Shown here in pieces: positions 1 through 60,874 of a stretch of 60,874 bases of DNA. The DNA is from Gammaproteobacteria bacterium (lineage in GTDB: Bacteria > Pseudomonadota > Gammaproteobacteria > Arenicellales > JAANXG01): positions 1 to 60,874 of the forward strand of contig JAHEIO010000016.1 in the NCBI GenBank assembly GCA_024639325.1, read 5' to 3'. The stretch's first letter is position 1, and every line of letters starts with the position of its first letter. The notes beneath the pieces are model-generated. The model did not search any database and had not been told where the DNA came from. It saw only the letters and a list, made by a program, of their open reading frames with translations. The translations under genes were made by a program, and so were the position numbers.

Positions 1-33
1 TAGCCCGCATTTCTCACCGGGCGGGCTAATTAG
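1..33 (+). repeat. CTAG-type dispersed repeat, copy 1 (terminal box only)
   Basis: The window opens with the terminal box of the dispersed repeat (TAGCCCGCATTTCTCACC at 1-18). It is followed by GCGGGCTA at 21-28, an exact inverted copy of bases 1-8, giving an 8-bp stem with a 12-base loop. The copy is very short, or is the edge of one lying mostly outside the window. The leading TAG could be the stop codon of an unseen upstream gene, as at other copies. Confidence 0.6.
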
Positions 34-244
34 CATAGGCGGCGGTCGTGATGATGCGGGCAGAGCCGTACTTTCCTCTGCGCAATATACGCCTCCTTAT
101 ACCAGGCGATGGCCGCGTCAATTCAGGGGGTTACAATGGTCCGGCCCGAGATACACGACATAACATCAGCAGGATTGTTCAACAGTTAGGCGTCAGAATG
201 GATAACTTGCGGATTGAAACGGATGGCGAAAGTATTGATTTTAC
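34..244. other. Intergenic stretch, no convincing gene
   Basis: Nothing here is a supportable gene. On the minus strand an AAGGAGG (near 92-98) precedes a TTG-started frame of about 19 codons, too short and too compositionally plain to call. No integrase, direct repeat of the tRNA 3' end, or strong terminator for the tRNA was seen. Confidence 0.4.
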
Positions 245-321
245 TGGTGGGCCTGGTAGGGCTCGAACCTACGACCAATGGATTATGAGTCCACTGCTCT
301 AACCAACTGAGCTACAGGCCC
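245..321 (-). tRNA. tRNA-Ile (anticodon CAU, tRNA-Ile2 type)
   Basis: The minus strand folds into a complete cloverleaf. The acceptor arm pairs GGGCCTG with CAGGCCC, followed by A and an encoded CCA. The D arm is GCTCAGTTGGTTAGAGC, the anticodon arm is GTGGA-CTCATAA-TCCAT, and the T arm is GTAGG-TTCGAGC-CCTAC. The anticodon is CAT, so it could be elongator Met or lysidine-modified Ile2. I favour Ile2 because the arm sequences and GGGCC acceptor resemble known tRNA-Ile2 genes, and because this tRNA lies directly downstream of rpoD in Escherichia coli (ileX) and Pseudomonas. Confidence 0.85.
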
Positions 322-368
322 GACAAGGATGGGGGAGTGCTTTGGTCTCGTAACCACGAGCCGAGGTC

Positions 369-374
369 ATTATA
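369..374 (-). promoter_or_regulatory. Probable -10 element of the tRNA promoter
   Basis: A perfect TATAAT on the minus strand sits about 48 bases upstream of the tRNA 5' end. It is followed by a GC-rich discriminator (GACCTCGGC), as is usual for stringently controlled stable RNA promoters. No good -35 is visible; the best 17-bp-spaced hexamer is GAACAG. It lies just past the rpoD stop codon, so the tRNA can be transcribed independently of the rpoD operon. Confidence 0.45.
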
Positions 375-388
375 ACCTGTTGCTCAGG

Positions 389-2197
389 TTACTGTTCCAG
401 GAAGCTGCGCAGGTGTTCCGAGCGCGAGGGGTGGCGCAGTTTGCGAAGTGCCTTGGCCTCGATCTGGCGAATGCGCTCGCGCGTTACGTCGAACTGTTTG
501 CCGACTTCCTCCAGCGTGTGATCGGTATTCATGCCGATTCCGAAGCGCATCCGGAGTACTTTCGCTTCCCTGGGAGTCAGCGTGCTCAGAATGTCCTGGG
601 TCGCCCAGGTCAACCCCGAGCCGGTGGCTGCGTCCATCGGGGCCTGCACGTTCTTGTCCTCGATGAAATCCCCGAGATGCGAATCCTCGTCGTCTCCGAT
701 GGGCGTCTCCATGGAGATTGGTTCTTTGGCAATCTTAAGCACCTTGCGGATCTTTTCCTCCGGCATGTCCATGCGTTCCGCCAGTTCTTCGGGCAGGGCC
801 TCGCGGCCCTTTTCCTGCAGGATCTGCCGTGATACGCGGTTGAGCTTGTTGATGGTTTCGATCATGTGCACCGGGATCCGGATGGTCCGGGCCTGATCCG
901 CGATCGAGCGTGTGATGGCCTGTCGGATCCACCACGTCGCGTAGGTGGAAAACTTGTAGCCCCGTCGGTATTCGAACTTGTCTACCGCCTTCATCAATCC
1001 AATGTTGCCCTCCTGGATGAGGTCGAGGAATTGGAGTCCGCGATTGGTGTACTTCTTCGCTATGGAGATGACAAGGCGCAGGTTGGCCTCCACCATTTCC
1101 TTTTTCGCACGCCGTGCCTTGGCCTCGCCGATGGACATACGGCGGTTAACTTCCTTGAGTTCGTGAATGGGGATGCCGGCCAGCTGCTCGAAAGCCTGCA
1201 GTTTCTCGCGGTGGGACTTGATTTCTTCCGCGTACTCCTCGATGACCGGCTTGTTGTCGCCGGCAGCGCGCAGCAGGGCACGATACAGGCCTTTGTCCGT
1301 TTCCCTGCCGAGGAAAGCCTTGATGAAAGTCTTCCTGGGCATGCGTGCACGTGCGACGCAGATCTCCATGACGCCTTTTTCACGGGCTCGCACCAGCTCG
1401 ACCAGGTCCTTGATTCGCTCCCACAGCGCCTCCACCTGCTTCGGGGCGAGTTTGATCTCCATGACCTCGGTGACCAGTTTGGTCTGGATCTTTTTGACCT
1501 TTTCGTCACCGATGCCGTTGCGCTCGATCGAGCGCATCATGCTGTTGTAGTTTCGCCGTATGCGCTTGAATCTTGCTATGGCTTCATCGAAATCCGGACC
1601 AGTGTCAATTTCCTCGTCGCTGTCATCATTGCTGCTTGCGTCTGTAGACGGCCCGGTTTGCTGCGGCGTCGGGATAGGTTCATCCACGGCGTTAGGGTCG
1701 ATGAAATCCACCACCAGGTCGGTGAGCCGCATTTCCTGGTTTTCGATGATTTCGGCCAGGCGCAGGATTTCCTCGATGGTGACCGGGCAACTGGCGACCG
1801 CCTCGGTGCACTGGCGAATACCGTCTTCGATGCGCTTGGCGAGCTTGATCTCATCCTTTCTGGTCAGCAGATCGACCGTGCCCATTTCCCGCATATACAT
1901 GCGCACCGGATCGGTCGTTCGGCCGAACTCGCTCTCTACGGCGGTGGTCAGGGCAGCATCGGTGTCTTCTTCATCGGGGGTTGTTTCTTCCTTGAGCAAA
2001 AGACTGTCCGGATCGGGCGGTTTGTCGTAGACCAGGATCCCCATGTCGTTGATCATGTTGACCACCGCCTCGATCTGATCCGTGTCGTGCATGTCTTCCG
2101 GCAGGTGATCATTAATCTCCCGATAAGTCAGAAATCCTTGTTCCTTGCCCTTGAGGATCAGTTTCTTGAGTTCAGACTGTTTGCTCTCTTGGTCCAC
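389..2197 (-). CDS. rpoD: RNA polymerase primary sigma factor RpoD (sigma-70)
   Basis: 602 residues, close to the usual 610-620. Region 1.1 (about 1-80) is followed by region 1.2 beginning [11 protein letters not shown] near residue 97 and an acidic non-conserved insert near 170-200. Regions 2.1-2.4 include [15 protein letters not shown] near residue 415, which melts and reads the -10 element. Region 4.2, ending [18 protein letters not shown] near 570-590, reads the -35. The start is GTG at 2197, with AAGG about nine bases upstream. It is the last gene of rpsU-yqeY-dnaG-rpoD and has its own promoter behind dnaG. It directs transcription of housekeeping genes in the RNA polymerase holoenzyme. 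Confidence 0.98.
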
Positions 2198-2236
2198 GCT
2201 TCGATACCTTAATGCTGAAAATTGGACAAACCCTAA

Positions 2237-2242
2237 ATTATA
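2237..2242 (-). promoter_or_regulatory. -10 element of a rpoD-proximal promoter
   Basis: TATAAT on the minus strand lies about 40 bases upstream of the rpoD GTG start, between dnaG and rpoD. The surrounding sequence is AT-rich but the -35 is poor. It would let rpoD be transcribed separately from the upstream operon genes, as is known for the E. coli operon, where an extra promoter lies inside dnaG. Confidence 0.4.
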
Positions 2243-2267
2243 ACCTAAGTATTTGAATCAGTGGCGG

Positions 2268-4004
2268 TTATTTCGAGCGCCGACTCAACAGGTCACGCAG
2301 TCTTGATTTCTCTTCGGCGGATAAGCTGTCTTGGTGAAGCAGCCGGGAGGCTTGTTGCTCCAACACGCGATTCCTCAATTTGAGGATCACCGCTTCGAAT
2401 TCCTGTTCCAGATCCGACACAGGGATCATATGGTCCCAGATCGCCAGTTTTTCAAGATGTTTGTGATGGTCGGTGTTTCTGTACCGTTCCAGTACTGACG
2501 CGGGGCCCAAATCGGGGTTTTCCTGAATCAGACGAATCACCTCTAGCATCAACGAGATGCCCGGCATCTCCAGCGTTTCAAGTTCATCTATGTCCTCAAC
2601 ACCCATGGCCAGGGCGGGTTTCTGGATCAATATACTGAGACCCAGCCGTACGAGTGACTTTTTCAAGGATTCGGCCGACCGCGGTGCAGGCCTGGGCGCG
2701 GGCACGTCGCCCGGTGGCAGGCTCCGCTCCAGCGCGCCGCGCTCTATGGGAACCATCTGTGCGATTCTACCGATCAGGATGTCGCGAAATGGCCCTTGCG
2801 GTATTTTTTTCAGCAGCGGTCGCGCCAGTTCGACGAATCGTGCCTGGCCGTCCATGCGGCTGAGGTCCGCCTGGGCCCCGATCTGTTCGAGAAGATATTC
2901 AGGCAACGGTGTCGCCCCCTCGAGTCTGGCCTCGAAGCTTTCTTTGCCTTCCTTGCGAATGACCGAATCCGGATCCTCGCCCCGGGGCAGAAACAAAAAT
3001 GCAATTTGTCTGCCTTCCCGTAGGCAGGGCAACGCCGATTCCAAAGCCCGCCACGCCGCCTCGCGGCCGGCCCGGTCACCGTCGAAGCTAAAAACTATCT
3101 CATCGGTATGGCGGAACAACCGTTCGAGTTGGGTGCGGGTGGTGGCCGTACCCAATGTCGCGACCGCGTAGCCTACGCCAAACTGCAACAGCGCCATGAC
3201 ATCCATGTAACCTTCCACCACCAGTGCCTTTGCAGAGTCCTTGATGGCGCCTCGCGCCGCGTGCAGGCCATATAGCTCGGCGCCCTTGTGAAACACCGGC
3301 GTTTCGGGTGAGTTGAGGTATTTGGGCTCCTCGTCGCCTATGGATCTGCCACCGAAACCAACGACTCGTCCCCGGTGGTCTTCTATGGGGAACATGATGC
3401 GGTTCCTGAACCGATCGTAGTAGCGGTCTCCGGATTTATGGGTGATCAAGCCGGCGTTGAGCAGAAGGTCCCGTCGTTTACCGCCCTCACCGAGGTGGTT
3501 CAGCAAGTTGTTCCATCCTGCCGGAGCGTATCCCAGCCCGAAATGGGCGGCAACTTCCCCGGTCAGACCCCGTCGCTTTAGATATTCGATAGCCTCGACT
3601 GCGTTGGGATGGTTGCGGAGCTGCTTCTGGTAATACGATGCGCTTTGCCTCAGCATCGTCAGGATATCAACCGTGTCAGTTTGTTTGCCGGCATGTGGGT
3701 CTGCTTCCCTCGGTACCTCCAGACCTAGTCTAGCTGCGAGGTGCTCGATGGCCTCGACGAATTCCATGTGGTCGTATTCCATCAGGAAACCGATGCTCGT
3801 TCCGTGAGCGCCGCAACCGAAACAGTGGTAGAACTGCTTACCTGGACTGACCGTGAAAGAGGGTGTTTTCTCGTCGTGGAAGGGGCAGCAGGCCTTGTAC
3901 TCACTGCCAGCTTTTTTAAGCGGCACTCGGCTATCGATGATGTCGACTATATCGGTACGCGTAGTGATCTCGTCGACGAAGTTATGAGGTATGCGCCCGG
4001 CCAT
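2268..4004 (-). CDS. dnaG: DNA primase DnaG
   Basis: Synthesises RNA primers for replication with DnaB helicase. The 578 residues match the family (about 580). The N-terminal CHC2 zinc finger has Cys40, His43, Cys61 and Cys64. The central primase core contains the TOPRIM motifs VVEGYMD (about 263-269) and FSFDGDRAGREAAWRAL (about 306-322), which bind catalytic metal. The C-terminal third is the helicase-binding region and is weakly conserved. The start is ATG at 4004 with no clear Shine-Dalgarno. The leader between yqeY and dnaG is occupied by a dispersed-repeat copy, so the link between the two genes in the operon may have changed. Confidence 0.97.
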   Translation of the reverse strand: MAGRIPHNFVDEITTRTDIVDIIDSRVPLKKAGSEYKACCPFHDEKTPSFTVSPGKQFYHCFGCGAHGTSIGFLMEYDHMEFVEAIEHLAARLGLEVPREADPHAGKQTDTVDILTMLRQSASYYQKQLRNHPNAVEAIEYLKRRGLTGEVAAHFGLGYAPAGWNNLLNHLGEGGKRRDLLLNAGLITHKSGDRYYDRFRNRIMFPIEDHRGRVVGFGGRSIGDEEPKYLNSPETPVFHKGAELYGLHAARGAIKDSAKALVVEGYMDVMALLQFGVGYAVATLGTATTRTQLERLFRHTDEIVFSFDGDRAGREAAWRALESALPCLREGRQIAFLFLPRGEDPDSVIRKEGKESFEARLEGATPLPEYLLEQIGAQADLSRMDGQARFVELARPLLKKIPQGPFRDILIGRIAQMVPIERGALERSLPPGDVPAPRPAPRSAESLKKSLVRLGLSILIQKPALAMGVEDIDELETLEMPGISLMLEVIRLIQENPDLGPASVLERYRNTDHHKHLEKLAIWDHMIPVSDLEQEFEAVILKLRNRVLEQQASRLLHQDSLSAEEKSRLRDLLSRRSK

Positions 4005-4025
4005 ACTTGGATTTTAGCGGGCCGG

Positions 4026-4069
4026 CCCGCATTTCTCACCAGCATCCTGGTGGGAAAGGGACGTCAAGC
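4026..4069 (+). repeat. CTAG-type dispersed repeat, copy 2
   Basis: CCCGCATTTCTCACCAG at 4026-4042 is the terminal box. It is followed by a short spacer and CGTCAAGC (4062-4069), which matches the same distance and sequence in the copy at 60722. Box and spacer also form a local hairpin, CACCAG-catc-CTGGTG. The copy fills the gap between the yqeY stop and the dnaG start. The yqeY stop codon (TGA, 4064-4066 on the minus strand) lies inside the CGTCAAGC segment. Confidence 0.6.
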
Positions 4070-4510
4070 CTGGAGTTTCGACTTGACCTGCTGACTGACC
4101 TGGCCGATGTCTGCCTTGCCCTGCAGTTTCTGCCTGAGCAGCGCCATTACCTTGCCCATATCTTTCATGCCGGTTGCCCCGGTTTCCTCAATAATTTCGA
4201 TGACCAGACGGCCGATCTCTTCCGGGTCCATCTGCTCGGGCAAGTAGGACTGTAATACCTCGACCTGTGCTCTTTCTTTTTCAGCGAGATCCTCTCGATT
4301 GCCCTGCTGGAATTGGGTAATGGAGTCCTGGCACTGCTTGATTTGCTTTTGCACGACCGCGAGGACGTCGTCATCGTCCAGGGTAATCCGATCATCCACT
4401 TCGCGACGCTGGATCGCGGCCCGCAGCATCCTGATCGATTCCAGCCGCGCCACGTCCTTTTCCCGCATGGCGGTTTTCATATCCTCGCCGATACGGGTCT
4501 TTAGATTCAT
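4064..4510 (-). CDS. YqeY/GatB-type tRNA amidotransferase-like protein
   Basis: 148 residues, the standard length of the YqeY family. It is almost entirely helical, with the family signatures MREKDVARLESIRMLRAAI (15-33) near the N terminus, SYLPEQM in the middle and GKADIGQVSQ near the C terminus. The fold resembles the C-terminal tail domain of the GatB subunit of Asp/Glu-tRNA amidotransferase, but the cellular role is not firmly established. It is often found between rpsU and dnaG, as here. The start is ATG at 4510, 26 bases after the rpsU stop, so the two are probably co-transcribed. Confidence 0.9.
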   Translation of the reverse strand: MNLKTRIGEDMKTAMREKDVARLESIRMLRAAIQRREVDDRITLDDDDVLAVVQKQIKQCQDSITQFQQGNREDLAEKERAQVEVLQSYLPEQMDPEEIGRLVIEIIEETGATGMKDMGKVMALLRQKLQGKADIGQVSQQVKSKLQA

Positions 4511-4536
4511 CTGGAGTCCGCCGTCAGGCGATGTGG

Positions 4537-4752
4537 CTAGTACGCGCGCTGGTAGCGTGAACGCTCTCGCGCTACACGCTTCGTTTCCCGCTTTCGCGCA
4601 GCTGCCGACTTTCGCTTTCTCACGGTGGTCGGTTTCTCATAATGCTCGCGGCTGCGCATCTCGGTGAATAGGCCTGCTTTTTCGCAAGCTCGGCGGAAAC
4701 GTCTTAGAATCACATCAAACGGTTCGTCCTGTCGAACCTTAACACTCGGCAT
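4537..4752 (-). CDS. rpsU: 30S ribosomal protein bS21
   Basis: 71 very basic residues beginning [14 protein letters not shown], with the conserved FRRACEKAG and [13 protein letters not shown] segments and an Arg/Lys-rich tail. bS21 is a small-subunit protein important for initiation on natural messages. I chose ATG at 4752 rather than an upstream in-frame ATG at 4773 because it matches the family N terminus and has AGGAATAG in front of it. It is the first gene of the macromolecular-synthesis operon with yqeY, dnaG and rpoD. Confidence 0.97.
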
Positions 4753-4797
4753 GTAAACTATTCCTGCAATCAATGGCGATCGGTCAAAGGGTGGCGA

Positions 4798-4826
4798 ATT
4801 CTAATGAAATGAGCCATGCGGGGCAA
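4798..4826 (-). promoter_or_regulatory. Sigma-70 promoter of the rpsU-yqeY-dnaG-rpoD operon
   Basis: On the minus strand TTGCCC (4826-4821) and TAGAAT (4803-4798) are separated by exactly 17 bp. These match the consensus hexamers at four and five of six positions. The predicted start near 4791 gives a leader of about 40 bases ending in the AGGAATAG ribosome binding site of rpsU. It lies in the divergent gap shared with tsaD. Confidence 0.65.
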
Positions 4827-4859
4827 GCTGGCAGGGATTAAATAAAAATATATTATGAA

Positions 4860-5921
4860 ATGCTTATATTAGGTATAGAAACATCCTGCGACGATACCGG
4901 TGCCGCCGTCTTCGACAGCGTCCACGGGTTGAGGTCCCATAAACTTTACTCTCAGGTCGAAATCCACAGGCCCCACGGGGGTGTGGTCCCGGAGTTGGCG
5001 GCAAGGGATCACATTCAAAAGTTGTTACCGCTGCTAGAATCCGTGGTTTCGGAGGCCGGGGCGCAACGCAGTGATCTTGAGGGCGTGGCCTATACCTCGG
5101 GTCCCGGACTGGCGGGTGCGCTGTTGGTTGGCGCGGCGTTAGGGCGCAGCCTGGCTTACGCACTCAATATCGCCGCCGTCGGTGTGCACCATATGGAAGG
5201 CCATCTGCTGGCGCCGATGCTGGAGGAACGAAGCCCCGAATTCCCGTTTCTGGCGCTTCTCGTCTCCGGGGGACATACGCTGCTTGTCGACGTAAAGGCT
5301 CCCGGCCGTTACCGGATCCTGGGCGAGAGCCTGGACGACGCAGTGGGAGAGGCCTTCGACAAGACGGCCAAGCTATTGGGCCTGGGGTACCCCGGCGGCC
5401 CTGAAATCGCCACCGCGGCGAAAGCGGGTAACCCGGAGCGATTCCGGTTCCCACGACCGATGACCGACCGGTCCGGCCTCGATTTCAGTTTCAGTGGTCT
5501 GAAGACCCACGCCCTGGAGACAGTGAGGGCACAAGCAATGGACAGGCAGACCGCTGCGGACATTGCCTGGGCATTTCAGGACGCCGCCGTCGATACGCTC
5601 GTCATCAAGACCCGGCGCGCCCTCCAGCAAACCGGCTACCAGCGTTTTGTCGTCGCCGGCGGTGTTGGAGCCAACCAGCTGCTGCGCCAAAGGCTGGCCA
5701 AACTCGGCGAGGACCTCGGCTGTTCGTTTTATTATCCGCGTCCGGAATTCTGCACCGACAATGGCGCCATGATCGCCTATGCCGGCGGATTGAGAATGCC
5801 CGGCGCCGATGAGCACAAGGAAACGGGATTCGAAGTCCGGCCGCGGTGGTCGTTGCGGGATCTGCCCCCCATTGAGACATCGGTATGGGGTGCGCGTCCA
5901 CCAAGGCTATCAGGGTTGTAG
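4860..5921 (+). CDS. tsaD: tRNA N6-adenosine threonylcarbamoyltransferase TsaD
   Basis: Transfers threonylcarbamoyl to A37 of ANN-reading tRNAs, with TsaB, TsaE and TsaC. It has 353 residues (family 335-350). The ASKHA-fold N terminus is [10 protein letters not shown] (4-13). The metal site is formed by His111 and His115 in HMEGH plus Asp300 in CTDNGAM. The motif SGGHT is at 136-140 and VVAGGVGAN at 264-272. The start is ATG at 4860 with no clear Shine-Dalgarno. A TATATT at 4849-4854 would place transcription initiation at the start codon, so the message may be nearly leaderless. It is divergent from rpsU, as in many gammaproteobacteria. Confidence 0.97.
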
Positions 5922-6002
5922 TTATTGCGTGGTAGCGGCGGCCTCGCCGCGATGAACGGAGCCGGGGGCAGCATCAAGGATCTGTGTATCTGCATTTCAA
6001 CG

Positions 6003-6593
6003 CTATTTCCTGCTTAGCCGTATTCTGTCTTCGCGGCCGGTTATCAGTCGCGAAATGTTGCCGTGGTGACGCCACACGAGCAGCACCGCAATGAGAAATG
6101 ACATGATCAAGAACGCTGTGCCCGGCAGGAAATGCCAGGCATACAGTGGCGAAACCGCCGCGGTCAGTATTGCCGCAAGCGACGAATACCTGAAGATCGC
6201 GGCGGATAAAAGCCAGGTCAGCACCAAGGCCAGCCCCATCCATACGCTCAATCCAAAGTACACGCCCAGAGCCGTGGCCACGCCTTTCCCCCCTTTAAGC
6301 CTGAAAAATACGGGAAACAGATGCCCCAGAAAAGCGGCTGCGGCGACCATTGCCAGCGTTGTGGCATCGTCCGTGACGAGGCGGGCAAGCACGACCGGTA
6401 AGATACCTTTTGCCATGTCCCCAATCAGCGTCGCCGCCGCCGCCGCTTTGTTTCCCTGACGAAGAATATTGGTGGCACCCGGATTGCCGCTGCCCACGGT
6501 CCGCGGATCGGACATCCCAAAGAAGCGGGCTATTAATATCGCGCTGGATATCGAGCCCATCAGATACGCCAGGATTGGAAGTAAGAATTCCAT
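6003..6593 (-). CDS. plsY: Glycerol-3-phosphate acyltransferase PlsY
   Basis: Inner-membrane enzyme that transfers acyl from acyl-phosphate to glycerol-3-phosphate, the first step of phospholipid synthesis with PlsX. The 196 residues include at least five hydrophobic segments. Conserved loops are GSGNPGATN (34-42), GDMAKG (58-63) and GGKGVATALG (about residues 101-110). The start is ATG at 6593. It converges with tsaD and diverges from folB, a neighbourhood common in gammaproteobacteria. Confidence 0.97.
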   Translation of the reverse strand: MEFLLPILAYLMGSISSAILIARFFGMSDPRTVGSGNPGATNILRQGNKAAAAATLIGDMAKGILPVVLARLVTDDATTLAMVAAAAFLGHLFPVFFRLKGGKGVATALGVYFGLSVWMGLALVLTWLLSAAIFRYSSLAAILTAAVSPLYAWHFLPGTAFLIMSFLIAVLLVWRHHGNISRLITGREDRIRLSRK

Positions 6594-6915
6594 AGGGCGA
6601 TTTCAGTTGCTCTGCGGCGAAAGGTCAAGTGGTCGATTGCCGAACACGCACGCCGCACCGGCACAGTGCTAATGGTTATATATCTTATTGATCTTGTTGT
6701 TGAATATGCCAAATTGCATACGCTGGGCAGACAAACCCGTGCTGCGTCGTCGCGCGGGATGCTGGTGCAACAGGCGGGCGAAGGCCACGCCCGGTTGTGG
6801 ATTCTCGAATCGGGGGCTCCTTTCTAATTGTTATCCGTTTCTTGTATCTTATGCGGGGATCGCGGCCGCACCCGAATGATCAGAGCCGCCTGTTACACTG
6901 AATCCGGAGTGAGAA
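6594..6915. other. Divergent intergenic region plsY / folB
   Basis: About 320 bases with no gene. An AT-rich patch at 6674-6712 is the likely site of a plsY promoter on the minus strand. TACACT near 6894-6899, just ahead of folB, and TTGTTATCC...TATCTT near 6829-6851 are candidate plus-strand promoter pieces. CGGGCG-aaggcca-CGCCCG near 6775-6795 forms a small hairpin without a T-run. None of these is strong enough to annotate alone. Confidence 0.35.
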
Positions 6916-7287
6916 TTGGATACGATTTTTCTGCACGGTTTGAAGGTCGATTGCGTCATCGGGGTGTGGGACTGGGAACGGCGCATCAAGCAAAGAGTGG
7001 AGATCGATCTCGACATGGCCGCTGACATTCGCCGCGCCGCTGCCACCGAACGTCTCGAGGATACGCTGAACTACAAAGCCATCGCCAAGGCGGTGATTTC
7101 ACATGTCGAAAACTCCGAGTATCAGCTGGTCGAGACGCTGGCAGAGAGCGTTGCCAGAATTCTGACGGAAGAGTTTCAGATTTCGTGGTGCCGGGTAAAA
7201 CTTAATAAGGGAGGAGCCGTCAGGGGTGCAAGAGCGGTCGGCGTAGTCATCGAACGAAAATCGACGCCCGAAGATAGCGGTCCGTGA
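6916..7287 (+). CDS. folB: Dihydroneopterin aldolase FolB
   Basis: Converts dihydroneopterin to 6-hydroxymethyl-dihydropterin and glycolaldehyde in folate synthesis. 123 residues; it starts MDTIFLHGLKVDCVIGVWDWER and contains LNYKAIAKAV, LVETLAESVA and VKLNKGGAVRGA, in the order seen in E. coli FolB. The start is TTG at 6916, preceded by GGAGTGAGA; no ATG is available near the family N terminus. Its stop overlaps the folK start by four bases, so the two are translationally coupled. Confidence 0.95.
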   Translation: MDTIFLHGLKVDCVIGVWDWERRIKQRVEIDLDMAADIRRAAATERLEDTLNYKAIAKAVISHVENSEYQLVETLAESVARILTEEFQISWCRVKLNKGGAVRGARAVGVVIERKSTPEDSGP

Positions 7288-7802
7288 CCCGCATTTACCT
7301 GAGTATCGGCAGCAACATAGAGCGTGACGCAAATCTGCGCAGCTGTATTCAACAGCTGCACGAACTGTTCCGGCCGTTGACCCTGTCCAGCGTGTACCGA
7401 ACCCGGGCGGTCGGCTTTGACGGGGACGACTTTTACAATATGGCCGTGGGCCTCGACAGCGCGCTGCCGGTCGAAGCAGTTCAGGCGTGTGTTCGGAAGA
7501 TCGAGGATGCACACGGCAGGGAAAGGCTTATCGGCAAGTATACGTCGCGGCCGCTGGACATCGATCTGCTGCTGTATGGAGATTTGAAAAAGCACAGCGG
7601 TTCCCTTGACGTGCCGAGACGGGAGATACTGGACCACGCCTTCGTACTGCAGCCTTTGAGTGAAATCGCGCCGTCGCTGCGTCACCCTGAAACCGGGCAA
7701 TCCATCGGCGAGATATGGCAAAGTCTTGATGCGACCGGGCAGCCAACCAGGCGAATCGATTTCGAATTCGATCTGCCCCTTGACGAGCCAGCGCCGGGAT
7801 AG
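7284..7802 (+). CDS. folK: 2-amino-4-hydroxy-6-hydroxymethyldihydropteridine pyrophosphokinase FolK
   Basis: Pyrophosphorylates hydroxymethyl-dihydropterin, the step after FolB. 172 residues, family-typical, with IYLSIGSNI (4-12), SSVYRTRAVG (35-44) and the catalytic/Mg-binding signature RPLDIDLLLYG (89-99). The GTG start at 7284 overlaps the folB stop (GTGA). The last five codons (EPAPG) and the stop TAG coincide with the inner segment of a dispersed-repeat copy, so the tail may be repeat-derived. Confidence 0.96.
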   Translation: MTRIYLSIGSNIERDANLRSCIQQLHELFRPLTLSSVYRTRAVGFDGDDFYNMAVGLDSALPVEAVQACVRKIEDAHGRERLIGKYTSRPLDIDLLLYGDLKKHSGSLDVPRREILDHAFVLQPLSEIAPSLRHPETGQSIGEIWQSLDATGQPTRRIDFEFDLPLDEPAPG

Positions 7803-7862
7803 GCGTTTCCCATGCAATACTTGCAAAGCCTCCCCAGCCGCCTGGTGAGAAGTGCGGACTAG
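7787..7862 (-). repeat. CTAG-type dispersed repeat, copy 3 (internally deleted)
   Basis: Bases 7787-7810 are an exact 24-base reverse-complement match to 60814-60837. The far end (7836-7862) reads CCTGGTGAGAAGTGCGG then ACTAG, the inverted terminal box. Compared with the copy at 60722, roughly 45 bases of the core and tail are missing between these parts. The element begins inside the folK C-terminal codons and fills the folK-SDR gap. Confidence 0.75.
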
Positions 7863-7890
7863 CCGCGAGTGAGCAGTGCGACCGGGCTTA

Positions 7891-8646
7891 CTAGGGCACG
7901 ACCGACCGGCCACCGTCAACCGGAATAACATGCCCGGACACGAATTCGGCGTCGCGGATCAGAAACAGGACGGTGCGGGCAATTTCCGCCGGAGTGCCCG
8001 TGCGCTTGAGCGGCGTCCTTGACACGATCCTTTGCTGCGCCACCCGGTCGCGGTCATTCTCAGGCCACAGCACGGCGCCCGGCGCGACCGCATTTACCCG
8101 TACTTCAGGAGCTAGTTCACGTGCAAGCGAGCGGGTCAGCATGATCAAGCCCGCCTTTGCGATGCTGTAAACCGAGTGATTTTTCAGCGGACGCTCGCCA
8201 TAGATATCGGCGATGTTGACTATGCAGCCACGTCGTTTTCTCAGTTCGGGTGCGGCCGCCTGGGACAGAAAATACGGCGCCTTGAGATTGGTTCCGATGA
8301 GGTCGTTCCAGTCTTCGTCGCCGGTGCTCCCGATTGGGGTTGGATAGAACGACGAGGCGTTGTTCACCAACGCGTCCAGGCGTGCGTTCACCTTGACTGC
8401 CTGCTGAATCAGGTGGGTGATTTTGTGATTGTCGAGTAGATCGCCTTTTACCAGTACCACCGATTTTGGCCGCGCTTCATTGAGTTCGGACTGCAGCGCG
8501 CGAGCCTCCTGATCCGAGCTGTGATAGTGTAAAATGAGGTTCATGCCTTCCAGATGGAGGCGTTTTGCTATTTCAGCGCCGATGCGCTTGCTGCCACCGG
8601 TTACCAAAGCAACCTTCTCAGTCAAACCCGCGTCCCGATCCTGCAT
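7891..8646 (-). CDS. Pteridine-reductase-like short-chain dehydrogenase (FolM/PTR1 type)
   Basis: 251-residue NAD(P)-dependent SDR. The cofactor motif is TGGSKRIG (16-23), followed by NNAS (95-98). The catalytic Tyr160 and Lys164 lie in YSIAK. The usual catalytic Ser is replaced by Asp147 in NIADIYG, 13 residues before the Tyr. Asp-Tyr-Lys with this spacing is the hallmark of pteridine reductases such as PTR1 and FolM. Position next to folB-folK, facing them, supports reduction of dihydropterins or dihydrofolate. The start is ATG at 8646 with a weak Shine-Dalgarno. The exact substrate is inferred, not shown. Confidence 0.85.
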   Translation of the reverse strand: MQDRDAGLTEKVALVTGGSKRIGAEIAKRLHLEGMNLILHYHSSDQEARALQSELNEARPKSVVLVKGDLLDNHKITHLIQQAVKVNARLDALVNNASSFYPTPIGSTGDEDWNDLIGTNLKAPYFLSQAAAPELRKRRGCIVNIADIYGERPLKNHSVYSIAKAGLIMLTRSLARELAPEVRVNAVAPGAVLWPENDRDRVAQQRIVSRTPLKRTGTPAEIARTVLFLIRDAEFVSGHVIPVDGGRSVVP

Positions 8647-8724
8647 CGTTCAATTCTGTCTATGAGTCCAGATGATCATCCTACCCGATTCATGTCACCC
8701 GGGCATCAAATTGTGCCCGCATGG

Positions 8725-8886
8725 TTAGCCCCCATGTCTCGCCCGGCGGCTGTCTATATGTGTCCAAGCCATGCGCCTCACCCCTTGGGAGCCGGCGGGA
8801 ACATGGTCTTCAGGGGCATTTTTCGGCCTGTCGTCCATCGGCACCCGCCTTACGCCATCGCTCGGGATCGGGGTGAGGCATGCCGG
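8725..8886 (+). repeat. CTAG-type dispersed repeat, copy 4 (both ends present)
   Basis: About 160 bp with both terminal boxes. The left end is TTAGCCCCCATGTCTCGCC (8725-8743). The right end, inverted, is GGTGAGGCATGCCGG (8872-8886). Next to the right end is the GC-rich module CCATCGCTCGGGATC (8855-8869), shared with the copies at 17281 and 57396. Near the left end GTCTATATGTGTCCAAG (8752-8768) matches the core edge of the copy at 60722. The right end overlaps the start codon region of the MidA-like gene. Confidence 0.7.
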
Positions 8887-10046
8887 CCATGATTTCCGGG
8901 TTGCCGTTGCCCGCACCTGGTCCCGAGGAGGAAAGCTTCCGTGGGAAGCTGACGCGCGTGATCGTCGATGAGATCGAAAGCTCCGGGGGGGTGATCGCTT
9001 TTTCGCGCTTCATGGAGCTAGCGCTTTACGAACCGCGCTACGGGTACTACGCATCCGGTTTGCGAAAGTTTGGAGAGCGCGGTGATTTCGTTACTGCCCC
9101 CGAACTGGGCGATCTGTTTTCGAGGTGTCTGGTTAAGCTGGTCGTACACGTCCTGGATCAACTGGAGCATGGTGAGGTTTTGGAGGTGGGCGCCGGTTCG
9201 GGCATCATGGCTGCGCAACTGCTGCAAGCCCTGGACGGGCAGGGCAAGCGGCCCTGCCGATATCTGATCCTGGAGATCAGCGATGATCTGAGGCGGCGTC
9301 AGCGGGAAATGATCGAGGCGCGTGCTCCGCGGTGCCTCGATAGCGTTCGGTGGCTGACGCAACTGCCGGAAAGCTTTGCGGGCGTGATCCTGGCCAATGA
9401 GGTGGCCGATGCTCTGCCCGTGGACCGATTTTGCGTGTGCCAGGGCCGAGTACAAGGCATCGGAGTGGGCCGGCACGACGACGGCTTTACGGACAGACCC
9501 TACGCGCCCCGGGGTGCCGGCTGGGATCAGTTGAGCAGGCTGGAGCTTGCCGAGGGTTACTGCTCGGAAATCGGTTTGCATGCCCAGGCGTGGATGCGGA
9601 CTTTGTGCCGGACGCTCGATGCCGGTGTTTTCATCGTGGTCGACTACGGATATCCGGCATCAGAGTTGTATCACCCGATGCGCAGCGATGGAACGTTGAT
9701 GTGCCACTATCACCACCACGCACATAGAAATCCTTATACACACGTCGGGTTACAGGATATTACGGCGCATGTTGATTTCAGTGCCCTCGCCAGATGCGCA
9801 GGTGAATCAGGGCAGTCCGTGCTGGGATTTACGTCCCAGGCGTCGTTTCTTCTGTCCCTGGGCATACTTGATCTGATTGAATCGAAACCGGACGCGTCCC
9901 ACGCCGACTCGATACTCCTGGCACAGCAGGTCAAGCGTCTGACCCTCTCCGAAATGGGAGAATCGTTCAAAGCCCTTGCGGTCGGCCCCGCTGATGGCGA
10001 ATCACTGCCTGGTTTTACCCTCGCCGACCACCGCAATCGTTTGTAG
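8880..10046 (+). CDS. SAM-dependent methyltransferase, MidA/NDUFAF7 (DUF185) family
   Basis: 388 residues. The N-terminal part has the family signature MELALYEPRYGYYASG (about 44-59) and DFVTAPELGDLFSRC (about 69-83). The SAM-binding motif LEVGAGSGIMAAQLL follows near residues 100-114. The mitochondrial relative NDUFAF7 methylates an arginine of complex I; the bacterial role is not settled. The start is ATG at 8880, with ATG 8889 equally possible. The upstream GGTGAGG and the 8880 ATG lie in the end of a dispersed repeat, which would therefore supply the ribosome binding site. uppP follows three bases after the stop. Confidence 0.88.
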   Translation: MPAMISGLPLPAPGPEEESFRGKLTRVIVDEIESSGGVIAFSRFMELALYEPRYGYYASGLRKFGERGDFVTAPELGDLFSRCLVKLVVHVLDQLEHGEVLEVGAGSGIMAAQLLQALDGQGKRPCRYLILEISDDLRRRQREMIEARAPRCLDSVRWLTQLPESFAGVILANEVADALPVDRFCVCQGRVQGIGVGRHDDGFTDRPYAPRGAGWDQLSRLELAEGYCSEIGLHAQAWMRTLCRTLDAGVFIVVDYGYPASELYHPMRSDGTLMCHYHHHAHRNPYTHVGLQDITAHVDFSALARCAGESGQSVLGFTSQASFLLSLGILDLIESKPDASHADSILLAQQVKRLTLSEMGESFKALAVGPADGESLPGFTLADHRNRL

Positions 10047-10049
10047 CCA

Positions 10050-10847
10050 ATGGATTACTTACAAGCCTTTGTATTGGCGCTGATACAGGGCCTGACCGAG
10101 TTCCTTCCCATTTCAAGCTCGGCACACCTCATACTATTTCCAAGGTTGTTTGGCTGGATGGACCAGGGTCTGGCTTTCGATGTGGCCGTCCACGTGGGCA
10201 CCCTGGCCGCGGTGATGTGGTATTTCAGGGCGGATGTCAGGCAGCTCTCGACGGCATTGTATGCCGATGCTGTCAAAGGCATGGACTCACCGCACAGCCG
10301 TCTCGCCCGGGCGTTGATCGTGGCTACCCTGCCGATAATTCTTGCTGGGGTCTTTGTTTATATTTGGCTGGCGGATCTGCTGCGCAATCCGCTGCTGATT
10401 GCGGCCACCACGCTGGTTTTCGGTCTTTTGCTGTGGTGGGCGGACCGTGCCGGGTCCCGGGATGCCGATGCGGATTCGATTACCATCGGGCGGGCACTCA
10501 CCATAGGGTGTGCCCAGATACTTGCACTGATCCCGGGGGTTTCACGCTCCGGGGTTACGATCACCGCGGGGCTGGCCATGGGGCTGACACGGAAAGCGGC
10601 TGCGCGCTTTTCTTTCCTGCTTTCCATTCCGGTTATCCTGTCGGCGGGGCTGCTTAGTTTTCTCGAATTGATCCAGAGCTCGGATCGGACCCCCTGGGGC
10701 CCAATAGCCCTGGGTACAATCGTCGCAGCGGTTGCGGCATACCTCTGTATTTACTATTTTCTGGCGCTGATCGAGCGCGTTGGCGTGCTGCCGTTTGTGA
10801 TATACCGCATCGCACTGGCCCTGCTGCTCTTCAGTATTTATCTTTGA
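10050..10847 (+). CDS. uppP: Undecaprenyl-diphosphatase UppP (BacA)
   Basis: Membrane phosphatase that recycles undecaprenyl diphosphate to the monophosphate carrier used for peptidoglycan and polysaccharide synthesis; overproduction gives bacitracin resistance. 265 residues with about eight hydrophobic segments. The signatures TEFLPISSSAHL (18-29) and PGVSRSGVTITAGL (about 162-175) contain the catalytic Glu, Ser, His and Arg positions of the family. The start is ATG at 10050, immediately after the methyltransferase stop, so co-transcription is likely. It converges with cca. Confidence 0.96.
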   Translation: MDYLQAFVLALIQGLTEFLPISSSAHLILFPRLFGWMDQGLAFDVAVHVGTLAAVMWYFRADVRQLSTALYADAVKGMDSPHSRLARALIVATLPIILAGVFVYIWLADLLRNPLLIAATTLVFGLLLWWADRAGSRDADADSITIGRALTIGCAQILALIPGVSRSGVTITAGLAMGLTRKAAARFSFLLSIPVILSAGLLSFLELIQSSDRTPWGPIALGTIVAAVAAYLCIYYFLALIERVGVLPFVIYRIALALLLFSIYL

Positions 10848-10863
10848 CGGTTGGTCCGCATCA

Positions 10864-12105
10864 TCAATAACCTCTCCTGCTAGATTCGATCGCTTTTGTG
10901 CGCTGCTCCCGTATCGCCCGGGCAATCGCGGGTCCACTTTTCGCTCGCCTTGCGATGCCGCCGGCATCGATCTCGGAGGCCGCCTTCAGGCAGGCGCGCA
11001 GGATCGCCGCCTGCGGATAGGGGGCGGATTCCCGGCCCATGCGTCCACGCGCATCCGCTTCACCCACCAGCAGCAGCTGATCCAGCCTGCGGGGGCGCCG
11101 GAACGCGTCGACTCTTTCGAGCAGATTTAGAATGGTTGCCGCTTTGAGTTCGCCGACGCGGTGCAGTTTGAGGTGCACCTCGCACGCCAGCAAAGCCAGA
11201 TCCTTGTATTCCCCCGGTACGCGAAGCCGTCGGCATAGTTGCTTGATACAACCCAGCCCGGACCATTCGTGGCCATAGTGGCTGGGGAGCTGCGCCTCGG
11301 GCGTGACTGCCTTGCCAAGATCATGGACCAGGGCCGCGAAGCGAACCTGAGCGTCACCGCCCAGTTTCGCAGCCTGATCAATTACCATCATGGTATGAAC
11401 GCCGGCATCGATTTCCGGATGATAGTCCGCCCGTTGCGGGATGCCGAACAGGGCATCGATTTCAGGCAGAATACGCTCCAGCGCGCCACACTCACGCAGC
11501 GCTGCGAAGAAGTTGGAGGGCTGCGATTCACCGAGCGCATCGCGAACTTCCGACCAGATACGCTCCGGAACGAGTGCGTCGACCTCGCCGTTTGCGACCA
11601 TCCCTTTCATTATTGCGTACGTCTCGGGTGCGATGCGGAAACCGAATCGCGCATGGAATCGGGCGACGCGCAAAAGCCTCACCGGATCTTCCACGAATGC
11701 ATTCGAGACGTGTCTGAGCACCTTGTTCCCAATGTCCTCTTGGCCCCGGAAGGGATCGATCAGGCAGCCGTCTCGGGCTTGAGCAATCGCATTAAGGGTC
11801 AGGTCCCGTCTTGCAAGGTCCTGCTCCAGGGTAACCCCGGAATCGGTGTTGAATTCGAATCCCCTGTAGCCCGGGCCGGTTTTGTGCTCTGTCCTCGCCA
11901 GCGCGTATTCCTCACCGGTTTGCGGGTGCAGGAAGACCGGGAAATGCTGGCCGACCGGTTTGAATCCACGGGACCTCATCTCATCGGGTGTTGCACCGAC
12001 GACCACCCAGTCCCGATCCTTGACCGGCAAGCCCATCAATCGATCTCGGACGGCGCCGCCGACCAGATAGACTTCGAGCCCGTCCAGTATTTCAGGTGTT
12101 ACCAT
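10864..12105 (-). CDS. cca: CCA-adding tRNA nucleotidyltransferase with HD domain
   Basis: Builds or repairs the 3' CCA of tRNAs. 413 residues, matching the bacterial class II enzyme with a C-terminal HD phosphohydrolase domain. The nucleotidyltransferase core has YLVGGAVRDRLMG (13-25) and catalytic DRDW (30-33), then RRDLTLNAIA (98-107) and PVRLLRVARFHARF for nucleotide selection. The HD domain shows HTMMVIDQA and AALVHDLGK. The start is ATG at 12105, divergent from the lipoprotein gene 38 bp away. Confidence 0.96.
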   Translation of the reverse strand: MVTPEILDGLEVYLVGGAVRDRLMGLPVKDRDWVVVGATPDEMRSRGFKPVGQHFPVFLHPQTGEEYALARTEHKTGPGYRGFEFNTDSGVTLEQDLARRDLTLNAIAQARDGCLIDPFRGQEDIGNKVLRHVSNAFVEDPVRLLRVARFHARFGFRIAPETYAIMKGMVANGEVDALVPERIWSEVRDALGESQPSNFFAALRECGALERILPEIDALFGIPQRADYHPEIDAGVHTMMVIDQAAKLGGDAQVRFAALVHDLGKAVTPEAQLPSHYGHEWSGLGCIKQLCRRLRVPGEYKDLALLACEVHLKLHRVGELKAATILNLLERVDAFRRPRRLDQLLLVGEADARGRMGRESAPYPQAAILRACLKAASEIDAGGIARRAKSGPAIARAIREQRTKAIESSRRGY

Positions 12106-12143
12106 GGCAACAAGACTATGAATCGGTCCAGGTAAATTTCCAC

Positions 12144-13184
12144 GTGAAGCGTACCATGTTGTGGCTGTGGGTTGCGGCGGCCCTGGTTCTGTCAGGCTGT
12201 TCCACCGCCGGTTACTATGCGCAGTCCGTAAGGGGACAGATGGAGATCTGGCGCGAAAGCCGTTCTATCGAGAAGGTGCTCGCGGATCCCGTCGTTTCCG
12301 ACGAAGTCAAGAATAAACTCCGTCTGGCATTGGAAATCCGCGAGTTCGCGGTGGATGAACTCGGCCTGCCAGACAGCGGCAGCTACACGGATTTCGTGGA
12401 CCTCGATCGGCCCTATGTGGTCTGGAGCGTGTTCGTCGCTCCAGAACTTTCACTCGAGCCCGAAGAATGGTGTTTTTTGGTCGTGGGTTGCGTCAACTAC
12501 CGGGGTTACTTCGCCAAGCAGGACGCACTGGATTTCGCGCAACGATATGCCGAACAGGATTACGATGTATACGTCGGCGGCGTGCCCGCCTATTCGACGC
12601 TAGGTTGGTTCGACGACCCCGTGCCGAACACTATCCTGGGCTATGCAGATGAAGATTTTGCCGGCCTCATCATCCATGAGCTGGCTCATCAGGCCGTTTT
12701 TGCCAAGGGGGATACGGTGTTCAACGAGTCTTTTGCGACCACGGTGGAGCGTATCGGCGTTGCGCGTTGGTTGACGGCCCGGGGAAGCCTCTCGCGCATC
12801 GGGGAATACCAGCGACGTAAATCTCGAGACGATGCGATCGTGGCAATGGTTCTGGAATGTCGTGACCGCCTCGAAGCGCTCTACTCATCGGATGTTTCGG
12901 ATGCGAACAAGCGGATCGAAAAGCGGCGATTGATTGGGGAACTCAAGGATCAATATACCAAAGACACGTCGAAATGGCCGGCCTATTGGGGCTACAAACA
13001 CTGGTTCGACAACCCGATCAACAATGCCCAGCTGCTGTCCGTGGCGACCTATAACGACCTCATCCCGGCCTTCGACAAACTTTTGAAGAAGTACGACGGC
13101 GACCTGTCCCGGTTTTACCAGGCGGCCGGGGAGCTCGCGGACATGGAGAAGTCGCAGCGAAAGCACGCGCTAGATACGCTGTGA
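12144..13184 (+). CDS. Putative zinc aminopeptidase, outer-envelope lipoprotein
   Basis: 346 residues. The N terminus is a lipoprotein signal ending LVLSGC, so Cys19 should be lipidated. A gluzincin-type zinc site is visible: HELAH (178-182), with a downstream NESFA whose Glu195 is the likely third ligand. It resembles the predicted aminopeptidase family found in proteobacteria next to housekeeping genes; the substrate is unknown. I chose GTG at 12144 (AGGT 12 bases upstream) over an upstream in-frame start at 12096, because it begins right at the positively charged signal peptide. ATG 12156 is also possible. Confidence 0.8.
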   Translation: MKRTMLWLWVAAALVLSGCSTAGYYAQSVRGQMEIWRESRSIEKVLADPVVSDEVKNKLRLALEIREFAVDELGLPDSGSYTDFVDLDRPYVVWSVFVAPELSLEPEEWCFLVVGCVNYRGYFAKQDALDFAQRYAEQDYDVYVGGVPAYSTLGWFDDPVPNTILGYADEDFAGLIIHELAHQAVFAKGDTVFNESFATTVERIGVARWLTARGSLSRIGEYQRRKSRDDAIVAMVLECRDRLEALYSSDVSDANKRIEKRRLIGELKDQYTKDTSKWPAYWGYKHWFDNPINNAQLLSVATYNDLIPAFDKLLKKYDGDLSRFYQAAGELADMEKSQRKHALDTL

Positions 13185-13304
13185 CGATCGAAATCGGGGC
13201 GAGGGCGCGCCTCCTGCAAAATAACCCGCCCGCCCCATGTGAAATGACCAGAAATTACCCGAACACGTAGGGGAGACGCCCCGACGCGATGGATCAGATG
13301 TTTG

Positions 13305-14219
13305 TCAACTGGTGAGGTAGGTCGAAATCGTATCTTCCATAGCGCGCGGCTCGATGCCAAATACCGCGGGAAACGGTTTCTTACAGACGCTGTCTACCTG
13401 AAGGGATTTGTAGTTGTCGGGGGTGAAGGGCTGGCCGGGAAGATACTGCATTGCCTTCGCCTGCATCTCGGACTGCCGATCGCTCAACCTGACAATTTTT
13501 CTCCTGACACCGATTGCGGCCGCGATCATGGCTACCAGCTCATACAGCGTATAGGAGCCGGGGCCGCACAACTCGTATGTCTGGCCGAAAGTTTTTGGGT
13601 TGTCGATGGCGTTGGCGAAACATGTCACGACGTCGTCCACGTGGACGGGCTGCAGTCGGCTGTCCGGGCAGGCGAGCGGAAACACGAGCGGAATTCTGCG
13701 GAGCAGGTCGGCAAAACGGTTGGTAAAACTATCCCCGGGACCGAATATCACCGAGGGGCGAAAAATAGTGGTATCGAATTCACCCTGCATCGAGCGCATC
13801 TTCAGCAGGTTTTCCGCGGCACCCTTGGTCTTCAGGTATTCGCTTGGCCCGTCAGCGCTGGCGTTGGAAGCGCTCATGTGGAGCAAACGCCGGACCCCGC
13901 TCCAGTTCATCGCTTCCAGGACTATCTCACTCAGTTTCAGATGGGCCGTGGTAAACGTCTGGTTTTTATGGCGGCTGCTGTTGAGGATGCCGACCAGGTT
14001 GACGACCGCATCCGCGCCGTGGAAGTGGCCGGCGAGTCGCCCCGGATCGTATACATCGCACTCGACGACCGATAGCTCGGGACGCACCAGGAGGTCCCGG
14101 TTGCGCTCCCGGTGACGGGTCAGGACGGTTACCGGGCGCCCGCCGTCCGTGAGCAATTTGGCGAGGCGGCGGCCTACGAAACCACTGCCACCGAGGATGC
14201 AGACTTTAGATTGATTCAT
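13305..14219 (-). CDS. NAD(P)-binding reductase/epimerase, NDUFA9-like
   Basis: 304-residue atypical SDR. The N-terminal Rossmann motif is GGSGFVGRRL (9-18), followed by VVNLVGIL and LLHMSASNA. The usual active-site YxxxK appears as YLKTKGAAE (about residues 127-135). It resembles the group annotated as complex I NDUFA9-subunit-like proteins in bacteria, which bind NADPH without a proven reaction. The start is ATG at 14219. pyrE lies 27 bp upstream in the same direction, so the pair may be co-transcribed. Confidence 0.8.
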   Translation of the reverse strand: MNQSKVCILGGSGFVGRRLAKLLTDGGRPVTVLTRHRERNRDLLVRPELSVVECDVYDPGRLAGHFHGADAVVNLVGILNSSRHKNQTFTTAHLKLSEIVLEAMNWSGVRRLLHMSASNASADGPSEYLKTKGAAENLLKMRSMQGEFDTTIFRPSVIFGPGDSFTNRFADLLRRIPLVFPLACPDSRLQPVHVDDVVTCFANAIDNPKTFGQTYELCGPGSYTLYELVAMIAAAIGVRRKIVRLSDRQSEMQAKAMQYLPGQPFTPDNYKSLQVDSVCKKPFPAVFGIEPRAMEDTISTYLTS

Positions 14220-14246
14220 GGCTGTAAAAACTGGACTGTTGTGTTG

Positions 14247-14915
14247 TCAGGGAGGAGCCGGTGCACCCGGGTCCACAGCGTATTGTTGCCGGTAGCGTCT
14301 TATTGCGTCCAGGTGTTCGCGATGCCCCGAGCCGCCGTAAAGATAGTCCAAGAGCACATCCAGATCCGCGATCGACAGCACGGGGATGCCGTGACGCTGT
14401 TCGATGAGGCGACTCGCAGGGATCTTACCGTGGCGGCCGTGCTCCATTCGGTCCAGGGCGATACACACCGCTGCCGGTGTGGCTCCCGCACCGGTTATGA
14501 TGTCGATGGACTCGTCGACGGAGATGCCCGCGGTCACGACATCGTCGATGATCACGACATTCCCGCGCAGCATGGCCCCGACGGTGACACCGCCTTCTCC
14601 ATGGTCTTTCATTTCCTTGCGATTGAAACAAAACGGCACCTGCCGTTTGGTCCTGGCGGACAGCGCCATGGCGGTGGACACGGCCAGAGGGATACCCTTG
14701 TAGGCCGGCCCGAACAAAACGTCGAAACTTTGGCCCCAATCGAGTAATCTATCGGCGTAGAACTCTCCCACGGTTGCCAGGCTGGAGCCCGTGTTGAACA
14801 AGCCTGCGTCGAAAAAATAGGGACTCTTTCGTCCTGACTTGAGCACGAATTCACCGAAGCGAAGAACCTCGGTTTTGATGGAAAACTCGATGAACTGTTG
14901 TTGGTATTGTTTCAT
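14247..14915 (-). CDS. pyrE: Orotate phosphoribosyltransferase PyrE
   Basis: Makes orotidine monophosphate from orotate and PRPP in pyrimidine synthesis. 222 residues; the family range is 210-225. The N terminus is KQYQQQFIEFSI, the loop NRKEMKDHGEGG (about residues 97-108) covers the active site, and the PRPP-binding motif VVIIDDVVTAGISVDESI is near residues 120-137. The start is ATG at 14915. It is divergent from the exonuclease III gene with a 61-bp gap. Confidence 0.97.
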   Translation of the reverse strand: MKQYQQQFIEFSIKTEVLRFGEFVLKSGRKSPYFFDAGLFNTGSSLATVGEFYADRLLDWGQSFDVLFGPAYKGIPLAVSTAMALSARTKRQVPFCFNRKEMKDHGEGGVTVGAMLRGNVVIIDDVVTAGISVDESIDIITGAGATPAAVCIALDRMEHGRHGKIPASRLIEQRHGIPVLSIADLDVLLDYLYGGSGHREHLDAIRRYRQQYAVDPGAPAPP

Positions 14916-14976
14916 TGCCAGTGCCTGGTCGTCACAGGCTTTGGTGTTCTGATACGGACCGATACTCCATTACCCG

Positions 14977-15747
14977 ATGCGCATTATAACCCTGAACATC
15001 AACGGCATTCGCGCAGCCGCGAAAAAAGGATTCTATTCCTGGATGACCAGACAGAAAGCGGATGTCATTTGTTTGCAGGAAACGAGGGCGCACTACGATC
15101 AGATAGAGAACGATCCGGTCTTTTTCCCGAGGAATTTTCATTACTTCCATGAAGATTCGGAGCGGAGAGGGTACGGCGGCGTCGCGATCTACAGCCGCCG
15201 GAAGCCAGACAATATCGTAAACGGTCTTGGCTGGCCCGACATCGATTCCGAGGGCCGCTATCTGCAATTGGATTTCGCGTCGGTCAGTGTCGTTTCGCTT
15301 TACCTGCCCTCCGGCACCAGCGGTGAGGCGCGGCAGGGGTTCAAGTACGACTTCATGAGGCGGTTCCGAAGGTTCCTGGAGGGGCGGCAGAAGGCCGATC
15401 GTGATTTCGTCATCTGCGGCGACTGGAACATTGCCCACAAGCAGATCGACCTGAAAAACTGGCGATCGAATCAGAAGAACTCGGGATTTCTCCCCGATGA
15501 GAGGAGATGGATGGACTGGCTGTTCGAACAGGCCGGATTCGTCGATGCGTTTCGCGTCGTCAATCAGCAGGAAGACCAGTACACATGGTGGTCCAACCGG
15601 GGACAGGCCTGGGCGAAGAATGTGGGCTGGAGGATAGATTATCAGGTTATCACCCCGGGTCTGCGAGATAAGGTGCTTGGCGCTTCGATCTACAAACGTA
15701 AACGCTTCTCGGACCATGCGCCGCTGATCGTCGACTACGATATATAA
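14977..15747 (+). CDS. xthA: Exodeoxyribonuclease III (AP endonuclease)
   Basis: Base-excision repair enzyme that cuts at abasic sites and has 3'-5' exonuclease activity. 256 residues of the EEP nuclease fold. The N terminus is LNINGIRAAAKKGF. The metal-binding Glu35 lies in CLQETRAHY, the active-site GDWNIAH follows near residue 148, and SDHAPLIVDY at the C terminus contains the catalytic Asp-His. Divergence from pyrE is typical of Pseudomonas-like genomes. Confidence 0.95.
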   Translation: MRIITLNINGIRAAAKKGFYSWMTRQKADVICLQETRAHYDQIENDPVFFPRNFHYFHEDSERRGYGGVAIYSRRKPDNIVNGLGWPDIDSEGRYLQLDFASVSVVSLYLPSGTSGEARQGFKYDFMRRFRRFLEGRQKADRDFVICGDWNIAHKQIDLKNWRSNQKNSGFLPDERRWMDWLFEQAGFVDAFRVVNQQEDQYTWWSNRGQAWAKNVGWRIDYQVITPGLRDKVLGASIYKRKRFSDHAPLIVDYDI

Positions 15748-15889
15748 CCTGAAAATTGCGCCAGGGCGGCCGTGACAATGTTCTATCGCCTTGAACTTCT
15801 TAAAAATAAACGAATTTGAATAATCTTGCTAAAAGCAAATTTCGTAACTGTGGTTGGCCTATCCCGTCGCACTATGCAGGCCAGCACCG

Positions 15890-17260
15890 ATGGTTGATTT
15901 GACGCAGTCACGCAGTGAATCGACGTGGCGAGAGTCGCTCGGCGTATATACCCAACCCAGGGTGATTGCCATGCTCTTTCTGGGATTCTCCGCGGGACTG
16001 CCTTTGCTGTTGGTATTCGGAACCTTATCGGCCTGGCTGCGGGAGGCCGGCGTCGATCGCAGCACCATCGGATACATTTCCTGGGTGGCGATTCTTTACG
16101 CCTTCAAATTCGCCTGGGCTCCGCTGGTGGACAGGGTGCCTATACCCCTGGTTTCCTCCGCACTTGGTCACCGGCGAAGCTGGATGCTTCTGGCGCAGAT
16201 CGGGGTGATAGGCGCATTGACCATGATGGCGACCAGCGACCCCGATACCCAGCTGTCGATACTGGTCGCCGCCGCACTTCTGGCCGCGTTTTCTTCCGCG
16301 ACCCAGGATATCAGCATCGATGCCTGGCGCATCGAGGCGGCGGTGGTCGAGTGGCAGGGTGCGATGGCTGCCACCTATCAGATAGGGTACCGCGTCGGCA
16401 TGATAGCGGCGGGCGCGGGCGCCCTGTATCTGGCGGAATTTTATTCCTGGTCCGTGGCTTACAACTGCATGGCACTGCTGATGCTTGTCGGCGTCGTTAC
16501 GACATTCTGCATCTTCGAGCCCGAGCGTCAGGGCGCCGGCGGGGCCTGGATGGAGGAGGAGCGCGTGGTCGATTTTCTCGAGCGCTATGCCCATCTGCCT
16601 CACCGGTTACGATCCGTAGCGGCTTGGTTCATCGGCGCGGTGGTTTGTCCGTTTACAGATTTCTTTGCGCGGAACGGCAGAGTTGCGCTGCTGATACTGG
16701 CATTTATCGGTGTATTCCGCCTCAGTGACATCACCATGGGTGTCATGGCCAATCCCTTTTATATCGATATGGGATATACCAAATCGGACATTGCCAGCGT
16801 AACCAAGGTGTTCGGGTTGATCATGACCATGGGGGGCGCTGTTCTGGGCGGGCTTCTGGTTGCCCGATTCGGTGTGATGCGGATCCTGCTGCTGAGTGCG
16901 TTCATGGTGGCCTTGACCAACCTGACTTTCGCCTGGCTGGCGTCGCAGACGCCGGAGATCAGCTACCTGGTGATTGTAATCAGTGCCGACAATCTGAGCG
17001 GCGGTATGGCCGGCTCGGCTTTTATCGCGTATTTGTCCGGATTGACCAACCGGGCATATACCGCCACGCAGTATGCCTTATTCAGTTCCTTGATGCTTCT
17101 CCCCGCGAAATTCCTGGGCGGGTTTTCGGGGAATATCGTCGACGCGGAGGGCTATGTTTTCTTCTTCAGCTACGCCGCAGGCCTGGGCATACCGGCGATA
17201 CTACTGGTATCGTATCTGCTGTACAGACAGAAGCAGGAAACTCAAGGAAACCTCCGATAA
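15890..17260 (+). CDS. AmpG-like MFS permease (muropeptide uptake)
   Basis: 456 residues with twelve or more hydrophobic segments. AmpG carries GlcNAc-anhydroMurNAc muropeptides from periplasm to cytoplasm for cell-wall recycling. Visible signatures are LGFSAGLPLLLVFGTLSAWL near the N terminus, the loop ALGHRRSWMLLAQ after TM2-3, and ATQDISIDAWRIE (about residues 139-151), which is characteristic of AmpG. I chose ATG at 15890; an in-frame TTG at 15854 adds 12 unlikely residues. The 140-bp gap after xthA is AT-rich and probably holds its promoter. Confidence 0.87.
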   Translation: MVDLTQSRSESTWRESLGVYTQPRVIAMLFLGFSAGLPLLLVFGTLSAWLREAGVDRSTIGYISWVAILYAFKFAWAPLVDRVPIPLVSSALGHRRSWMLLAQIGVIGALTMMATSDPDTQLSILVAAALLAAFSSATQDISIDAWRIEAAVVEWQGAMAATYQIGYRVGMIAAGAGALYLAEFYSWSVAYNCMALLMLVGVVTTFCIFEPERQGAGGAWMEEERVVDFLERYAHLPHRLRSVAAWFIGAVVCPFTDFFARNGRVALLILAFIGVFRLSDITMGVMANPFYIDMGYTKSDIASVTKVFGLIMTMGGAVLGGLLVARFGVMRILLLSAFMVALTNLTFAWLASQTPEISYLVIVISADNLSGGMAGSAFIAYLSGLTNRAYTATQYALFSSLMLLPAKFLGGFSGNIVDAEGYVFFFSYAAGLGIPAILLVSYLLYRQKQETQGNLR

Positions 17261-17280
17261 TCGCGGCGGGGCGCGGTCGT

Positions 17281-17336
17281 TCATCGGCACCTGTCCTGCG
17301 CCATCGCTCGGGATCCTGTTGAGAAATGCGGGTTAG
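17281..17336 (-). repeat. CTAG-type dispersed repeat, copy 5 (translated as a C terminus)
   Basis: On the minus strand CTAACCCGCATTTCTCAAC (17336-17318) is the terminal box, followed by AGGATCCCGAGCGATGGCG and CAGGTGCCGATGA. This is the same order and spacing as the copy at 57396. The whole copy lies inside the 3' end of the dynamin-like gene and provides its last ~17 codons and TGA stop. Confidence 0.8.
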
Positions 17337-19260
17337 CTGATTGCTGAATACTCGCTAATATGCTGTCGATAAACTTTGCCTGCTTGTGCAGGTTCTTCAG
17401 GTCCTTGACTATTTCTTGCTCCCGTTGGCGCAGCGCGGCGTGGTTGTTGCGCAATTTGTCCAGGTTCTCCAGGCGCCGGTCGATCAGATCCTTGTGTTCC
17501 CTGATGCACTTGTATATCGGCATCAGCACCGCCTTGGCCCAGTATCTGGTCGCTCCGTTGCAGTCCTCGAAGATCACCCGCGCTCGGCTCACCAAAACGA
17601 TGAAGAATTTCTTCACCACGAAGTATTGTTCCGTCATCATCATCGCCTTGGAGGTTCTAAAAGCCTCCGCTTCTTCATGCAAACTCTCGTATTGCCGCAT
17701 GAAATCCTTGGTGGAAAATCGGACGGGCTTGTGGATTGGTAACCCATATTCTCCATGGAATCGATTGTATATTTGTTCGACCAGACGGCGTATTTTCTCC
17801 GACCGCGCTTCGACCCGTTTCAGGTCTGCGAAAGTGCCGCCGAAAAACGTCTCCATTCCCTGTCTCACGCCAGGGGTCGTCCAGCTGTTGTTCATCGCGT
17901 AGCGGGTCCTGGCTATGAGCTGATCGAAACGGGTCATGCTCAACAGACTTGTCATTTTTCTGACCTGCTCGGACAACAGGCGGCGGGTTATATCGAAGCT
18001 CTGGACCTCGGCATCATAGGTGTTCTTCTGTTTTTTGAGCTTGGTTGACATCTCGTCGATTAGGTCGACGCTTTTATTATCCAACTGGCGCAGTTCCTCG
18101 AGCTCGGTTTCCAGATTTTCGATTTGATAGCGTATCAGCTCCTCGGATTCCTGAACGACGAGTCCGATTTCACTTGCCACCTTCTCGCAGATCATTTTTT
18201 GTCGGTTCTTGACAGCGATCGTCGACAGCGTCCGTTCCAATGCGTGCAGTCCGCTTCTGGCTACGAGCTCGTCGCCTTTTCGAATCTTCCCGATCAGGCC
18301 CTTCCGCGCGGACACGGGGAACACCTTGTCGCGGCTGATCTGGAGCATCTTGTGCGTTCTTTCAACCTGTCGATCGATGAAGCCCTGGGTCCTGTCGGGA
18401 CTTTCGAGTTCATCCCACAGGGTGTCGACTTTGTTCAATGCCGCAAGACGATTTTCCGGATTGCGGCCCGTGGCGGGGCACACGTGCTTTTTCCAGATTT
18501 CCATGTCTGTTCGGGTAACGCCGGTGTCTGCCGCCAGCACAAAAAGAATGGCATGGGCATTGGGTAGCATGCCCAGCGTCAGCTCCGGTTCGGCCCCAAG
18601 TGCATTGAGGCCGGGTGTGTCCAGTACGACCAGGCCCTGCTCCAGCAGGCGATGAGGGTAATTGACGATGGCATGCCGCCAGACCGGGACCTCGACGTGA
18701 ACTTCGCCGCTGGGCAGTTCCGAGATCATGCCATCAAGCCCGAGTTCGTGTGCCTGCCGTTTATCTATTTTCTTGCTCCTCAGTATCTGTTTGAGGGTCT
18801 TCGCCATGGCCTCGGGGGAATCCAGTTCCAATGGGAGGGTGGTCCAGTTGACCGCCTTGTGCTTGAGTTCCGAGATTGACATGGCTGATTTGCGGGTCTC
18901 TATCGGCAGCAGGCGTATACACGGGGGCATCTTGACGTCGTATCGAATTTCCGTCGGGCACATGGTCGTCCGGCCCGGCGTCGAGGGTAGCAGTCGACGA
19001 TCGTAGTCGGAAAAGAAAATGGCGTTGATCAGCTCGGTTTTACCCCTTGAGAATTCGCCGACCAGAGCGATTGTAACGGCATCGCCACGGAGTTCTTCCA
19101 CCAGCTCCAGCAGATTGAGTTCCTGTTCGCTGTCGAGTCGGCGGTATGAACCGCACCATTCCCGATAGGATTCCAATGCCCTTGCCAGAGTAGTGCTCCA
19201 CACGCCGTAGTCGGTCAGTTGGCGGTCAAACCCGTCGACAGTGGAAGCCGTATCCTGCAT
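17281..19260 (-). CDS. Bacterial dynamin-like GTPase
   Basis: 659 residues. GTPase signatures are the P-loop GEFSRGKT (68-75), TTMCPTE around the switch-I Thr98/99, DTPG (214-217) and NKVD (276-279). Two long helical, coiled-coil-rich stretches follow, at about 340-460 and 560-640. Such proteins remodel or bind membranes; no specific role can be read here. The last ~17 residues (NPHF...DRCR) are encoded by a dispersed repeat in the same frame, so the natural C terminus probably ended near residue 642. It lies 47 bp behind yggT in the same direction, likely part of yggS-proC-yggT. Confidence 0.85.
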   Translation of the reverse strand: MQDTASTVDGFDRQLTDYGVWSTTLARALESYREWCGSYRRLDSEQELNLLELVEELRGDAVTIALVGEFSRGKTELINAIFFSDYDRRLLPSTPGRTTMCPTEIRYDVKMPPCIRLLPIETRKSAMSISELKHKAVNWTTLPLELDSPEAMAKTLKQILRSKKIDKRQAHELGLDGMISELPSGEVHVEVPVWRHAIVNYPHRLLEQGLVVLDTPGLNALGAEPELTLGMLPNAHAILFVLAADTGVTRTDMEIWKKHVCPATGRNPENRLAALNKVDTLWDELESPDRTQGFIDRQVERTHKMLQISRDKVFPVSARKGLIGKIRKGDELVARSGLHALERTLSTIAVKNRQKMICEKVASEIGLVVQESEELIRYQIENLETELEELRQLDNKSVDLIDEMSTKLKKQKNTYDAEVQSFDITRRLLSEQVRKMTSLLSMTRFDQLIARTRYAMNNSWTTPGVRQGMETFFGGTFADLKRVEARSEKIRRLVEQIYNRFHGEYGLPIHKPVRFSTKDFMRQYESLHEEAEAFRTSKAMMMTEQYFVVKKFFIVLVSRARVIFEDCNGATRYWAKAVLMPIYKCIREHKDLIDRRLENLDKLRNNHAALRQREQEIVKDLKNLHKQAKFIDSILASIQQSANPHFSTGSRAMAQDRCR

Positions 19261-19307
19261 TTATCGCGTGACCCTCGTATCAGCTGTCAACATCGGTTTG
19301 CCACGAT

Positions 19308-19886
19308 CTACCGTAATGCAAGCATGTGGCCGAAATCCAGTACCGGCCGCACCACCAGCATCAGAGTGAGATAGAGAAAGATGAACACCAGTATGGGTGA
19401 AATGTCGAGGCCGCCAAAGGGCGGAATGATGCGCCTGGCCGGCGCCATCAGCGGTTCGGTCAGCTGATTGATCAGGACCAGAACGGGGTTGTAGCCTCCC
19501 GGCTGGATCCAGCTCAGTACAATCCGGATCAGCATCGTAAAAATGAACACGTACACACCGAGCTGGATCATCTCTCCAACCGCCAGGACCAGTACTCCGA
19601 AAACCTGGGGGGTAAGCCCTGAAATTGCATAGATCAGATAGATCTTGACCATGGCAAGAACGATCAAAAGGATGATGGAGGCCAGGTCTACACCTAAAAA
19701 GCCGGGGATAAATCTCCGCAGAAACAAAAGCGGTGGATTGGTCACCGTAACCAGAAACTGGGAAATGGGATTGTAAAAATCGGCGTGCACCCACTGCAAA
19801 AGGAATCGCAGGATGACGGCCAGCATGTACAACCCGATGACGGTGTCGATAAGAAAACTGCCGGCATCACTGAAGTAATTACCCAC
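19308..19886 (-). CDS. yggT: YggT family membrane protein
   Basis: 192 residues with two copies of the YggT unit. Each has a hydrophobic pair flanking an RFLLQWV...PISQF or RIVLSWI...NQLTEP motif, followed by PPLLFLRRFIP or PLMAPARRIIPP. The family is tied to osmotic tolerance and, by neighbourhood, to cell-envelope or division functions. The start is GTG at 19886, overlapping the proC stop by eight bases, so the two are translationally coupled. Confidence 0.93.
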   Translation of the reverse strand: MGNYFSDAGSFLIDTVIGLYMLAVILRFLLQWVHADFYNPISQFLVTVTNPPLLFLRRFIPGFLGVDLASIILLIVLAMVKIYLIYAISGLTPQVFGVLVLAVGEMIQLGVYVFIFTMLIRIVLSWIQPGGYNPVLVLINQLTEPLMAPARRIIPPFGGLDISPILVFIFLYLTLMLVVRPVLDFGHMLALR

Positions 19887-20730
19887 TGCTGTTTTCCCCT
19901 AAGTTGTTTTCCCCAAATTGCCTGCCAAGTTCGTCCGCACGCCGCGCAGCCGCTTTGAAGGCGTCGTTTATGATACGTTTTATATTGGCATTTTCCATTA
20001 CCTGCAAAGCTTTTTCCGTTGTTCCGCCCGGGGAGGTCACACGGCGCCTCAACTCGGGGAGGTCTTCCTCGCTTTCCATTGCAAGTTTAGCTGCCCCCAG
20101 GCAGGTTTCCATCACCAAAAGATGGGCAATGTCACGATCCAGCCCATGTTCCACCCCGGCCTGCTCCAGTGCTTCCATGAACAGCATGAAGTACGCGGGC
20201 CCGCTGCCGGACAGCGCCGTCACGTGATCTAGCAAAGATTCCTGCTCGAGCCACACCGTCACCCCTACGGCCCGCATCAGCGATTCAGCCTGGTCGCGCT
20301 GTTCCGCGGTCACTTTCGGGTTGGCGTACAGCCCGGTTGCTCCCGAGCCGACCAGCGCCGGCGTATTCGGCATTGCTCGCACGATAGCGTGGCCACCACC
20401 CGACCACTTGTCGATGTCAGATTCCCGCACACCCGCCGCAATGGAGAGCAGCAGAGGTCGGTGTTGCAACAGAAGCGGCTGCAGCGGCTGCAGGGCCTGT
20501 TTGAGGGCCTGGGGCTTGACCGCGAGAATGAGTATTTCGCAGCCGGGTAAAAGCCGATGATTCTCCGCTACCGCCTCGATGCCGAGGGTTTGCTCGAAAT
20601 ATTCTCGTTTGTGGGGATCGGGTTCCGAAACTTTGATCGTGTTTTTCGCCCGGCCCATGTTGACGAGCCCCCCAATCATGCTGCGGGCCATGTTGCCGCC
20701 GCCAATAAAACCCGAAGTATTATCTGACAT
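19879..20730 (-). CDS. proC: Pyrroline-5-carboxylate reductase ProC
   Basis: Final step of proline synthesis, NAD(P)H-dependent. 283 residues (family ~270). The N-terminal Rossmann motif is FIGGGNMARSMIGG (8-21). The middle motifs are AVKPQ and AMPNTPALVGSG, and the C-terminal signature is ALSGSGPAYFMLFMEAL...RRRVTSPGGTTEKAL, which forms the substrate site. It sits between yggS and yggT, as in P. aeruginosa and E. coli. Confidence 0.97.
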   Translation of the reverse strand: MSDNTSGFIGGGNMARSMIGGLVNMGRAKNTIKVSEPDPHKREYFEQTLGIEAVAENHRLLPGCEILILAVKPQALKQALQPLQPLLLQHRPLLLSIAAGVRESDIDKWSGGGHAIVRAMPNTPALVGSGATGLYANPKVTAEQRDQAESLMRAVGVTVWLEQESLLDHVTALSGSGPAYFMLFMEALEQAGVEHGLDRDIAHLLVMETCLGAAKLAMESEEDLPELRRRVTSPGGTTEKALQVMENANIKRIINDAFKAAARRADELGRQFGENNLGENSSG

Positions 20731-20810
20731 AGTCTTTCTCTATTTTCTAAAACCTATCTCAAAATGTGCCTCGTTTACAAATACCGCGATAAGAAATTCG
20801 TCCTCGGCGC

Positions 20811-21515
20811 TCACTCCGTGTTCGAGCGCACGGGCCGTGGACCGAACAGCGCCGTACCGATGCGCACCATGGTTGAACCTTCGGCAATGGCCGCTTCCAT
20901 ATCGCCGCTCATTCCCATGGACAAGGTGTCCAGAGCGTACCCCCTGCCGGTGAGTGCTTTGCGTAAAGAACGAACCTGGGCGAATGCCGCCCGCTGATCG
21001 TTAAAATCGTTGCTTGCCCTGGGTATCGCCATCAAGCCGCGCAGTCGGACGCGGGGCAGGTTCTGGATCGCGTCCGCGGCAGTATAGAGATCATTTTTTC
21101 CGAAGCCGCTCTTGGACGCCTCGTCCTGCAGGTTGACCTGCAAGCAGATGTCGAGATCAGGTTTTTCCGCCGGGCGTTGTTCCGAAAGCCGGCGGGCAAT
21201 CTTTATCCTGTCAACACTGTGTACCCAGTCGAAGTGTTCAGCGATTTCACGGGTTTTGTTACTCTGGATGCGTCCTATGTAGTGCCAGGTTATCGCCAGG
21301 TCACGCAGCAATTGCTGCTTTGACAGGGCCTCCTGAACGTAGCTTTCGCCGATATCATCGAGGCCGAGCACTACCAGCCCGCGGATGGATTCAGCTGCGT
21401 GCACTTTGCCCACACCAATCAGCCGCACACTGCCAGGGGGTCTTCCGTAGCGTTTCTCAGCCTGGATGATCCTGTCTCGCACCTGCTGCAATCTTTCCTG
21501 CGGTGTTACGGTCAT
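20811..21515 (-). CDS. yggS: PLP homeostasis protein YggS/PLPBP
   Basis: 234-residue TIM-barrel PLP-binding protein that buffers pyridoxal phosphate. Signatures are RLIGVGKVHAAESIR (31-45), where the Lys forms the Schiff base, DIGESYVQEAL, WHYIGRIQSNKTREI (77-91), QVNLQDEASKSGF and LSMGMSGDMEAAI near the C terminus. Position 39 of the usual AVSKT is here GKVHA, a mild variation. The start is ATG at 21515. It is divergent from pilT. Confidence 0.95.
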   Translation of the reverse strand: MTVTPQERLQQVRDRIIQAEKRYGRPPGSVRLIGVGKVHAAESIRGLVVLGLDDIGESYVQEALSKQQLLRDLAITWHYIGRIQSNKTREIAEHFDWVHSVDRIKIARRLSEQRPAEKPDLDICLQVNLQDEASKSGFGKNDLYTAADAIQNLPRVRLRGLMAIPRASNDFNDQRAAFAQVRSLRKALTGRGYALDTLSMGMSGDMEAAIAEGSTMVRIGTALFGPRPVRSNTE

Positions 21516-21780
21516 TTTTAGGGGTCTATGATCGCATGAACGAGGCCGCTTTTAGTTGCATGGGCACGCGCATCGTCCCGTAGCCTTGCAAATAAACGGT
21601 TCCATTGACCCTGGATGCTTGAAAACTTTGATTTTATCGATGATACCAATCCGTCGGAGGCGGGCGGGGGGTTGCCTGGCGTTGTGCATTGTGGTTGCGC
21701 TGTTATACTTTGTTGCAGGGAAGATAAACGAACATTGTCTAAATCGCCACATGCCCATTGATTCGGGTGGGGAATCTTAG
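21516..21780. other. Divergent intergenic region yggS / pilT
   Basis: 265 bases without a supportable gene. It carries the pilT promoter near 21682-21709 and, for yggS on the minus strand, a possible TAAAAT (-10) near 21634-21639 without a good -35. No dispersed-repeat copy is present. Confidence 0.4.
21682..21709 (+). promoter_or_regulatory. Candidate sigma-70 promoter for pilT-pilU
   Basis: TTGTGC (21682-21687), a 16-bp spacer and TATACT (21704-21709; five of six consensus bases). Transcription would begin near 21716, leaving a leader of about 65 bases before the pilT ATG. Confidence 0.45.
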
Positions 21781-22860
21781 ATGGATATATCAGAATTACT
21801 GGCTTTCGCTTACAAGAAGAACGCTTCGGATCTGCATTTGTCGGCCGGCATGCCTCCGGTTATTCGTGTGGATGGCGACATAAAACGGATAAATATCGAT
21901 TCATTGGACGATCGTGCCGTTCACCGGATGATTTACGACATAATGAACGACAAGCAGCAAAAGGCCTTCGAGGAATTCCTGGAAACGGATTTTTCTTTCG
22001 AACTGCCCAATATTGCCCGGTTTCGAGTGAATGCGTTCAATCAGAACCGGGGTCCGGCCGCCGTTTTCAGGACGATTCCGGGGATGGTGTGGGACCTGGA
22101 TCAGATCAACGCACCTCAGGTGTTCAGGGACATGAGTCTGAAACCCCGGGGACTGGTGCTGGTGACCGGTCCTACCGGTTCGGGCAAGTCCACGACCCTG
22201 GCGGCGATGGTGAATTTTGTGAACGAAAGCCGGTTCGCGCACATCCTGACCATCGAGGACCCCATAGAATTCGTACACGCTTCCAAGAACTGTCTGGTAA
22301 ATCAGCGTGAACTTGGACCGCATACCTTGGGTTTTGGAGAAGCGCTGCGCTCAGCTCTTCGGGAAGACCCGGACATCGTTCTCGTCGGCGAGATGCGGGA
22401 TCTGGAAACCATTCGGCTGGCGCTGACCGCCGCCGAAACCGGCCACCTGGTGTTTGCGACACTGCATACCAGTTCAGCGGCCAAGACCATAGACCGGATC
22501 ATCGACGTGTTTCCCTCCGGTGAAAAAGACATGGTGAGGACCATGTTGTCCGAGTCGCTGACGGCGGTTATATCCCAGGCGCTGTTGAAGAAGACGGGCA
22601 GTGGCCGCGTTGCGGCATGGGAGATCATGATAGCGAATTCCGCAATACGTAATCTGATCCGCGAAGCCAAGGTCCCGCAGATGTATTCTGTGATACAGAC
22701 CAGCCACGAAGAAGGGATGCAGACACTTGATCAGCACTTGCAGGATCTCGTGCGAAACCGGATCATCTCCGTTGATGCCGCAAGGAATGCGGCGATGGAC
22801 AAGAAGAAATTTGCCTCGGGACCGGCTGCACAAGCGGTTGCCGGGGGGCGTCGCCGCTGA
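21781..22860 (+). CDS. pilT: Type IV pilus retraction ATPase PilT
   Basis: Hexameric cytoplasmic ATPase that depolymerises type IV pili for twitching motility. 359 residues. ASDLHLSAGMPP (15-26) marks the PAS-like N domain. The Walker A is GPTGSGKST (130-138), the Asp box is TIEDPIEFVH, Walker B is DIVLVGEMRD, the His box is FATLHTSSA, and the retraction-specific AIRNLIREAK is near the C terminus. Its stop overlaps the pilU start by one base (TGATG). Confidence 0.98.
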   Translation: MDISELLAFAYKKNASDLHLSAGMPPVIRVDGDIKRINIDSLDDRAVHRMIYDIMNDKQQKAFEEFLETDFSFELPNIARFRVNAFNQNRGPAAVFRTIPGMVWDLDQINAPQVFRDMSLKPRGLVLVTGPTGSGKSTTLAAMVNFVNESRFAHILTIEDPIEFVHASKNCLVNQRELGPHTLGFGEALRSALREDPDIVLVGEMRDLETIRLALTAAETGHLVFATLHTSSAAKTIDRIIDVFPSGEKDMVRTMLSESLTAVISQALLKKTGSGRVAAWEIMIANSAIRNLIREAKVPQMYSVIQTSHEEGMQTLDQHLQDLVRNRIISVDAARNAAMDKKKFASGPAAQAVAGGRRR

Positions 22861-23972
22861 TGGTCTTCACCGATTTCCTCAAACTGATGGTGCACAAGAA
22901 GGCCTCCGACCTTTTTATCACCGCCGGTGTCCCGCCAAGCCTCAAAGTGGACGGAAAGATATTTCCCATCACCAAGCAGGCCCTCACCCCTGAAAATTCC
23001 AGGGACCTGGCCTACAGCGTCATGAACGAAGAGCAGCGCGCGCGATTCGAGGCCTCCAACGAATGCAACTTCGCGCTGAATCCCCAGGAAATAGGGCGCT
23101 TTAGGGTAAATATCTTCGTCCAGCAGTCCCGGGTGGGCATGGTGCTGAGAACCATTCAGACTTATATACCGAAGTTCGAGGAACTGTATCTGCCTCCGGT
23201 CATGAAGGACATCGCGATGACCAAGCGCGGCCTGTGCATTTTTGTCGGTGGCACCGGCACCGGCAAGAGCACATCGATGGCCGCGATGGTGGGATATCGG
23301 AATGAACAGGACTACGGGCATATCATCACCGTCGAAGACCCGATCGAATTCGTCCATGAGCACAGGAACTGCATCGTCACACAGCGCGAGATCGGCGTGG
23401 ACACGGAGTCCTGGGAGGCGGCACTTACCAATGCGATGAGGCAGGCGCCGGATGTCATCCAGATCGGTGAGATACGACATCGTGAAACCATGGACAACGC
23501 AATCGTGTTTGCCGAAACCGGACACCTGTGTATTTCCACGCTGCATGCCAACAACACGTACCAGGCCATGGACCGGGTCATTAACTTCTTTCCGTCAGAG
23601 CGCCGCGCCCAGCTGCTGATGGATATGTCGATGAACCTGAAGGCGATGATTTCGCAGCGGTTGCTGCCGATAAAACACGGCAAGGGACGGGTGCCGGCGG
23701 TAGAAATATTGATCAACACACCGCTGATTGCGGATCTGATCCTCAAGGGAAAAATCGACGAGATTCACGATGTTATGGAACGCTCAACCGAGCACGGCAT
23801 GATGACCTACGATCAGTCCCTTTTCGATCTGTTCGAGAAAGGTCTGATTTCATATGACGAGGCGATCAAGAATGCCGAATCGCAAAACGATCTGAGGCTC
23901 AAGATCAAGCTCGAGAGCAAGAGTACGGAGGGCGGTGAGTTGGGCGATACCCTGCGCAACGTTACTTTCTGA
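22860..23972 (+). CDS. pilU: Type IV pilus accessory retraction ATPase PilU
   Basis: PilT paralogue that assists retraction under load. 370 residues with KKASDLFITAGVPP (13-26), Walker A GGTGTGKS (130-137), TVEDPIEFVHEHRNC, Walker B PDVIQIGEIRH and the His box CISTLHANN. It lacks the AIRNLIRE motif of PilT, as expected of PilU. It is co-transcribed with pilT. The stop abuts the pyrC' stop of the facing operon with no spacer. Confidence 0.97.
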   Translation: MVFTDFLKLMVHKKASDLFITAGVPPSLKVDGKIFPITKQALTPENSRDLAYSVMNEEQRARFEASNECNFALNPQEIGRFRVNIFVQQSRVGMVLRTIQTYIPKFEELYLPPVMKDIAMTKRGLCIFVGGTGTGKSTSMAAMVGYRNEQDYGHIITVEDPIEFVHEHRNCIVTQREIGVDTESWEAALTNAMRQAPDVIQIGEIRHRETMDNAIVFAETGHLCISTLHANNTYQAMDRVINFFPSERRAQLLMDMSMNLKAMISQRLLPIKHGKGRVPAVEILINTPLIADLILKGKIDEIHDVMERSTEHGMMTYDQSLFDLFEKGLISYDEAIKNAESQNDLRLKIKLESKSTEGGELGDTLRNVTF

Positions 23973-25253
23973 CTAGCCCGGTCTGCCGTAAGCCGGTTCG
24001 CCGCCGACCAGGGTGTGTGTAACCCGGCCTCTGAACTCCCAGTTTTGGAATGGATTGTTTTTACCCCGGCTGACCATTTTGTTACGGTCCAGGACCCAGT
24101 GTTCGTCCCAATCAAAGATGCAGATGTCGGCCGTCGCGCCGACGCCCAGGTGGCCACTGTCTATGCCCAGAATTCTGGCCGGATTGGCGGTCAACAGTGA
24201 GATGGCTTCCGGCATATCCAACAGACCGTCGTCGACCAGTTTCAGGGTCAAGGGTAACAGGGTTTCCAGGCCCGATATACCGGGCTCCGATTCACTGAAT
24301 GGCGTCAGTTTAGCGTCAGGTTCGTGGGGCTGGTGATCGGAGCAGATTGCACTGATTACACCTTCCTTCAACGCGCTCCTCAACCTGTCCCTGTCGCGCT
24401 GGCCCCGCAGCGGGGGCGATACGTGGCAAAGCGTGTTGAAAAAACCGATGTCGTGCTCGGTGAGGTGAAGATGGTGAGCGGTGACATCCGCGGACACTGG
24501 CAGGCCGACCGATTTGGCATGAGCCAGCATATCGACTGCCCGGGCGGTGGAAAGACCGTTGAAATGACAGCGTGCGTATGTGGTTTCAATCAGCGCCAGA
24601 TCTCGGGCAACACCGACGGTTTCCGCTGCTTCCGGTATGGCCGGCAGGCCCAACCGAGTGCTGATTTCCCCCTCGTGGACGACACCGTTACCGCGAAGCC
24701 AGGGGTCCTGGGAGTTTAAAAATACCGTCAGGTCGAAAGTGCAGGCGTATTGCATAGCCCTTCGCATCACTACCGTGTCCTTGACCGGAGCCAAGGCGTT
24801 GCTTACGCCGACGCAACCCGCACCACCGAGTGCGTGCATGTTGGTCAGTGATTCACCCTTGAGCCCTTGCGTGAGCGCACCAAGGGGATGGATGAAGCTC
24901 TTACCGATCTGCCACGCCCTCTGCCGGATCATCTGCGCCATTGCCGGGTTATCGATAACGGGATCAGTGTCCGGCGGGATGCAAAGTGTCGTAATGCCGC
25001 CGGCAATTGCGGCGGATAGCTCGCTGTCCAGCGTTGCCTTGTACTCCTGGCCCGGTTCGCGCAGCCTCGCTCTGATGTCTATCAGACCGGGGCAGACAAT
25101 CAGCCCCGATGCATCGATTTCACGTTCTGTTTCGAAATCCGTCGGTGGGTCGCCCACCCCGGCGATGAATCCGTCGTTGATGTACAGCGTATTGACGCCG
25201 TCGACATCGTTGGCAGGATCGATCACGCGGCCATTGGTGATAACCAGACCCAT
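23973..25253 (-). CDS. pyrC': Inactive dihydroorotase-like protein PyrC' (ATCase partner)
   Basis: 426 residues of the dihydroorotase/amidohydrolase fold. The metal-binding HxH that follows PGLID in active enzymes is replaced by Arg61 and Arg63 (DIRARLREPG), so it should not bind the catalytic zinc pair. The later SDHQPH is kept. In Pseudomonas an equivalent dead pyrC' is needed to assemble the dodecameric aspartate transcarbamoylase with PyrB. Here its ATG overlaps the pyrB stop (ATGA-type), consistent with stoichiometric production. A catalytic dihydroorotase must exist elsewhere in the genome. Confidence 0.92.
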   Translation of the reverse strand: MGLVITNGRVIDPANDVDGVNTLYINDGFIAGVGDPPTDFETEREIDASGLIVCPGLIDIRARLREPGQEYKATLDSELSAAIAGGITTLCIPPDTDPVIDNPAMAQMIRQRAWQIGKSFIHPLGALTQGLKGESLTNMHALGGAGCVGVSNALAPVKDTVVMRRAMQYACTFDLTVFLNSQDPWLRGNGVVHEGEISTRLGLPAIPEAAETVGVARDLALIETTYARCHFNGLSTARAVDMLAHAKSVGLPVSADVTAHHLHLTEHDIGFFNTLCHVSPPLRGQRDRDRLRSALKEGVISAICSDHQPHEPDAKLTPFSESEPGISGLETLLPLTLKLVDDGLLDMPEAISLLTANPARILGIDSGHLGVGATADICIFDWDEHWVLDRNKMVSRGKNNPFQNWEFRGRVTHTLVGGEPAYGRPG

Positions 25254-26224
25254 CAGGCTTTCTTCCTCCCGGCCTGGCCGCCCATGACCATCGCCATAAT
25301 AGACATGCGCACCGCAATTCCGTTGGTAACCTGGTCCAGTATCACCGAGTGCGGGCCATCCGCCACATCGGAGGCAATCTCCAGGCCGCGATTGATTGGG
25401 CCGGGATGCATGACCAGCACATCGGGTTTGGCCTGGGCCAGTTTGTCCTCGGTCAATCCATAGAGGTTGAAGTATTCCTGCTCGCTGGCAATCAGGGTCC
25501 CTTGCATGCGCTCCAGCTGCAGGCGCAGCATGATCACCACGTCCACGTCCTTGAGGCCCCGACGCATGTCGGTGTAGGGGTGTACGCCCAGTCGCTCCAC
25601 CTCCGTGGGAAGCAGGGTTTTGGGCGCTACGACGCGAACCTCCGGCGTGCCCAGTATATTTAGGGCATGAATTTGCGAGCGCGCCACCCTGGAATGCAGG
25701 ATATCCCCGACGATCGCAACCCGAAGATTTTTGAATTCGTGTTTGTGCTGGCGGATGGTAAATACGTCCAGCATGGCCTGGGTGGGGTGAGCGTGGCGCC
25801 CGTCGCCCGCATTGATGATTGCAACGTGAGAGGGTACGTGCTGCGCGATCAGATAGGCGGCGCCGCTGTGGGCATCCCGCACCACGAACAGATCCGTATG
25901 CATCGCCTCCAGGTTTCGCACGGTGTCGAGAACGGACTCGCCTTTGCTCGTCGACAGGCGGGTTGGATTCAGGTTGATCACATCCGCCGACAGGCGCTTG
26001 GCCGCAATCTCGAAAGTGGTCCTGGTTCGGGTGCTGTTCTCGAAAAAAAGATTGACGACGGTTTTGCCGCGAAGGATGGGAACTTTCTTTATCTCCCGCT
26101 CGCCGAAGCTGATGAACGTTTCGGCCGTATCCAGGATATGAACCAACGTCTCCCTCTCCAGTCCTTCTATGGTCAGGAAGTGTCGCAGTCTTCCGCTGCT
26201 GTCGTATTGCATGTCGCCTTTCAC
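25253..26224 (-). CDS. pyrB: Aspartate carbamoyltransferase catalytic subunit PyrB
   Basis: Condenses carbamoyl phosphate and aspartate, the committed pyrimidine step. 323 residues. The carbamoyl-phosphate loop is [11 protein letters not shown] (62-72). Other signatures are [25 protein letters not shown] and MHPGPINRG. The start is GTG at 26224, overlapping the pyrR stop (GTGA); an ATG four codons later is possible. It sits in the tight operon yqgE-ruvX-pyrR-pyrB-pyrC'. Confidence 0.97.
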
Positions 26225-26718
26225 GCGGCCTTCTCGGCGATATTCAGGGACAGGCTTTCGGGTCCGCTCAGCTTTACGTGCTGCCTTGCATCCAGGCGCA
26301 GGCTTGTTCCAACCACATCGGGCTGCACTGGAAGTTCGCGGCCATTTCTTTCTACCAGCACGGCCAGTTTTATGGAGCTGGGTCTTCCGTAATCGAAGAT
26401 AACGTTCATTGCGGCGCGGGTGGTTCTGCCAGTGTGCAACACGTCATCGATCAGCAAGACATGCCTCTCATTGACGTCCATGGGAAGATGGGATGCCTTT
26501 ACCTCCGGGTGCACACCGATGCGTGTAAAATCATCGCGATAGAAATTGATGTCCAGCGTGCCAAGGGGCTCGCTCATCTGCAGTGTTCGATGCAGCGACT
26601 CGGCAATCCAGACGCCCCCGGTGTGGATGCCGATCATTAGCGGATCGAGATTGAGATATTCACTCAGACCATTTTCCATGGTCCGTATGAGGTGGTCCAA
26701 GTTCAGTTCAGGCTTCAA
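26221..26718 (-). CDS. pyrR: PyrR-type bifunctional regulator / uracil phosphoribosyltransferase
   Basis: 165 residues, type I phosphoribosyltransferase fold. The PRPP loop is [18 protein letters not shown] (about 88-105) and the early segment [17 protein letters not shown] is the PRPP/uracil site region. In Bacillus PyrR is an RNA-binding attenuator of pyr genes; in Pseudomonas it regulates pyrimidine genes. I saw no PyrR attenuator in this operon, whose genes overlap by a few bases. The start is TTG at 26718, overlapping the ruvX stop (TTGA). Confidence 0.93.
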
Positions 26719-27185
26719 TTCGAAGTTTCCTTTTGGGCGAGGTGTTGTTCGTTCAAGAAAGTTTCGAGGATCAGCCTTGCGGCGACCTGATCCTTTATTG
26801 CAACAGCGCTTCGTCTATCCTGCGCGGACAGGGCTTGACGCGCAGCTTCGGTGCTCAAGAACTCGTTAACCCAATACACTGTCAGATTGTAGCGGTTCGC
26901 CAGTGTTTGCCCAAATCGTCTCGCAAGCCGGCTCATGTTGGTCTCGTCACCCCGGGTGTCGAGAGGCAATCCAACGACGAATGCGGCCGGCCGCCAGACC
27001 TCGACATGTTCGGATATGCGCCGCCAGTCGGGCGATGATCCCTTGACCCGCACGGTATCCAGCTCCCGGGCGGTGCGGGTCAGTGCCTGCCCCACGGCGA
27101 TGCCGATTTTTCTTGCTCCATAGTCGAAGCCGAGGTAGGTCAGGTTTGAATGGCGCCTCCCGGAGCCGGTCCCGGTTAGCGTCAA
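26715..27185 (-). CDS. ruvX: Putative Holliday junction resolvase RuvX (YqgF)
   Basis: 156 residues, RNase-H-like fold, linked to 16S rRNA 5' processing and proposed as a Holliday junction resolvase. Signatures are LGFDYGARKIGIAV (18-31) with the first catalytic Asp, VVGLPLD in the middle, VNEFLSTEAA (usually DERLST/DEA) and an Asp near IKDQVAARLILE. The usual WDERLST is here WVNEFLST, with Asn in place of the Asp, a small departure. The start is TTG, four bases overlapping yqgE. Confidence 0.92.
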   Translation of the reverse strand: MTLTGTGSGRRHSNLTYLGFDYGARKIGIAVGQALTRTARELDTVRVKGSSPDWRRISEHVEVWRPAAFVVGLPLDTRGDETNMSRLARRFGQTLANRYNLTVYWVNEFLSTEAARQALSAQDRRSAVAIKDQVAARLILETFLNEQHLAQKETSN

Positions 27186-27745
27186 GCGTGTCCCGCGTCG
27201 GTGGATAGCAGGCTCAAATCAACGCCCAGCAGTGCGGCGGCCTCTTCCCAGCGCTGCTGCACCGGCGTGGAGAACATAAGCTCGTTGTCCGCGGGCAGGT
27301 GCAACCACGCGTTTTCCGTGATCTCGCGTTCCAGCTGCCCCGCTCCCCACCCGGCATATCCAAGGGCGAGGAGGGCACGTTCCGGTCCGGCATTTCTGGC
27401 CATTGCCTCCAGTATATCCCTGGAGGTGGTGAGAGCCGTCCGGTCGCTGATTTTGAGAGTGGAATCCCAGTCCCCGATGTCTTCGTGCAGGATGAAGCCG
27501 CGCTCCATCTGGACCGGTCCGCCATAATAGACACGCGCATCTGACTTGACCGAAAGCGCACGATCGATTTTCATCTGGTCCAGTACGTCACCCACGGTCA
27601 GGTCGATGATCCGATTGATTACGATGCCGAGGGCGCCCTCGTCGCTATGCTGGCAGATATAGGTTACAGTTTGTTCGAAATTCGGGTCCTTCATCGCCGG
27701 CATGGCGATGAGGAAGTTATTTGCCAGGGAGTGTGTTCCTTCCAT
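27182..27745 (-). CDS. yqgE: YqgE/AlgH family protein (DUF179)
   Basis: 187 residues, the standard length. Signatures are NNFLIAMPAMKDPNFEQTV (9-27), HSDEGALGIVINR (33-45), YYGGPVQMERGFILH and LALGYAGWGAGQLE (about 127-140). The biochemical role is unknown; the name AlgH comes from an alginate phenotype in Pseudomonas. It precedes ruvX in nearly all gammaproteobacteria. The start is ATG at 27745, 60 bp after the tonB stop; a dispersed-repeat copy fills the gap. Confidence 0.95.
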   Translation of the reverse strand: MEGTHSLANNFLIAMPAMKDPNFEQTVTYICQHSDEGALGIVINRIIDLTVGDVLDQMKIDRALSVKSDARVYYGGPVQMERGFILHEDIGDWDSTLKISDRTALTTSRDILEAMARNAGPERALLALGYAGWGAGQLEREITENAWLHLPADNELMFSTPVQQRWEEAAALLGVDLSLLSTDAGHA

Positions 27746-27781
27746 GGGAGCAATAATATCAGGTATCCGCCCGACTGGGTG

Positions 27782-27809
27782 CGGGATCCTGATGAGAAAT
27801 GCGGGCTAG
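27782..27809 (-). repeat. CTAG-type dispersed repeat, copy 6 (short)
   Basis: On the minus strand CTAGCCCGCATTTCTCATC (27809-27791) is the terminal box, followed by AGGATCCCG. The tonB stop codon is the TAG of this CTAG. The continuation up to 27757 forms an imperfect inverted repeat (ATCAGG at both ends) and departs from the longer copies after ATCCCG. Confidence 0.75.
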
Positions 27810-28708
27810 CGGCTGGTAAGTTTGTTGCCCCGGACGAACTGCCAGGTACGGGTAATATGCAGAATGTCGACCTCCTCCCTGATATTTCTCGGGAACGGCT
27901 TGAAGGGAGCCGATAGTCTTACGATTCTGACCGCGGCATCGTCCAGTACTTTGAATCCGGACGGCCTGATGATATTGATGGCGTGGATACTTCCATTCGC
28001 CGTGATCTCTACATCCAGTACGAGTTGCCCGGTGATTTTTTGTTTTTTGGCCTGTTCCGGGTAGTTTAGGTTGCCCACCGTTTCAACTTTTGCCCGCCAT
28101 GCTTCCATATACGTTGCATACTTGTACTCCTTGGTACGGGCGCTCAGAAACTTGCGGCGAGGGCGCTTCTGATATTCATCCCAAAACTGGCTTATTTCCG
28201 CACTTAGCCGGGAGCGTTCCTGTTGCGTGATCTGTTTCTGGATCAAACCCGTCTTTGCCTTTTGTTCGGCCGCACGTTTCTTTTGCTTCTGGGGATCCAG
28301 CATGGCAAGTTTGGTCGGCGCGTCCACGTCCTGGGTCAGTACCCTGGGTTCCGGCCTGGCCGAATCCGGCAGGGGCGGCGACTCGATACGGGCAACGGGT
28401 AGGCTTTTAGACGTCACCGGCTTCGGTTCCATGGGCAGCGGGCTTCTTGCAATCACGGGTGCGTCGGAATCGCCGCCGCCATCCTGATTGGCCTGGGCCA
28501 GGAAATCCGCCTTGTCGGGCTCGGTGTCGCTGCGCGAATTGACCAGGGTGATTTCGAGGGTGGGCAGCGGGTCGGTTTGCGAGTTCAGTTGGGGCACCGT
28601 GAAGCTGATGCCCAGGATTATCACCATGTGAAACAGGATCGAGCCAAATGTGGTCAGGCCAAGCCGATCGCTGCTGGTAAAACCCGGGATGTTTTCGGCA
28701 AGTTCCAA
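27806..28708 (-). CDS. tonB: TonB family energy transducer
   Basis: 300 residues. A single N-terminal membrane helix spans about 20-42. A proline-rich periplasmic linker covers about 45-120, a charged helical stretch 135-200, and a C-terminal TonB domain 205-295 (YPEQAKKQKITGQLVLDVEI...GSIHAINI). TonB transmits proton-motive energy to outer-membrane receptors. In P. aeruginosa the gene at this place (tonB3) is needed for twitching motility, which fits its position before gshB and the pil genes. The start is TTG at 28708. The stop TAG belongs to a dispersed repeat. No exbB/exbD partner is in the window. Confidence 0.9.
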   Translation of the reverse strand: MELAENIPGFTSSDRLGLTTFGSILFHMVIILGISFTVPQLNSQTDPLPTLEITLVNSRSDTEPDKADFLAQANQDGGGDSDAPVIARSPLPMEPKPVTSKSLPVARIESPPLPDSARPEPRVLTQDVDAPTKLAMLDPQKQKKRAAEQKAKTGLIQKQITQQERSRLSAEISQFWDEYQKRPRRKFLSARTKEYKYATYMEAWRAKVETVGNLNYPEQAKKQKITGQLVLDVEITANGSIHAINIIRPSGFKVLDDAAVRIVRLSAPFKPFPRNIREEVDILHITRTWQFVRGNKLTSR

Positions 28709-28728
28709 GAGCTGGTGTTCCCTGCTGA

Positions 28729-29682
28729 CTAACGATCCTGGATCAATGTCTCAATTGCGTCCAGGAGCTTGCCGCCAATGTTCTGGTCGTAGATTCGATC
28801 CAGTTCCCTGATACCGGTCGGACTGGTCACGTTGATTTCGGTCAGAAAGTCCCCGATTATGTCGAGGCCGGAAAACACAATGCCTTTTTCTTTCAGCACC
28901 GGACCGACCTGGTGGCAAATCCACAGGTCGCGCTCGGACAGGAGTTTGCCAATGCCTTTCGCCCCCGCCGCAAGATTTCCCCTGAGTTCGCCCGGCGCCG
29001 GGACGCGGGCCAGTGCATAAGGTACGGGTTCTCCATTGATCATGAGGACGCGCTTGTCGCCTTCACTTATTTCCTCAATAAAACTTTGTGCCATGATGTA
29101 CCGGCTCTGATGATGCGTCAGGACTTCCATGATCACGCTTAGGTTCGGATCCGCTTTGCCGACGCGAAAAACGGAAGCTCCTCCCATGCCTTCCAGCGGC
29201 TTCAGGATGATATCCTGATGTTTCTCCAGAAAAGCCCTGATGTCCTGATACTCTCGTGTAACCAGCGTAGGTGGCGTACACTCGGGAAACCAGGCGGTGA
29301 ACATTTTTTCATTTGCATCGCGCAGTGCCTGCGGCTTGTTGACCACGAGCACACCGGCGTATTCAGCCCGCTCGAGGATGTAAGAGCAGTAAATGTACTC
29401 CGTGTCGAACGGGGGATCCTTACGCATCAGGATGGCGTCGAGCATCGCGAGGTCGCTGTCACTGACGTCGGACAAGCGGTACCATGGATCACCGTCGAAC
29501 TGAAATTCGAGGCGCCTCGCTCGCGCGCGCGCCTGACCCTCGTAGAGATACATGTCGTTCATTTCCATGTACTCGATGATCCAGTTTCTCTTCTGCGCTT
29601 CGCGCAACATCGCATAGGTGGAGTCTTTTGCGGTGTTGACGGATTCGATTGGATCCATGACCACTCCGAGGCGTATTGTCAT
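28729..29682 (-). CDS. gshB: Glutathione synthetase GshB
   Basis: Joins gamma-glutamylcysteine and glycine using ATP. 317 residues (E. coli 316), ATP-grasp fold. The N terminus is MTIRLGVVMDPIESV, then MRKDPPFDTEYIYCSYIL in the substrate domain and KPLEGMGGASVFRV in the ATP-binding loop, with INVTSPTGIREL near the end. I chose ATG at 29682 because it matches the family N terminus; an in-frame frame opening at 29715 adds 11 unsupported residues. GCGAGGG lies upstream. Confidence 0.97.
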   Translation of the reverse strand: MTIRLGVVMDPIESVNTAKDSTYAMLREAQKRNWIIEYMEMNDMYLYEGQARARARRLEFQFDGDPWYRLSDVSDSDLAMLDAILMRKDPPFDTEYIYCSYILERAEYAGVLVVNKPQALRDANEKMFTAWFPECTPPTLVTREYQDIRAFLEKHQDIILKPLEGMGGASVFRVGKADPNLSVIMEVLTHHQSRYIMAQSFIEEISEGDKRVLMINGEPVPYALARVPAPGELRGNLAAGAKGIGKLLSERDLWICHQVGPVLKEKGIVFSGLDIIGDFLTEINVTSPTGIRELDRIYDQNIGGKLLDAIETLIQDR

Positions 29683-30105
29683 GGCTGGTAACACCCTCGC
29701 AGGCGGCGAACACACGGAAGCGCCGGTTCGGTCCGATCGCGGCCGCGTCGCCGGTGCGGTGCGGGAAAGAGATAGGCGGGGGCAAACATCGAGGCTTCAT
29801 TCTCCGGCATGACGGATCAGGACCATTATAGTGCCGTGCGCTGCGTTCCGCGATCCGTTACGATAAAATCTTGTTGAATTTGGTAGAAAAATCATAAATT
29901 TACTGCTATTTTTCAGAAATCACATGAATATTGGGCGACCTCCACTCCGGGTGGTGTCTATGGCGGCATACGCGGCCGGGATCAGCGTGGTCGTTGGTCA
30001 CCGGAAATATAGACTATGCTTGTCATATACGCGGTGGGCGCTGTAGGGGGGCGCTCGACATCGTAACGTTTAAAACTCTCGGATGCTAGGTTGGTAGAGG
30101 ATACG
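29683..30105. other. Divergent intergenic region gshB / pilG
   Basis: About 420 bases. On the minus strand TATAAT at 29830-29825 is a good -10 for gshB, although its leader would be near 135 bases. An AT-rich block at 29868-29932 probably contains the pilG-side promoter, but I cannot pick hexamers with conviction. A 14-base match to the dispersed repeat (GGCAAACATCGAGG, 29781-29794) may be a remnant. No gene is supportable. Confidence 0.45.
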
Positions 30106-30486
30106 ATGACGATCAAAGTCATGGTCATCGACGATAGCAAGACTATTCGCAAAACCACGGAAGCGTTGCTGTCCAGAGCTGGTTTCGATGTCCTGACCGC
30201 CTCGGATGGATTCGAGGCGATGTCTGTAATCACGGACAACCACCCCGATATCATTTTTGTAGACATCATGATGCCGCGATTGGATGGATACCAGACATGC
30301 ACCCTGATCAAGAACAACCGGCATTTTAAAAAAATACCCGTAATCATGCTGTCTAGCAAGGACGGACTGTTTGATCGTGCCAGGGGCCGCATTGCGGGAT
30401 CTGAGCAGCATATCAACAAGCCGTTTACCGAGGTGGACCTGATATCGGCAATCAACAAACATGTGAGTGAGACGGTGTCGCACTGA
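30106..30486 (+). CDS. pilG: Twitching motility response regulator PilG
   Basis: 126-residue stand-alone receiver domain, CheY-like, phosphorylated by ChpA and promoting pilus extension. Acidic pocket Asp9/Asp10 (VIDDSKTIRKTTEALL), phosphoacceptor Asp53 in FVDIMMPRLDGY, switch residue Ser in MLSSKDG and Lys in INKPF. I chose ATG at 30106, with GTAGAGG upstream, over TTG at 30091. First gene of pilG-pilH-pilI-pilJ-chpA, divergent from gshB as in Pseudomonas. Confidence 0.95.
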   Translation: MTIKVMVIDDSKTIRKTTEALLSRAGFDVLTASDGFEAMSVITDNHPDIIFVDIMMPRLDGYQTCTLIKNNRHFKKIPVIMLSSKDGLFDRARGRIAGSEQHINKPFTEVDLISAINKHVSETVSH

Positions 30487-30547
30487 CCTGGTTGGAATCC
30501 AGGAGGAGATGCACGTTTCCAAGAACAAATGATCTGGCGAGGTAAAA

Positions 30548-30910
30548 TTGGTAGCTGATAAAGTACTTGTAGTCGATGATTCCCCCACCGACCTGCATTT
30601 GATCACGGGGTATCTGGTAAACAACGGCTACACGGCCCTGTCGGCGTCGAGCGGGGAGGAGGCGCTTACCCGTGCTTATATGGACAAGCCGGATCTGATC
30701 CTGATGGATATCGTGATGCCGGGCATGAACGGATATGAAGCCACCCGGGCACTCAGAACGAATCCCAATACCGCCTCTATCCCCATTATGATTATCTCTT
30801 CGAGGAGGCAGGATTCCGACAGAATATGGGGTATGCGGCAGGGGGCGAAGGACTATCTCGTCAAACCTATCTCAGAGGAGGCCCTGATTGAGAAAATCAG
30901 GGCGTTGTAG
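30548..30910 (+). CDS. pilH: Twitching motility response regulator PilH
   Basis: 120-residue CheY-like receiver. Acidic pair Asp10/Asp11 (VVDDSPTDLHLI), phosphoacceptor Asp54 in LMDIVMPGMNG, and RQGAKDYLVKPISEE near the C terminus, which is the PilH signature. In Pseudomonas it antagonises PilG and favours retraction or acts as a phosphate sink. The start is TTG at 30548, preceded by GCGAGG; no ATG fits. It lies 61 bp after pilG. Confidence 0.94.
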   Translation: MVADKVLVVDDSPTDLHLITGYLVNNGYTALSASSGEEALTRAYMDKPDLILMDIVMPGMNGYEATRALRTNPNTASIPIMIISSRRQDSDRIWGMRQGAKDYLVKPISEEALIEKIRAL

Positions 30911-30925
30911 GTAGGTCCGTTTCAT

Positions 30926-31480
30926 ATGTCCGATTCCCGTGAACATCCGGTCGAGATCCTGTGGCGCATGCAGCGGGAGGCCATGACAGCCGGCCACGCG
31001 CTCGCGGAAAAGGACCAGGGTGACCAAATATGGGGCGGGCTGGCATTCCGGGTCGGTGACTATTTTCTTGTCACCGAGTTGACCAGCATCATTGATGTGC
31101 TCGACTGCCCCGCGATAACGCCGGTTCCGGGCACGCATGCGTGGGTGATGGGGATCTGCAACGTGCGCGGCAAGCTGTTTTCGGTTGTGGATTTCGGGCT
31201 GTTTCTCGGCGTGGCTCCTCGCGGGACCGCGAGGGAAGGCAGGATTCTCGTAATAAACAACGAGGATCTCGGTTGCACCTTGTTCGTTCCCAAGATATTC
31301 GGTTTGCGCTACTTCACGGAGGACCAGATGAATCAGGACACGTCCGGTTTGGACGAGGCGATTCGGCCATATGTCGATCGGACCTTCGTTCAAGGTGACC
31401 GTACGTGGGCGGTTTTATCGCTGGAACGGCTGATCACCGACGAAAAGTTTCTGCATGTTAAGGACAGCGCCTTTAAGTGA
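30926..31480 (+). CDS. pilI: CheW-like coupling protein PilI
   Basis: 184 residues. A CheW domain occupies about 40-175, with VGDYFLVTELTSIIDVLD and the conserved WVMGICNVRGKLFSVVDF (about 73-90), which in CheW contacts receptor and kinase. It couples PilJ to ChpA. The start is ATG at 30926, 15 bp after pilH. Confidence 0.94.
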   Translation: MSDSREHPVEILWRMQREAMTAGHALAEKDQGDQIWGGLAFRVGDYFLVTELTSIIDVLDCPAITPVPGTHAWVMGICNVRGKLFSVVDFGLFLGVAPRGTAREGRILVINNEDLGCTLFVPKIFGLRYFTEDQMNQDTSGLDEAIRPYVDRTFVQGDRTWAVLSLERLITDEKFLHVKDSAFK

Positions 31481-31492
31481 CGGGGTAAACGG

Positions 31493-33616
31493 ATGGCGAC
31501 AGTACAAGGCTTAATCGACGAGAGTCCGGATATCAATGAGTCGCTGAGCGGCGACGTCGAAAACGTATCCGCCGCTGTACCCGAAGACAGCCTGATTCCG
31601 GAAAATGACATGTACGATCTGGAAGACGCGACGTACGAACCGGAAAACAACGGAATACTCGAAAGCGTACCTATTCTGATTACAGGCGTGATAATTTCTA
31701 TCGTCGCGCTGGTGCTCCTGCAGGCATTCGAAACGCGCCATGCCGCCAGTAAGGCTGAATTCATCGAGCGCTCGTCGAAGCTGCTGGCGTTGTCTCAGCA
31801 GGTATCCATAGATTCGAACAAGGCTACCCAGGGCGACGATAACGCGTTTACTTCGCTGCGTGACGCGAAACAATCGGCTGCATCGATTATTGACTCTCTC
31901 GACAGGGGCGACGCGGAGAGAAGCGCGGCACCATTGCCGGAGGCCCAAATATCATGGCTGGACCCCGTCAGGTCTCATTGGAGAGAGGTCGAAACCAACG
32001 TCGATACCATCCTAGGATTTCGTGACTCGCTGTCCAACACGCGTGACCAGGTCAAGCTGGTCAATGAACTTGCACCGCTTCTCCTGGCGCGTTCGGATGA
32101 AGTGGTTGACGCGGTCATCGTCGAGTCAGGAGATGCGTCGCTTGTCAACGAAGCCGCGCGTCAGCGCGGGCTCAGCCAGAGGATCGTCAAAGATGTAAAC
32201 ATCTATGCAAAAGGCGAGGTCGATGCGGCCGCCGCCGCCGGCCAGATTGGGAGGGATCTAGCGGAGTTTCAGACCGCCATCTCCCAGCTGCGCAGAACGG
32301 GCGGTCCCATAACGCAGGCAAGGTTGGAGGATGCTGACAAGACCTTCAATACCATGCTGGCTTCGATTTCCAGCGTATTCAAAGACGCGGCGGGCTTTTT
32401 CGAAGCGCAAAACGCTGCGCTGACGGTGCAGGAATCCACCGATGAACTGCTGCCTGCGGTGCAGGATCTCGTGCGAGGGATCACCAATGCGAAGCCCGCC
32501 GGGATCACCGCGTATCTGCCCTGGCTCATCGGTGCGGTAATCGTCGTGCTACTGTTCCTGCTCGGGCGGGCATTGATCAACGACGCCCGCATCAGGGCGG
32601 AACTCAGCGCGAAACAAAACCGGGACACCCAGGACGCGATCTTGAAGCTGCTGGACGAAATGGGCAGCCTGGCTGACGGCGATCTGACCATCGAGGCGGA
32701 AGTGACCGATCAGATTACCGGTGCAATCGCCGACTCGGTGAATTTCGCGGTCAAGGAAATGCGTGGTCTTGTCACTCGAATCAACGACGCGTCACGCCAG
32801 GTAGCCAAGGAGTCGCAGGCAACTTCCGCCACCGCGCAGGCCTTGTTGATCGCGAGCGCCAAACAGGCCAGTCAAATCACCAAGACCGCCGAAACCGTTG
32901 AGTCTATGTCCACTTCCATGGAAGAAATGTCTACAGGAGCCCTGCGCTCGGCTGAGGTCGCGAAGAACTCCGTGGAGGTGGCGAAAAGAGGGGCCCGTGC
33001 GGTGCGGGAAACAATCCGCGGTATGGACGGAATGCGCGATCAGATACAGGAGACTTCCAAACGAATCAAGCGGCTTGGGGAAAGCTCGCAGCAGATTAGC
33101 GATATCGTTGGGTTGATCGATGATATTGCGGAGCAAACCAATATTCTGTCGCTGAACGCCGCAATCCAGGCTGCCATGGCCGGAGAAGCGGGCAAAGGAT
33201 TCGCCGTGGTTGCCGATGAAGTCCAGAGACTGGCGGAGCGGTCCGCCGAGGCGACCAAGCAGATCAACAGCCTGGTTCGGAACATTCAATCCGACACCAA
33301 TGAGGCGGTGATTTCCATGGAGCACGCGACCCAGGGCGTTGTCGACGGTACCCGAGTGGCCAACGGTGCGGGTCAGGCGCTCAACGAAATCGAAAACGTT
33401 TCTAAGCACATGTCCGGATTGATTGGAAGCATGGCGCAGACAGCCCACGCGCAGTCAGAGTCCGCGACCGACGTCTCGGCACAAATGAAATTTATACGTG
33501 ACGTAACGCGGAACACCGCACAGAATGCGAAGCACACCGCGGAGTCTATTGGGAAACTTACGCGCCTGGCACGGGACCTCGAGCAATCCGTTGCCGGCTT
33601 CAGAATCCCCGGTTAG
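31493..33616 (+). CDS. pilJ: Twitching motility methyl-accepting chemoreceptor PilJ
   Basis: 707 residues. TM1 lies at about 58-80, a periplasmic helical sensor at 80-338, and TM2 at about 340-362. A HAMP-like segment follows, then a long cytoplasmic coiled coil with the hairpin tip [20 protein letters not shown] (about 537-556), nearly invariant in MCPs, with [15 protein letters not shown] just after. The 57-residue acidic cytoplasmic N-terminal extension before TM1 is noticeable. Signals through PilI to ChpA. Normally the gene is followed by pilK, a CheR methyltransferase; here chpA follows directly. Confidence 0.95.
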
Positions 33617-33655
33617 CCTGCATATTGCATCGGGACATTAGGACTTCTCAACACG

Positions 33656-36600
33656 ATGAGCAACGTCGGCATCATTGAGTTCGGCACGCTGAATTGGGTC
33701 AAGCGCGAGATCGACCATACCCTCGACTGCGCGCGCGAGGCCATCGAAGGATTCAGCAGTCAAGCCGGCGACACAACGCCGCTGAGACTGTTCGTAAACC
33801 ATCTTCACCAGGTCGTGGGGACCTTGCAGATGGTCGAGTTGGATGGCGCAGCCATGCTGGCCAGCGAGGCCGAACTGCTGGCAAGTACTCTGATCAATGA
33901 CGACGGGCGAAGCGCCGCGGAGCCGGCCGAAACCGTCATTCCGTTGCTGGATTCGAGTCTTCGCTATCTTTCCACCTATCTGCAAAGGTTGCAGCAGGGG
34001 AAGACGGATGCATTGGTCAGCAATCTGCAGCACATCAACGAACTGCGCCGGGCCCGGGGACAACACCCCTTGGACGTGTTTTCAATTTTCGATCCGAATC
34101 TCGATGTCTATCCAGCCAGACCGCCCGGGCACGAACACATGGATGAAGCCGGTTACAAGGAAAAAGTGCGGGAAATAAGGAGGGGATTTCAAAAATCGCT
34201 GCTCAAGTGGCTGCAAAGCTCTGATATCGAGGCACTTCATGTCATCACGGCGCTGACCCGGGAGTTGCAGGATATCGCGCGATTCAACAGTGTCGTCCAA
34301 CTGTGGTGGATAGCCAGTGCGTACTCGGAGATGATGGCATTGAGCCCTGAAGATGAAGGCGTTGCACACAAACATGTGCCGGCGCGACTCGATCAGCTCT
34401 TGCGCAAACTCATCGATCAGGGCGAAGCGGCTCTGGTCAGGGAAAGGGAGAATACGCTGCTCAGGGAGATGTTGTACGACATCGGAAGCTCATCGTGTAA
34501 CAGCAAGCTGCTAACCGAGATCAGGCACGCATTCAACCTCAACGAGATACTGCGCGGAGAGGTGGATGAAAATGAGCAAAGATTCGCCAGCATTCCCGTG
34601 GACCTGGAAGAAAAGCTCGAAGGTGAGATCAGGTCGATCAAGCAGGAGGTAGTCGATTATTTTGGTTCGAGTGCGCGCGCCGAAGACAAGCGTCAACTAA
34701 TCAAGGACAAACTCCTGCGGAGCGCCGAGCAATTGCAGCAATACGGATTGAATGACCTGGTCGGATTGATCAGGGAAACAGTGAGCGTGATGGACCTGGC
34801 CGGGGCGGAGGATTTTGGCACTGACGGCCATCAGGCGGCCGCTTTCCAGGTGGCGGAAGCGCTGTTGTTCCTGGAAGAGACGCTGAAGCGGCGGGATAAG
34901 CTCGACCAGGACTGGCTCGATACTCTGAATGAAAAATTCGAGCGGATGCGAATGCTGAGCAAGATCGAAGGTCACGAAGGAGACCCAAAACGATTGAGCG
35001 TCGCCAGGCCGACGGATTCAGAAGTCAAACGATTGTTGCCGCGGGTGGCAGGTGAAATATATATCTGTCTGAATGCGGCGGAGGAAGCGCTCGAGGCTTA
35101 TGCCCGCGAACCGGACCAGCCCCGCAACCTGGAAGGCGCGCGCGAGAAACTCTCCCACGTTCAAGGCGTGTTGCAGATGCTTGGCCAGTACAAGGCCGCG
35201 GACATGCTTTCCACCACCAAAGATTACATCGAAAAGCTTGAACGAGGTGACATCGAATCATCCGACAGGCTGATCGATTCACTCGCCGTGGCGGTAGGTA
35301 CCGCAGAGAGGTTCGTCGATGGTCTTGAGCACGGCCGTCCCCATGTGCACGAGATGGTGGATCGGGCCATCCAGGAACTGGACGATGTGCTCACGGCGCA
35401 CGAGTTGGTCGAATTCGATGCCGGGAAAACCATCGGCGCATTGCATCAGTATCTTGACGACTGGCTGAATGACACTTCTGACCACCGGGCGTTCAGTCAT
35501 CTTCGCGGCGGGCTCAGGGAGATTTCGGCTGCCGCGACAGTCAAAAACCAGCCCAGGCTGCGTCGCATTGCGCAGGAAATGAATAACCTGTTCGATATCG
35601 TAACCGAGGACCCCGCGTTTCTGTCTCCTGAAATAGAGAGCACCCTGAGAAGGTCGTGGTCGACGCTTGCCGGCATGGCGCCCGGGTTGGTCGGAGACCA
35701 GCCTTCCGCTGAAGTGGGACCCGACCGTGGCGCTGCGGTGGAATCCGACATGGATTTCGATATTCGTGAGCTATTCAGGGAAGAGGCGAAGGAATGCATC
35801 TCTATCATCGAAGTGCTTATCCGGAAGTGGCAAGGCGGCGATGCGGACGACCAACTGTTTGCCGATCTGAGGCGACAGTTTCATACGCTCAAAGGGAGCG
35901 GCCGCACCGCGGGCGCCACGCCCGTCGCGGAGCTGTCGTGGATCGCGGAGAGCCTACTTAATGACGCGCTGGATCGCGGTATGGAAGTCAGCGATGAAGT
36001 GATGGCGTTCGCAGACGACGCCGGGGCCGCGGTGTCGCGGGGGGCCGAAGACGAAGAATTTGGCGCGGACGTCATTGACCTGGAGCAATGGGCGGCACGG
36101 GCGGATGGAATTCGGACCGCTCGAACTGATTCCGTGGAGCCCCCTGTTTCTTCGGAAGACCCTGGTCTGGAACAAAATGCTGCCGCCGAACGGCGCCAAA
36201 TCGTCGAGTTGGCCGACGATGAGGCGCCGGGCGAATCCCCGGCGCCGGCGCTAGATGATACGGTAATCAGGATCTTTACCCAGGAAACCCTCAATCATCT
36301 CGGTACCATAAGAAACTTCCTTGGCGCCGCAACCACCGCAGTGTCTCCCGAGCTATTGCTGGCGGTTCATACCCTGGGTGGAACTTCCCGCTCCCTGCAT
36401 CTGGTCGAGATGTCAAATCTTTTCCGCGCGCTGGACGAACACCTCAATCGTATCCGGCAGAAGGGTGAGGCGCTCGTTGAGGTCGAATGCAGGATACTGG
36501 ATAAGGCGGCGATACTGTCGGCGCAGGTGCTCGACCGTCTCAATACGGACCGTACCTTCCCCGCGTCGGTTCGCACTGAATTCGACGGTTTACATGAGGA

Positions 36601-39154
36601 GCTTGCGCAGGTTCGTGAATTCGGCGATTTAGCGTCAACCCGGCGGGAGAAACGGTCCATGTCCGGGATTAGTTTGCTCGGTGAACTGATGTCGCAGGAG
36701 AAAATCCGCGGCCTGGACGGTGCGGGTGTTGCGGCACGGTCCCTGGCAAGCGCTGCCGGTGATGAAGTCGATGATCTCCGCAGCGTTTTTCTCGAGGAGT
36801 CGACGGACATACTGAGCCGAATCAACAAGAGTCTTGATGAATGGCGTGGCAATGCTGATCAGAACGGGTCGCTGGGGCATATCAAAAGGGATCTGCATAC
36901 ATTGAAGGGCTGTGCCTATGCCGCCGGTTTTGAAGCGATGGGTGATCTCAGCCACCAGACCGAGACTATGCTGCAGCGGCAGGAAAACGGACAGGCGATC
37001 AGCGGTGAAGAACTCAGATCGCTGCTCGAGGAGACCCATGATTCTCTTGTTGAAATGGTGATTCAGATCGGGCGTGGTGCATCGATTACCGATACGGCAT
37101 ATCTGAGCGCCAGACTGTCGGGACTGATCGGCCGCGGTCCGGGGGAACGAGACGACGCAGCGCATGCCATTGAGGACACGGAGAAGACCGTTGAAGATGT
37201 AGTATCCGAGAGCACAGTGGATCTTCATGATCCGGCGACGGAATCGATGGTCACCGAATCCGGCGCGGTCGTTGAACCGGAGTCGTTCAGATCCGGGCAC
37301 GAAGTGCTGCGCATCGATTCCGCTATGCTCGACAAACTTGTCAACTACGCCGGTGAGTTGAGCATAACCCGGGCTCAGATGCAGGAACATCTTGGTACGC
37401 TTCGGTCGAATCTGGGTGAACTCAGAGACAACGTTGCGCGTTTCAGTGAACAGTTGCGCCGGCTGGATCTGCAGGCCGACAGCCAAATACGTTCGCGCCT
37501 GAACGATACGTTCAAGCATCCGGAAGACGATGGCGCACGCGGCAGTGAATTCGATCCATTGCAAATGGACCGATATACCGAACTGCAGCAGCTTTCCAGG
37601 GGATTGTCCGAGAGCCTGGACGACCTGACGACCATACAAACGGGAATTACCCGCTTCGTTCACGACTCTGAATCCGTATTGCAGCAGCAGGCGAAGCTGG
37701 GTTTCGAACTGCAGGATGGCTTGATGAGCACGCGCCTGGTGCCGTTCTCGACGATACTACCCAGATTGCGGCATCAGGCTCGGCAGGTTGCGCGGGAACT
37801 GGAAAAGGATATAGAGCTCCGCATGAAGGGGGGAGAGGTCGAGATCGATCGTAAAGTCCTAGACGGGATTTCTGAAGCGCTGGACCACATGATCAGGAAT
37901 GCAGTGGATCATGGCATTGAAAATCCGGAGGACAGGGAGCGGCAGGAAAAACGGCGTGCGGGCACCATTCTTATCGATTGCAAGCAGCGGGGTAATGAAG
38001 TCGTTGTCAGGTTCGGCGACGACGGCAGGGGGCTTGATGCGGAGAATATCCGAAAAAAAGCGGTCGAACAGGGACTGATAGAATCGGGCGACCCGATTTC
38101 CGATCAGCAGCTCATTCAGTTCATAGTCCTCCCCGGTTTCACCACTGCGACCGAAGTGACCCAACTTTCGGGCCGTGGCGTGGGTTTGGATGTCGTACAC
38201 GACGCGGTACGAAGACTCGGTGGCAGTATCATTGCCGAAAGTCAACCAGGCCGGGGAACCGCTTTTGAGATCAGTCTGCCCGTGTCGTTGTCAATTACCC
38301 AGGCCGTCTTTGTGCGATGCGGCAGGCAGGAGTTTGCTATACCGCTCAATATCGTCCAGAGCGTGATAAAAGCGGATACAGGGGAAATGCTGCCTTCAGC
38401 CCACGGCCGGCCCCGATTTGAAAAAGACGGTCATGCCTATCCGCTGCTTGATCTGCCCAGGCATCTCGATCTCGCGCACGGTAGAGAGGAAAAACAAAGG
38501 GCTGCCATCCTTATCGTTCGGATGGGTGCCCGGGAGGTCGCGGTGAAAGTAAGCGAACTCATGGGATCCCAGGAAGTGGTCGTGAAATCTCTGGGACGAC
38601 ATATCTCCCCCGTGGAATGGATAGCCGGTGCCACCATCCGGGGTGACGGCAGCGTGATCATCATCCTCGATCTGGCGGGATTGTGGATAGCGGACGAACG
38701 GCATAGCAGCATGGAATCGACTGTTCAGGAAGTTTCTGAGCAGCCACCGCTGGTCATGGTCGTCGACGATTCGCTCACGGTTCGGAAAGTCACCGCACGA
38801 AATTTGTCGCGCCATGGCATGGAGGTGGTGATGGCAAAAGACGGCGTAGATGCCCTGGAGGAAATAGGCAAGAGACAGCCGGATCTGATGCTGGTGGATA
38901 TAGAAATGCCACGCATGGACGGCTACGAACTCACGGCACAGGTCAGAAACGACCCGCTGACCAGCAACATTCCAATCGTGATCATTACATCCCGCGCGGG
39001 AATCAAACACCAGGAAAAAGCCATGTCGCTGGGCGCTAACGACTACCTGACCAAGCCATATCAGGAAGAGGAGCTGATTGCCCACGTCGAAAAATGCCTC
39101 GCTTCTTCCGGATTCCCCAGTCAGGGTACGCAGCCACTCCCCCCGTCCCACTAG
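33656..39154 (+). CDS. chpA: Hybrid chemotaxis histidine kinase ChpA (PilL)
   Basis: 1832 residues, shorter than the ~2470 of P. aeruginosa. Candidate phosphotransfer histidines are His51 (LHQVVGTLQMVELDG), His501 (SHVQGVLQMLG), His743 (FHTLKGSGRTAG), His905 (VHTLGGTSRSLH) and His1081 (LHTLKGCAYAAG). Only 743 and 1081 have the full HTLKG motif. From about 1215 come the dimerisation region and an HATPase domain with the N box at Asn1415 (RNAVDHGIENPEDR). A CheW-like domain starts near 1549, and a receiver with phosphoacceptor Asp1748 (VDIEMPRMDGYE) spans about 1699-1820. It controls pilus activity through PilG/PilH. The stop shares a CTAG with the bioA stop. Confidence 0.96.
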   Translation: MSNVGIIEFGTLNWVKREIDHTLDCAREAIEGFSSQAGDTTPLRLFVNHLHQVVGTLQMVELDGAAMLASEAELLASTLINDDGRSAAEPAETVIPLLDSSLRYLSTYLQRLQQGKTDALVSNLQHINELRRARGQHPLDVFSIFDPNLDVYPARPPGHEHMDEAGYKEKVREIRRGFQKSLLKWLQSSDIEALHVITALTRELQDIARFNSVVQLWWIASAYSEMMALSPEDEGVAHKHVPARLDQLLRKLIDQGEAALVRERENTLLREMLYDIGSSSCNSKLLTEIRHAFNLNEILRGEVDENEQRFASIPVDLEEKLEGEIRSIKQEVVDYFGSSARAEDKRQLIKDKLLRSAEQLQQYGLNDLVGLIRETVSVMDLAGAEDFGTDGHQAAAFQVAEALLFLEETLKRRDKLDQDWLDTLNEKFERMRMLSKIEGHEGDPKRLSVARPTDSEVKRLLPRVAGEIYICLNAAEEALEAYAREPDQPRNLEGAREKLSHVQGVLQMLGQYKAADMLSTTKDYIEKLERGDIESSDRLIDSLAVAVGTAERFVDGLEHGRPHVHEMVDRAIQELDDVLTAHELVEFDAGKTIGALHQYLDDWLNDTSDHRAFSHLRGGLREISAAATVKNQPRLRRIAQEMNNLFDIVTEDPAFLSPEIESTLRRSWSTLAGMAPGLVGDQPSAEVGPDRGAAVESDMDFDIRELFREEAKECISIIEVLIRKWQGGDADDQLFADLRRQFHTLKGSGRTAGATPVAELSWIAESLLNDALDRGMEVSDEVMAFADDAGAAVSRGAEDEEFGADVIDLEQWAARADGIRTARTDSVEPPVSSEDPGLEQNAAAERRQIVELADDEAPGESPAPALDDTVIRIFTQETLNHLGTIRNFLGAATTAVSPELLLAVHTLGGTSRSLHLVEMSNLFRALDEHLNRIRQKGEALVEVECRILDKAAILSAQVLDRLNTDRTFPASVRTEFDGLHEELAQVREFGDLASTRREKRSMSGISLLGELMSQEKIRGLDGAGVAARSLASAAGDEVDDLRSVFLEESTDILSRINKSLDEWRGNADQNGSLGHIKRDLHTLKGCAYAAGFEAMGDLSHQTETMLQRQENGQAISGEELRSLLEETHDSLVEMVIQIGRGASITDTAYLSARLSGLIGRGPGERDDAAHAIEDTEKTVEDVVSESTVDLHDPATESMVTESGAVVEPESFRSGHEVLRIDSAMLDKLVNYAGELSITRAQMQEHLGTLRSNLGELRDNVARFSEQLRRLDLQADSQIRSRLNDTFKHPEDDGARGSEFDPLQMDRYTELQQLSRGLSESLDDLTTIQTGITRFVHDSESVLQQQAKLGFELQDGLMSTRLVPFSTILPRLRHQARQVARELEKDIELRMKGGEVEIDRKVLDGISEALDHMIRNAVDHGIENPEDRERQEKRRAGTILIDCKQRGNEVVVRFGDDGRGLDAENIRKKAVEQGLIESGDPISDQQLIQFIVLPGFTTATEVTQLSGRGVGLDVVHDAVRRLGGSIIAESQPGRGTAFEISLPVSLSITQAVFVRCGRQEFAIPLNIVQSVIKADTGEMLPSAHGRPRFEKDGHAYPLLDLPRHLDLAHGREEKQRAAILIVRMGAREVAVKVSELMGSQEVVVKSLGRHISPVEWIAGATIRGDGSVIIILDLAGLWIADERHSSMESTVQEVSEQPPLVMVVDDSLTVRKVTARNLSRHGMEVVMAKDGVDALEEIGKRQPDLMLVDIEMPRMDGYELTAQVRNDPLTSNIPIVIITSRAGIKHQEKAMSLGANDYLTKPYQEEELIAHVEKCLASSGFPSQGTQPLPPSH

Positions 39155-40500
39155 TTCGTTGCTCGTGAAATCCCTTCCCACGCAACATCGCAAAGGAGCT
39201 GTATTTCCTCCGGAGTTATGACGTATGGCGGCATGAAGTAGACCACGTTTCCGAGGGGACGGAGCAGGGCCTGGTTCTGGATCGCGTATTCGTAGACCCT
39301 CATGCCCCGGCGCTCCTGCCAGGGATACGGGGTTTTACTCGCCTTGTCCTGGACCATTTCGATGGCAACGATCATGCCGGTCTGGCGAACATCGGAGACA
39401 TGCGGGTGGTCTTCAAATCTCTCAGTGGCTTGCGCCATGAAGGAGCTCAACGCCTTGTTCTGCTCGATGGCGTCGTGTTCCTCGAAGAGTTCCAGCGTGG
39501 CCAGTGCGACGGCGCAGCACAGGGGATTGCCCGTGTAGCTGTGCGAGTGTAGAAAGCCCTTCAGGCTGTCGTATTCGTCGTAGAAGGCCTGGTAGATCCG
39601 ATCCGAAGTGACGACCGCGGACAACGGCAGGTACCCGGCCGTCAGGCCTTTTGCAAGACACATGAAATCCGGCGTGATGTCTGCTTGCTCGCAGGCGAAC
39701 ATAGTGCCCGTGCGCCCGAACCCGACAGCACACTCGTCGGCAATCAGGTGGACGTCGTGGATATCGCACAGCTCCCGCAGTTTCATCAGATAGGCCGGAT
39801 GGTGCATGCGCATGCCGCCCGCGCACTGCACCAGCGGCTCGATGATCACCGCGCAAATTTGGTGGGCGTGCTCCTCCAGCGTCCGTGCCAGATCGCCGGC
39901 CCGTCGCAGGGCATATTCCTCGGCGCTCTCCCCGGGTTCGCGACAGTAGGCATCGGGCGACGGCACCGTGTAAGGCTTGAGCAGAAGCGGTTCGAACGTG
40001 TCCTTGAATATAGAAACATCGCCGACCGACAGGGCGCCGATGGTTTCGCCGTGATAGCTGTTCTCCAGATTAACGAATCGGGTTTTGCCGGTTTGCCCGT
40101 TGTTTTTCCAGTACTGGAAGCTCATCTTGAGGGCGATTTCTATGGCCGCGGAACCGTTCTCCGCATAGAAGCATCGTTTCAGATTCCCCGGCGTGATTGC
40201 GGCCAGCTGCTCCGACAGTCGCACCACCGGCTCGTGGGTACAGCCGGCAAGGATGACATGCTCGAGCTGTTTGGCCTGATTTCGAAGGGCTGTGTTGATA
40301 TACGGGTTGGCGTGACCGAACAGGTTGACCCACCACGAGCTGATCGCATCGATGTAACGATTGCCGTCGAAATCCTCCAACCATACTCCGTCGCCGCGAC
40401 GCACTGGGATGGGCGGCACCCGCTCGTGGTCCTTCATTTGCGTGCACGGGTGCCATACCGTGCGAAGTCCTCTATCGATGAGTTCCTGATTGCTGGTCAT
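39151..40500 (-). CDS. bioA: Adenosylmethionine-8-amino-7-oxononanoate aminotransferase BioA
   Basis: PLP enzyme that uses SAM as amino donor to make 7,8-diaminopelargonate in biotin synthesis. 449 residues. WHPCTQMKDHERVPP (16-30) is the BioA N-terminal signature. DAISSWWVN, YHGET (149-153) and the PLP Lys284 in CLAKGLTAGY follow, with Asp255 in ADECAVGFGRTG contacting the pyridine nitrogen. No other biotin gene is nearby. It converges on chpA; the two stop codons overlap within CTAG 39151-39154. Confidence 0.96.
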   Translation of the reverse strand: MTSNQELIDRGLRTVWHPCTQMKDHERVPPIPVRRGDGVWLEDFDGNRYIDAISSWWVNLFGHANPYINTALRNQAKQLEHVILAGCTHEPVVRLSEQLAAITPGNLKRCFYAENGSAAIEIALKMSFQYWKNNGQTGKTRFVNLENSYHGETIGALSVGDVSIFKDTFEPLLLKPYTVPSPDAYCREPGESAEEYALRRAGDLARTLEEHAHQICAVIIEPLVQCAGGMRMHHPAYLMKLRELCDIHDVHLIADECAVGFGRTGTMFACEQADITPDFMCLAKGLTAGYLPLSAVVTSDRIYQAFYDEYDSLKGFLHSHSYTGNPLCCAVALATLELFEEHDAIEQNKALSSFMAQATERFEDHPHVSDVRQTGMIVAIEMVQDKASKTPYPWQERRGMRVYEYAIQNQALLRPLGNVVYFMPPYVITPEEIQLLCDVAWEGISRATN

Positions 40501-40607
40501 GGGTTGTGACGTCCTCTATGTAGGTATAAATTAACATCATCCAGTTGCCGGCGGGAGTTTGTTACAATCCCGCGCCACAGTAATCTTGTCACAAATACCG
40601 GTTTTCA

Positions 40608-41459
40608 ATGTCATTTTCTCACCCTTCAGGCGCGGAAGTCGCGGATATCGTTTGCGGCGTCGGGCGTGCCGTGCTGGGCGGAGGTTTGCAATCGGATATT
40701 CAGATCAAGCGTGACGGAAGCTTCGTTACGGACCACGACCTCGACATCCAGACCAGATTGTACGAATTGCTGCACGCGCGCTGGCCCGAAATTTCTTTCC
40801 TGGCAGAGGAAATGTCGGATACCGAGCAAACTGAAGTCATCACCACGGCGGAGCGCTTCTGGTGTCTGGACCCGCTTGACGGAACGACAAATTTCACCTC
40901 CGGTCTGCCTTTCTACGGAATATCGCTTGCTTTCATGGAACAGGGTGTTGCCACTCTTGGCATTATATTCGACCCGATAAGGGACGAGTGCTTCTTGGCC
41001 AACGCGGGCGGCGGGGCGTTTCTGAATGGCAGGCCCCTCAAGACAGCGCAGGCGACGCGCAGCCTGCATTGCATCGCCTGCGTGGATTTCAAGCGTCTGG
41101 CGCGGACCCTTTCCGAGCATCTGGTCGCCAGACCCCCCTACAAGTCGCAGCGGAACCTGGGTGCCTGCGTACTGGAGTGGTGCTGGCTGGCGGCAAACCG
41201 TTTTCAGCTGTATCTACACGGCGGACAGAAACTATGGGACTATGCGGCGGGAAATCTGATTCTTCGTGAAGCGGGCGGCAGCGCGGTAACGCTGGACGGC
41301 TCGCCGATTCCCGGCAAGGACCAGTTCAAAAGCCGAAAGATTTCCGTCGTTGCCGCCAGCAATCCGGCTTTGCTGGATGACTGGTTGTCATGGATCCACG
41401 ACAGGGCTGATCTGTACAATCTATTGCTCAACGCGAAGGGCGCCCCCTCCTCCGGCTGA
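40608..41459 (+). CDS. Inositol monophosphatase family phosphatase
   Basis: 283 residues. Metal and phosphate motifs of the family are visible: FLAEEMSD (Glu), DPLDGTTNFTSGLPFYGISL (about 88-107) and WDYAAGNLILREAGG (about 208-222). Such enzymes dephosphorylate inositol phosphate, histidinol phosphate (HisN-type) or PAP (CysQ), and the motifs do not separate these. It lies 31 bp before tkt in the same direction; TCCGG-ctgaaa-CCGGA (41451-41466) forms a small hairpin around its stop codon. Confidence 0.88.
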   Translation: MSFSHPSGAEVADIVCGVGRAVLGGGLQSDIQIKRDGSFVTDHDLDIQTRLYELLHARWPEISFLAEEMSDTEQTEVITTAERFWCLDPLDGTTNFTSGLPFYGISLAFMEQGVATLGIIFDPIRDECFLANAGGGAFLNGRPLKTAQATRSLHCIACVDFKRLARTLSEHLVARPPYKSQRNLGACVLEWCWLAANRFQLYLHGGQKLWDYAAGNLILREAGGSAVTLDGSPIPGKDQFKSRKISVVAASNPALLDDWLSWIHDRADLYNLLLNAKGAPSSG

Positions 41460-41490
41460 AACCGGATAAAATGCGAGCGACATTTTTTCC

Positions 41491-43503
41491 ATGAACGATG
41501 ACATTCAAAAACGCTCCGCGACACGGCGTGAGCTGGCCAATGCCATACGTGCATTGAGCATGGACGCGGTCCAGCGAGCCAACTCGGGTCACCCGGGTAT
41601 GCCCATGGGAATGGCTGACATCGCGGAAGTATTGTGGCGCGATTTTCTCAGGCACAATCCCGCAAATCCCGACTGGGCCGACAGGGACAGGTTTGTCATA
41701 TCGAACGGCCACGGGTCCATGCTGCTCTACTCCCTGCTGCACTTGTCCGGATACGATCTGAGCATCGAGGATCTACGGAGCTTCCGGCAGCTACATTCCC
41801 GAACCCCCGGACATCCGGAATACCATGAAGCGCCGGGGGTGGAGACCACAACCGGGCCCCTCGGACAGGGAATCACCAATGCGGTGGGGATGGCGATAGC
41901 GGAAAAAACGCTCGCCGCCAAGTACAACAGGGATGAGCACAGGATCATCGACCACACCACCTACGTGTTTCTGGGCGACGGCTGCTTGATGGAGGGCATC
42001 TCCCATGAGTCGTGCTCGCTGGCGGGTACGCTGGGGCTGGGAAAGCTGATCGCTTTCTGGGACGACAACGGTATATCCATCGACGGTGAAGTCAAGGGAT
42101 GGTTTACCGATGACACCGCTGCAAGGTTCGATGCCTACGGTTGGCATGTGATCCGGGATGTAGATGGCCACGATGCCGAAAGCGTACGTGCCGCCATCGT
42201 GGAGGCGCGTTCGCGTGCGGATCATCCCAGTTTGATCTGCTGCCGGACCATCATTGGATGGGGTTCGCCGAACAAGCAGGGGACGGCGGGCTGCCACGGT
42301 GCGGCGCTTGGCGACGATGAGGTGGGCCTGGTCAGGGAGAGCATCGGCTGGCCGCATGAGCCATTTGTCATCCCTGCCCGGATTTACTCCGCCTGGGATG
42401 CGCGCACGCGGGGTGGCGAACTCGAAGCAGACTGGTGCAGCCGCTTCGAGATGTACGCGGCTGCCCACCCGGATCTTGCCGCTGAACTAAGCAGACGTGT
42501 CGAGGGCCGGCTGCCGGTGAATTGGGCAGAGTCGACTGCCCGGTATATCCGCGAAACGGCCGGGGCGGGGGATAAGAAGGCGACCCGGGTGTTTTCGCAG
42601 GACTGTCTGAACGCGTACGCTCCGGTGTTGCCGGAATTAATCGGCGGATCCGCCGACCTTACCGGCTCCAACAACACCACCTGGTCCGGGTCGGCGGCAA
42701 TGACTACGGAAAGCCGCGACGCGAACTATATCTTCTATGGCGTGCGGGAATTCGCCATGTCCGCCATAATGAACGGGCTCGCATTACACGGCGGATTCAT
42801 ACCCTACGGCGGGACATTTCTTGTTTTCTCGGATTACGCGCGAAATGCGGTCCGCATGGCGTCTCTGATGAAAGTACAGAGCATTTTTGTCTATACCCAT
42901 GATTCGATTGGGCTCGGTGAGGACGGTCCGACCCACCAACCCGTCGAGCACGCCGCAAGCCTGAGACTGATTCCTGGAATGTCCGTGTGGCGGCCCTGTG
43001 ACGGCGTCGAGACTGCTATTGCGTGGAAGCTGGCGATCGAGCGCCGGGACGGACCTACATGTCTGCTGCTGACACGGCAGGGCCTGCCCCATCAGAACAG
43101 AACGACGGATCAGATAGATAACATCTCCCGGGGCGGTTATATTCTGGTGGACACCGACGGCGAGCCCGATATCATTGTCATCGCGACTGGGTCCGAGGTT
43201 GCAATTGCGGCCGGCGCGGCCGCCCACTTTCCGGGACGAGTGCGGGTGGTATCGATGCCTAGCACCAACGTTTTCGATAGCCAGGACGAAGAATACCGGG
43301 AGAAGGTCCTGCCGTCATTCGTTACGCGACGTATGGCAGTGGAGGCCGGTGTAACCGATTACTGGCGCAAGTACGTTGGTTTGTCCGGAAGCACGATCGG
43401 GATCGATTCTTTCGGTGCATCGGCTCCGTCCGCGGACGCTTTTGAATACTTCGGCCTTACCGTGGAAAAAGTAACGGAACGACTTCGTGATATGCTGGAC
43501 TGA
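41491..43503 (+). CDS. tkt: Transketolase
   Basis: Thiamine-diphosphate enzyme of the pentose phosphate and Calvin cycles. 670 residues, family-typical. Signatures are [20 protein letters not shown] (26-45), the ThDP motif [12 protein letters not shown] with the Asn about 30 residues later ([11 protein letters not shown]), the pyrimidine-domain [17 protein letters not shown] and [10 protein letters not shown] near the C terminus. It starts the operon-like row tkt-gap-pgk-pyk-fba, an arrangement often seen in autotrophic and methylotrophic gammaproteobacteria, but no RuBisCO or phosphoribulokinase gene is in this window. Confidence 0.97.
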
Positions 43504-43755
43504 AAAACTAAATTAACACCCCGCTATCTCGAAGTGGGACGGGAAATTTCCAGGAAATCCATGGTTGTCGACGGTTGAACGACCTGGCCTGGTTGAAATC
43601 GGCGCGGAGCGCACCTCCCAAAGTGGTAGGGACGCGCTGATTTACTTCGCCAGGTATGGCACAAGCTCCGCCCTTGCCTCGATAATGGATCAGGGAATTC
43701 ACTACGCTAGTTAAACTGGTTTCAAGAACTTCACAAGCAATAGGAGATATTAGTT
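43504..43755. other. tkt-gap intergenic region with a long RNA stem-loop
   Basis: 252 bases between tkt and gap. AAATCGGCGC (43596-43605) pairs along its full length with GCGCTGATTT (43634-43643), counting one G-U pair; the 28-base loop can fold further (CTCCC/GGGA). A weak T-rich TTTACTT follows, so it could act as a terminator or as a leader/attenuator of gap. GGAAATTTCC (43541-43550) is a perfect palindrome. No clear promoter was identified; AGGAGA precedes the gap ATG. Confidence 0.45.
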
Positions 43756-44766
43756 ATGACAATCAAGGTCGCAATAAATGGTTTTGGTCGGATTGGTCGC
43801 AACGTGTTTCGCGCCATGTTCGAATCCGGGCAGTCCGATGACTTCGACGTGGTTGCGATCAACGATCTGGGCGACGCCAAGACCAACGCACACCTACTTC
43901 AGTACGATACGGCTCACGGAAAATTCGGTTTTGACGTCGTTGTGGAAGGCGACGGCTTCAGGGTCGGTAATGAATCTGTAAAAGTGCTTGCCGAACGTGA
44001 TCCTTCTAAACTGCCCTGGAGCGATCTGGGTGTCGATGTCGTCATGGAGTGCACGGGGATGTTCAACAGCAAGGAAAAGGCGGGGGTGCACGTCCAGGCC
44101 GGGGCGAAGAAGGTCATTTTATCCGCGCCCGGGGGCAAGGACGTGGACGCGACCATAGTCTACGGCGTTAATCACGATACGCTCAAGTCTACGGATACGG
44201 TAATTTCCAATGCCTCGTGCACGACCAACTGTCTCGCCCCCCTCGTCAAGGTGTTGAACGATGGAATCGGGATCCTGGGTGGCGTCATGAATACCATCCA
44301 TGCGTATACCAACGACCAGGTTTTAACCGATGTCTATCATACCGACCTGCGTCGCGCCCGCTCCGCCACACAATCGATGATCCCGACCAAGACCGGTGCC
44401 GCGGCGGCGGTTGGCCTGGTCCTGCCCGAGCTGAACGGCCTGCTCGACGGCTTTGCCGTGCGCGTTCCGACCATCAACGTATCCCTGGTGGATCTGTCTT
44501 TTCAGGCGGCGCGGGACACTTCCGTAGACGAAGTGAATGCGTTGATGAAGAGCGCGTCCGAGGGTGATCTCAAGGGCGTGCTGGAATACAACGACAAGCC
44601 TCTGGTTTCCATCGACTTCAACCACAACCCGGCATCATCGATCTTCGATGAGTCCATGACTCGGGTAGTCAACAATCGCACCGTCAAGGCCTGTTGTTGG
44701 TACGACAACGAGTGGGGGTTTTCGAACCGGATGCTGGATACCTGCAAGGTTCTGATGAACGCATAA
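43756..44766 (+). CDS. gap: Glyceraldehyde-3-phosphate dehydrogenase
   Basis: 336 residues, NAD(P)-dependent tetrameric enzyme of glycolysis. The N-terminal motif is [14 protein letters not shown] (7-20). The catalytic Cys155 lies in [16 protein letters not shown], with the active-site His in [27 protein letters not shown] binds phosphate. The Asp in VAINDLGD suggests NAD rather than NADP use, though this is only suggestive. pgk follows 36 bp later. Confidence 0.98.
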
Positions 44767-44802
44767 GCAATCGTTCGCGCAATCGACTCTGAAGGCGTAA
44801 CC

Positions 44803-45975
44803 ATGAAAAAAATGATCGATCTCGATCTGGCCGGGAAGTGCGTACTGATCCGGCAGGATCTCAATGTGCCGGTAAAGGATGGCAAGGTGACCAGCGATGC
44901 AAGAATCCGTGCGTCGCTGCCAACGGTTGAGTTCGCCAGGAATGCCGGTGCCAAAGTAATCCTGATGTCGCACCTCGGCAGGCCCGCGGAAGGTGAGTTC
45001 GACGAGAAGTTCTCGCTCAAGCCGGTTGCCGAACACATGTCCGCCCTGCTGAACAGCGAGGTCGGTATGCTCAGGGACTACGCGCACGTTGGCGATATCC
45101 GTGACGGCCAGGTCGTATTGCTGGAAAACGTCCGGTTCAACGCCGGGGAAAAGGCCAACGACAAGGAACTGGCGCGACGCTATGCCGGCCTTTGCGACGT
45201 GTTCGTCATGGACGCCTTCGGCACCGCGCATCGCGCCCAGGCCAGCACGCACGGCGTTGCCAAATTTGCGCCGGTGGCGTGTGCAGGGCCGCTGCTCGTG
45301 GATGAACTGGTTGCGCTGACCCGTGCGCTCAAAGACCCCGCGCGGCCCATGGTGGCGCTCGTCGGCGGCTCCAAGGTCTCCACCAAACTCAGCGTCCTGA
45401 ATTCGCTCTCCGGCGTGGTAGATCAGCTGATACCCGGCGGCGGGATTGCAAATACATTCATAGCCGCCGCCGGCCATAGCGTGGGTAAATCCCTGCACGA
45501 GGAAAACCTCGTTGGCCAGGCAAAGGAACTGATGGACACGGTACGGCAAAGGGGCGGTGAAATACCCATCCCGTCCGACGTTGTGGTCGCTACTGAGTTT
45601 TCGGAATCCGCTCGAGGCACTCTGAAACCGGTGGACCGGGTGGGAGATGACGAAATGATCCTGGATATCGGACCGGCCAGTGCCCGGCGAATCGCCGAAT
45701 TGATGAGGAGTGCGGGTACTATCGTGTGGAACGGTCCCGTGGGTGTGTTCGAGTTCGACGAATTTGGTCAGGGTACAAAAACGATTTCCCATGCAATTTC
45801 GGAAAGCGGCGCGTTCTCTATTGCCGGCGGGGGCGATACCCTGGCCGCGGTAGACAAGTACGGCGTGAGGAACGGCATATCGTATATCTCGACCGGTGGA
45901 GGCGCTTTCCTCGAGTTTCTGGAAGGTAAGACGCTGCCGGCCGTAGATATGCTGGAGCAAAGAAACGTTGGCTAA
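44803..45975 (+). CDS. pgk: Phosphoglycerate kinase
   Basis: 390 residues, monomeric two-domain glycolytic kinase. N-terminal signature [19 protein letters not shown] (14-32), substrate motif [25 protein letters not shown] in the hinge, [10 protein letters not shown], and the nucleotide motif [16 protein letters not shown] (about 310-325), with [13 protein letters not shown] near the C terminus. Part of tkt-gap-pgk-pyk-fba. Confidence 0.98.
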
Positions 45976-46058
45976 CCCCTTCTTGAACCCGCGCGCGTGA
46001 CCGTGCTGATCGGCTCGTCGAGTGCGGCGACCGGCTGCGGGCAGGCCGGGGAACGGTA

Positions 46059-47483
46059 GTGCTCCGCCGTACCAAGATTGTCGCAACGGTGGGGCCGGCA
46101 ACCGACGATATCGACACCACGGATGAACTCATCCGGAGCGGCATGGACGTCGCTCGCGTCAACTTTTCTCACGGGGATTTCGAAACCCACCAGCAGCGCG
46201 TCAACGTCATCCGAGAACGCGCGAAGCGACAGGACCGCCACGTTGCAATCATGGTGGATTTGCAGGGGCCCAAGATCCGCATAGAGGGATTCAAGCACGG
46301 ATTTGTCGAGCTCGATAAAGATCAGCCCTTTATTCTGGACATCAGCCTGGGCGAGAAAGACGGCGACAAAAATCGCGTGGGAGTGACTTACAAGGACCTG
46401 ATGAACGACGTCGAACCCGGCGACGTGCTGCTTCTCGACGACGGCAACGTCTCCATGGCGGTCGAAAAACTGGAAAAGAACGAAATCCACTGCCGCGTGC
46501 ACAACGGCGGAGTGTTGTCCGATAGCAAGGGATTGAACATGCAGGGCGGCGGGCTCACTGCCGGGGCGTTGACCAGAAAGGATCTGGAGGACATAAAGCT
46601 CGCGGCCCGTCTCGAAGCCGACTATCTGGCCGTGTCCTTCGTACGCACCGCCCAGGATGTCAGGCAGGCCAGGTGGCTGCTGGAAGCGGCGGGGGGGCAG
46701 GCACACCTCGTGGCAAAGATCGAGCGCGCCGATGCGATGGATCATATCGACGAAATCCTGGATGCGTCGGATGCGGTCATGGTCGCCCGCGGTGATCTCG
46801 GCGTGGAAATCGGCAATGCCGAACTACCCGGTGTTCAAAAAAAAATCATCCGGCGCGCGCGCAACGGCAACTGTATCGTCATCACGGCGACGCACATGAT
46901 GCAGTCCATGATCGAGAATCCCCAGCCCACGCGGGCGGAGGTGCTCGATGTAGCCAACGCGGTCATGGACGGGACGGATGCCGTCATGCTGTCGGCGGAA
47001 ACCGCGATTGGAAAGTACCCCGTCACGGTGGTGGAAAGGATGGCCAGCATCTGCGTCGGCGCCGAACGCCAGCGTGTGACAATGATCTCCAGCCTTCGGC
47101 TCGACGCTAAGTTCGAGAGCATAGAAGAAGCGGTGGCCATGGCGGCGATGTATGCGGCAAACCATTTCGACGTGCGCGCCATCGTCACCATGACCGAATC
47201 GGGAAAAACGGCAAAATGGATGTCCCGCATCAGCAGCGGATTGCCCATATTCGCCATGTCCAGGCAGATTGCCACGCTGCGCCGGGTGACCTTGTATCGC
47301 GGCGTTTATCCGATCTATTTCGATATCAAGGATGGCCAGCGCGGCGACCAGGCCCAGAGTGACGTGTTGCGAGAGCTTCTGCGCCTGGGTGTGGTCAACG
47401 AAGGCGATTCGGTAATCGTTACCCAGGGCGAACTCACCGGCGTCGTAGGAGGCACTAATTCGATGAAGATACTGGTAGTATGA
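46059..47483 (+). CDS. pyk: Pyruvate kinase
   Basis: 474 residues, final ATP-yielding glycolytic step. [15 protein letters not shown] (3-17) at the N terminus, [12 protein letters not shown], the active-site segment [16 protein letters not shown] with the catalytic Lys, [13 protein letters not shown] (about 240-252) and [19 protein letters not shown] follow in order. The start is GTG at 46059, preceded by GGGGA. The C-terminal allosteric domain is complete. Confidence 0.97.
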
Positions 47484-47538
47484 GCGCACACTGGGCAACG
47501 ACCCCGTCGCGGCGTTACTATTTGTTTGGGAGACTACT

Positions 47539-48603
47539 ATGGCCTTGATTTCACTGAGACAACTGCTCGACCACGCAGCTGAAAACGACTACGGATGCCC
47601 GGCATTCAACGTCAACAATCTGGAGCAAATGCGTGCCATCATGGAGGCCGCGGACGAGACCGATAGCCCGGTAATCGTGCAGGCATCGGCTGGGGCTCGC
47701 AAATACGCCGGTGCACCTTTTCTGAGGCATCTCATCCTGTCGGCGATAGAGGAATGGCCCCATATCCCGGTGGTCATGCACCAGGATCACGGCGGATCAC
47801 CGGCAGTGTGCCAGAGGTCGATCCAGCTTGGATTCTCGTCGGTCATGATGGACGGTTCCCTGGGTGAAGATATGAAGACACCGATGGACTATGGGTACAA
47901 CTCGAGTGTTACACGGCACGTGGTCGACATGGCGCATGCCTGCGGCGTATCGGTGGAGGGTGAACTCGGCTGCCTCGGATCTCTCGAAACCGGCGAGGCC
48001 GGCGAGGAAGATGGTTCAGGCGCCGAAGGCAAGCTCACGCACGATCAACTGCTGACCGACCCCGAGGAGGCGGCGCAGTTCGTCAAGGATACCCACGTTG
48101 ACGCTCTCGCCATTGCCATAGGCACCAGCCACGGCGCATACAAATTCACCAGACCGCCCACCGGCGATATACTGGCCATCGATCGCATCAAGGAAATCCA
48201 CGCCCGCATACCCGACACCCATCTGGTGATGCACGGCTCGAGTTCCGTACCGCAGGACTGGCTCGAAATCATCAACACCCACGGCGGTGCGATGGGTGAA
48301 ACCTATGGCGTGCCGGTCGAGGAGATCCGTGAAGGAATCAGACACGGCGTGAGAAAAGTCAACATCGATACGGACCTTCGGATGGCCTCGACGGGCTCGA
48401 TCAGGAAATATTTCAACGATCACCCCGCCGAGTTCGATCCGAGGAAATATCTGGGCGCCGCGCAGGCGGCGATGCGTGATATTTGCAGGAGTCGATACGA
48501 GGCTTTCGATACCGCGGGTAACGCCTCGAAAATTAAACCGATCAGCCTGGAAAATATGACGTCGCGCTATTCTTCCGGTGATCTCGACCCGCGTGTAAAT
48601 TAG
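47539..48603 (+). CDS. fba: Class II fructose-bisphosphate aldolase (Calvin-cycle subtype)
   Basis: 354 residues. Zinc-dependent aldolase: catalytic Asp83 and zinc ligand His84 in [11 protein letters not shown], with further ligands in [11 protein letters not shown] and IGTSHGAYK. The insert [20 protein letters not shown] and the C-terminal extension ending near the stop are typical of the CbbA/Fba subtype found beside tkt-gap-pgk-pyk. Last gene of the operon, followed by a hairpin. The subtype also serves ordinary glycolysis, so it is not proof of carbon fixation. Confidence 0.96.
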
Positions 48604-48618
48604 ACCTTCGCGCTGGAT

Positions 48619-48635
48619 CCGGCCGCACCGGCCGG
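48619..48635 (+). terminator. Terminator-like hairpin between convergent genes
   Basis: CCGGCC-gcacc-GGCCGG lies right after the fba stop and just before the stop of the facing small gene. The stem is 6 bp, all G-C, but only GTTAAT follows, so termination strength is uncertain. It could serve both directions. Confidence 0.4.
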
Positions 48636-48636
48636 G

Positions 48637-48894
48637 TTAATCGGTAAACGCGCTTCCTAGCGTGCCGATGTTTTCCATGACTGCGCTGGTCAATCGATCA
48701 CGACTCTCATCGGACGCGAGCAGCCAGATTACAATCCATAGAAACAGCGTCAGCACGGTGACTTTCCTGAGTCCCGACGAGACCCACTGCCTCGATGCGA
48801 ACCAGGAAAAACGGTCGCGATTCGCGTGATAGGCCCGGTAGAAAAAACCGACTAACCTGAACGGCGGGTCGAAGAGGAATTTGTACCAGTTCAA
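48637..48894 (-). CDS. Small membrane protein, function unknown
   Basis: 85 residues; I do not recognise the family. A basic, aromatic-rich N-terminal half (FRLVGFFYRAYHANRDRFSW) precedes a single hydrophobic segment at about 47-63 (VLTLFLWIVIWLLA) and a polar C-terminal tail. It is nine bases downstream of another small membrane protein on the same strand, so the two are very likely co-transcribed and may act together. Composition matches the neighbours. Confidence 0.6.
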   Translation of the reverse strand: MNWYKFLFDPPFRLVGFFYRAYHANRDRFSWFASRQWVSSGLRKVTVLTLFLWIVIWLLASDESRDRLTSAVMENIGTLGSAFTD

Positions 48895-48903
48895 TTCAGG
48901 AGT

Positions 48904-49092
48904 TCAATCGTCGCGTTGCTGGTCTTTGCCGGAAAATCCTTGTTTTATGGACTGCACCAGGTCGACGAGCAGCATGACCGACACAATCGCAACGATGATC
49001 ATAAACGGTATGGCGTTAATGGATTCCGCTAGTCCCGCTGCGAAAGCGATGAACAGCGTGGCCGATAGAACACCGGTAATCATATTGTCCAT
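48904..49092 (-). CDS. Small membrane protein, function unknown
   Basis: 62 residues, not recognised. Two hydrophobic segments (about 5-22 and 27-45) are followed by a charged tail (QSIKQGFSGKDQQRDD). This would be a hairpin-type membrane protein with both ends on the same side. The start is ATG at 49092 with a good ribosome binding site (GAGGTAA, nine bases upstream), the main support for it being real. It pairs with the 85-residue gene downstream. Confidence 0.6.
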   Translation of the reverse strand: MDNMITGVLSATLFIAFAAGLAESINAIPFMIIVAIVSVMLLVDLVQSIKQGFSGKDQQRDD

Positions 49093-49133
49093 TGTTCGTT
49101 TACCTCATTGCTGACGCGAATCTTTCGATGAAA

Positions 49134-49170
49134 GGGGTGGGCGTTTCCAAAACACGCTGTTTTTGAGTCG
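49134..49170 (+). repeat. CTAG-type dispersed repeat, copy 7 (core only)
   Basis: GGGCGTTTCCAAAACAC followed by GCTGTTTTTGAGTCG. Over 37 aligned positions, 30 match the core of the copy at 57396. Neither terminal box is present, so this is a remnant or a separately mobile core. It lies between the amidase stop and the upstream region of the small membrane gene pair. Confidence 0.55.
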
Positions 49171-49198
49171 AAAGCAAATAATCTGGCATGGTAAGTCC

Positions 49199-50557
49199 TT
49201 AGCAAGAATGTAAAGCCGCCCGGTGAGAATTGCCGGCGAGGCGCTCCACCAACCAGCGGGCTGTCCTGAAAAGCCTGGCGTCATCACCCGTGGCGCCGAC
49301 CAGCTGTGCGCCCAGGGGCATTTCGGCGGGACCCTGGAGAACGGGCAGATTGAGCGCCGGCGTGCCGCACAGCGTCCAGATCGTGCAAAATGCAGGGTCT
49401 CCGGTGGACGATATGTCTGGAGCTTCGCCAGGCGTAGACGGCGTGAGTAACGCATCGTAGTCGACGAAATACTCATCCAAAACCGTGATGTATTCCTGAA
49501 TACGGTCGACGGCTTCATTGTATTCCGTCGCCAACACGCGCTGGCCCTGCTCGATCATGTCCCGCAGCTTCTTGCTTATTTTTTCGGCGCCTCTGCGGTA
49601 CAGGCTAGCAAAACTTCCTGCCAGGCCGGCCTCCATGATGGCCTTGTGGTCGTTAAGTGCTGTGTTGAATGCCGTCGGCAGATCCACCACCTCGACTCGA
49701 CCACCGGCATGGTCGATCAGCTCCCTGAAGGCGTCCTTGGTGGCCTGCTCGGCCCGATCCCACGCCGGTGTGCGCACGAAAGCCAGCCGCGGCTCCACGG
49801 GAGGCGGTTCGGCCAGCGTGCGTGAAATCGCCGGCCGGGCCCGGGGGCGCATGTCCGGGTCGTCCTGATCGTAAACCATCAAAATATCTGAGATTAGGGC
49901 CAGGTCGTCCAGATTGCGTGCGAACACACCCACGGTATCCAGCGGACGCGACTGGGCCAGAACGCCGCGGCGGGAGATTCTGCCGAAGCTCGGCTTGAAC
50001 CCGTATACGCCGCAAAACGACGCGGGGCGGATTACCGAACCGTTGGTCTGGGTGCCGACGCTCAGGGGGGTCATGAATGCCGCCACGGCGGCTGCGGATC
50101 CGCTCGATGAGCCGCCGGGCGTGCGTCCAACGTCGTGCGGATTGCGGGTTTTGCCGGGGGTGTATACCGCCAATTCAGTAGTTACCGTCTTGCCCAGTAT
50201 GATGGCGCCCGCCTCGCGCAGAGTCGCCACCAGCGCGGCGTCTTTTGACGGCGTCCTGCCGGCGCATAGAGCGGTCCCGCACTCGGTGGGCAGATCGAAG
50301 GTATCGATAATGTCCTTGATGCCCACGGGAACCCCGTGCAGGGGCCCGGTAGCATGACCTCGCCGTCGCGATTCGTCGGCTAGCCGGGCTTGTTCAAGCG
50401 CGAGTTCGGCGTCTACATGCACCCAGGCGCCGATCTCGTCGTCGAACTGGTCGATTCTGTCGAGACAAGCCTGGATCAGTTCCCGTGCGGAAATCTTGCC
50501 CGAACGTATTGCCTCCGCGGCCTGCCGCGCGCCGAGGTGGACGCTATCGATGGCCAA
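49199..50557 (-). CDS. Amidase signature family hydrolase
   Basis: 452 residues. The Ser-Ser-Lys machinery of the family is complete: Lys81 in VGIKDIID, the serine-rich loop PGGSSSGSAAAVA (147-159), and the nucleophile Ser174 in TQTNGSVIRPAS. Members hydrolyse many amides or are GatA; GatA is unlikely here because there is no gatC/gatB neighbour. The start is TTG at 50557. It lies 15 bp behind dctM, so it is probably co-transcribed with the TRAP transporter and acts on the imported compound. The substrate cannot be read from sequence. Confidence 0.88.
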   Translation of the reverse strand: MAIDSVHLGARQAAEAIRSGKISARELIQACLDRIDQFDDEIGAWVHVDAELALEQARLADESRRRGHATGPLHGVPVGIKDIIDTFDLPTECGTALCAGRTPSKDAALVATLREAGAIILGKTVTTELAVYTPGKTRNPHDVGRTPGGSSSGSAAAVAAFMTPLSVGTQTNGSVIRPASFCGVYGFKPSFGRISRRGVLAQSRPLDTVGVFARNLDDLALISDILMVYDQDDPDMRPRARPAISRTLAEPPPVEPRLAFVRTPAWDRAEQATKDAFRELIDHAGGRVEVVDLPTAFNTALNDHKAIMEAGLAGSFASLYRRGAEKISKKLRDMIEQGQRVLATEYNEAVDRIQEYITVLDEYFVDYDALLTPSTPGEAPDISSTGDPAFCTIWTLCGTPALNLPVLQGPAEMPLGAQLVGATGDDARLFRTARWLVERLAGNSHRAALHSC

Positions 50558-50572
50558 TGCAAAATACCCCGG

Positions 50573-51931
50573 TCAGGAAGGCACTTTACCGAACAGATAA
50601 TCCGGCAACCACAGCGCGATCTGCGGAAAGTTGTACAACATGACCATGGCAAATATGACGATTAGCAAATAGGGCATGATGCCGCGGAATATTTCCATCA
50701 ACTGAATGTAGGGCGGTGCCACCCCCTTCAGATAGTACGCGGCCATGGCCATCGGCGGAGTCAGAAATGAAGTCTGCAGGTTCAACGCAACCAGTATCCC
50801 GAAGAACAGGGGATTCACGTTGAAGGTCTCCAGCATGGGTAGGAAAATCGGCACGAAGATGATGATGATTTCGGTCCATTCCAACGGCCAACCGAGGAAA
50901 AAGATGATGGCCTGAGCCAGGATCAGGAATCCCACGGTGCCGATATCCATCGCCAACACCCAATCCTTGACCAGATCGTGGCCGCCGAGGTAGGAGAACA
51001 CCGACGCGAACGTCCACGACCCGACGAACAGCCAGCACACCATGGCCGAGGTCTTGGCGGTGAGAAACACCGCCTCCTTCAAGCGTACCCAGGTCAGGGA
51101 CCGGTACAGCGTAGCCAGCAGCAGACCGCCGAATGCGCCGACGCCGGCCGCTTCAGCGGGCGTCGCGAGCCCCATCAGGATTGCGCCGAGCACGCTCAGA
51201 ATCAACACCGCCAGCGGGATAAACGAGGTCAGCAGTTCCCAGAGTATCCGGCTCAACGCCGGCACGTCTTCCTCCCGGGGTTTGGGTGCGAGGCTGGGGT
51301 TAAATGAGGCGCGCCCGATCACGTACACCATATACAAACCCGCCAGCAGCAGGCCGGGGAACATTGCGGCGGCATACAGCCGAAGCGGCGATATTTCAGC
51401 GATCGCCGAGTAGACGATAAGCATGATGGACGGGGGTATCAGGATGCCCAGGCAGCCTCCGGCGCAGATCACGCCGGTGGCGAACTTGTGTTCGTAGCCT
51501 GCTTTGAGCATGGCAGGCAATGCCAGCATGCCCATCAGGGTCACCACCGCGCCGATAATGCCGGTTGCCGTGGCAAACACGGAGCAGGTGACCAGGGCGG
51601 CCACGGCCATGGAGCCCGGTAGATTGCGGGCCGCCAGTTGTATACTGAAGAACAAGCGGTTGACGATGTTGGCCCGCTCCACCACGTACCCCATGAATAG
51701 AAACAGCGGCACCGCCACCAGCACGTCGTTGGACATGACCGAGAATGTGTTCTGCACGAACAGGTCGAAAATCCTGTTGTCGAACACCGTCTGCATCCGC
51801 AGCGGGTCGTAATAGGCGTAGTAGCCGAATCCGAGCCCCATCGCGATTAGTGTGAACGCGATAGGGAAACCCAGCATGACCATAAAAATAAACAGGCCGA
51901 GCATCACGATGGCGATTTGCGGGTCAGTCAC
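50573..51931 (-). CDS. dctM: TRAP transporter large permease (DctM)
   Basis: 452 residues with about 12 hydrophobic segments, the channel-forming subunit of a tripartite ATP-independent periplasmic transporter. Signatures include FLFMGYVVERANIVNRLF, ATGIIGAVVTLMGMLALPAML and CAGGCLGILIPPSIMLIVY (about 156-174). The start is GTG at 51931, overlapping the dctQ stop by eight bases. Sequence type is close to the taurine/sialic-acid/organic-acid group, but the ligand is set by dctP. Confidence 0.94.
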   Translation of the reverse strand: MTDPQIAIVMLGLFIFMVMLGFPIAFTLIAMGLGFGYYAYYDPLRMQTVFDNRIFDLFVQNTFSVMSNDVLVAVPLFLFMGYVVERANIVNRLFFSIQLAARNLPGSMAVAALVTCSVFATATGIIGAVVTLMGMLALPAMLKAGYEHKFATGVICAGGCLGILIPPSIMLIVYSAIAEISPLRLYAAAMFPGLLLAGLYMVYVIGRASFNPSLAPKPREEDVPALSRILWELLTSFIPLAVLILSVLGAILMGLATPAEAAGVGAFGGLLLATLYRSLTWVRLKEAVFLTAKTSAMVCWLFVGSWTFASVFSYLGGHDLVKDWVLAMDIGTVGFLILAQAIIFFLGWPLEWTEIIIIFVPIFLPMLETFNVNPLFFGILVALNLQTSFLTPPMAMAAYYLKGVAPPYIQLMEIFRGIMPYLLIVIFAMVMLYNFPQIALWLPDYLFGKVPS

Positions 51932-52514
51932 GATACTGCTCCGAGTTCGACAGGTCTTCCTGCTCGTGCATGAGCATGGTTTCGGTTTCCTGCACGTCGT
52001 GCAGGCGCGGCGGCCATTCGCCGGTTTTAATGCAGATCACGCAGCGCGTCGCCTCCGCGATGCCTTGCAGCAGAATCAGCGTACCCGAGACCGGGATCAG
52101 CGACTTGAAGAAATAGATCTGGATACGGGACGGGCTGCTCCAGCTCACCTCCTTGTAGAACCAGGAGTCCGCTGCGAATCCGTAGCCGTAGTAGATCAAC
52201 GCCAGCGCGCCCGGGGCGAGAAACACGATGTACAGAGTCAAGTCCACGATTGCCTGGGTCTTCTTGGGGAACAGCCGGTACAGGACGTCGCCGCGCACGT
52301 GCGCGTCCTGGGACAACGCGTAGGCACCCGCCATCATGAACAGAGCGCCATACATCTGCACGCTCATATCGAACGCCCAGACGGTGGGCGCGTTGAGCAC
52401 GTAACGGACAAAGACCTCGTAGCAGGTGGAAAAGGTTAGGATGACGATGCACCAGGCAAAGGCCTTGCCCATCCAGGCGCTGAGGCTGTCAATAAAATGC
52501 AGGATTCGGGTCAT
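51924..52514 (-). CDS. dctQ: TRAP transporter small permease (DctQ)
   Basis: 196 residues with four hydrophobic segments and the family pattern FSTCYEVFVRYVLNAPTVW in the first half. The start is ATG at 52514, chosen because GAGGG lies eight bases upstream; a frame opening at 52559 would run into the terminator-like hairpin. It is coupled to dctM by overlap and separated from dctP by a terminator-like hairpin. Confidence 0.9.
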   Translation of the reverse strand: MTRILHFIDSLSAWMGKAFAWCIVILTFSTCYEVFVRYVLNAPTVWAFDMSVQMYGALFMMAGAYALSQDAHVRGDVLYRLFPKKTQAIVDLTLYIVFLAPGALALIYYGYGFAADSWFYKEVSWSSPSRIQIYFFKSLIPVSGTLILLQGIAEATRCVICIKTGEWPPRLHDVQETETMLMHEQEDLSNSEQYRD

Positions 52515-52547
52515 CAAGAGCCCTCGGGGACCGGAGCGGATAAAAAC

Positions 52548-52572
52548 AGGGCGGCGCACCCGGCGCCGCCCT
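52548..52572 (-). terminator. Rho-independent terminator/attenuator between dctP and dctQ
   Basis: A perfect 10-bp stem (AGGGCGGCGC / GCGCCGCCCT) with a 5-base loop. On the minus strand it is followed directly by GTTTTTAT. It sits 46 bases after the dctP stop and about 34 bases before dctQ. Partial termination here would yield more binding protein than permease, the usual logic of binding-protein transporters. Confidence 0.75.
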
Positions 52573-52617
52573 GGATCTTGGTCGTACCGTCATGTTCAGC
52601 CGTTGCAGGCCGGCATG

Positions 52618-53736
52618 TCAGAGCTTGCCGAAATAATGCTCGTAAGCGCCGCGGTAGTCGGGGGCGTTGTTCAGCGCATAGGCCCCGTGACGCTGGGCCC
52701 AGTCCTTTTGCGAGGCGACTACCTTGGCAAAGAACTCGTCATCATTGCTGATGCGTTCGATCACGACATCCCATGCCTTCAACTGCTCCTGCATGACGCT
52801 GTCAGGCGTTCGGAACACGTTGACGCCGTGGTCTTTCTTCAGCGTGACGAGGTCCTGCGAGTAGCGCTCCATGGCCTTCCACGCCATGTCGGAGGAGGCC
52901 GCCTCGGAGGCGTATTCCAGGATGGCCTGATGCTCCGCAGGCAGCTTGTCGAACAGCGTTTTGTTATAGATGATTTCAAAGCACTCCTGGGATTGGTGGT
53001 AACTGGCCAGGTGATAGTACTTTGACACATCCTGCATGCCGAAGTCCTTGTCCGATGTGGGATTGTTGAACTCGGCGGCGTCTATCAGGCCGCTCTTCAG
53101 GGCGGGCTGAATTTCACCGCCTGGCAGCTGCACCACGGACATACCCATTTCCTGCAGCACGTCGGCCGCCAGACCGACGGTGCGGTATTTCAAGCCTTTC
53201 ATCTGGTCGGAACCTTTGATCTCTTCCTTGAACCAACCCAGCGGCTGCGCGGGCATGGGGCCGGAGAAAAAGCCGACCAGGTCCAGCTTCAGCCGGTCGT
53301 GCATGAGTTCGTTGTAGAGTTCCCTGCCGCCGCCGTACTGGATCCAGCCCATCAGTTCGTTGGCGGACCAGCCGAAACACGGGCCGGTGCCGAACAGCGA
53401 TGCCACCGGGCTCTTCGAGTACCAGTACGCGGTCACCAGATGAGCGCCATCCAACACACCCTTGTGCACCGCGGTCTGCATCTCAGCGGTCTTCACCACC
53501 GCGCCGACGCCCAGCAGATCGATCTTCAAGCTTCCGCCGGACATCTTATTGACGCGATCGACGTAGTCCTGGGCAAACTCAAGGAAGATCCCGCCGCCCC
53601 ACGCCGCCTGGACTTTGAGAACGATGGGATCCGCGGCAACCACGATACTGGGCATGGTGGCGGCGGTAATTCCGGTTGCGGCGGTCGCCGCACCCGTTTT
53701 CAGGAATTTTCTGCGGGTTGCTGGTTTATCGGTCAT
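52618..53736 (-). CDS. dctP: TRAP transporter substrate-binding protein (DctP)
   Basis: 372 residues. The N terminus has a twin-arginine signal (ATRRKFLKTGAATAATG) with cleavage expected after a nearby VVAA. The mature part has the DctP pattern KVQAAWGGGIFLEFAQDYVD, FFSGPMPAQPLGWF, KGLKYRTVGLAADVLQEMG and GLIDAAEFNNP (about residues 225-235). Related proteins bind 2-oxo acids, and the Arg in YRTVG would contact a carboxylate. AGGAG precedes the ATG. A GntR-type palindrome lies upstream. Confidence 0.93.
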   Translation of the reverse strand: MTDKPATRRKFLKTGAATAATGITAATMPSIVVAADPIVLKVQAAWGGGIFLEFAQDYVDRVNKMSGGSLKIDLLGVGAVVKTAEMQTAVHKGVLDGAHLVTAYWYSKSPVASLFGTGPCFGWSANELMGWIQYGGGRELYNELMHDRLKLDLVGFFSGPMPAQPLGWFKEEIKGSDQMKGLKYRTVGLAADVLQEMGMSVVQLPGGEIQPALKSGLIDAAEFNNPTSDKDFGMQDVSKYYHLASYHQSQECFEIIYNKTLFDKLPAEHQAILEYASEAASSDMAWKAMERYSQDLVTLKKDHGVNVFRTPDSVMQEQLKAWDVVIERISNDDEFFAKVVASQKDWAQRHGAYALNNAPDYRGAYEHYFGKL

Positions 53737-53848
53737 GCCGAACTCCTCTCTTCATGATAACTAAGATAATTACAATTTTTATCAACGATAGAAAAGCGCT
53801 CGCTGACGGTTGGGTTAATTGCTCCCCGGTATATTCGGGATTTAATCT

Positions 53849-53858
53849 TGGTATACCA
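53849..53858. promoter_or_regulatory. Palindromic operator candidate (GntR/FCD type)
   Basis: TGGTATACCA is a perfect 10-bp palindrome in the upstream region of dctP. The FCD branch of GntR regulators (UxuR, ExuR and relatives) binds TGGTATACCA-like sites and often controls TRAP transporters. No such regulator gene is in the window, so the regulator would be encoded elsewhere. Confidence 0.45.
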
Positions 53859-53959
53859 GAGAGCGAAACGGCAGTTTAGATCATTCTTGACGTTGGAATC
53901 AATAATGGCGGCGACTGGATGCTGCAGCGGTTTTCTGACAGCAGATGGCAGAGATATCA

Positions 53960-53988
53960 TTGATTTGCGGCACGCCGCCGTCTATCAA
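53960..53988 (+). promoter_or_regulatory. Candidate sigma-70 promoter for fabA-fabB
   Basis: TTGATT (53960-53965), a 17-bp spacer and TATCAA (53983-53988), each four of six against consensus. It would start transcription near 53995 and give a leader of about 125 bases to the fabA GTG. Confidence 0.35.
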
Positions 53989-54121
53989 GCCGCTTTAAAC
54001 CGTTGCCTTGCGCCCCCATTAACTTGTTTGGCTCCCGCCCTCGGACCCGCGGACGACAGCAATGCTTGATTTTTGGACTCACCAAGGTACGCTACGGCCT
54101 TCAATCGATTCATCCAATAAA

Positions 54122-54643
54122 GTGTCATTTACGCCCAAACAAAGCTACGACTACGAAGAACTGCTGTCGTGCGGCCGGGGAGAGTTGTTTGGGCCGGGCA
54201 ATGCGCAGTTGCCGCTGCCACCGATGCTGATGTTTGACAGAATATCCCACGTCAGCGGCAGCGGCGGGGAGCATGGCAAGGGATCGATCGAGGCGGAACT
54301 GGGCATCAAGCCGGATCTCTGGTTTTTCGGATGCCATTTCGAGGGCGACCCCGTGATGCCGGGTTGTCTGGGTCTGGATGCCTTGTGGCAGCTGGGGGGC
54401 TTTTTCCTCGGCTGGTGCGGCGGCCCGGGTCGTGGCCGCGCCCTGGGTTCAGGCGAAGTTAAATTTACCGGTCAAATTACACCGCGTACGAAACTCGTCC
54501 GATATCGCCTCGATCTGAAGCGCGTCATAATGCGTAAACTGCATATGGGCATTGCCGACGGTATCGTCGAGGCCGACGGTGAAATTATTTACATGGCCAA
54601 AGATCTGAGGGTCGGCCTGTTCAGATCGACGGAATCGTTCTAA
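54122..54643 (+). CDS. fabA: 3-hydroxyacyl-[acyl-carrier-protein] dehydratase/isomerase FabA
   Basis: Dehydrates 3-hydroxydecanoyl-ACP and isomerises the product to the cis-3 isomer, the entry to unsaturated fatty acids. 173 residues from GTG 54122, matching the family; an ATG at 54062 would add 20 residues without counterpart, but neither start has a clear Shine-Dalgarno. Signatures are [18 protein letters not shown], the catalytic His72 in [14 protein letters not shown] and Asp86 in LGLDALWQ, and [11 protein letters not shown]. Followed nine bases later by fabB. Confidence 0.95.
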
Positions 54644-54652
54644 GGAGGAAAA

Positions 54653-55861
54653 ATGCGGCGAGTAGTTGTCACCGGTTTGGGTATCGTTTCCAGCATCGGT
54701 AACAATAAAGCGGAAGTGACGGACAGCCTGCGCAATGCAAGATCGGGCGTACAGTTCAATCAGGAATACGCGGATATGGGTCTGCGCAGCCACGTCGAAG
54801 GCACCATCGACGTGTCCCTGCAGGAGCACATCGACCGCAGGGTGCTTAGATTCATGGGTGACGCCTCCGCATTCAACTTCATCGCGATGGAGGAAGCTGT
54901 CGCAGATGCCGGCTTCGCGCCGGATGAGATATCCGATCCCCGTATCGGGCTGATCGTGGGTTCCGGGGGCGCATCTCCGAAAAATGTGGTGCAAGCCGCG
55001 GATCTGCTGCGGCAACGGGGCGTACGCAAGGTCGGTCCTTACATGGTGACGCGAACCATGTCCAGCACGAATGCGGCCTGTATCGGCACCGCGATGAAAA
55101 TCAGGGGCATGAGTTATTCGATCAGTTCGGCCTGCGCGACCAGTGCGCACTGTATTGGGCATGCGGCGGAGCTCATTCAGTTCGGCAAGCAGGACGTGGT
55201 CTTTGCCGGGGGCGGCGAAGAGGTGCACTGGACCACCTCTGTCCTGTTCGACGCGATGGGCGCGCTGTCATCGAAGTACAACGATACGCCCGGGATCGCC
55301 TCCCGGCCTTACGACGCGGATCGGGATGGGTTTGTCATCTCCGGGGGCGGCGGAATTCTCGTCATGGAGGAGATGGAGCGTGCGGTAAAGCGAGGGGCCA
55401 GAATATATGCCGAGCTGACCGGTTATGGCGCCACATCGGACGGTGCAGACATGGTGCAACCATCCGGGGAAGGAGCGGTCCGATGCATGCGGCAGGCCAT
55501 GGGAGGCCTCGACGGACCGATCGACTATGTCAACGTCCACGGTACCAGTACGCCGGTGGGGGATATCAAGGAACTCGAGGCGCTGGCCGAGGTATTCGCA
55601 AACGGTGTACCGCGCTTCAGTTCGACCAAGTCCCTGACCGGGCACGGCCTGGGTGCCGCGGGCGTTTGCGAGGCAATTTATTCGCTGCTGATGATGGAAC
55701 GGGGTTTTATCTCGAAATCCGCAAACATTGACAACCTCGATCCGGCCGCGGAAGGGTTTCCGATAGTGCGCGAAACCACGGAGGCCGAGCTGAATTCAGT
55801 GATGTCCAACAGCTTCGGATTTGGCGGGACCAATTGCACCCTGGTGTTCAGTAAAGCGTGA
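54653..55861 (+). CDS. fabB: Beta-ketoacyl-ACP synthase I FabB
   Basis: 402 residues, elongating condensing enzyme. The catalytic triad is Cys161 ([10 protein letters not shown]), His296 ([11 protein letters not shown]) and His331 ([10 protein letters not shown]). Pairing with fabA nine bases upstream identifies it as KAS I, which extends the cis-3-decenoyl branch, rather than FabF. A strong AAGGAGG precedes the [18 protein letters not shown] closes the protein, as usual. Confidence 0.96.
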
Positions 55862-55942
55862 CCCGAGTCGGCAGGCGCGGGTGCTTCACCGTGTCGGTCC
55901 TTAATTCCTGTTAATTCTCAGTATTAGCCGCTGCGCAAACCG

Positions 55943-56986
55943 ATGACCACGACCCAAGATCACGGCAGACCGATTATCGTCTGGTTGACGATCTGCTGCG
56001 TGCTCATATTCAGCATGATTGTGCTGGGAGGTGTGACCCGTTTGACGCACTCCGGTTTGTCCATGGTCGACTGGGATCCGATCATGGGCGTCATACCCCC
56101 ATTGACCGCGGGTGAATGGCAAGAATCATTTGCCAGGTATCAGGACTTCCCGGAGTATCAGATCGTCAACAAGGGGATGAGTCTGGGGGAATTCAAGCGC
56201 ATTTTCTATTTCGAATATGCGCACAGAGTGCTGGGCAGATCTATAGGCATCGTGTTCTTGCTGCCATTTCTGTTTTTTTTGATGTCCGGCCGGCTGGACC
56301 GAAGGTTGACCGCGCGCTTGCTGCTGCTGTTCCTGCTCGGCGGTGCGCAGGGGCTGCTGGGCTGGTACATGGTCAAGAGTGGATTGATCGATGTTCCCAG
56401 AGTGAGTGCCTACCGACTGACGGCGCACCTGATGCTGGCCGTGTTCATTCTCGGCTATATGCTGTGGCTGGTGTTTGATCTGGCGCGTCGGGCGCAGCCG
56501 GCACACATTCCTTCCGGCATCAGGCGCCACGCCTGGGTTGTGCTGACCGCCGTGGCTGTCATGATCGCCAGCGGCGGATTCGTTGCCGGAACCCGGGCGG
56601 GATTCGCATTCAATACCTATCCCAAAATGCACGACAGGTGGATCCCCGAGGGCATGTGGGCGTTGCAGCCCATTTGGGCCAACATATTCGAGAACATTGC
56701 CACTGTTCAGTTCATCCATCGCTGCGTGGCCGTTCTGGTGCTGCTTTTCATTGTGGTTCTCTGGGTGATGGCACAGCGCGCCGGCGAGGGCATCAAAAAG
56801 AGTGCTACCCTGCTGCTTCTGGCGTCGGTCCTACAGATCGCGCTGGGCATATCAACCCTGGTCTACTCGGTACCGCTGGCGATAGCGGCGGCCCATCAGG
56901 GCGGTGCTCTGATCGTGTTTGCGATCGCCCTGTTCATCTGTCATTCGGTTTCGTCCCCGCGGGCGGAAATTGACAACCGTCCATAG
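55943..56986 (+). CDS. ctaA: Heme A synthase (CtaA/COX15)
   Basis: Oxidises the C8 methyl of heme O to the formyl of heme A for aa3-type cytochrome oxidase. 347 residues with eight hydrophobic segments in two related halves. The four heme-binding histidines are His94 (FEYAHRVLGR), His162 (RLTAHLML), His259 (QFIHRCVA) and His318 (AAAHQGGA); Glu91 is also kept. RLTHSGLSMVDWDP (33-46) is the COX15-type signature. No oxidase or ctaB gene is in the window, so its partner genes lie elsewhere. Confidence 0.93.
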   Translation: MTTTQDHGRPIIVWLTICCVLIFSMIVLGGVTRLTHSGLSMVDWDPIMGVIPPLTAGEWQESFARYQDFPEYQIVNKGMSLGEFKRIFYFEYAHRVLGRSIGIVFLLPFLFFLMSGRLDRRLTARLLLLFLLGGAQGLLGWYMVKSGLIDVPRVSAYRLTAHLMLAVFILGYMLWLVFDLARRAQPAHIPSGIRRHAWVVLTAVAVMIASGGFVAGTRAGFAFNTYPKMHDRWIPEGMWALQPIWANIFENIATVQFIHRCVAVLVLLFIVVLWVMAQRAGEGIKKSATLLLLASVLQIALGISTLVYSVPLAIAAAHQGGALIVFAIALFICHSVSSPRAEIDNRP

Positions 56987-57033
56987 GTGGTCAAAGATGG
57001 GTATAAGACCGAAAAAAACCTGGAGTGGCGACG

Positions 57034-57399
57034 ATGAAACAAATGATCCTGATGGCCGCAGCACTCGGAATATTGGGTATCTCGGGTCCTGCCGCAGCGG
57101 CCAGCGAGTGGCGCTACACGGTTTCCGCCACATCCAGCGCGGCTGCCAACAGGCTGGTGGCCACGGAGCCGCCTTCCACCGAGCAGATGCAAACGGCGGC
57201 ATCTTCATCGACGGACCGTGAGCCGTATACCGGCAGCGTACCGACGAACTACATGTCCATGACAACGGTCACCGCGCAGTTCGGTGATCCTGGCAAACAG
57301 GCCCCCGCCGTTGGGCAACCACCGATTACGCGCTGGTACTACCCTCGTTACACGGTCTACTTCGAGCACGACCGGGTTATCATATCCGTGATCGACTAG
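57034..57399 (+). CDS. Small secreted protein, function unknown
   Basis: 121 residues, not confidently recognised. An N-terminal signal peptide (ILMAAALGILGISGPAAA) predicts export. The C-terminal half, QFGDPGKQAPAVG and RWYYPRYTVYFEHDRVI, resembles the strand pattern of SmpA/BamE-like domains, where a G-x-P turn precedes W-x-Y and VYFE. The resemblance is suggestive only. I chose ATG at 57034, with GGAG upstream, over GTG 57025. The stop TAG is the start of a dispersed repeat (CTAG 57396-57399). Confidence 0.7.
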   Translation: MKQMILMAAALGILGISGPAAAASEWRYTVSATSSAAANRLVATEPPSTEQMQTAASSSTDREPYTGSVPTNYMSMTTVTAQFGDPGKQAPAVGQPPITRWYYPRYTVYFEHDRVIISVID

Positions 57400-57560
57400 T
57401 CGGCATTTCTCCCCAGGATCCCGAGCGATGGCGCAGGTCAGGTGCCGATTAACGCCGGGATGGGCGCTTCCAAAACACACTATTTTTTGGGCGAATCCAT
57501 TTACTTCAATGTTTGCAATGCCCACAAAGCATCCATAGCCGCCTTGTTCCAGCATTCTGG
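57396..57560 (+). repeat. CTAG-type dispersed repeat, copy 8 (reference full-length copy)
   Basis: The best full-length copy. Terminal box CTAGTCGGCATTTCTCCCC (57396-57414). GC-rich module ATCCCGAGCGATGGCG (57418-57433) and GGTGCCGATTAACG (57441-57454). Core GGGCGCTTCCAAAACACAC (57462-57480) with its hairpin partner TTTTGGGC. Tail TCAATGTTTGCAATGC (57506-57521) and CCATAGCCGCC (57533-57543), then a decayed right box. From the core on it aligns with the reverse complement of the copy at 60722. Confidence 0.8.
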
Positions 57561-57568
57561 CCAGCAGT

Positions 57569-57598
57569 CTGACTCGTAAGGCATACTCCGTTTATAAT
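57569..57598 (+). promoter_or_regulatory. Sigma-70 promoter of the LolA-like/MMPL pair (possibly leaderless)
   Basis: CTGACT (57569-57574), an 18-bp spacer and a perfect TATAAT (57593-57598). Seven bases downstream of the -10 lies the ATG at 57605, so the predicted transcript begins at or next to the start codon. Confidence 0.6.
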
Positions 57599-57604
57599 CC
57601 CTGC

Positions 57605-58243
57605 ATGCCGCGGGAAATCGATATCGTCCAGACACTGAAGAAGTCGCTGCTCATTGCCGCATGGGTCGCAGGCTGCGTGTCCGGCATTGGACAGGCCCAG
57701 GCCCAGGAATGGACAGTCGATGCCGTGATGGACGCGTTGCGGGGACTGCAATATGCCAAAGCGAGTTTCAATGAAATTCGACATTCGACATTTCTCGTCG
57801 AACCGATAAAACTCAAAGGCAATTTCGTCTACAAAGCGCCCCGTACGTTCATAAAAGAGACTTACAAACCGTTCCCGGAGATCGTTACCGTCGACGAAAA
57901 TGGCGTCAAGATCGAACAGGAAAAGGAAGCGCAGGAAGGACAAAGTAGGACCCAGTTCATCGCCGCCGATGCGCATCCGCTGGTCAAGGGGCTGGTCGAC
58001 AGCGCCGAGGCCACGATGTCCGGTAAAAAGGAGCTGCTCGAGGCCCGTTACGATCTCGAAATCAGCGGCACCGAAGAACGGTGGACCGTCAAACTGACCC
58101 CCAAAGAAGACGCTCTGCGCAAGAAGCTCGACAGTCTGTACTTCGAAGGCAGCGGTGATTTGATCGATCGTGCGGAGATACGCGAGACCGATGGAGATTG
58201 GTCGGTCATAAACCTGGAATATCTCAAAGTCGAGAGAAATTGA
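57605..58243 (+). CDS. LolA-like periplasmic lipid/lipoprotein carrier
   Basis: 212 residues with a signal peptide (LLIAAWVAGCVSGIGQAQA) and a mature LolA-like beta-sandwich: residues such as FNEIRHSTFLVEPIKLKGNF and KAPRTFIKE match the RF.Q...l..p....G.f....P.....w pattern. It is the variant usually encoded beside an MMPL exporter rather than true LolA. The pair probably moves a lipid or lipid-linked product across the periplasm. The ATG at 57605 has no Shine-Dalgarno and sits seven bases from a -10 element, suggesting a leaderless message. A repeat copy occupies the upstream region. Confidence 0.8.
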   Translation: MPREIDIVQTLKKSLLIAAWVAGCVSGIGQAQAQEWTVDAVMDALRGLQYAKASFNEIRHSTFLVEPIKLKGNFVYKAPRTFIKETYKPFPEIVTVDENGVKIEQEKEAQEGQSRTQFIAADAHPLVKGLVDSAEATMSGKKELLEARYDLEISGTEERWTVKLTPKEDALRKKLDSLYFEGSGDLIDRAEIRETDGDWSVINLEYLKVERN

Positions 58244-58272
58244 ATACTGCACCGGCGGCGGTCCCGTAATAT

Positions 58273-60678
58273 ATGCCTGATAGATCATTGCTTGTCGGGC
58301 TGAGCGCGAGGGTGCTTCTGGCATCTGTTCTGGCCGCATCGCTTTGGGCGATCGCGACGCAGTTCAAGGTAGTTACCGATGTCGGTGTATTCCTGCCGGC
58401 CGTAACCACCTCAGCCGAGAAAATCCTGATCACGCAACTCGGCAAGGGTGCGACCTCGAAGCTGCTGTTCGTTGCCATCGCCGGTGCCGACGAGCAGTCG
58501 CTGCGCCAGGTGAATACGGCGCTGGCGGCCAGGCTGAGGGAATCCGAAAAATTTGCCCGTGTCCTCAATGGCGAGCACGACCTGAACGATGCGGACAGGG
58601 ATCTGATATTCAGGAACCGGTACCTCGTCGCTCCTTTGGACGTGGCCCGCAGGTTCAGCGTGGAAGGCCTGCGGGAATCCCTGCAGGAGCGGCTGCGGGG
58701 CCTGGCGTCTTCAACCGCACTGTTCGAGAAAAGTTTCCTTGCCAAGGACCCGGTGGGTGCTTCCAAAATATTCATCGACCAGCTCCTTGTCAGTCAAAGT
58801 GAAAGCGGTCCGCTGCGCATCGACAACGTCTGGATGTCCCGGGACCGAAAACGCAGTCTGCTGATACTGGAGATGCAGGCCGACGCGTTCAACCTGGACG
58901 GCCAGGCGGCCGCGGTGGCTGAACTCAGGGAACAGCTGGAAATGCTGGGCAAAGGCGCCCTCACGTTTTCGATAACGGGCCCCGGTGCGTTCACCGTGGA
59001 GGCGCGCGACACGATTCGTGCCGACGTGAGGCTGCTGACGATACTGGCGGTAGTGTTCGTGACCACGTTTCTCTATCTGGCATTTAGGTCACTGACTTTC
59101 CTGATGCTCGTTACCGTTCCGCTGGTTCTTGGCGTCACAGCAGCGATCGGCGCGGTGCTCCTGTTTTTCGGATCGATCCACGGTATTACCCTCGCATTTG
59201 GTGTGACCCTCACCGGCGTCGCAGTGGATTACCCGATTCACCTGGTATCGCAAATGCCGGGCACCGATTCCAAGGCCTGGGTGCATATCAAGCGCATATG
59301 GCCGACTTTGCGGCTGGGTGTAATCACCACGACCATCGCCTACGCGTCTCTTGTATTCTCCGATTTCCAGGGGCTGACACAACTGGGTTTGTTCACCGTG
59401 ACCGGATTGCTGACGGCGGCCGCCGTAACGCGATGGATTCTGCCGCATATCATCCCTGGCCGCGTCGCAATGAGCCACGGGCTGGCGCAATTGCACCAGA
59501 GTCTCGAGAAGCTGGGACGGCGGGCACCCCAGGCCCGTGTATGGATGGCAATGCTGGTGATACTGGCAACGGCCTACCTGGTCCTCGTAGATCGACCGCT
59601 GTGGGACGACCGGCTGGATTCTCTTAGCCCGATTCCGCAGGCGCTGCGTGCCGAAGACAAGAGCCTGCGCCAGGACCTTGGAATGTGGTCCGGCGCAAAA
59701 CTGATGGCGATCATTGCTCCGGATGCCGAATCGGCGCTGCGTGCGAGCGAGATCCTGATGCCGCGGCTGGACAAATTTATCGAGCAGGGGCTGCTATCGG
59801 AATATGACGCCGCGGCGCAGTATTTGCCCAGCCGAAATCTCCAGCAGCAGCGTCAATCAATGCTGCCATCCGCATCCGAATTGCGCAGCCGATTGCAGGA
59901 GGCGCTGGATGGACTTCCCTTCAAGGACGCAATCTTCGAACCCTTTATCAGTGATGTGGACGCGTCAAGGGGTGTACAACCCGTTACCCTGGACACCCTG
60001 CGCGATACCACGCTGGTGCCGCTGTTGTCGCCATTGTTGTTCGAAATGGAAGAGCAGTGGGTTGCTCCCGTTCTGCTGCACGGCGTGACCAATCCCGAGC
60101 GGATGTCAGCGCTTGCGAGCAATAGCGGTGGCGTGGAGGTCTCCTACCTGGATCTCAAACAGGCAACCAACGATATGATGCACGCCGCAATGTCCCACGT
60201 GGTGCGGCTGTTGTGCTGGGGTGCGCTGTTCATCTACCTGGTTCTCGCGATGAATTTCCGAAACCTTCTCAAGCCGCTGTACATACTGGTTCCAACCGTC
60301 GCGTCGGTGGTGGTTACCAGCGCGATTCTGATTGCGTCCGGCATTCAGTTGACGGTTTTCCACCTGGTTTCGCTTTTGCTTGTTGTCGGCCTGGGTCTCG
60401 ACTACGCGCTTTTTTTCAATCGCTTGTCACATTCCAAGGAGGAATGGGCAACAACGTTCAAAGCGCTGTGGGTATGCTGCATCACCACCGCGCTCGTATT
60501 CGGCATGCTTCTCTTGTCAAGCACCCCGCCCTTGCAGGCGGTGGGATTGACGGTATCCATCGGCGCCGGCCTGTGTCTGATTTTTGGCGCGGTGTGGTCT
60601 ACCGCGGCCCCCCGGATCAGTCGCAAAAAGAAAAAACGTCGGGCCCGCCAGCATATTGCAACAGTATCCCGGCGCTGA
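58273..60678 (+). CDS. MMPL/RND family membrane exporter
   Basis: 801 residues, two repeats of a membrane unit: one helix near 10-28, a large periplasmic domain, then five helices (about 255-400), and the same again, with the second set near 655-785. The TM4-equivalents GVTLTGVAVDYPIHL and LVVGLGLDYALFFNRLS carry the Asp-Tyr pair used for proton coupling in MMPL proteins. Relatives beside LolA-like genes export lipids or aryl polyene precursors. No such biosynthetic genes other than fabA-fabB are nearby. The stop TGA lies in repeat sequence. Confidence 0.88.
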   Translation: MPDRSLLVGLSARVLLASVLAASLWAIATQFKVVTDVGVFLPAVTTSAEKILITQLGKGATSKLLFVAIAGADEQSLRQVNTALAARLRESEKFARVLNGEHDLNDADRDLIFRNRYLVAPLDVARRFSVEGLRESLQERLRGLASSTALFEKSFLAKDPVGASKIFIDQLLVSQSESGPLRIDNVWMSRDRKRSLLILEMQADAFNLDGQAAAVAELREQLEMLGKGALTFSITGPGAFTVEARDTIRADVRLLTILAVVFVTTFLYLAFRSLTFLMLVTVPLVLGVTAAIGAVLLFFGSIHGITLAFGVTLTGVAVDYPIHLVSQMPGTDSKAWVHIKRIWPTLRLGVITTTIAYASLVFSDFQGLTQLGLFTVTGLLTAAAVTRWILPHIIPGRVAMSHGLAQLHQSLEKLGRRAPQARVWMAMLVILATAYLVLVDRPLWDDRLDSLSPIPQALRAEDKSLRQDLGMWSGAKLMAIIAPDAESALRASEILMPRLDKFIEQGLLSEYDAAAQYLPSRNLQQQRQSMLPSASELRSRLQEALDGLPFKDAIFEPFISDVDASRGVQPVTLDTLRDTTLVPLLSPLLFEMEEQWVAPVLLHGVTNPERMSALASNSGGVEVSYLDLKQATNDMMHAAMSHVVRLLCWGALFIYLVLAMNFRNLLKPLYILVPTVASVVVTSAILIASGIQLTVFHLVSLLLVVGLGLDYALFFNRLSHSKEEWATTFKALWVCCITTALVFGMLLLSSTPPLQAVGLTVSIGAGLCLIFGAVWSTAAPRISRKKKKRRARQHIATVSRR

Positions 60679-60716
60679 CTTGTTCAGCTTTGCCTGGGCT
60701 TGGACTTTATTCGGAC
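60664..60716 (+). repeat. CTAG-type dispersed repeat, copy 9 (distal fragment)
   Basis: TATCCCGGCGCTGACTTGT (60665-60683) and GGGCTTGGACTTTATTCG (60697-60714) match, in the same order, TATCCCGGCGCTGGCTGGT (60824-60842) and GGGCTTCATTCG (60860-60871) of the next copy. The first segment supplies the last codons and TGA stop of the MMPL gene. A short hairpin covaries between the two (CTGA/TCAG here, CTGG/CCAG there). Confidence 0.5.
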
Positions 60717-60721
60717 CGTAG

Positions 60722-60874
60722 CTAGTCCGCATTTCTCGCCAGGCGGCCATGGAATCTCGTCAAGCATGGCAAACATCGAGGTCTATGGATTTGTCCAAGA
60801 AACAGTGTGTCTTGGAAACGCCTATCCCGGCGCTGGCTGGTCCAGGCCCCGATGTACTTGGGCTTCATTCGATC
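60722..60874 (+). repeat. CTAG-type dispersed repeat, copy 10 (inverted, runs off the window)
   Basis: Begins CTAGTCCGCATTTCTCGCC (60722-60740), then GGCGGCCATGG and CGTCAAGCATGGCAAACATC. The core AAGAAACAGTGTGTCTTGG (60797-60815) and the 24-base segment shared exactly with folK's end (60814-60837) follow. Relative to the copy at 57396 it is inverted, so its first box corresponds to the right end of that copy. The remainder lies beyond the window. Confidence 0.8.

Follow-up and report, generated by a model that had tools for sequence, protein, structure and literature searches.

What moves the short repeat that recurs through this stretch of gammaproteobacterial DNA, and does its interior amount to more than debris? 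MITEs tend to be regarded as passive remnants of transposons. The stretch analysed here (the window, 60,874 nucleotides) belongs to a genome of 4.69 Mb in 352 contigs (G000), and an earlier note had described in it about ten copies of a MITE-like repeat, possibly moved by an IS630- or IS5-like transposase. We find that the repeat family is real, that it is MITE-like and non-autonomous, and that the first reading had missed a conserved structured arm in one half of the element. The reading that we favour, with moderate confidence, is that these are non-autonomous elements mobilised by IS1380-family transposases and carrying an arm that is selected as an RNA or as a one-strand hairpin.

Results

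Copies in the window and in the genome

Boxes and modules of the repeat are present, within a few bases, at the positions first listed, and several of those copies were recovered in a window-wide repeat search. The figure of about ten holds as a count for the window and not for the genome, where the box YCCGCATTTCTCRCC occurs 249 times at up to one mismatch (124 forward and 125 reverse) against a single occurrence of the reversed control (0 and 1), well beyond chance. The window copies are not equivalent, and include halves, single ends, derivatives and one canonical element cut by the contig end. The contig starts with an end of the type named here TIR1 (1-26, forward strand); a tRNA-Met gene lies at 245-321 on the minus strand. 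At 4026-4062 (forward) there is a tiny derivative made of ends only, about 37 bp from terminal repeat to terminal repeat, and 7771-7862 (forward) is a 3' remnant with the end of the core arm, the B half, the right TIR1 and CTAG. The minus-strand copy at 8729-8886 (158 bp) does have both ends, as had been reported, and is decayed. A single 5' (A) end with TIR1 and a TTAG flank lies at 17257-17337 on the minus strand, where the model of the arm described below (R1) matches weakly (16.5 bits, E 0.058), and a lone A-side TIR1 end lies at 27782-27809, also on the minus strand, its CTAG containing the stop codon of a minus-strand ORF (27806-28708). At 49134-49236 (forward) only the 3' half, the B half with the right TIR1 end, is found.

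The copy from which the note started (57396-57547, forward) consists of CTAG, the left TIR1, the start of the arm, the B half and a decayed right end, and its CTAG contains the stop codon of the ORF at 57025-57399. It had been taken as near full length, which is true of its span and not of its interior, intact elements being mostly 237-239 or 305 bp. When 57380-57580 was searched against the genome, 56 matches were obtained, all of which except the self-match covered one of two modules; these adjoin in the 57396 copy and stand apart in other copies, and the sequence at 57400-57547 is thus a deletion derivative without most of the core arm (R1, 22 bits). At the far end of the window a TIR1 element is nested in an older one. 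The older is a minus-strand remnant of a sister family (60647-60721) with ends of a second type, TIR2, and the 3' half of the core arm; the younger, CTAG followed by a canonical TIR1 element with the B half and then a partial arm (60722-60874, minus strand, cut by the contig end), interrupts it at the apical loop from 60726 on. Uninterrupted relatives of the TIR2 element were found at two other loci (L338 and L348).

Element anatomy and target duplication

Boxes were matched in inverted orientation in the stretches fetched around copies and in searched loci (about 400 kb), which gave 45 paired elements and 80 single boxes. The paired elements are 77-680 bp long, with 18 at 237-239 bp and 11 at 305 bp, and complete elements are mostly 238 or 305 bp with inverted ends and a 4-bp YTAR duplication; as in MITEs, they are short (under about 600 bp), have terminal inverted repeats and are putatively non-coding. 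In 40 of the 45 the two boxes together have at most two mismatches; the few pairings with four to six mismatches may be due to chance, as may the two elements that could not be oriented by module. Identical flanking 4-mers were found in 31 of the 45 (CTAG 26, CTAA 2, TTAG 2, TTAA 1), and CTAA/CTAA and TTAG/TTAG are true direct repeats, which would not be expected of a 4-mer that was part of the inverted ends. The flanks of the other 14 are non-identical, one being CTAA/TTAG, which speaks for the opposite, and 13 of other kinds. CTAG also flanks 41 of the 80 single boxes, in stretches where it makes up 0.075% of the 4-mers. The proposed non-autonomous family with terminal inverted repeats at CTAG/CTAA-type targets is supported by the 31 duplications, and what had been termed AT-targeting is better described as YTAR, mostly CTAG.

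Among the 18 members of the 238 class the mean pairwise identity is 0.935 (0.803-0.992), and for the 11 of the 305 class it is 0.953. Elements of the 305 class (for example L171:195-388) have an insertion of about 67 nt, hairpin-like in sequence, within the core arm, and internal deletions are frequent in the family. In an intact element the 5' half is arm A (about 128 nt) and the 3' half is arm B, and single-sequence folds gave, by eye, an end helix and two arms in nine of ten examples.

Mobility

A sister genome (G001) with 92-96% identity in long matches to two compared window stretches gave a mixed answer on presence and absence. The copies at 4026, 8729 and 17281 are common to both genomes; the 57396 site differs between them by about 110 bp and the 49134 site by about 80 bp, neither being a clean empty site. 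Outside the window, the G000 copy at C113:11266-11383 is absent from G001, its spot being occupied by another repeat, and the copy at C281:127583 is common to G001 and about 70 bp shorter there; none of the sites compared with G001 yielded a clean empty YTAR site. Within G000, a second dispersed repeat, containing GGGCGCCGCTCCTACA, occurs on contig C113 (L124:2171-2262 and 8928-8972); it has many matches in G001 and G003 and lies beside a MITE site, at which G001 has an expanded version of it.

An exact 15-mer was found in 12 of 80 genomes, G000 included, with 81 occurrences in G001 and 212 in a genome of another family (G025), and none in G002 and G003, which are of the same genus as G000. 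An exact 19-mer was found in at least 116 stretches of public genomes, and the titles among the matches listed name Gammaproteobacteria, Acidobacteria, Planctomycetota, Nitrospira and others. This patchy distribution fits mobility, for which the other grounds are the duplications and the nesting. In a genome from another family of the order (G076), an element at L049:1501-1738 has 98.7% identity to copies in G000 and is flanked on either side by CTAG, reflecting either recent transfer or contamination of a MAG.

A candidate partner of the IS1380 family

IS1380 is a family of DDE insertion sequences related to piggyBac. As far as the terminal sequences go, the best-matching partner of the small elements would be IS1380 rather than IS630 or IS5. 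A profile of the IS1380 transposase (PF13701) matched in seven of 17 genomes (G000 and 16 relatives), five above the cut-off, and did not match in G000 itself, where the partner is missing, unassembled or lost; because of that negative search the small elements are classed, by their ends, as putatively IS1380-mobilised and not as IS1380 insertion sequences. In one relative (G008) an IS1380-type element has ends CCTGGATTTCTCACCG with CTAG on both sides, and in another (G004) one end is CCCGCATTTCTCACCG, the other has three changes, and CTAG is present on one side. The G004 transposase, searched class-wide, had matches at E 1e-60 or better in nine of 369 genomes. Among the further IS1380-type elements taken from this search and from plasmid records, L085, L087, L096, L098 and L099 have ends CCCGCATTTCTCAC with CTAG (L099 with one change at one end), the ends of L086 are close to CCCGCATTTCTCAC, and the end scan found no such ends in IS1380A (L097) and L100. 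Altogether, in seven loci (L067, L068, L085, L087, L096, L098, L099) the ends are identical or almost identical to those of the small elements, and CTAG is present on at least one side. L096 and L098 have one transposase in common, and these two and L099, all on plasmids, are annotated in their records as IS1380 family transposase.

The small elements share with IS1380-family insertion sequences, such as those on plasmids of Pseudomonas (P. putida pKF715A) and Stutzerimonas (the S. zhaodongensis megaplasmid), the terminal repeats CCCGCATTTCTCAC and a CTAG on either side; unlike them, the plasmid elements are about 1.66-1.77 kb long, encode a transposase and have no structured arm. When 70 interiors were compared with 14 IS1380 loci by blastn, no shared interior was found (best E 0.029), and in 25 IS1380-type loci, some of them partial, R1 had no significant match inside any element, the one strong match being to a separate neighbouring element in L069 and two others being non-significant. 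Birth of the small elements from an IS1380 insertion sequence by internal deletion was rejected for want of any interior in common with these loci.

The suggested search for an insertion sequence with the same ends led to IS1380-type elements in other genomes and on plasmids, and the suggestion of an IS630 or IS5 transposase is not supported by the terminal sequences. The target does contain TA, and one IS5 subgroup uses 4-bp CTAR targets, both of which would suit such an origin; set against the seven IS1380-type loci whose ends are the same or almost so, we regard it as very improbable and have put it aside. We think equally little of a REP/REPIN-type family moved by a RAYT (Y1) transposase, which would account for elements that are short, dispersed, palindromic and of high copy number, and would leave unexplained the 4-bp YTAR duplication and the ends held in common with IS1380 elements. 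The idea that a transposase works in trans gains support from these matching ends, from which we infer the action itself.

End types and their switching

In eleven loci of G003 the interior of these elements recurs (73-83% identical where it matches) between ends such as CCCGYATATTGCATC, that is TIR2, which was found in 11 of 80 genomes, among them G000 with 22. In a family of another class of the same phylum (f218) the ends mostly resemble CCCGGATTTTTCATG, or TIR3, and the arms at L351 and L355 lie between inverted ends close to TGGCCTGYAACGGATA and TCCTGTGATCCA, which are none of the known types. The arm thus occurs with at least three end types. Ends were typed by whichever of four motifs scored highest, with a minimum of 11 matches in 15. 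Of the 72 distinct arms, 56 were typed at both ends, and in none of these are TIR1, TIR2 and TIR3 mixed.

A tree was built from 62 arms, after removal of arms outside 120-135 nt and of the insertion-bearing rows L175, L039, L221, L268 and L267 (the insertion-bearing row L251, identical to a dropped one, was included). The end type changes at least nine times on this tree, and the starred branches alone force five changes each for TIR1 and TIR2, exact counts being rough because 30 of the 59 inner branches are open; a single clade was rejected by the AU test for both TIR1 (p 0.00012) and TIR2 (p 0.00016). The main end types differ at only three to four of 15 positions, and the switches could be stepwise mutation instead of exchange. 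On the side of the transposases, those of IS1380-type elements with TIR2- or TIR3-like ends (L066, L088, L089) grouped apart from the TIR1 ones with a support of 98/99, in a tree of 13 rows in which five of nine inner branches are open.

The conserved arm

Alignment of elements across families revealed a conserved 5' half, and a 3' half (B) that is unrelated by eye. The conserved half, arm A, is predicted to be a rod of 128 nt with conserved internal loops. A first alignment (A1) kept 26 of 46 arms, leaving out those outside 124-134 nt, the L224 and L305 rows and near-copies. RNAalifold placed 38 pairs in it, of which 22 have changes on both sides; 93.2% of the cells at these positions are paired, against 22-40% in slid controls, and 110 cells changed on both sides, against a mean of 34.2 in shuffled alignments and 2-22 in slid ones, none of 500 shuffles reaching any of five measures. 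From the arm we built the model R1, which had 76 matches in 92 loci. Among the 72 distinct matches (A2), 32 of the 38 pairs are compensated, with 519 both-side cells against 146 and a covariation score of 0.543 against 0.175 for shuffled and at most 0.087 for slid alignments. Eighteen distant arms that were not in the model (A3), aligned by MAFFT without it, folded de novo into a similar rod with 29 of 38 pairs compensated. The A2, A3 and G-U counts lean toward the strand and structure of the model, since R1 or the fold of that strand chose them. In A1 there are 72 G-U cells against 14 A-C cells, or 39 against 14 without the two pairs richest in G-U; this excess points to folding of one strand, subject to the bias that the prediction of the structure was made on that same strand. 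A basal UGGC/GCCA stem and the loops adjoining it are near-invariant in both A1 and A3. The alignments show a predicted structure of arm A that is conserved, leans to one strand, and persists across several end types and in distant bacteria.

It might be argued that these are ordinary IS1380-mobilised MITEs with a passive interior, in which palindrome repair or copying between the arms mimics compensation and no RNA is involved. MITE transcripts in general fold into stable stem-loops, according to the review PMC10969869, and the present family is rich in internal deletions; both speak for this reading. Copying from arm to arm would, however, erase mismatches, and the loops beside the basal stem are near-invariant; G-U exceeds A-C; and the B half is unrelated between families, as judged by eye, despite sitting in the same elements. 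We hold a passive interior to be unlikely. A one-strand DNA hairpin, such as a protein-bound structure extruded in transposition or replication, would give the same covariation and the same strand lean, and the folds of whole elements, with paired ends and two arms, agree with it. Against such a need stand the IS1380-type loci without the arm, whose transposase requires none for its own insertion sequence, and we judge the DNA hairpin quite unlikely. Our preference remains for an arm selected in its folded form; it may act as an RNA, judging from the modelled structure.

Where the arm occurs

R1 had 55 matches at E 0.01 or better in the 76 loci fetched from G000, and 32 at E 0.1 or better in 99 of the at least 116 loci found by pattern. 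The hosts of the latter are MAGs of Gammaproteobacteria and MAGs assigned to Acidobacteriota (Candidatus Versatilivorator, isolate jk18xAbins.46); many hosts being MAGs, single placements are possibly binning errors. Among 398 genomes of the phylum the arm was found in nine, namely G000, one other of its class and seven of f218. One arm-bearing element had no blastn match in plasmid and phage collections and a second had none in the plasmid collection; an arm-like pattern in viral contigs gave one match, which lay within an ORF, had no R1 match and was discarded. No Rfam family matches the arm above the gathering score. Rfam searches returned nothing but a tRNA in the window, a tRNA in nine distant loci and three sub-threshold matches in 12 loci at E up to 10.

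Discussion

The following mechanism would bring these observations together. IS1380-family transposases would act in trans on the elements, the transposase binding the inverted ends CCCGCATTTCTCACC, inserting at YTAR (mostly CTAG) and duplicating 4 bp. Selection would act on arm A as a folded molecule of use to the element, either a transcribed RNA or a one-strand hairpin. Our best guess, a tentative one, is that a conserved host protein might bind or process the arm, with read-through transcripts of insertions made less harmful. Some insertions adjoin stop codons. Of the 45 paired elements, 17 have a flanking 4-mer that contains the stop codon of an ORF of at least 100 codons, compared with 23 of 128 CTAG sites elsewhere (Fisher p 0.013), an enrichment that may be due to selection only, as the background includes intragenic CTAG, where insertions are selected against. 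At the 16 such sites that could be oriented (one of the 17 could not), the arm points one way in seven and the other way in nine; a role in the 3'UTR of the sense strand was rejected on this ground, since with the arm in either orientation nothing ties it to the sense mRNA. One element was examined for promoter-like and terminator-like sites and had neither.

A broader proposal, to which we would give slightly less than an even chance, is that of a mobile structured RNA family, in which the arm found in Gammaproteobacteria, in another class and in Acidobacteriota MAGs is cargo of non-autonomous elements that repeatedly acquired the terminal repeats of different lineages of IS1380 transposases, at both ends at once, as the remainder of the element turned over.

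Like the bacterial MITEs treated in the review PMC10969869, the elements are short, putatively non-coding and of high copy number, with inverted ends, target duplication and probable mobilisation in trans; unlike those MITEs, they have an arm whose conservation extends to distant bacteria and spans several end types. The review speaks of stable folds and of sRNAs as a possibility; IS1380 is nowhere named in it. A conserved non-coding core spread by a DNA transposon is also found in the SINE conserved domain (PMC6887750), in that case in a eukaryotic SINE system. Our search of the open-licence literature found no description of the present repeat family.

HEARO/omega-RNA elements and IStrons likewise have a conserved RNA that travels on a mobile element. 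They are of the IS200/IS605 type, and the present arm differs from them in having no match in Rfam.

The elements are more than ordinary repeat debris, as the shape of the arm is conserved in distant bacteria even where the ends differ. Half of the element carries the statistical signature of a functional fold that has been maintained across large distances and through changes of ends, which makes it testable how a transposon parasite follows a changing transposase. If the arm is an RNA, it would represent a class of non-coding RNA absent from Rfam and present in dozens of copies in one genome; if it is not, the family would caution strongly against inferring RNAs from covariation when mobile DNA is palindromic.
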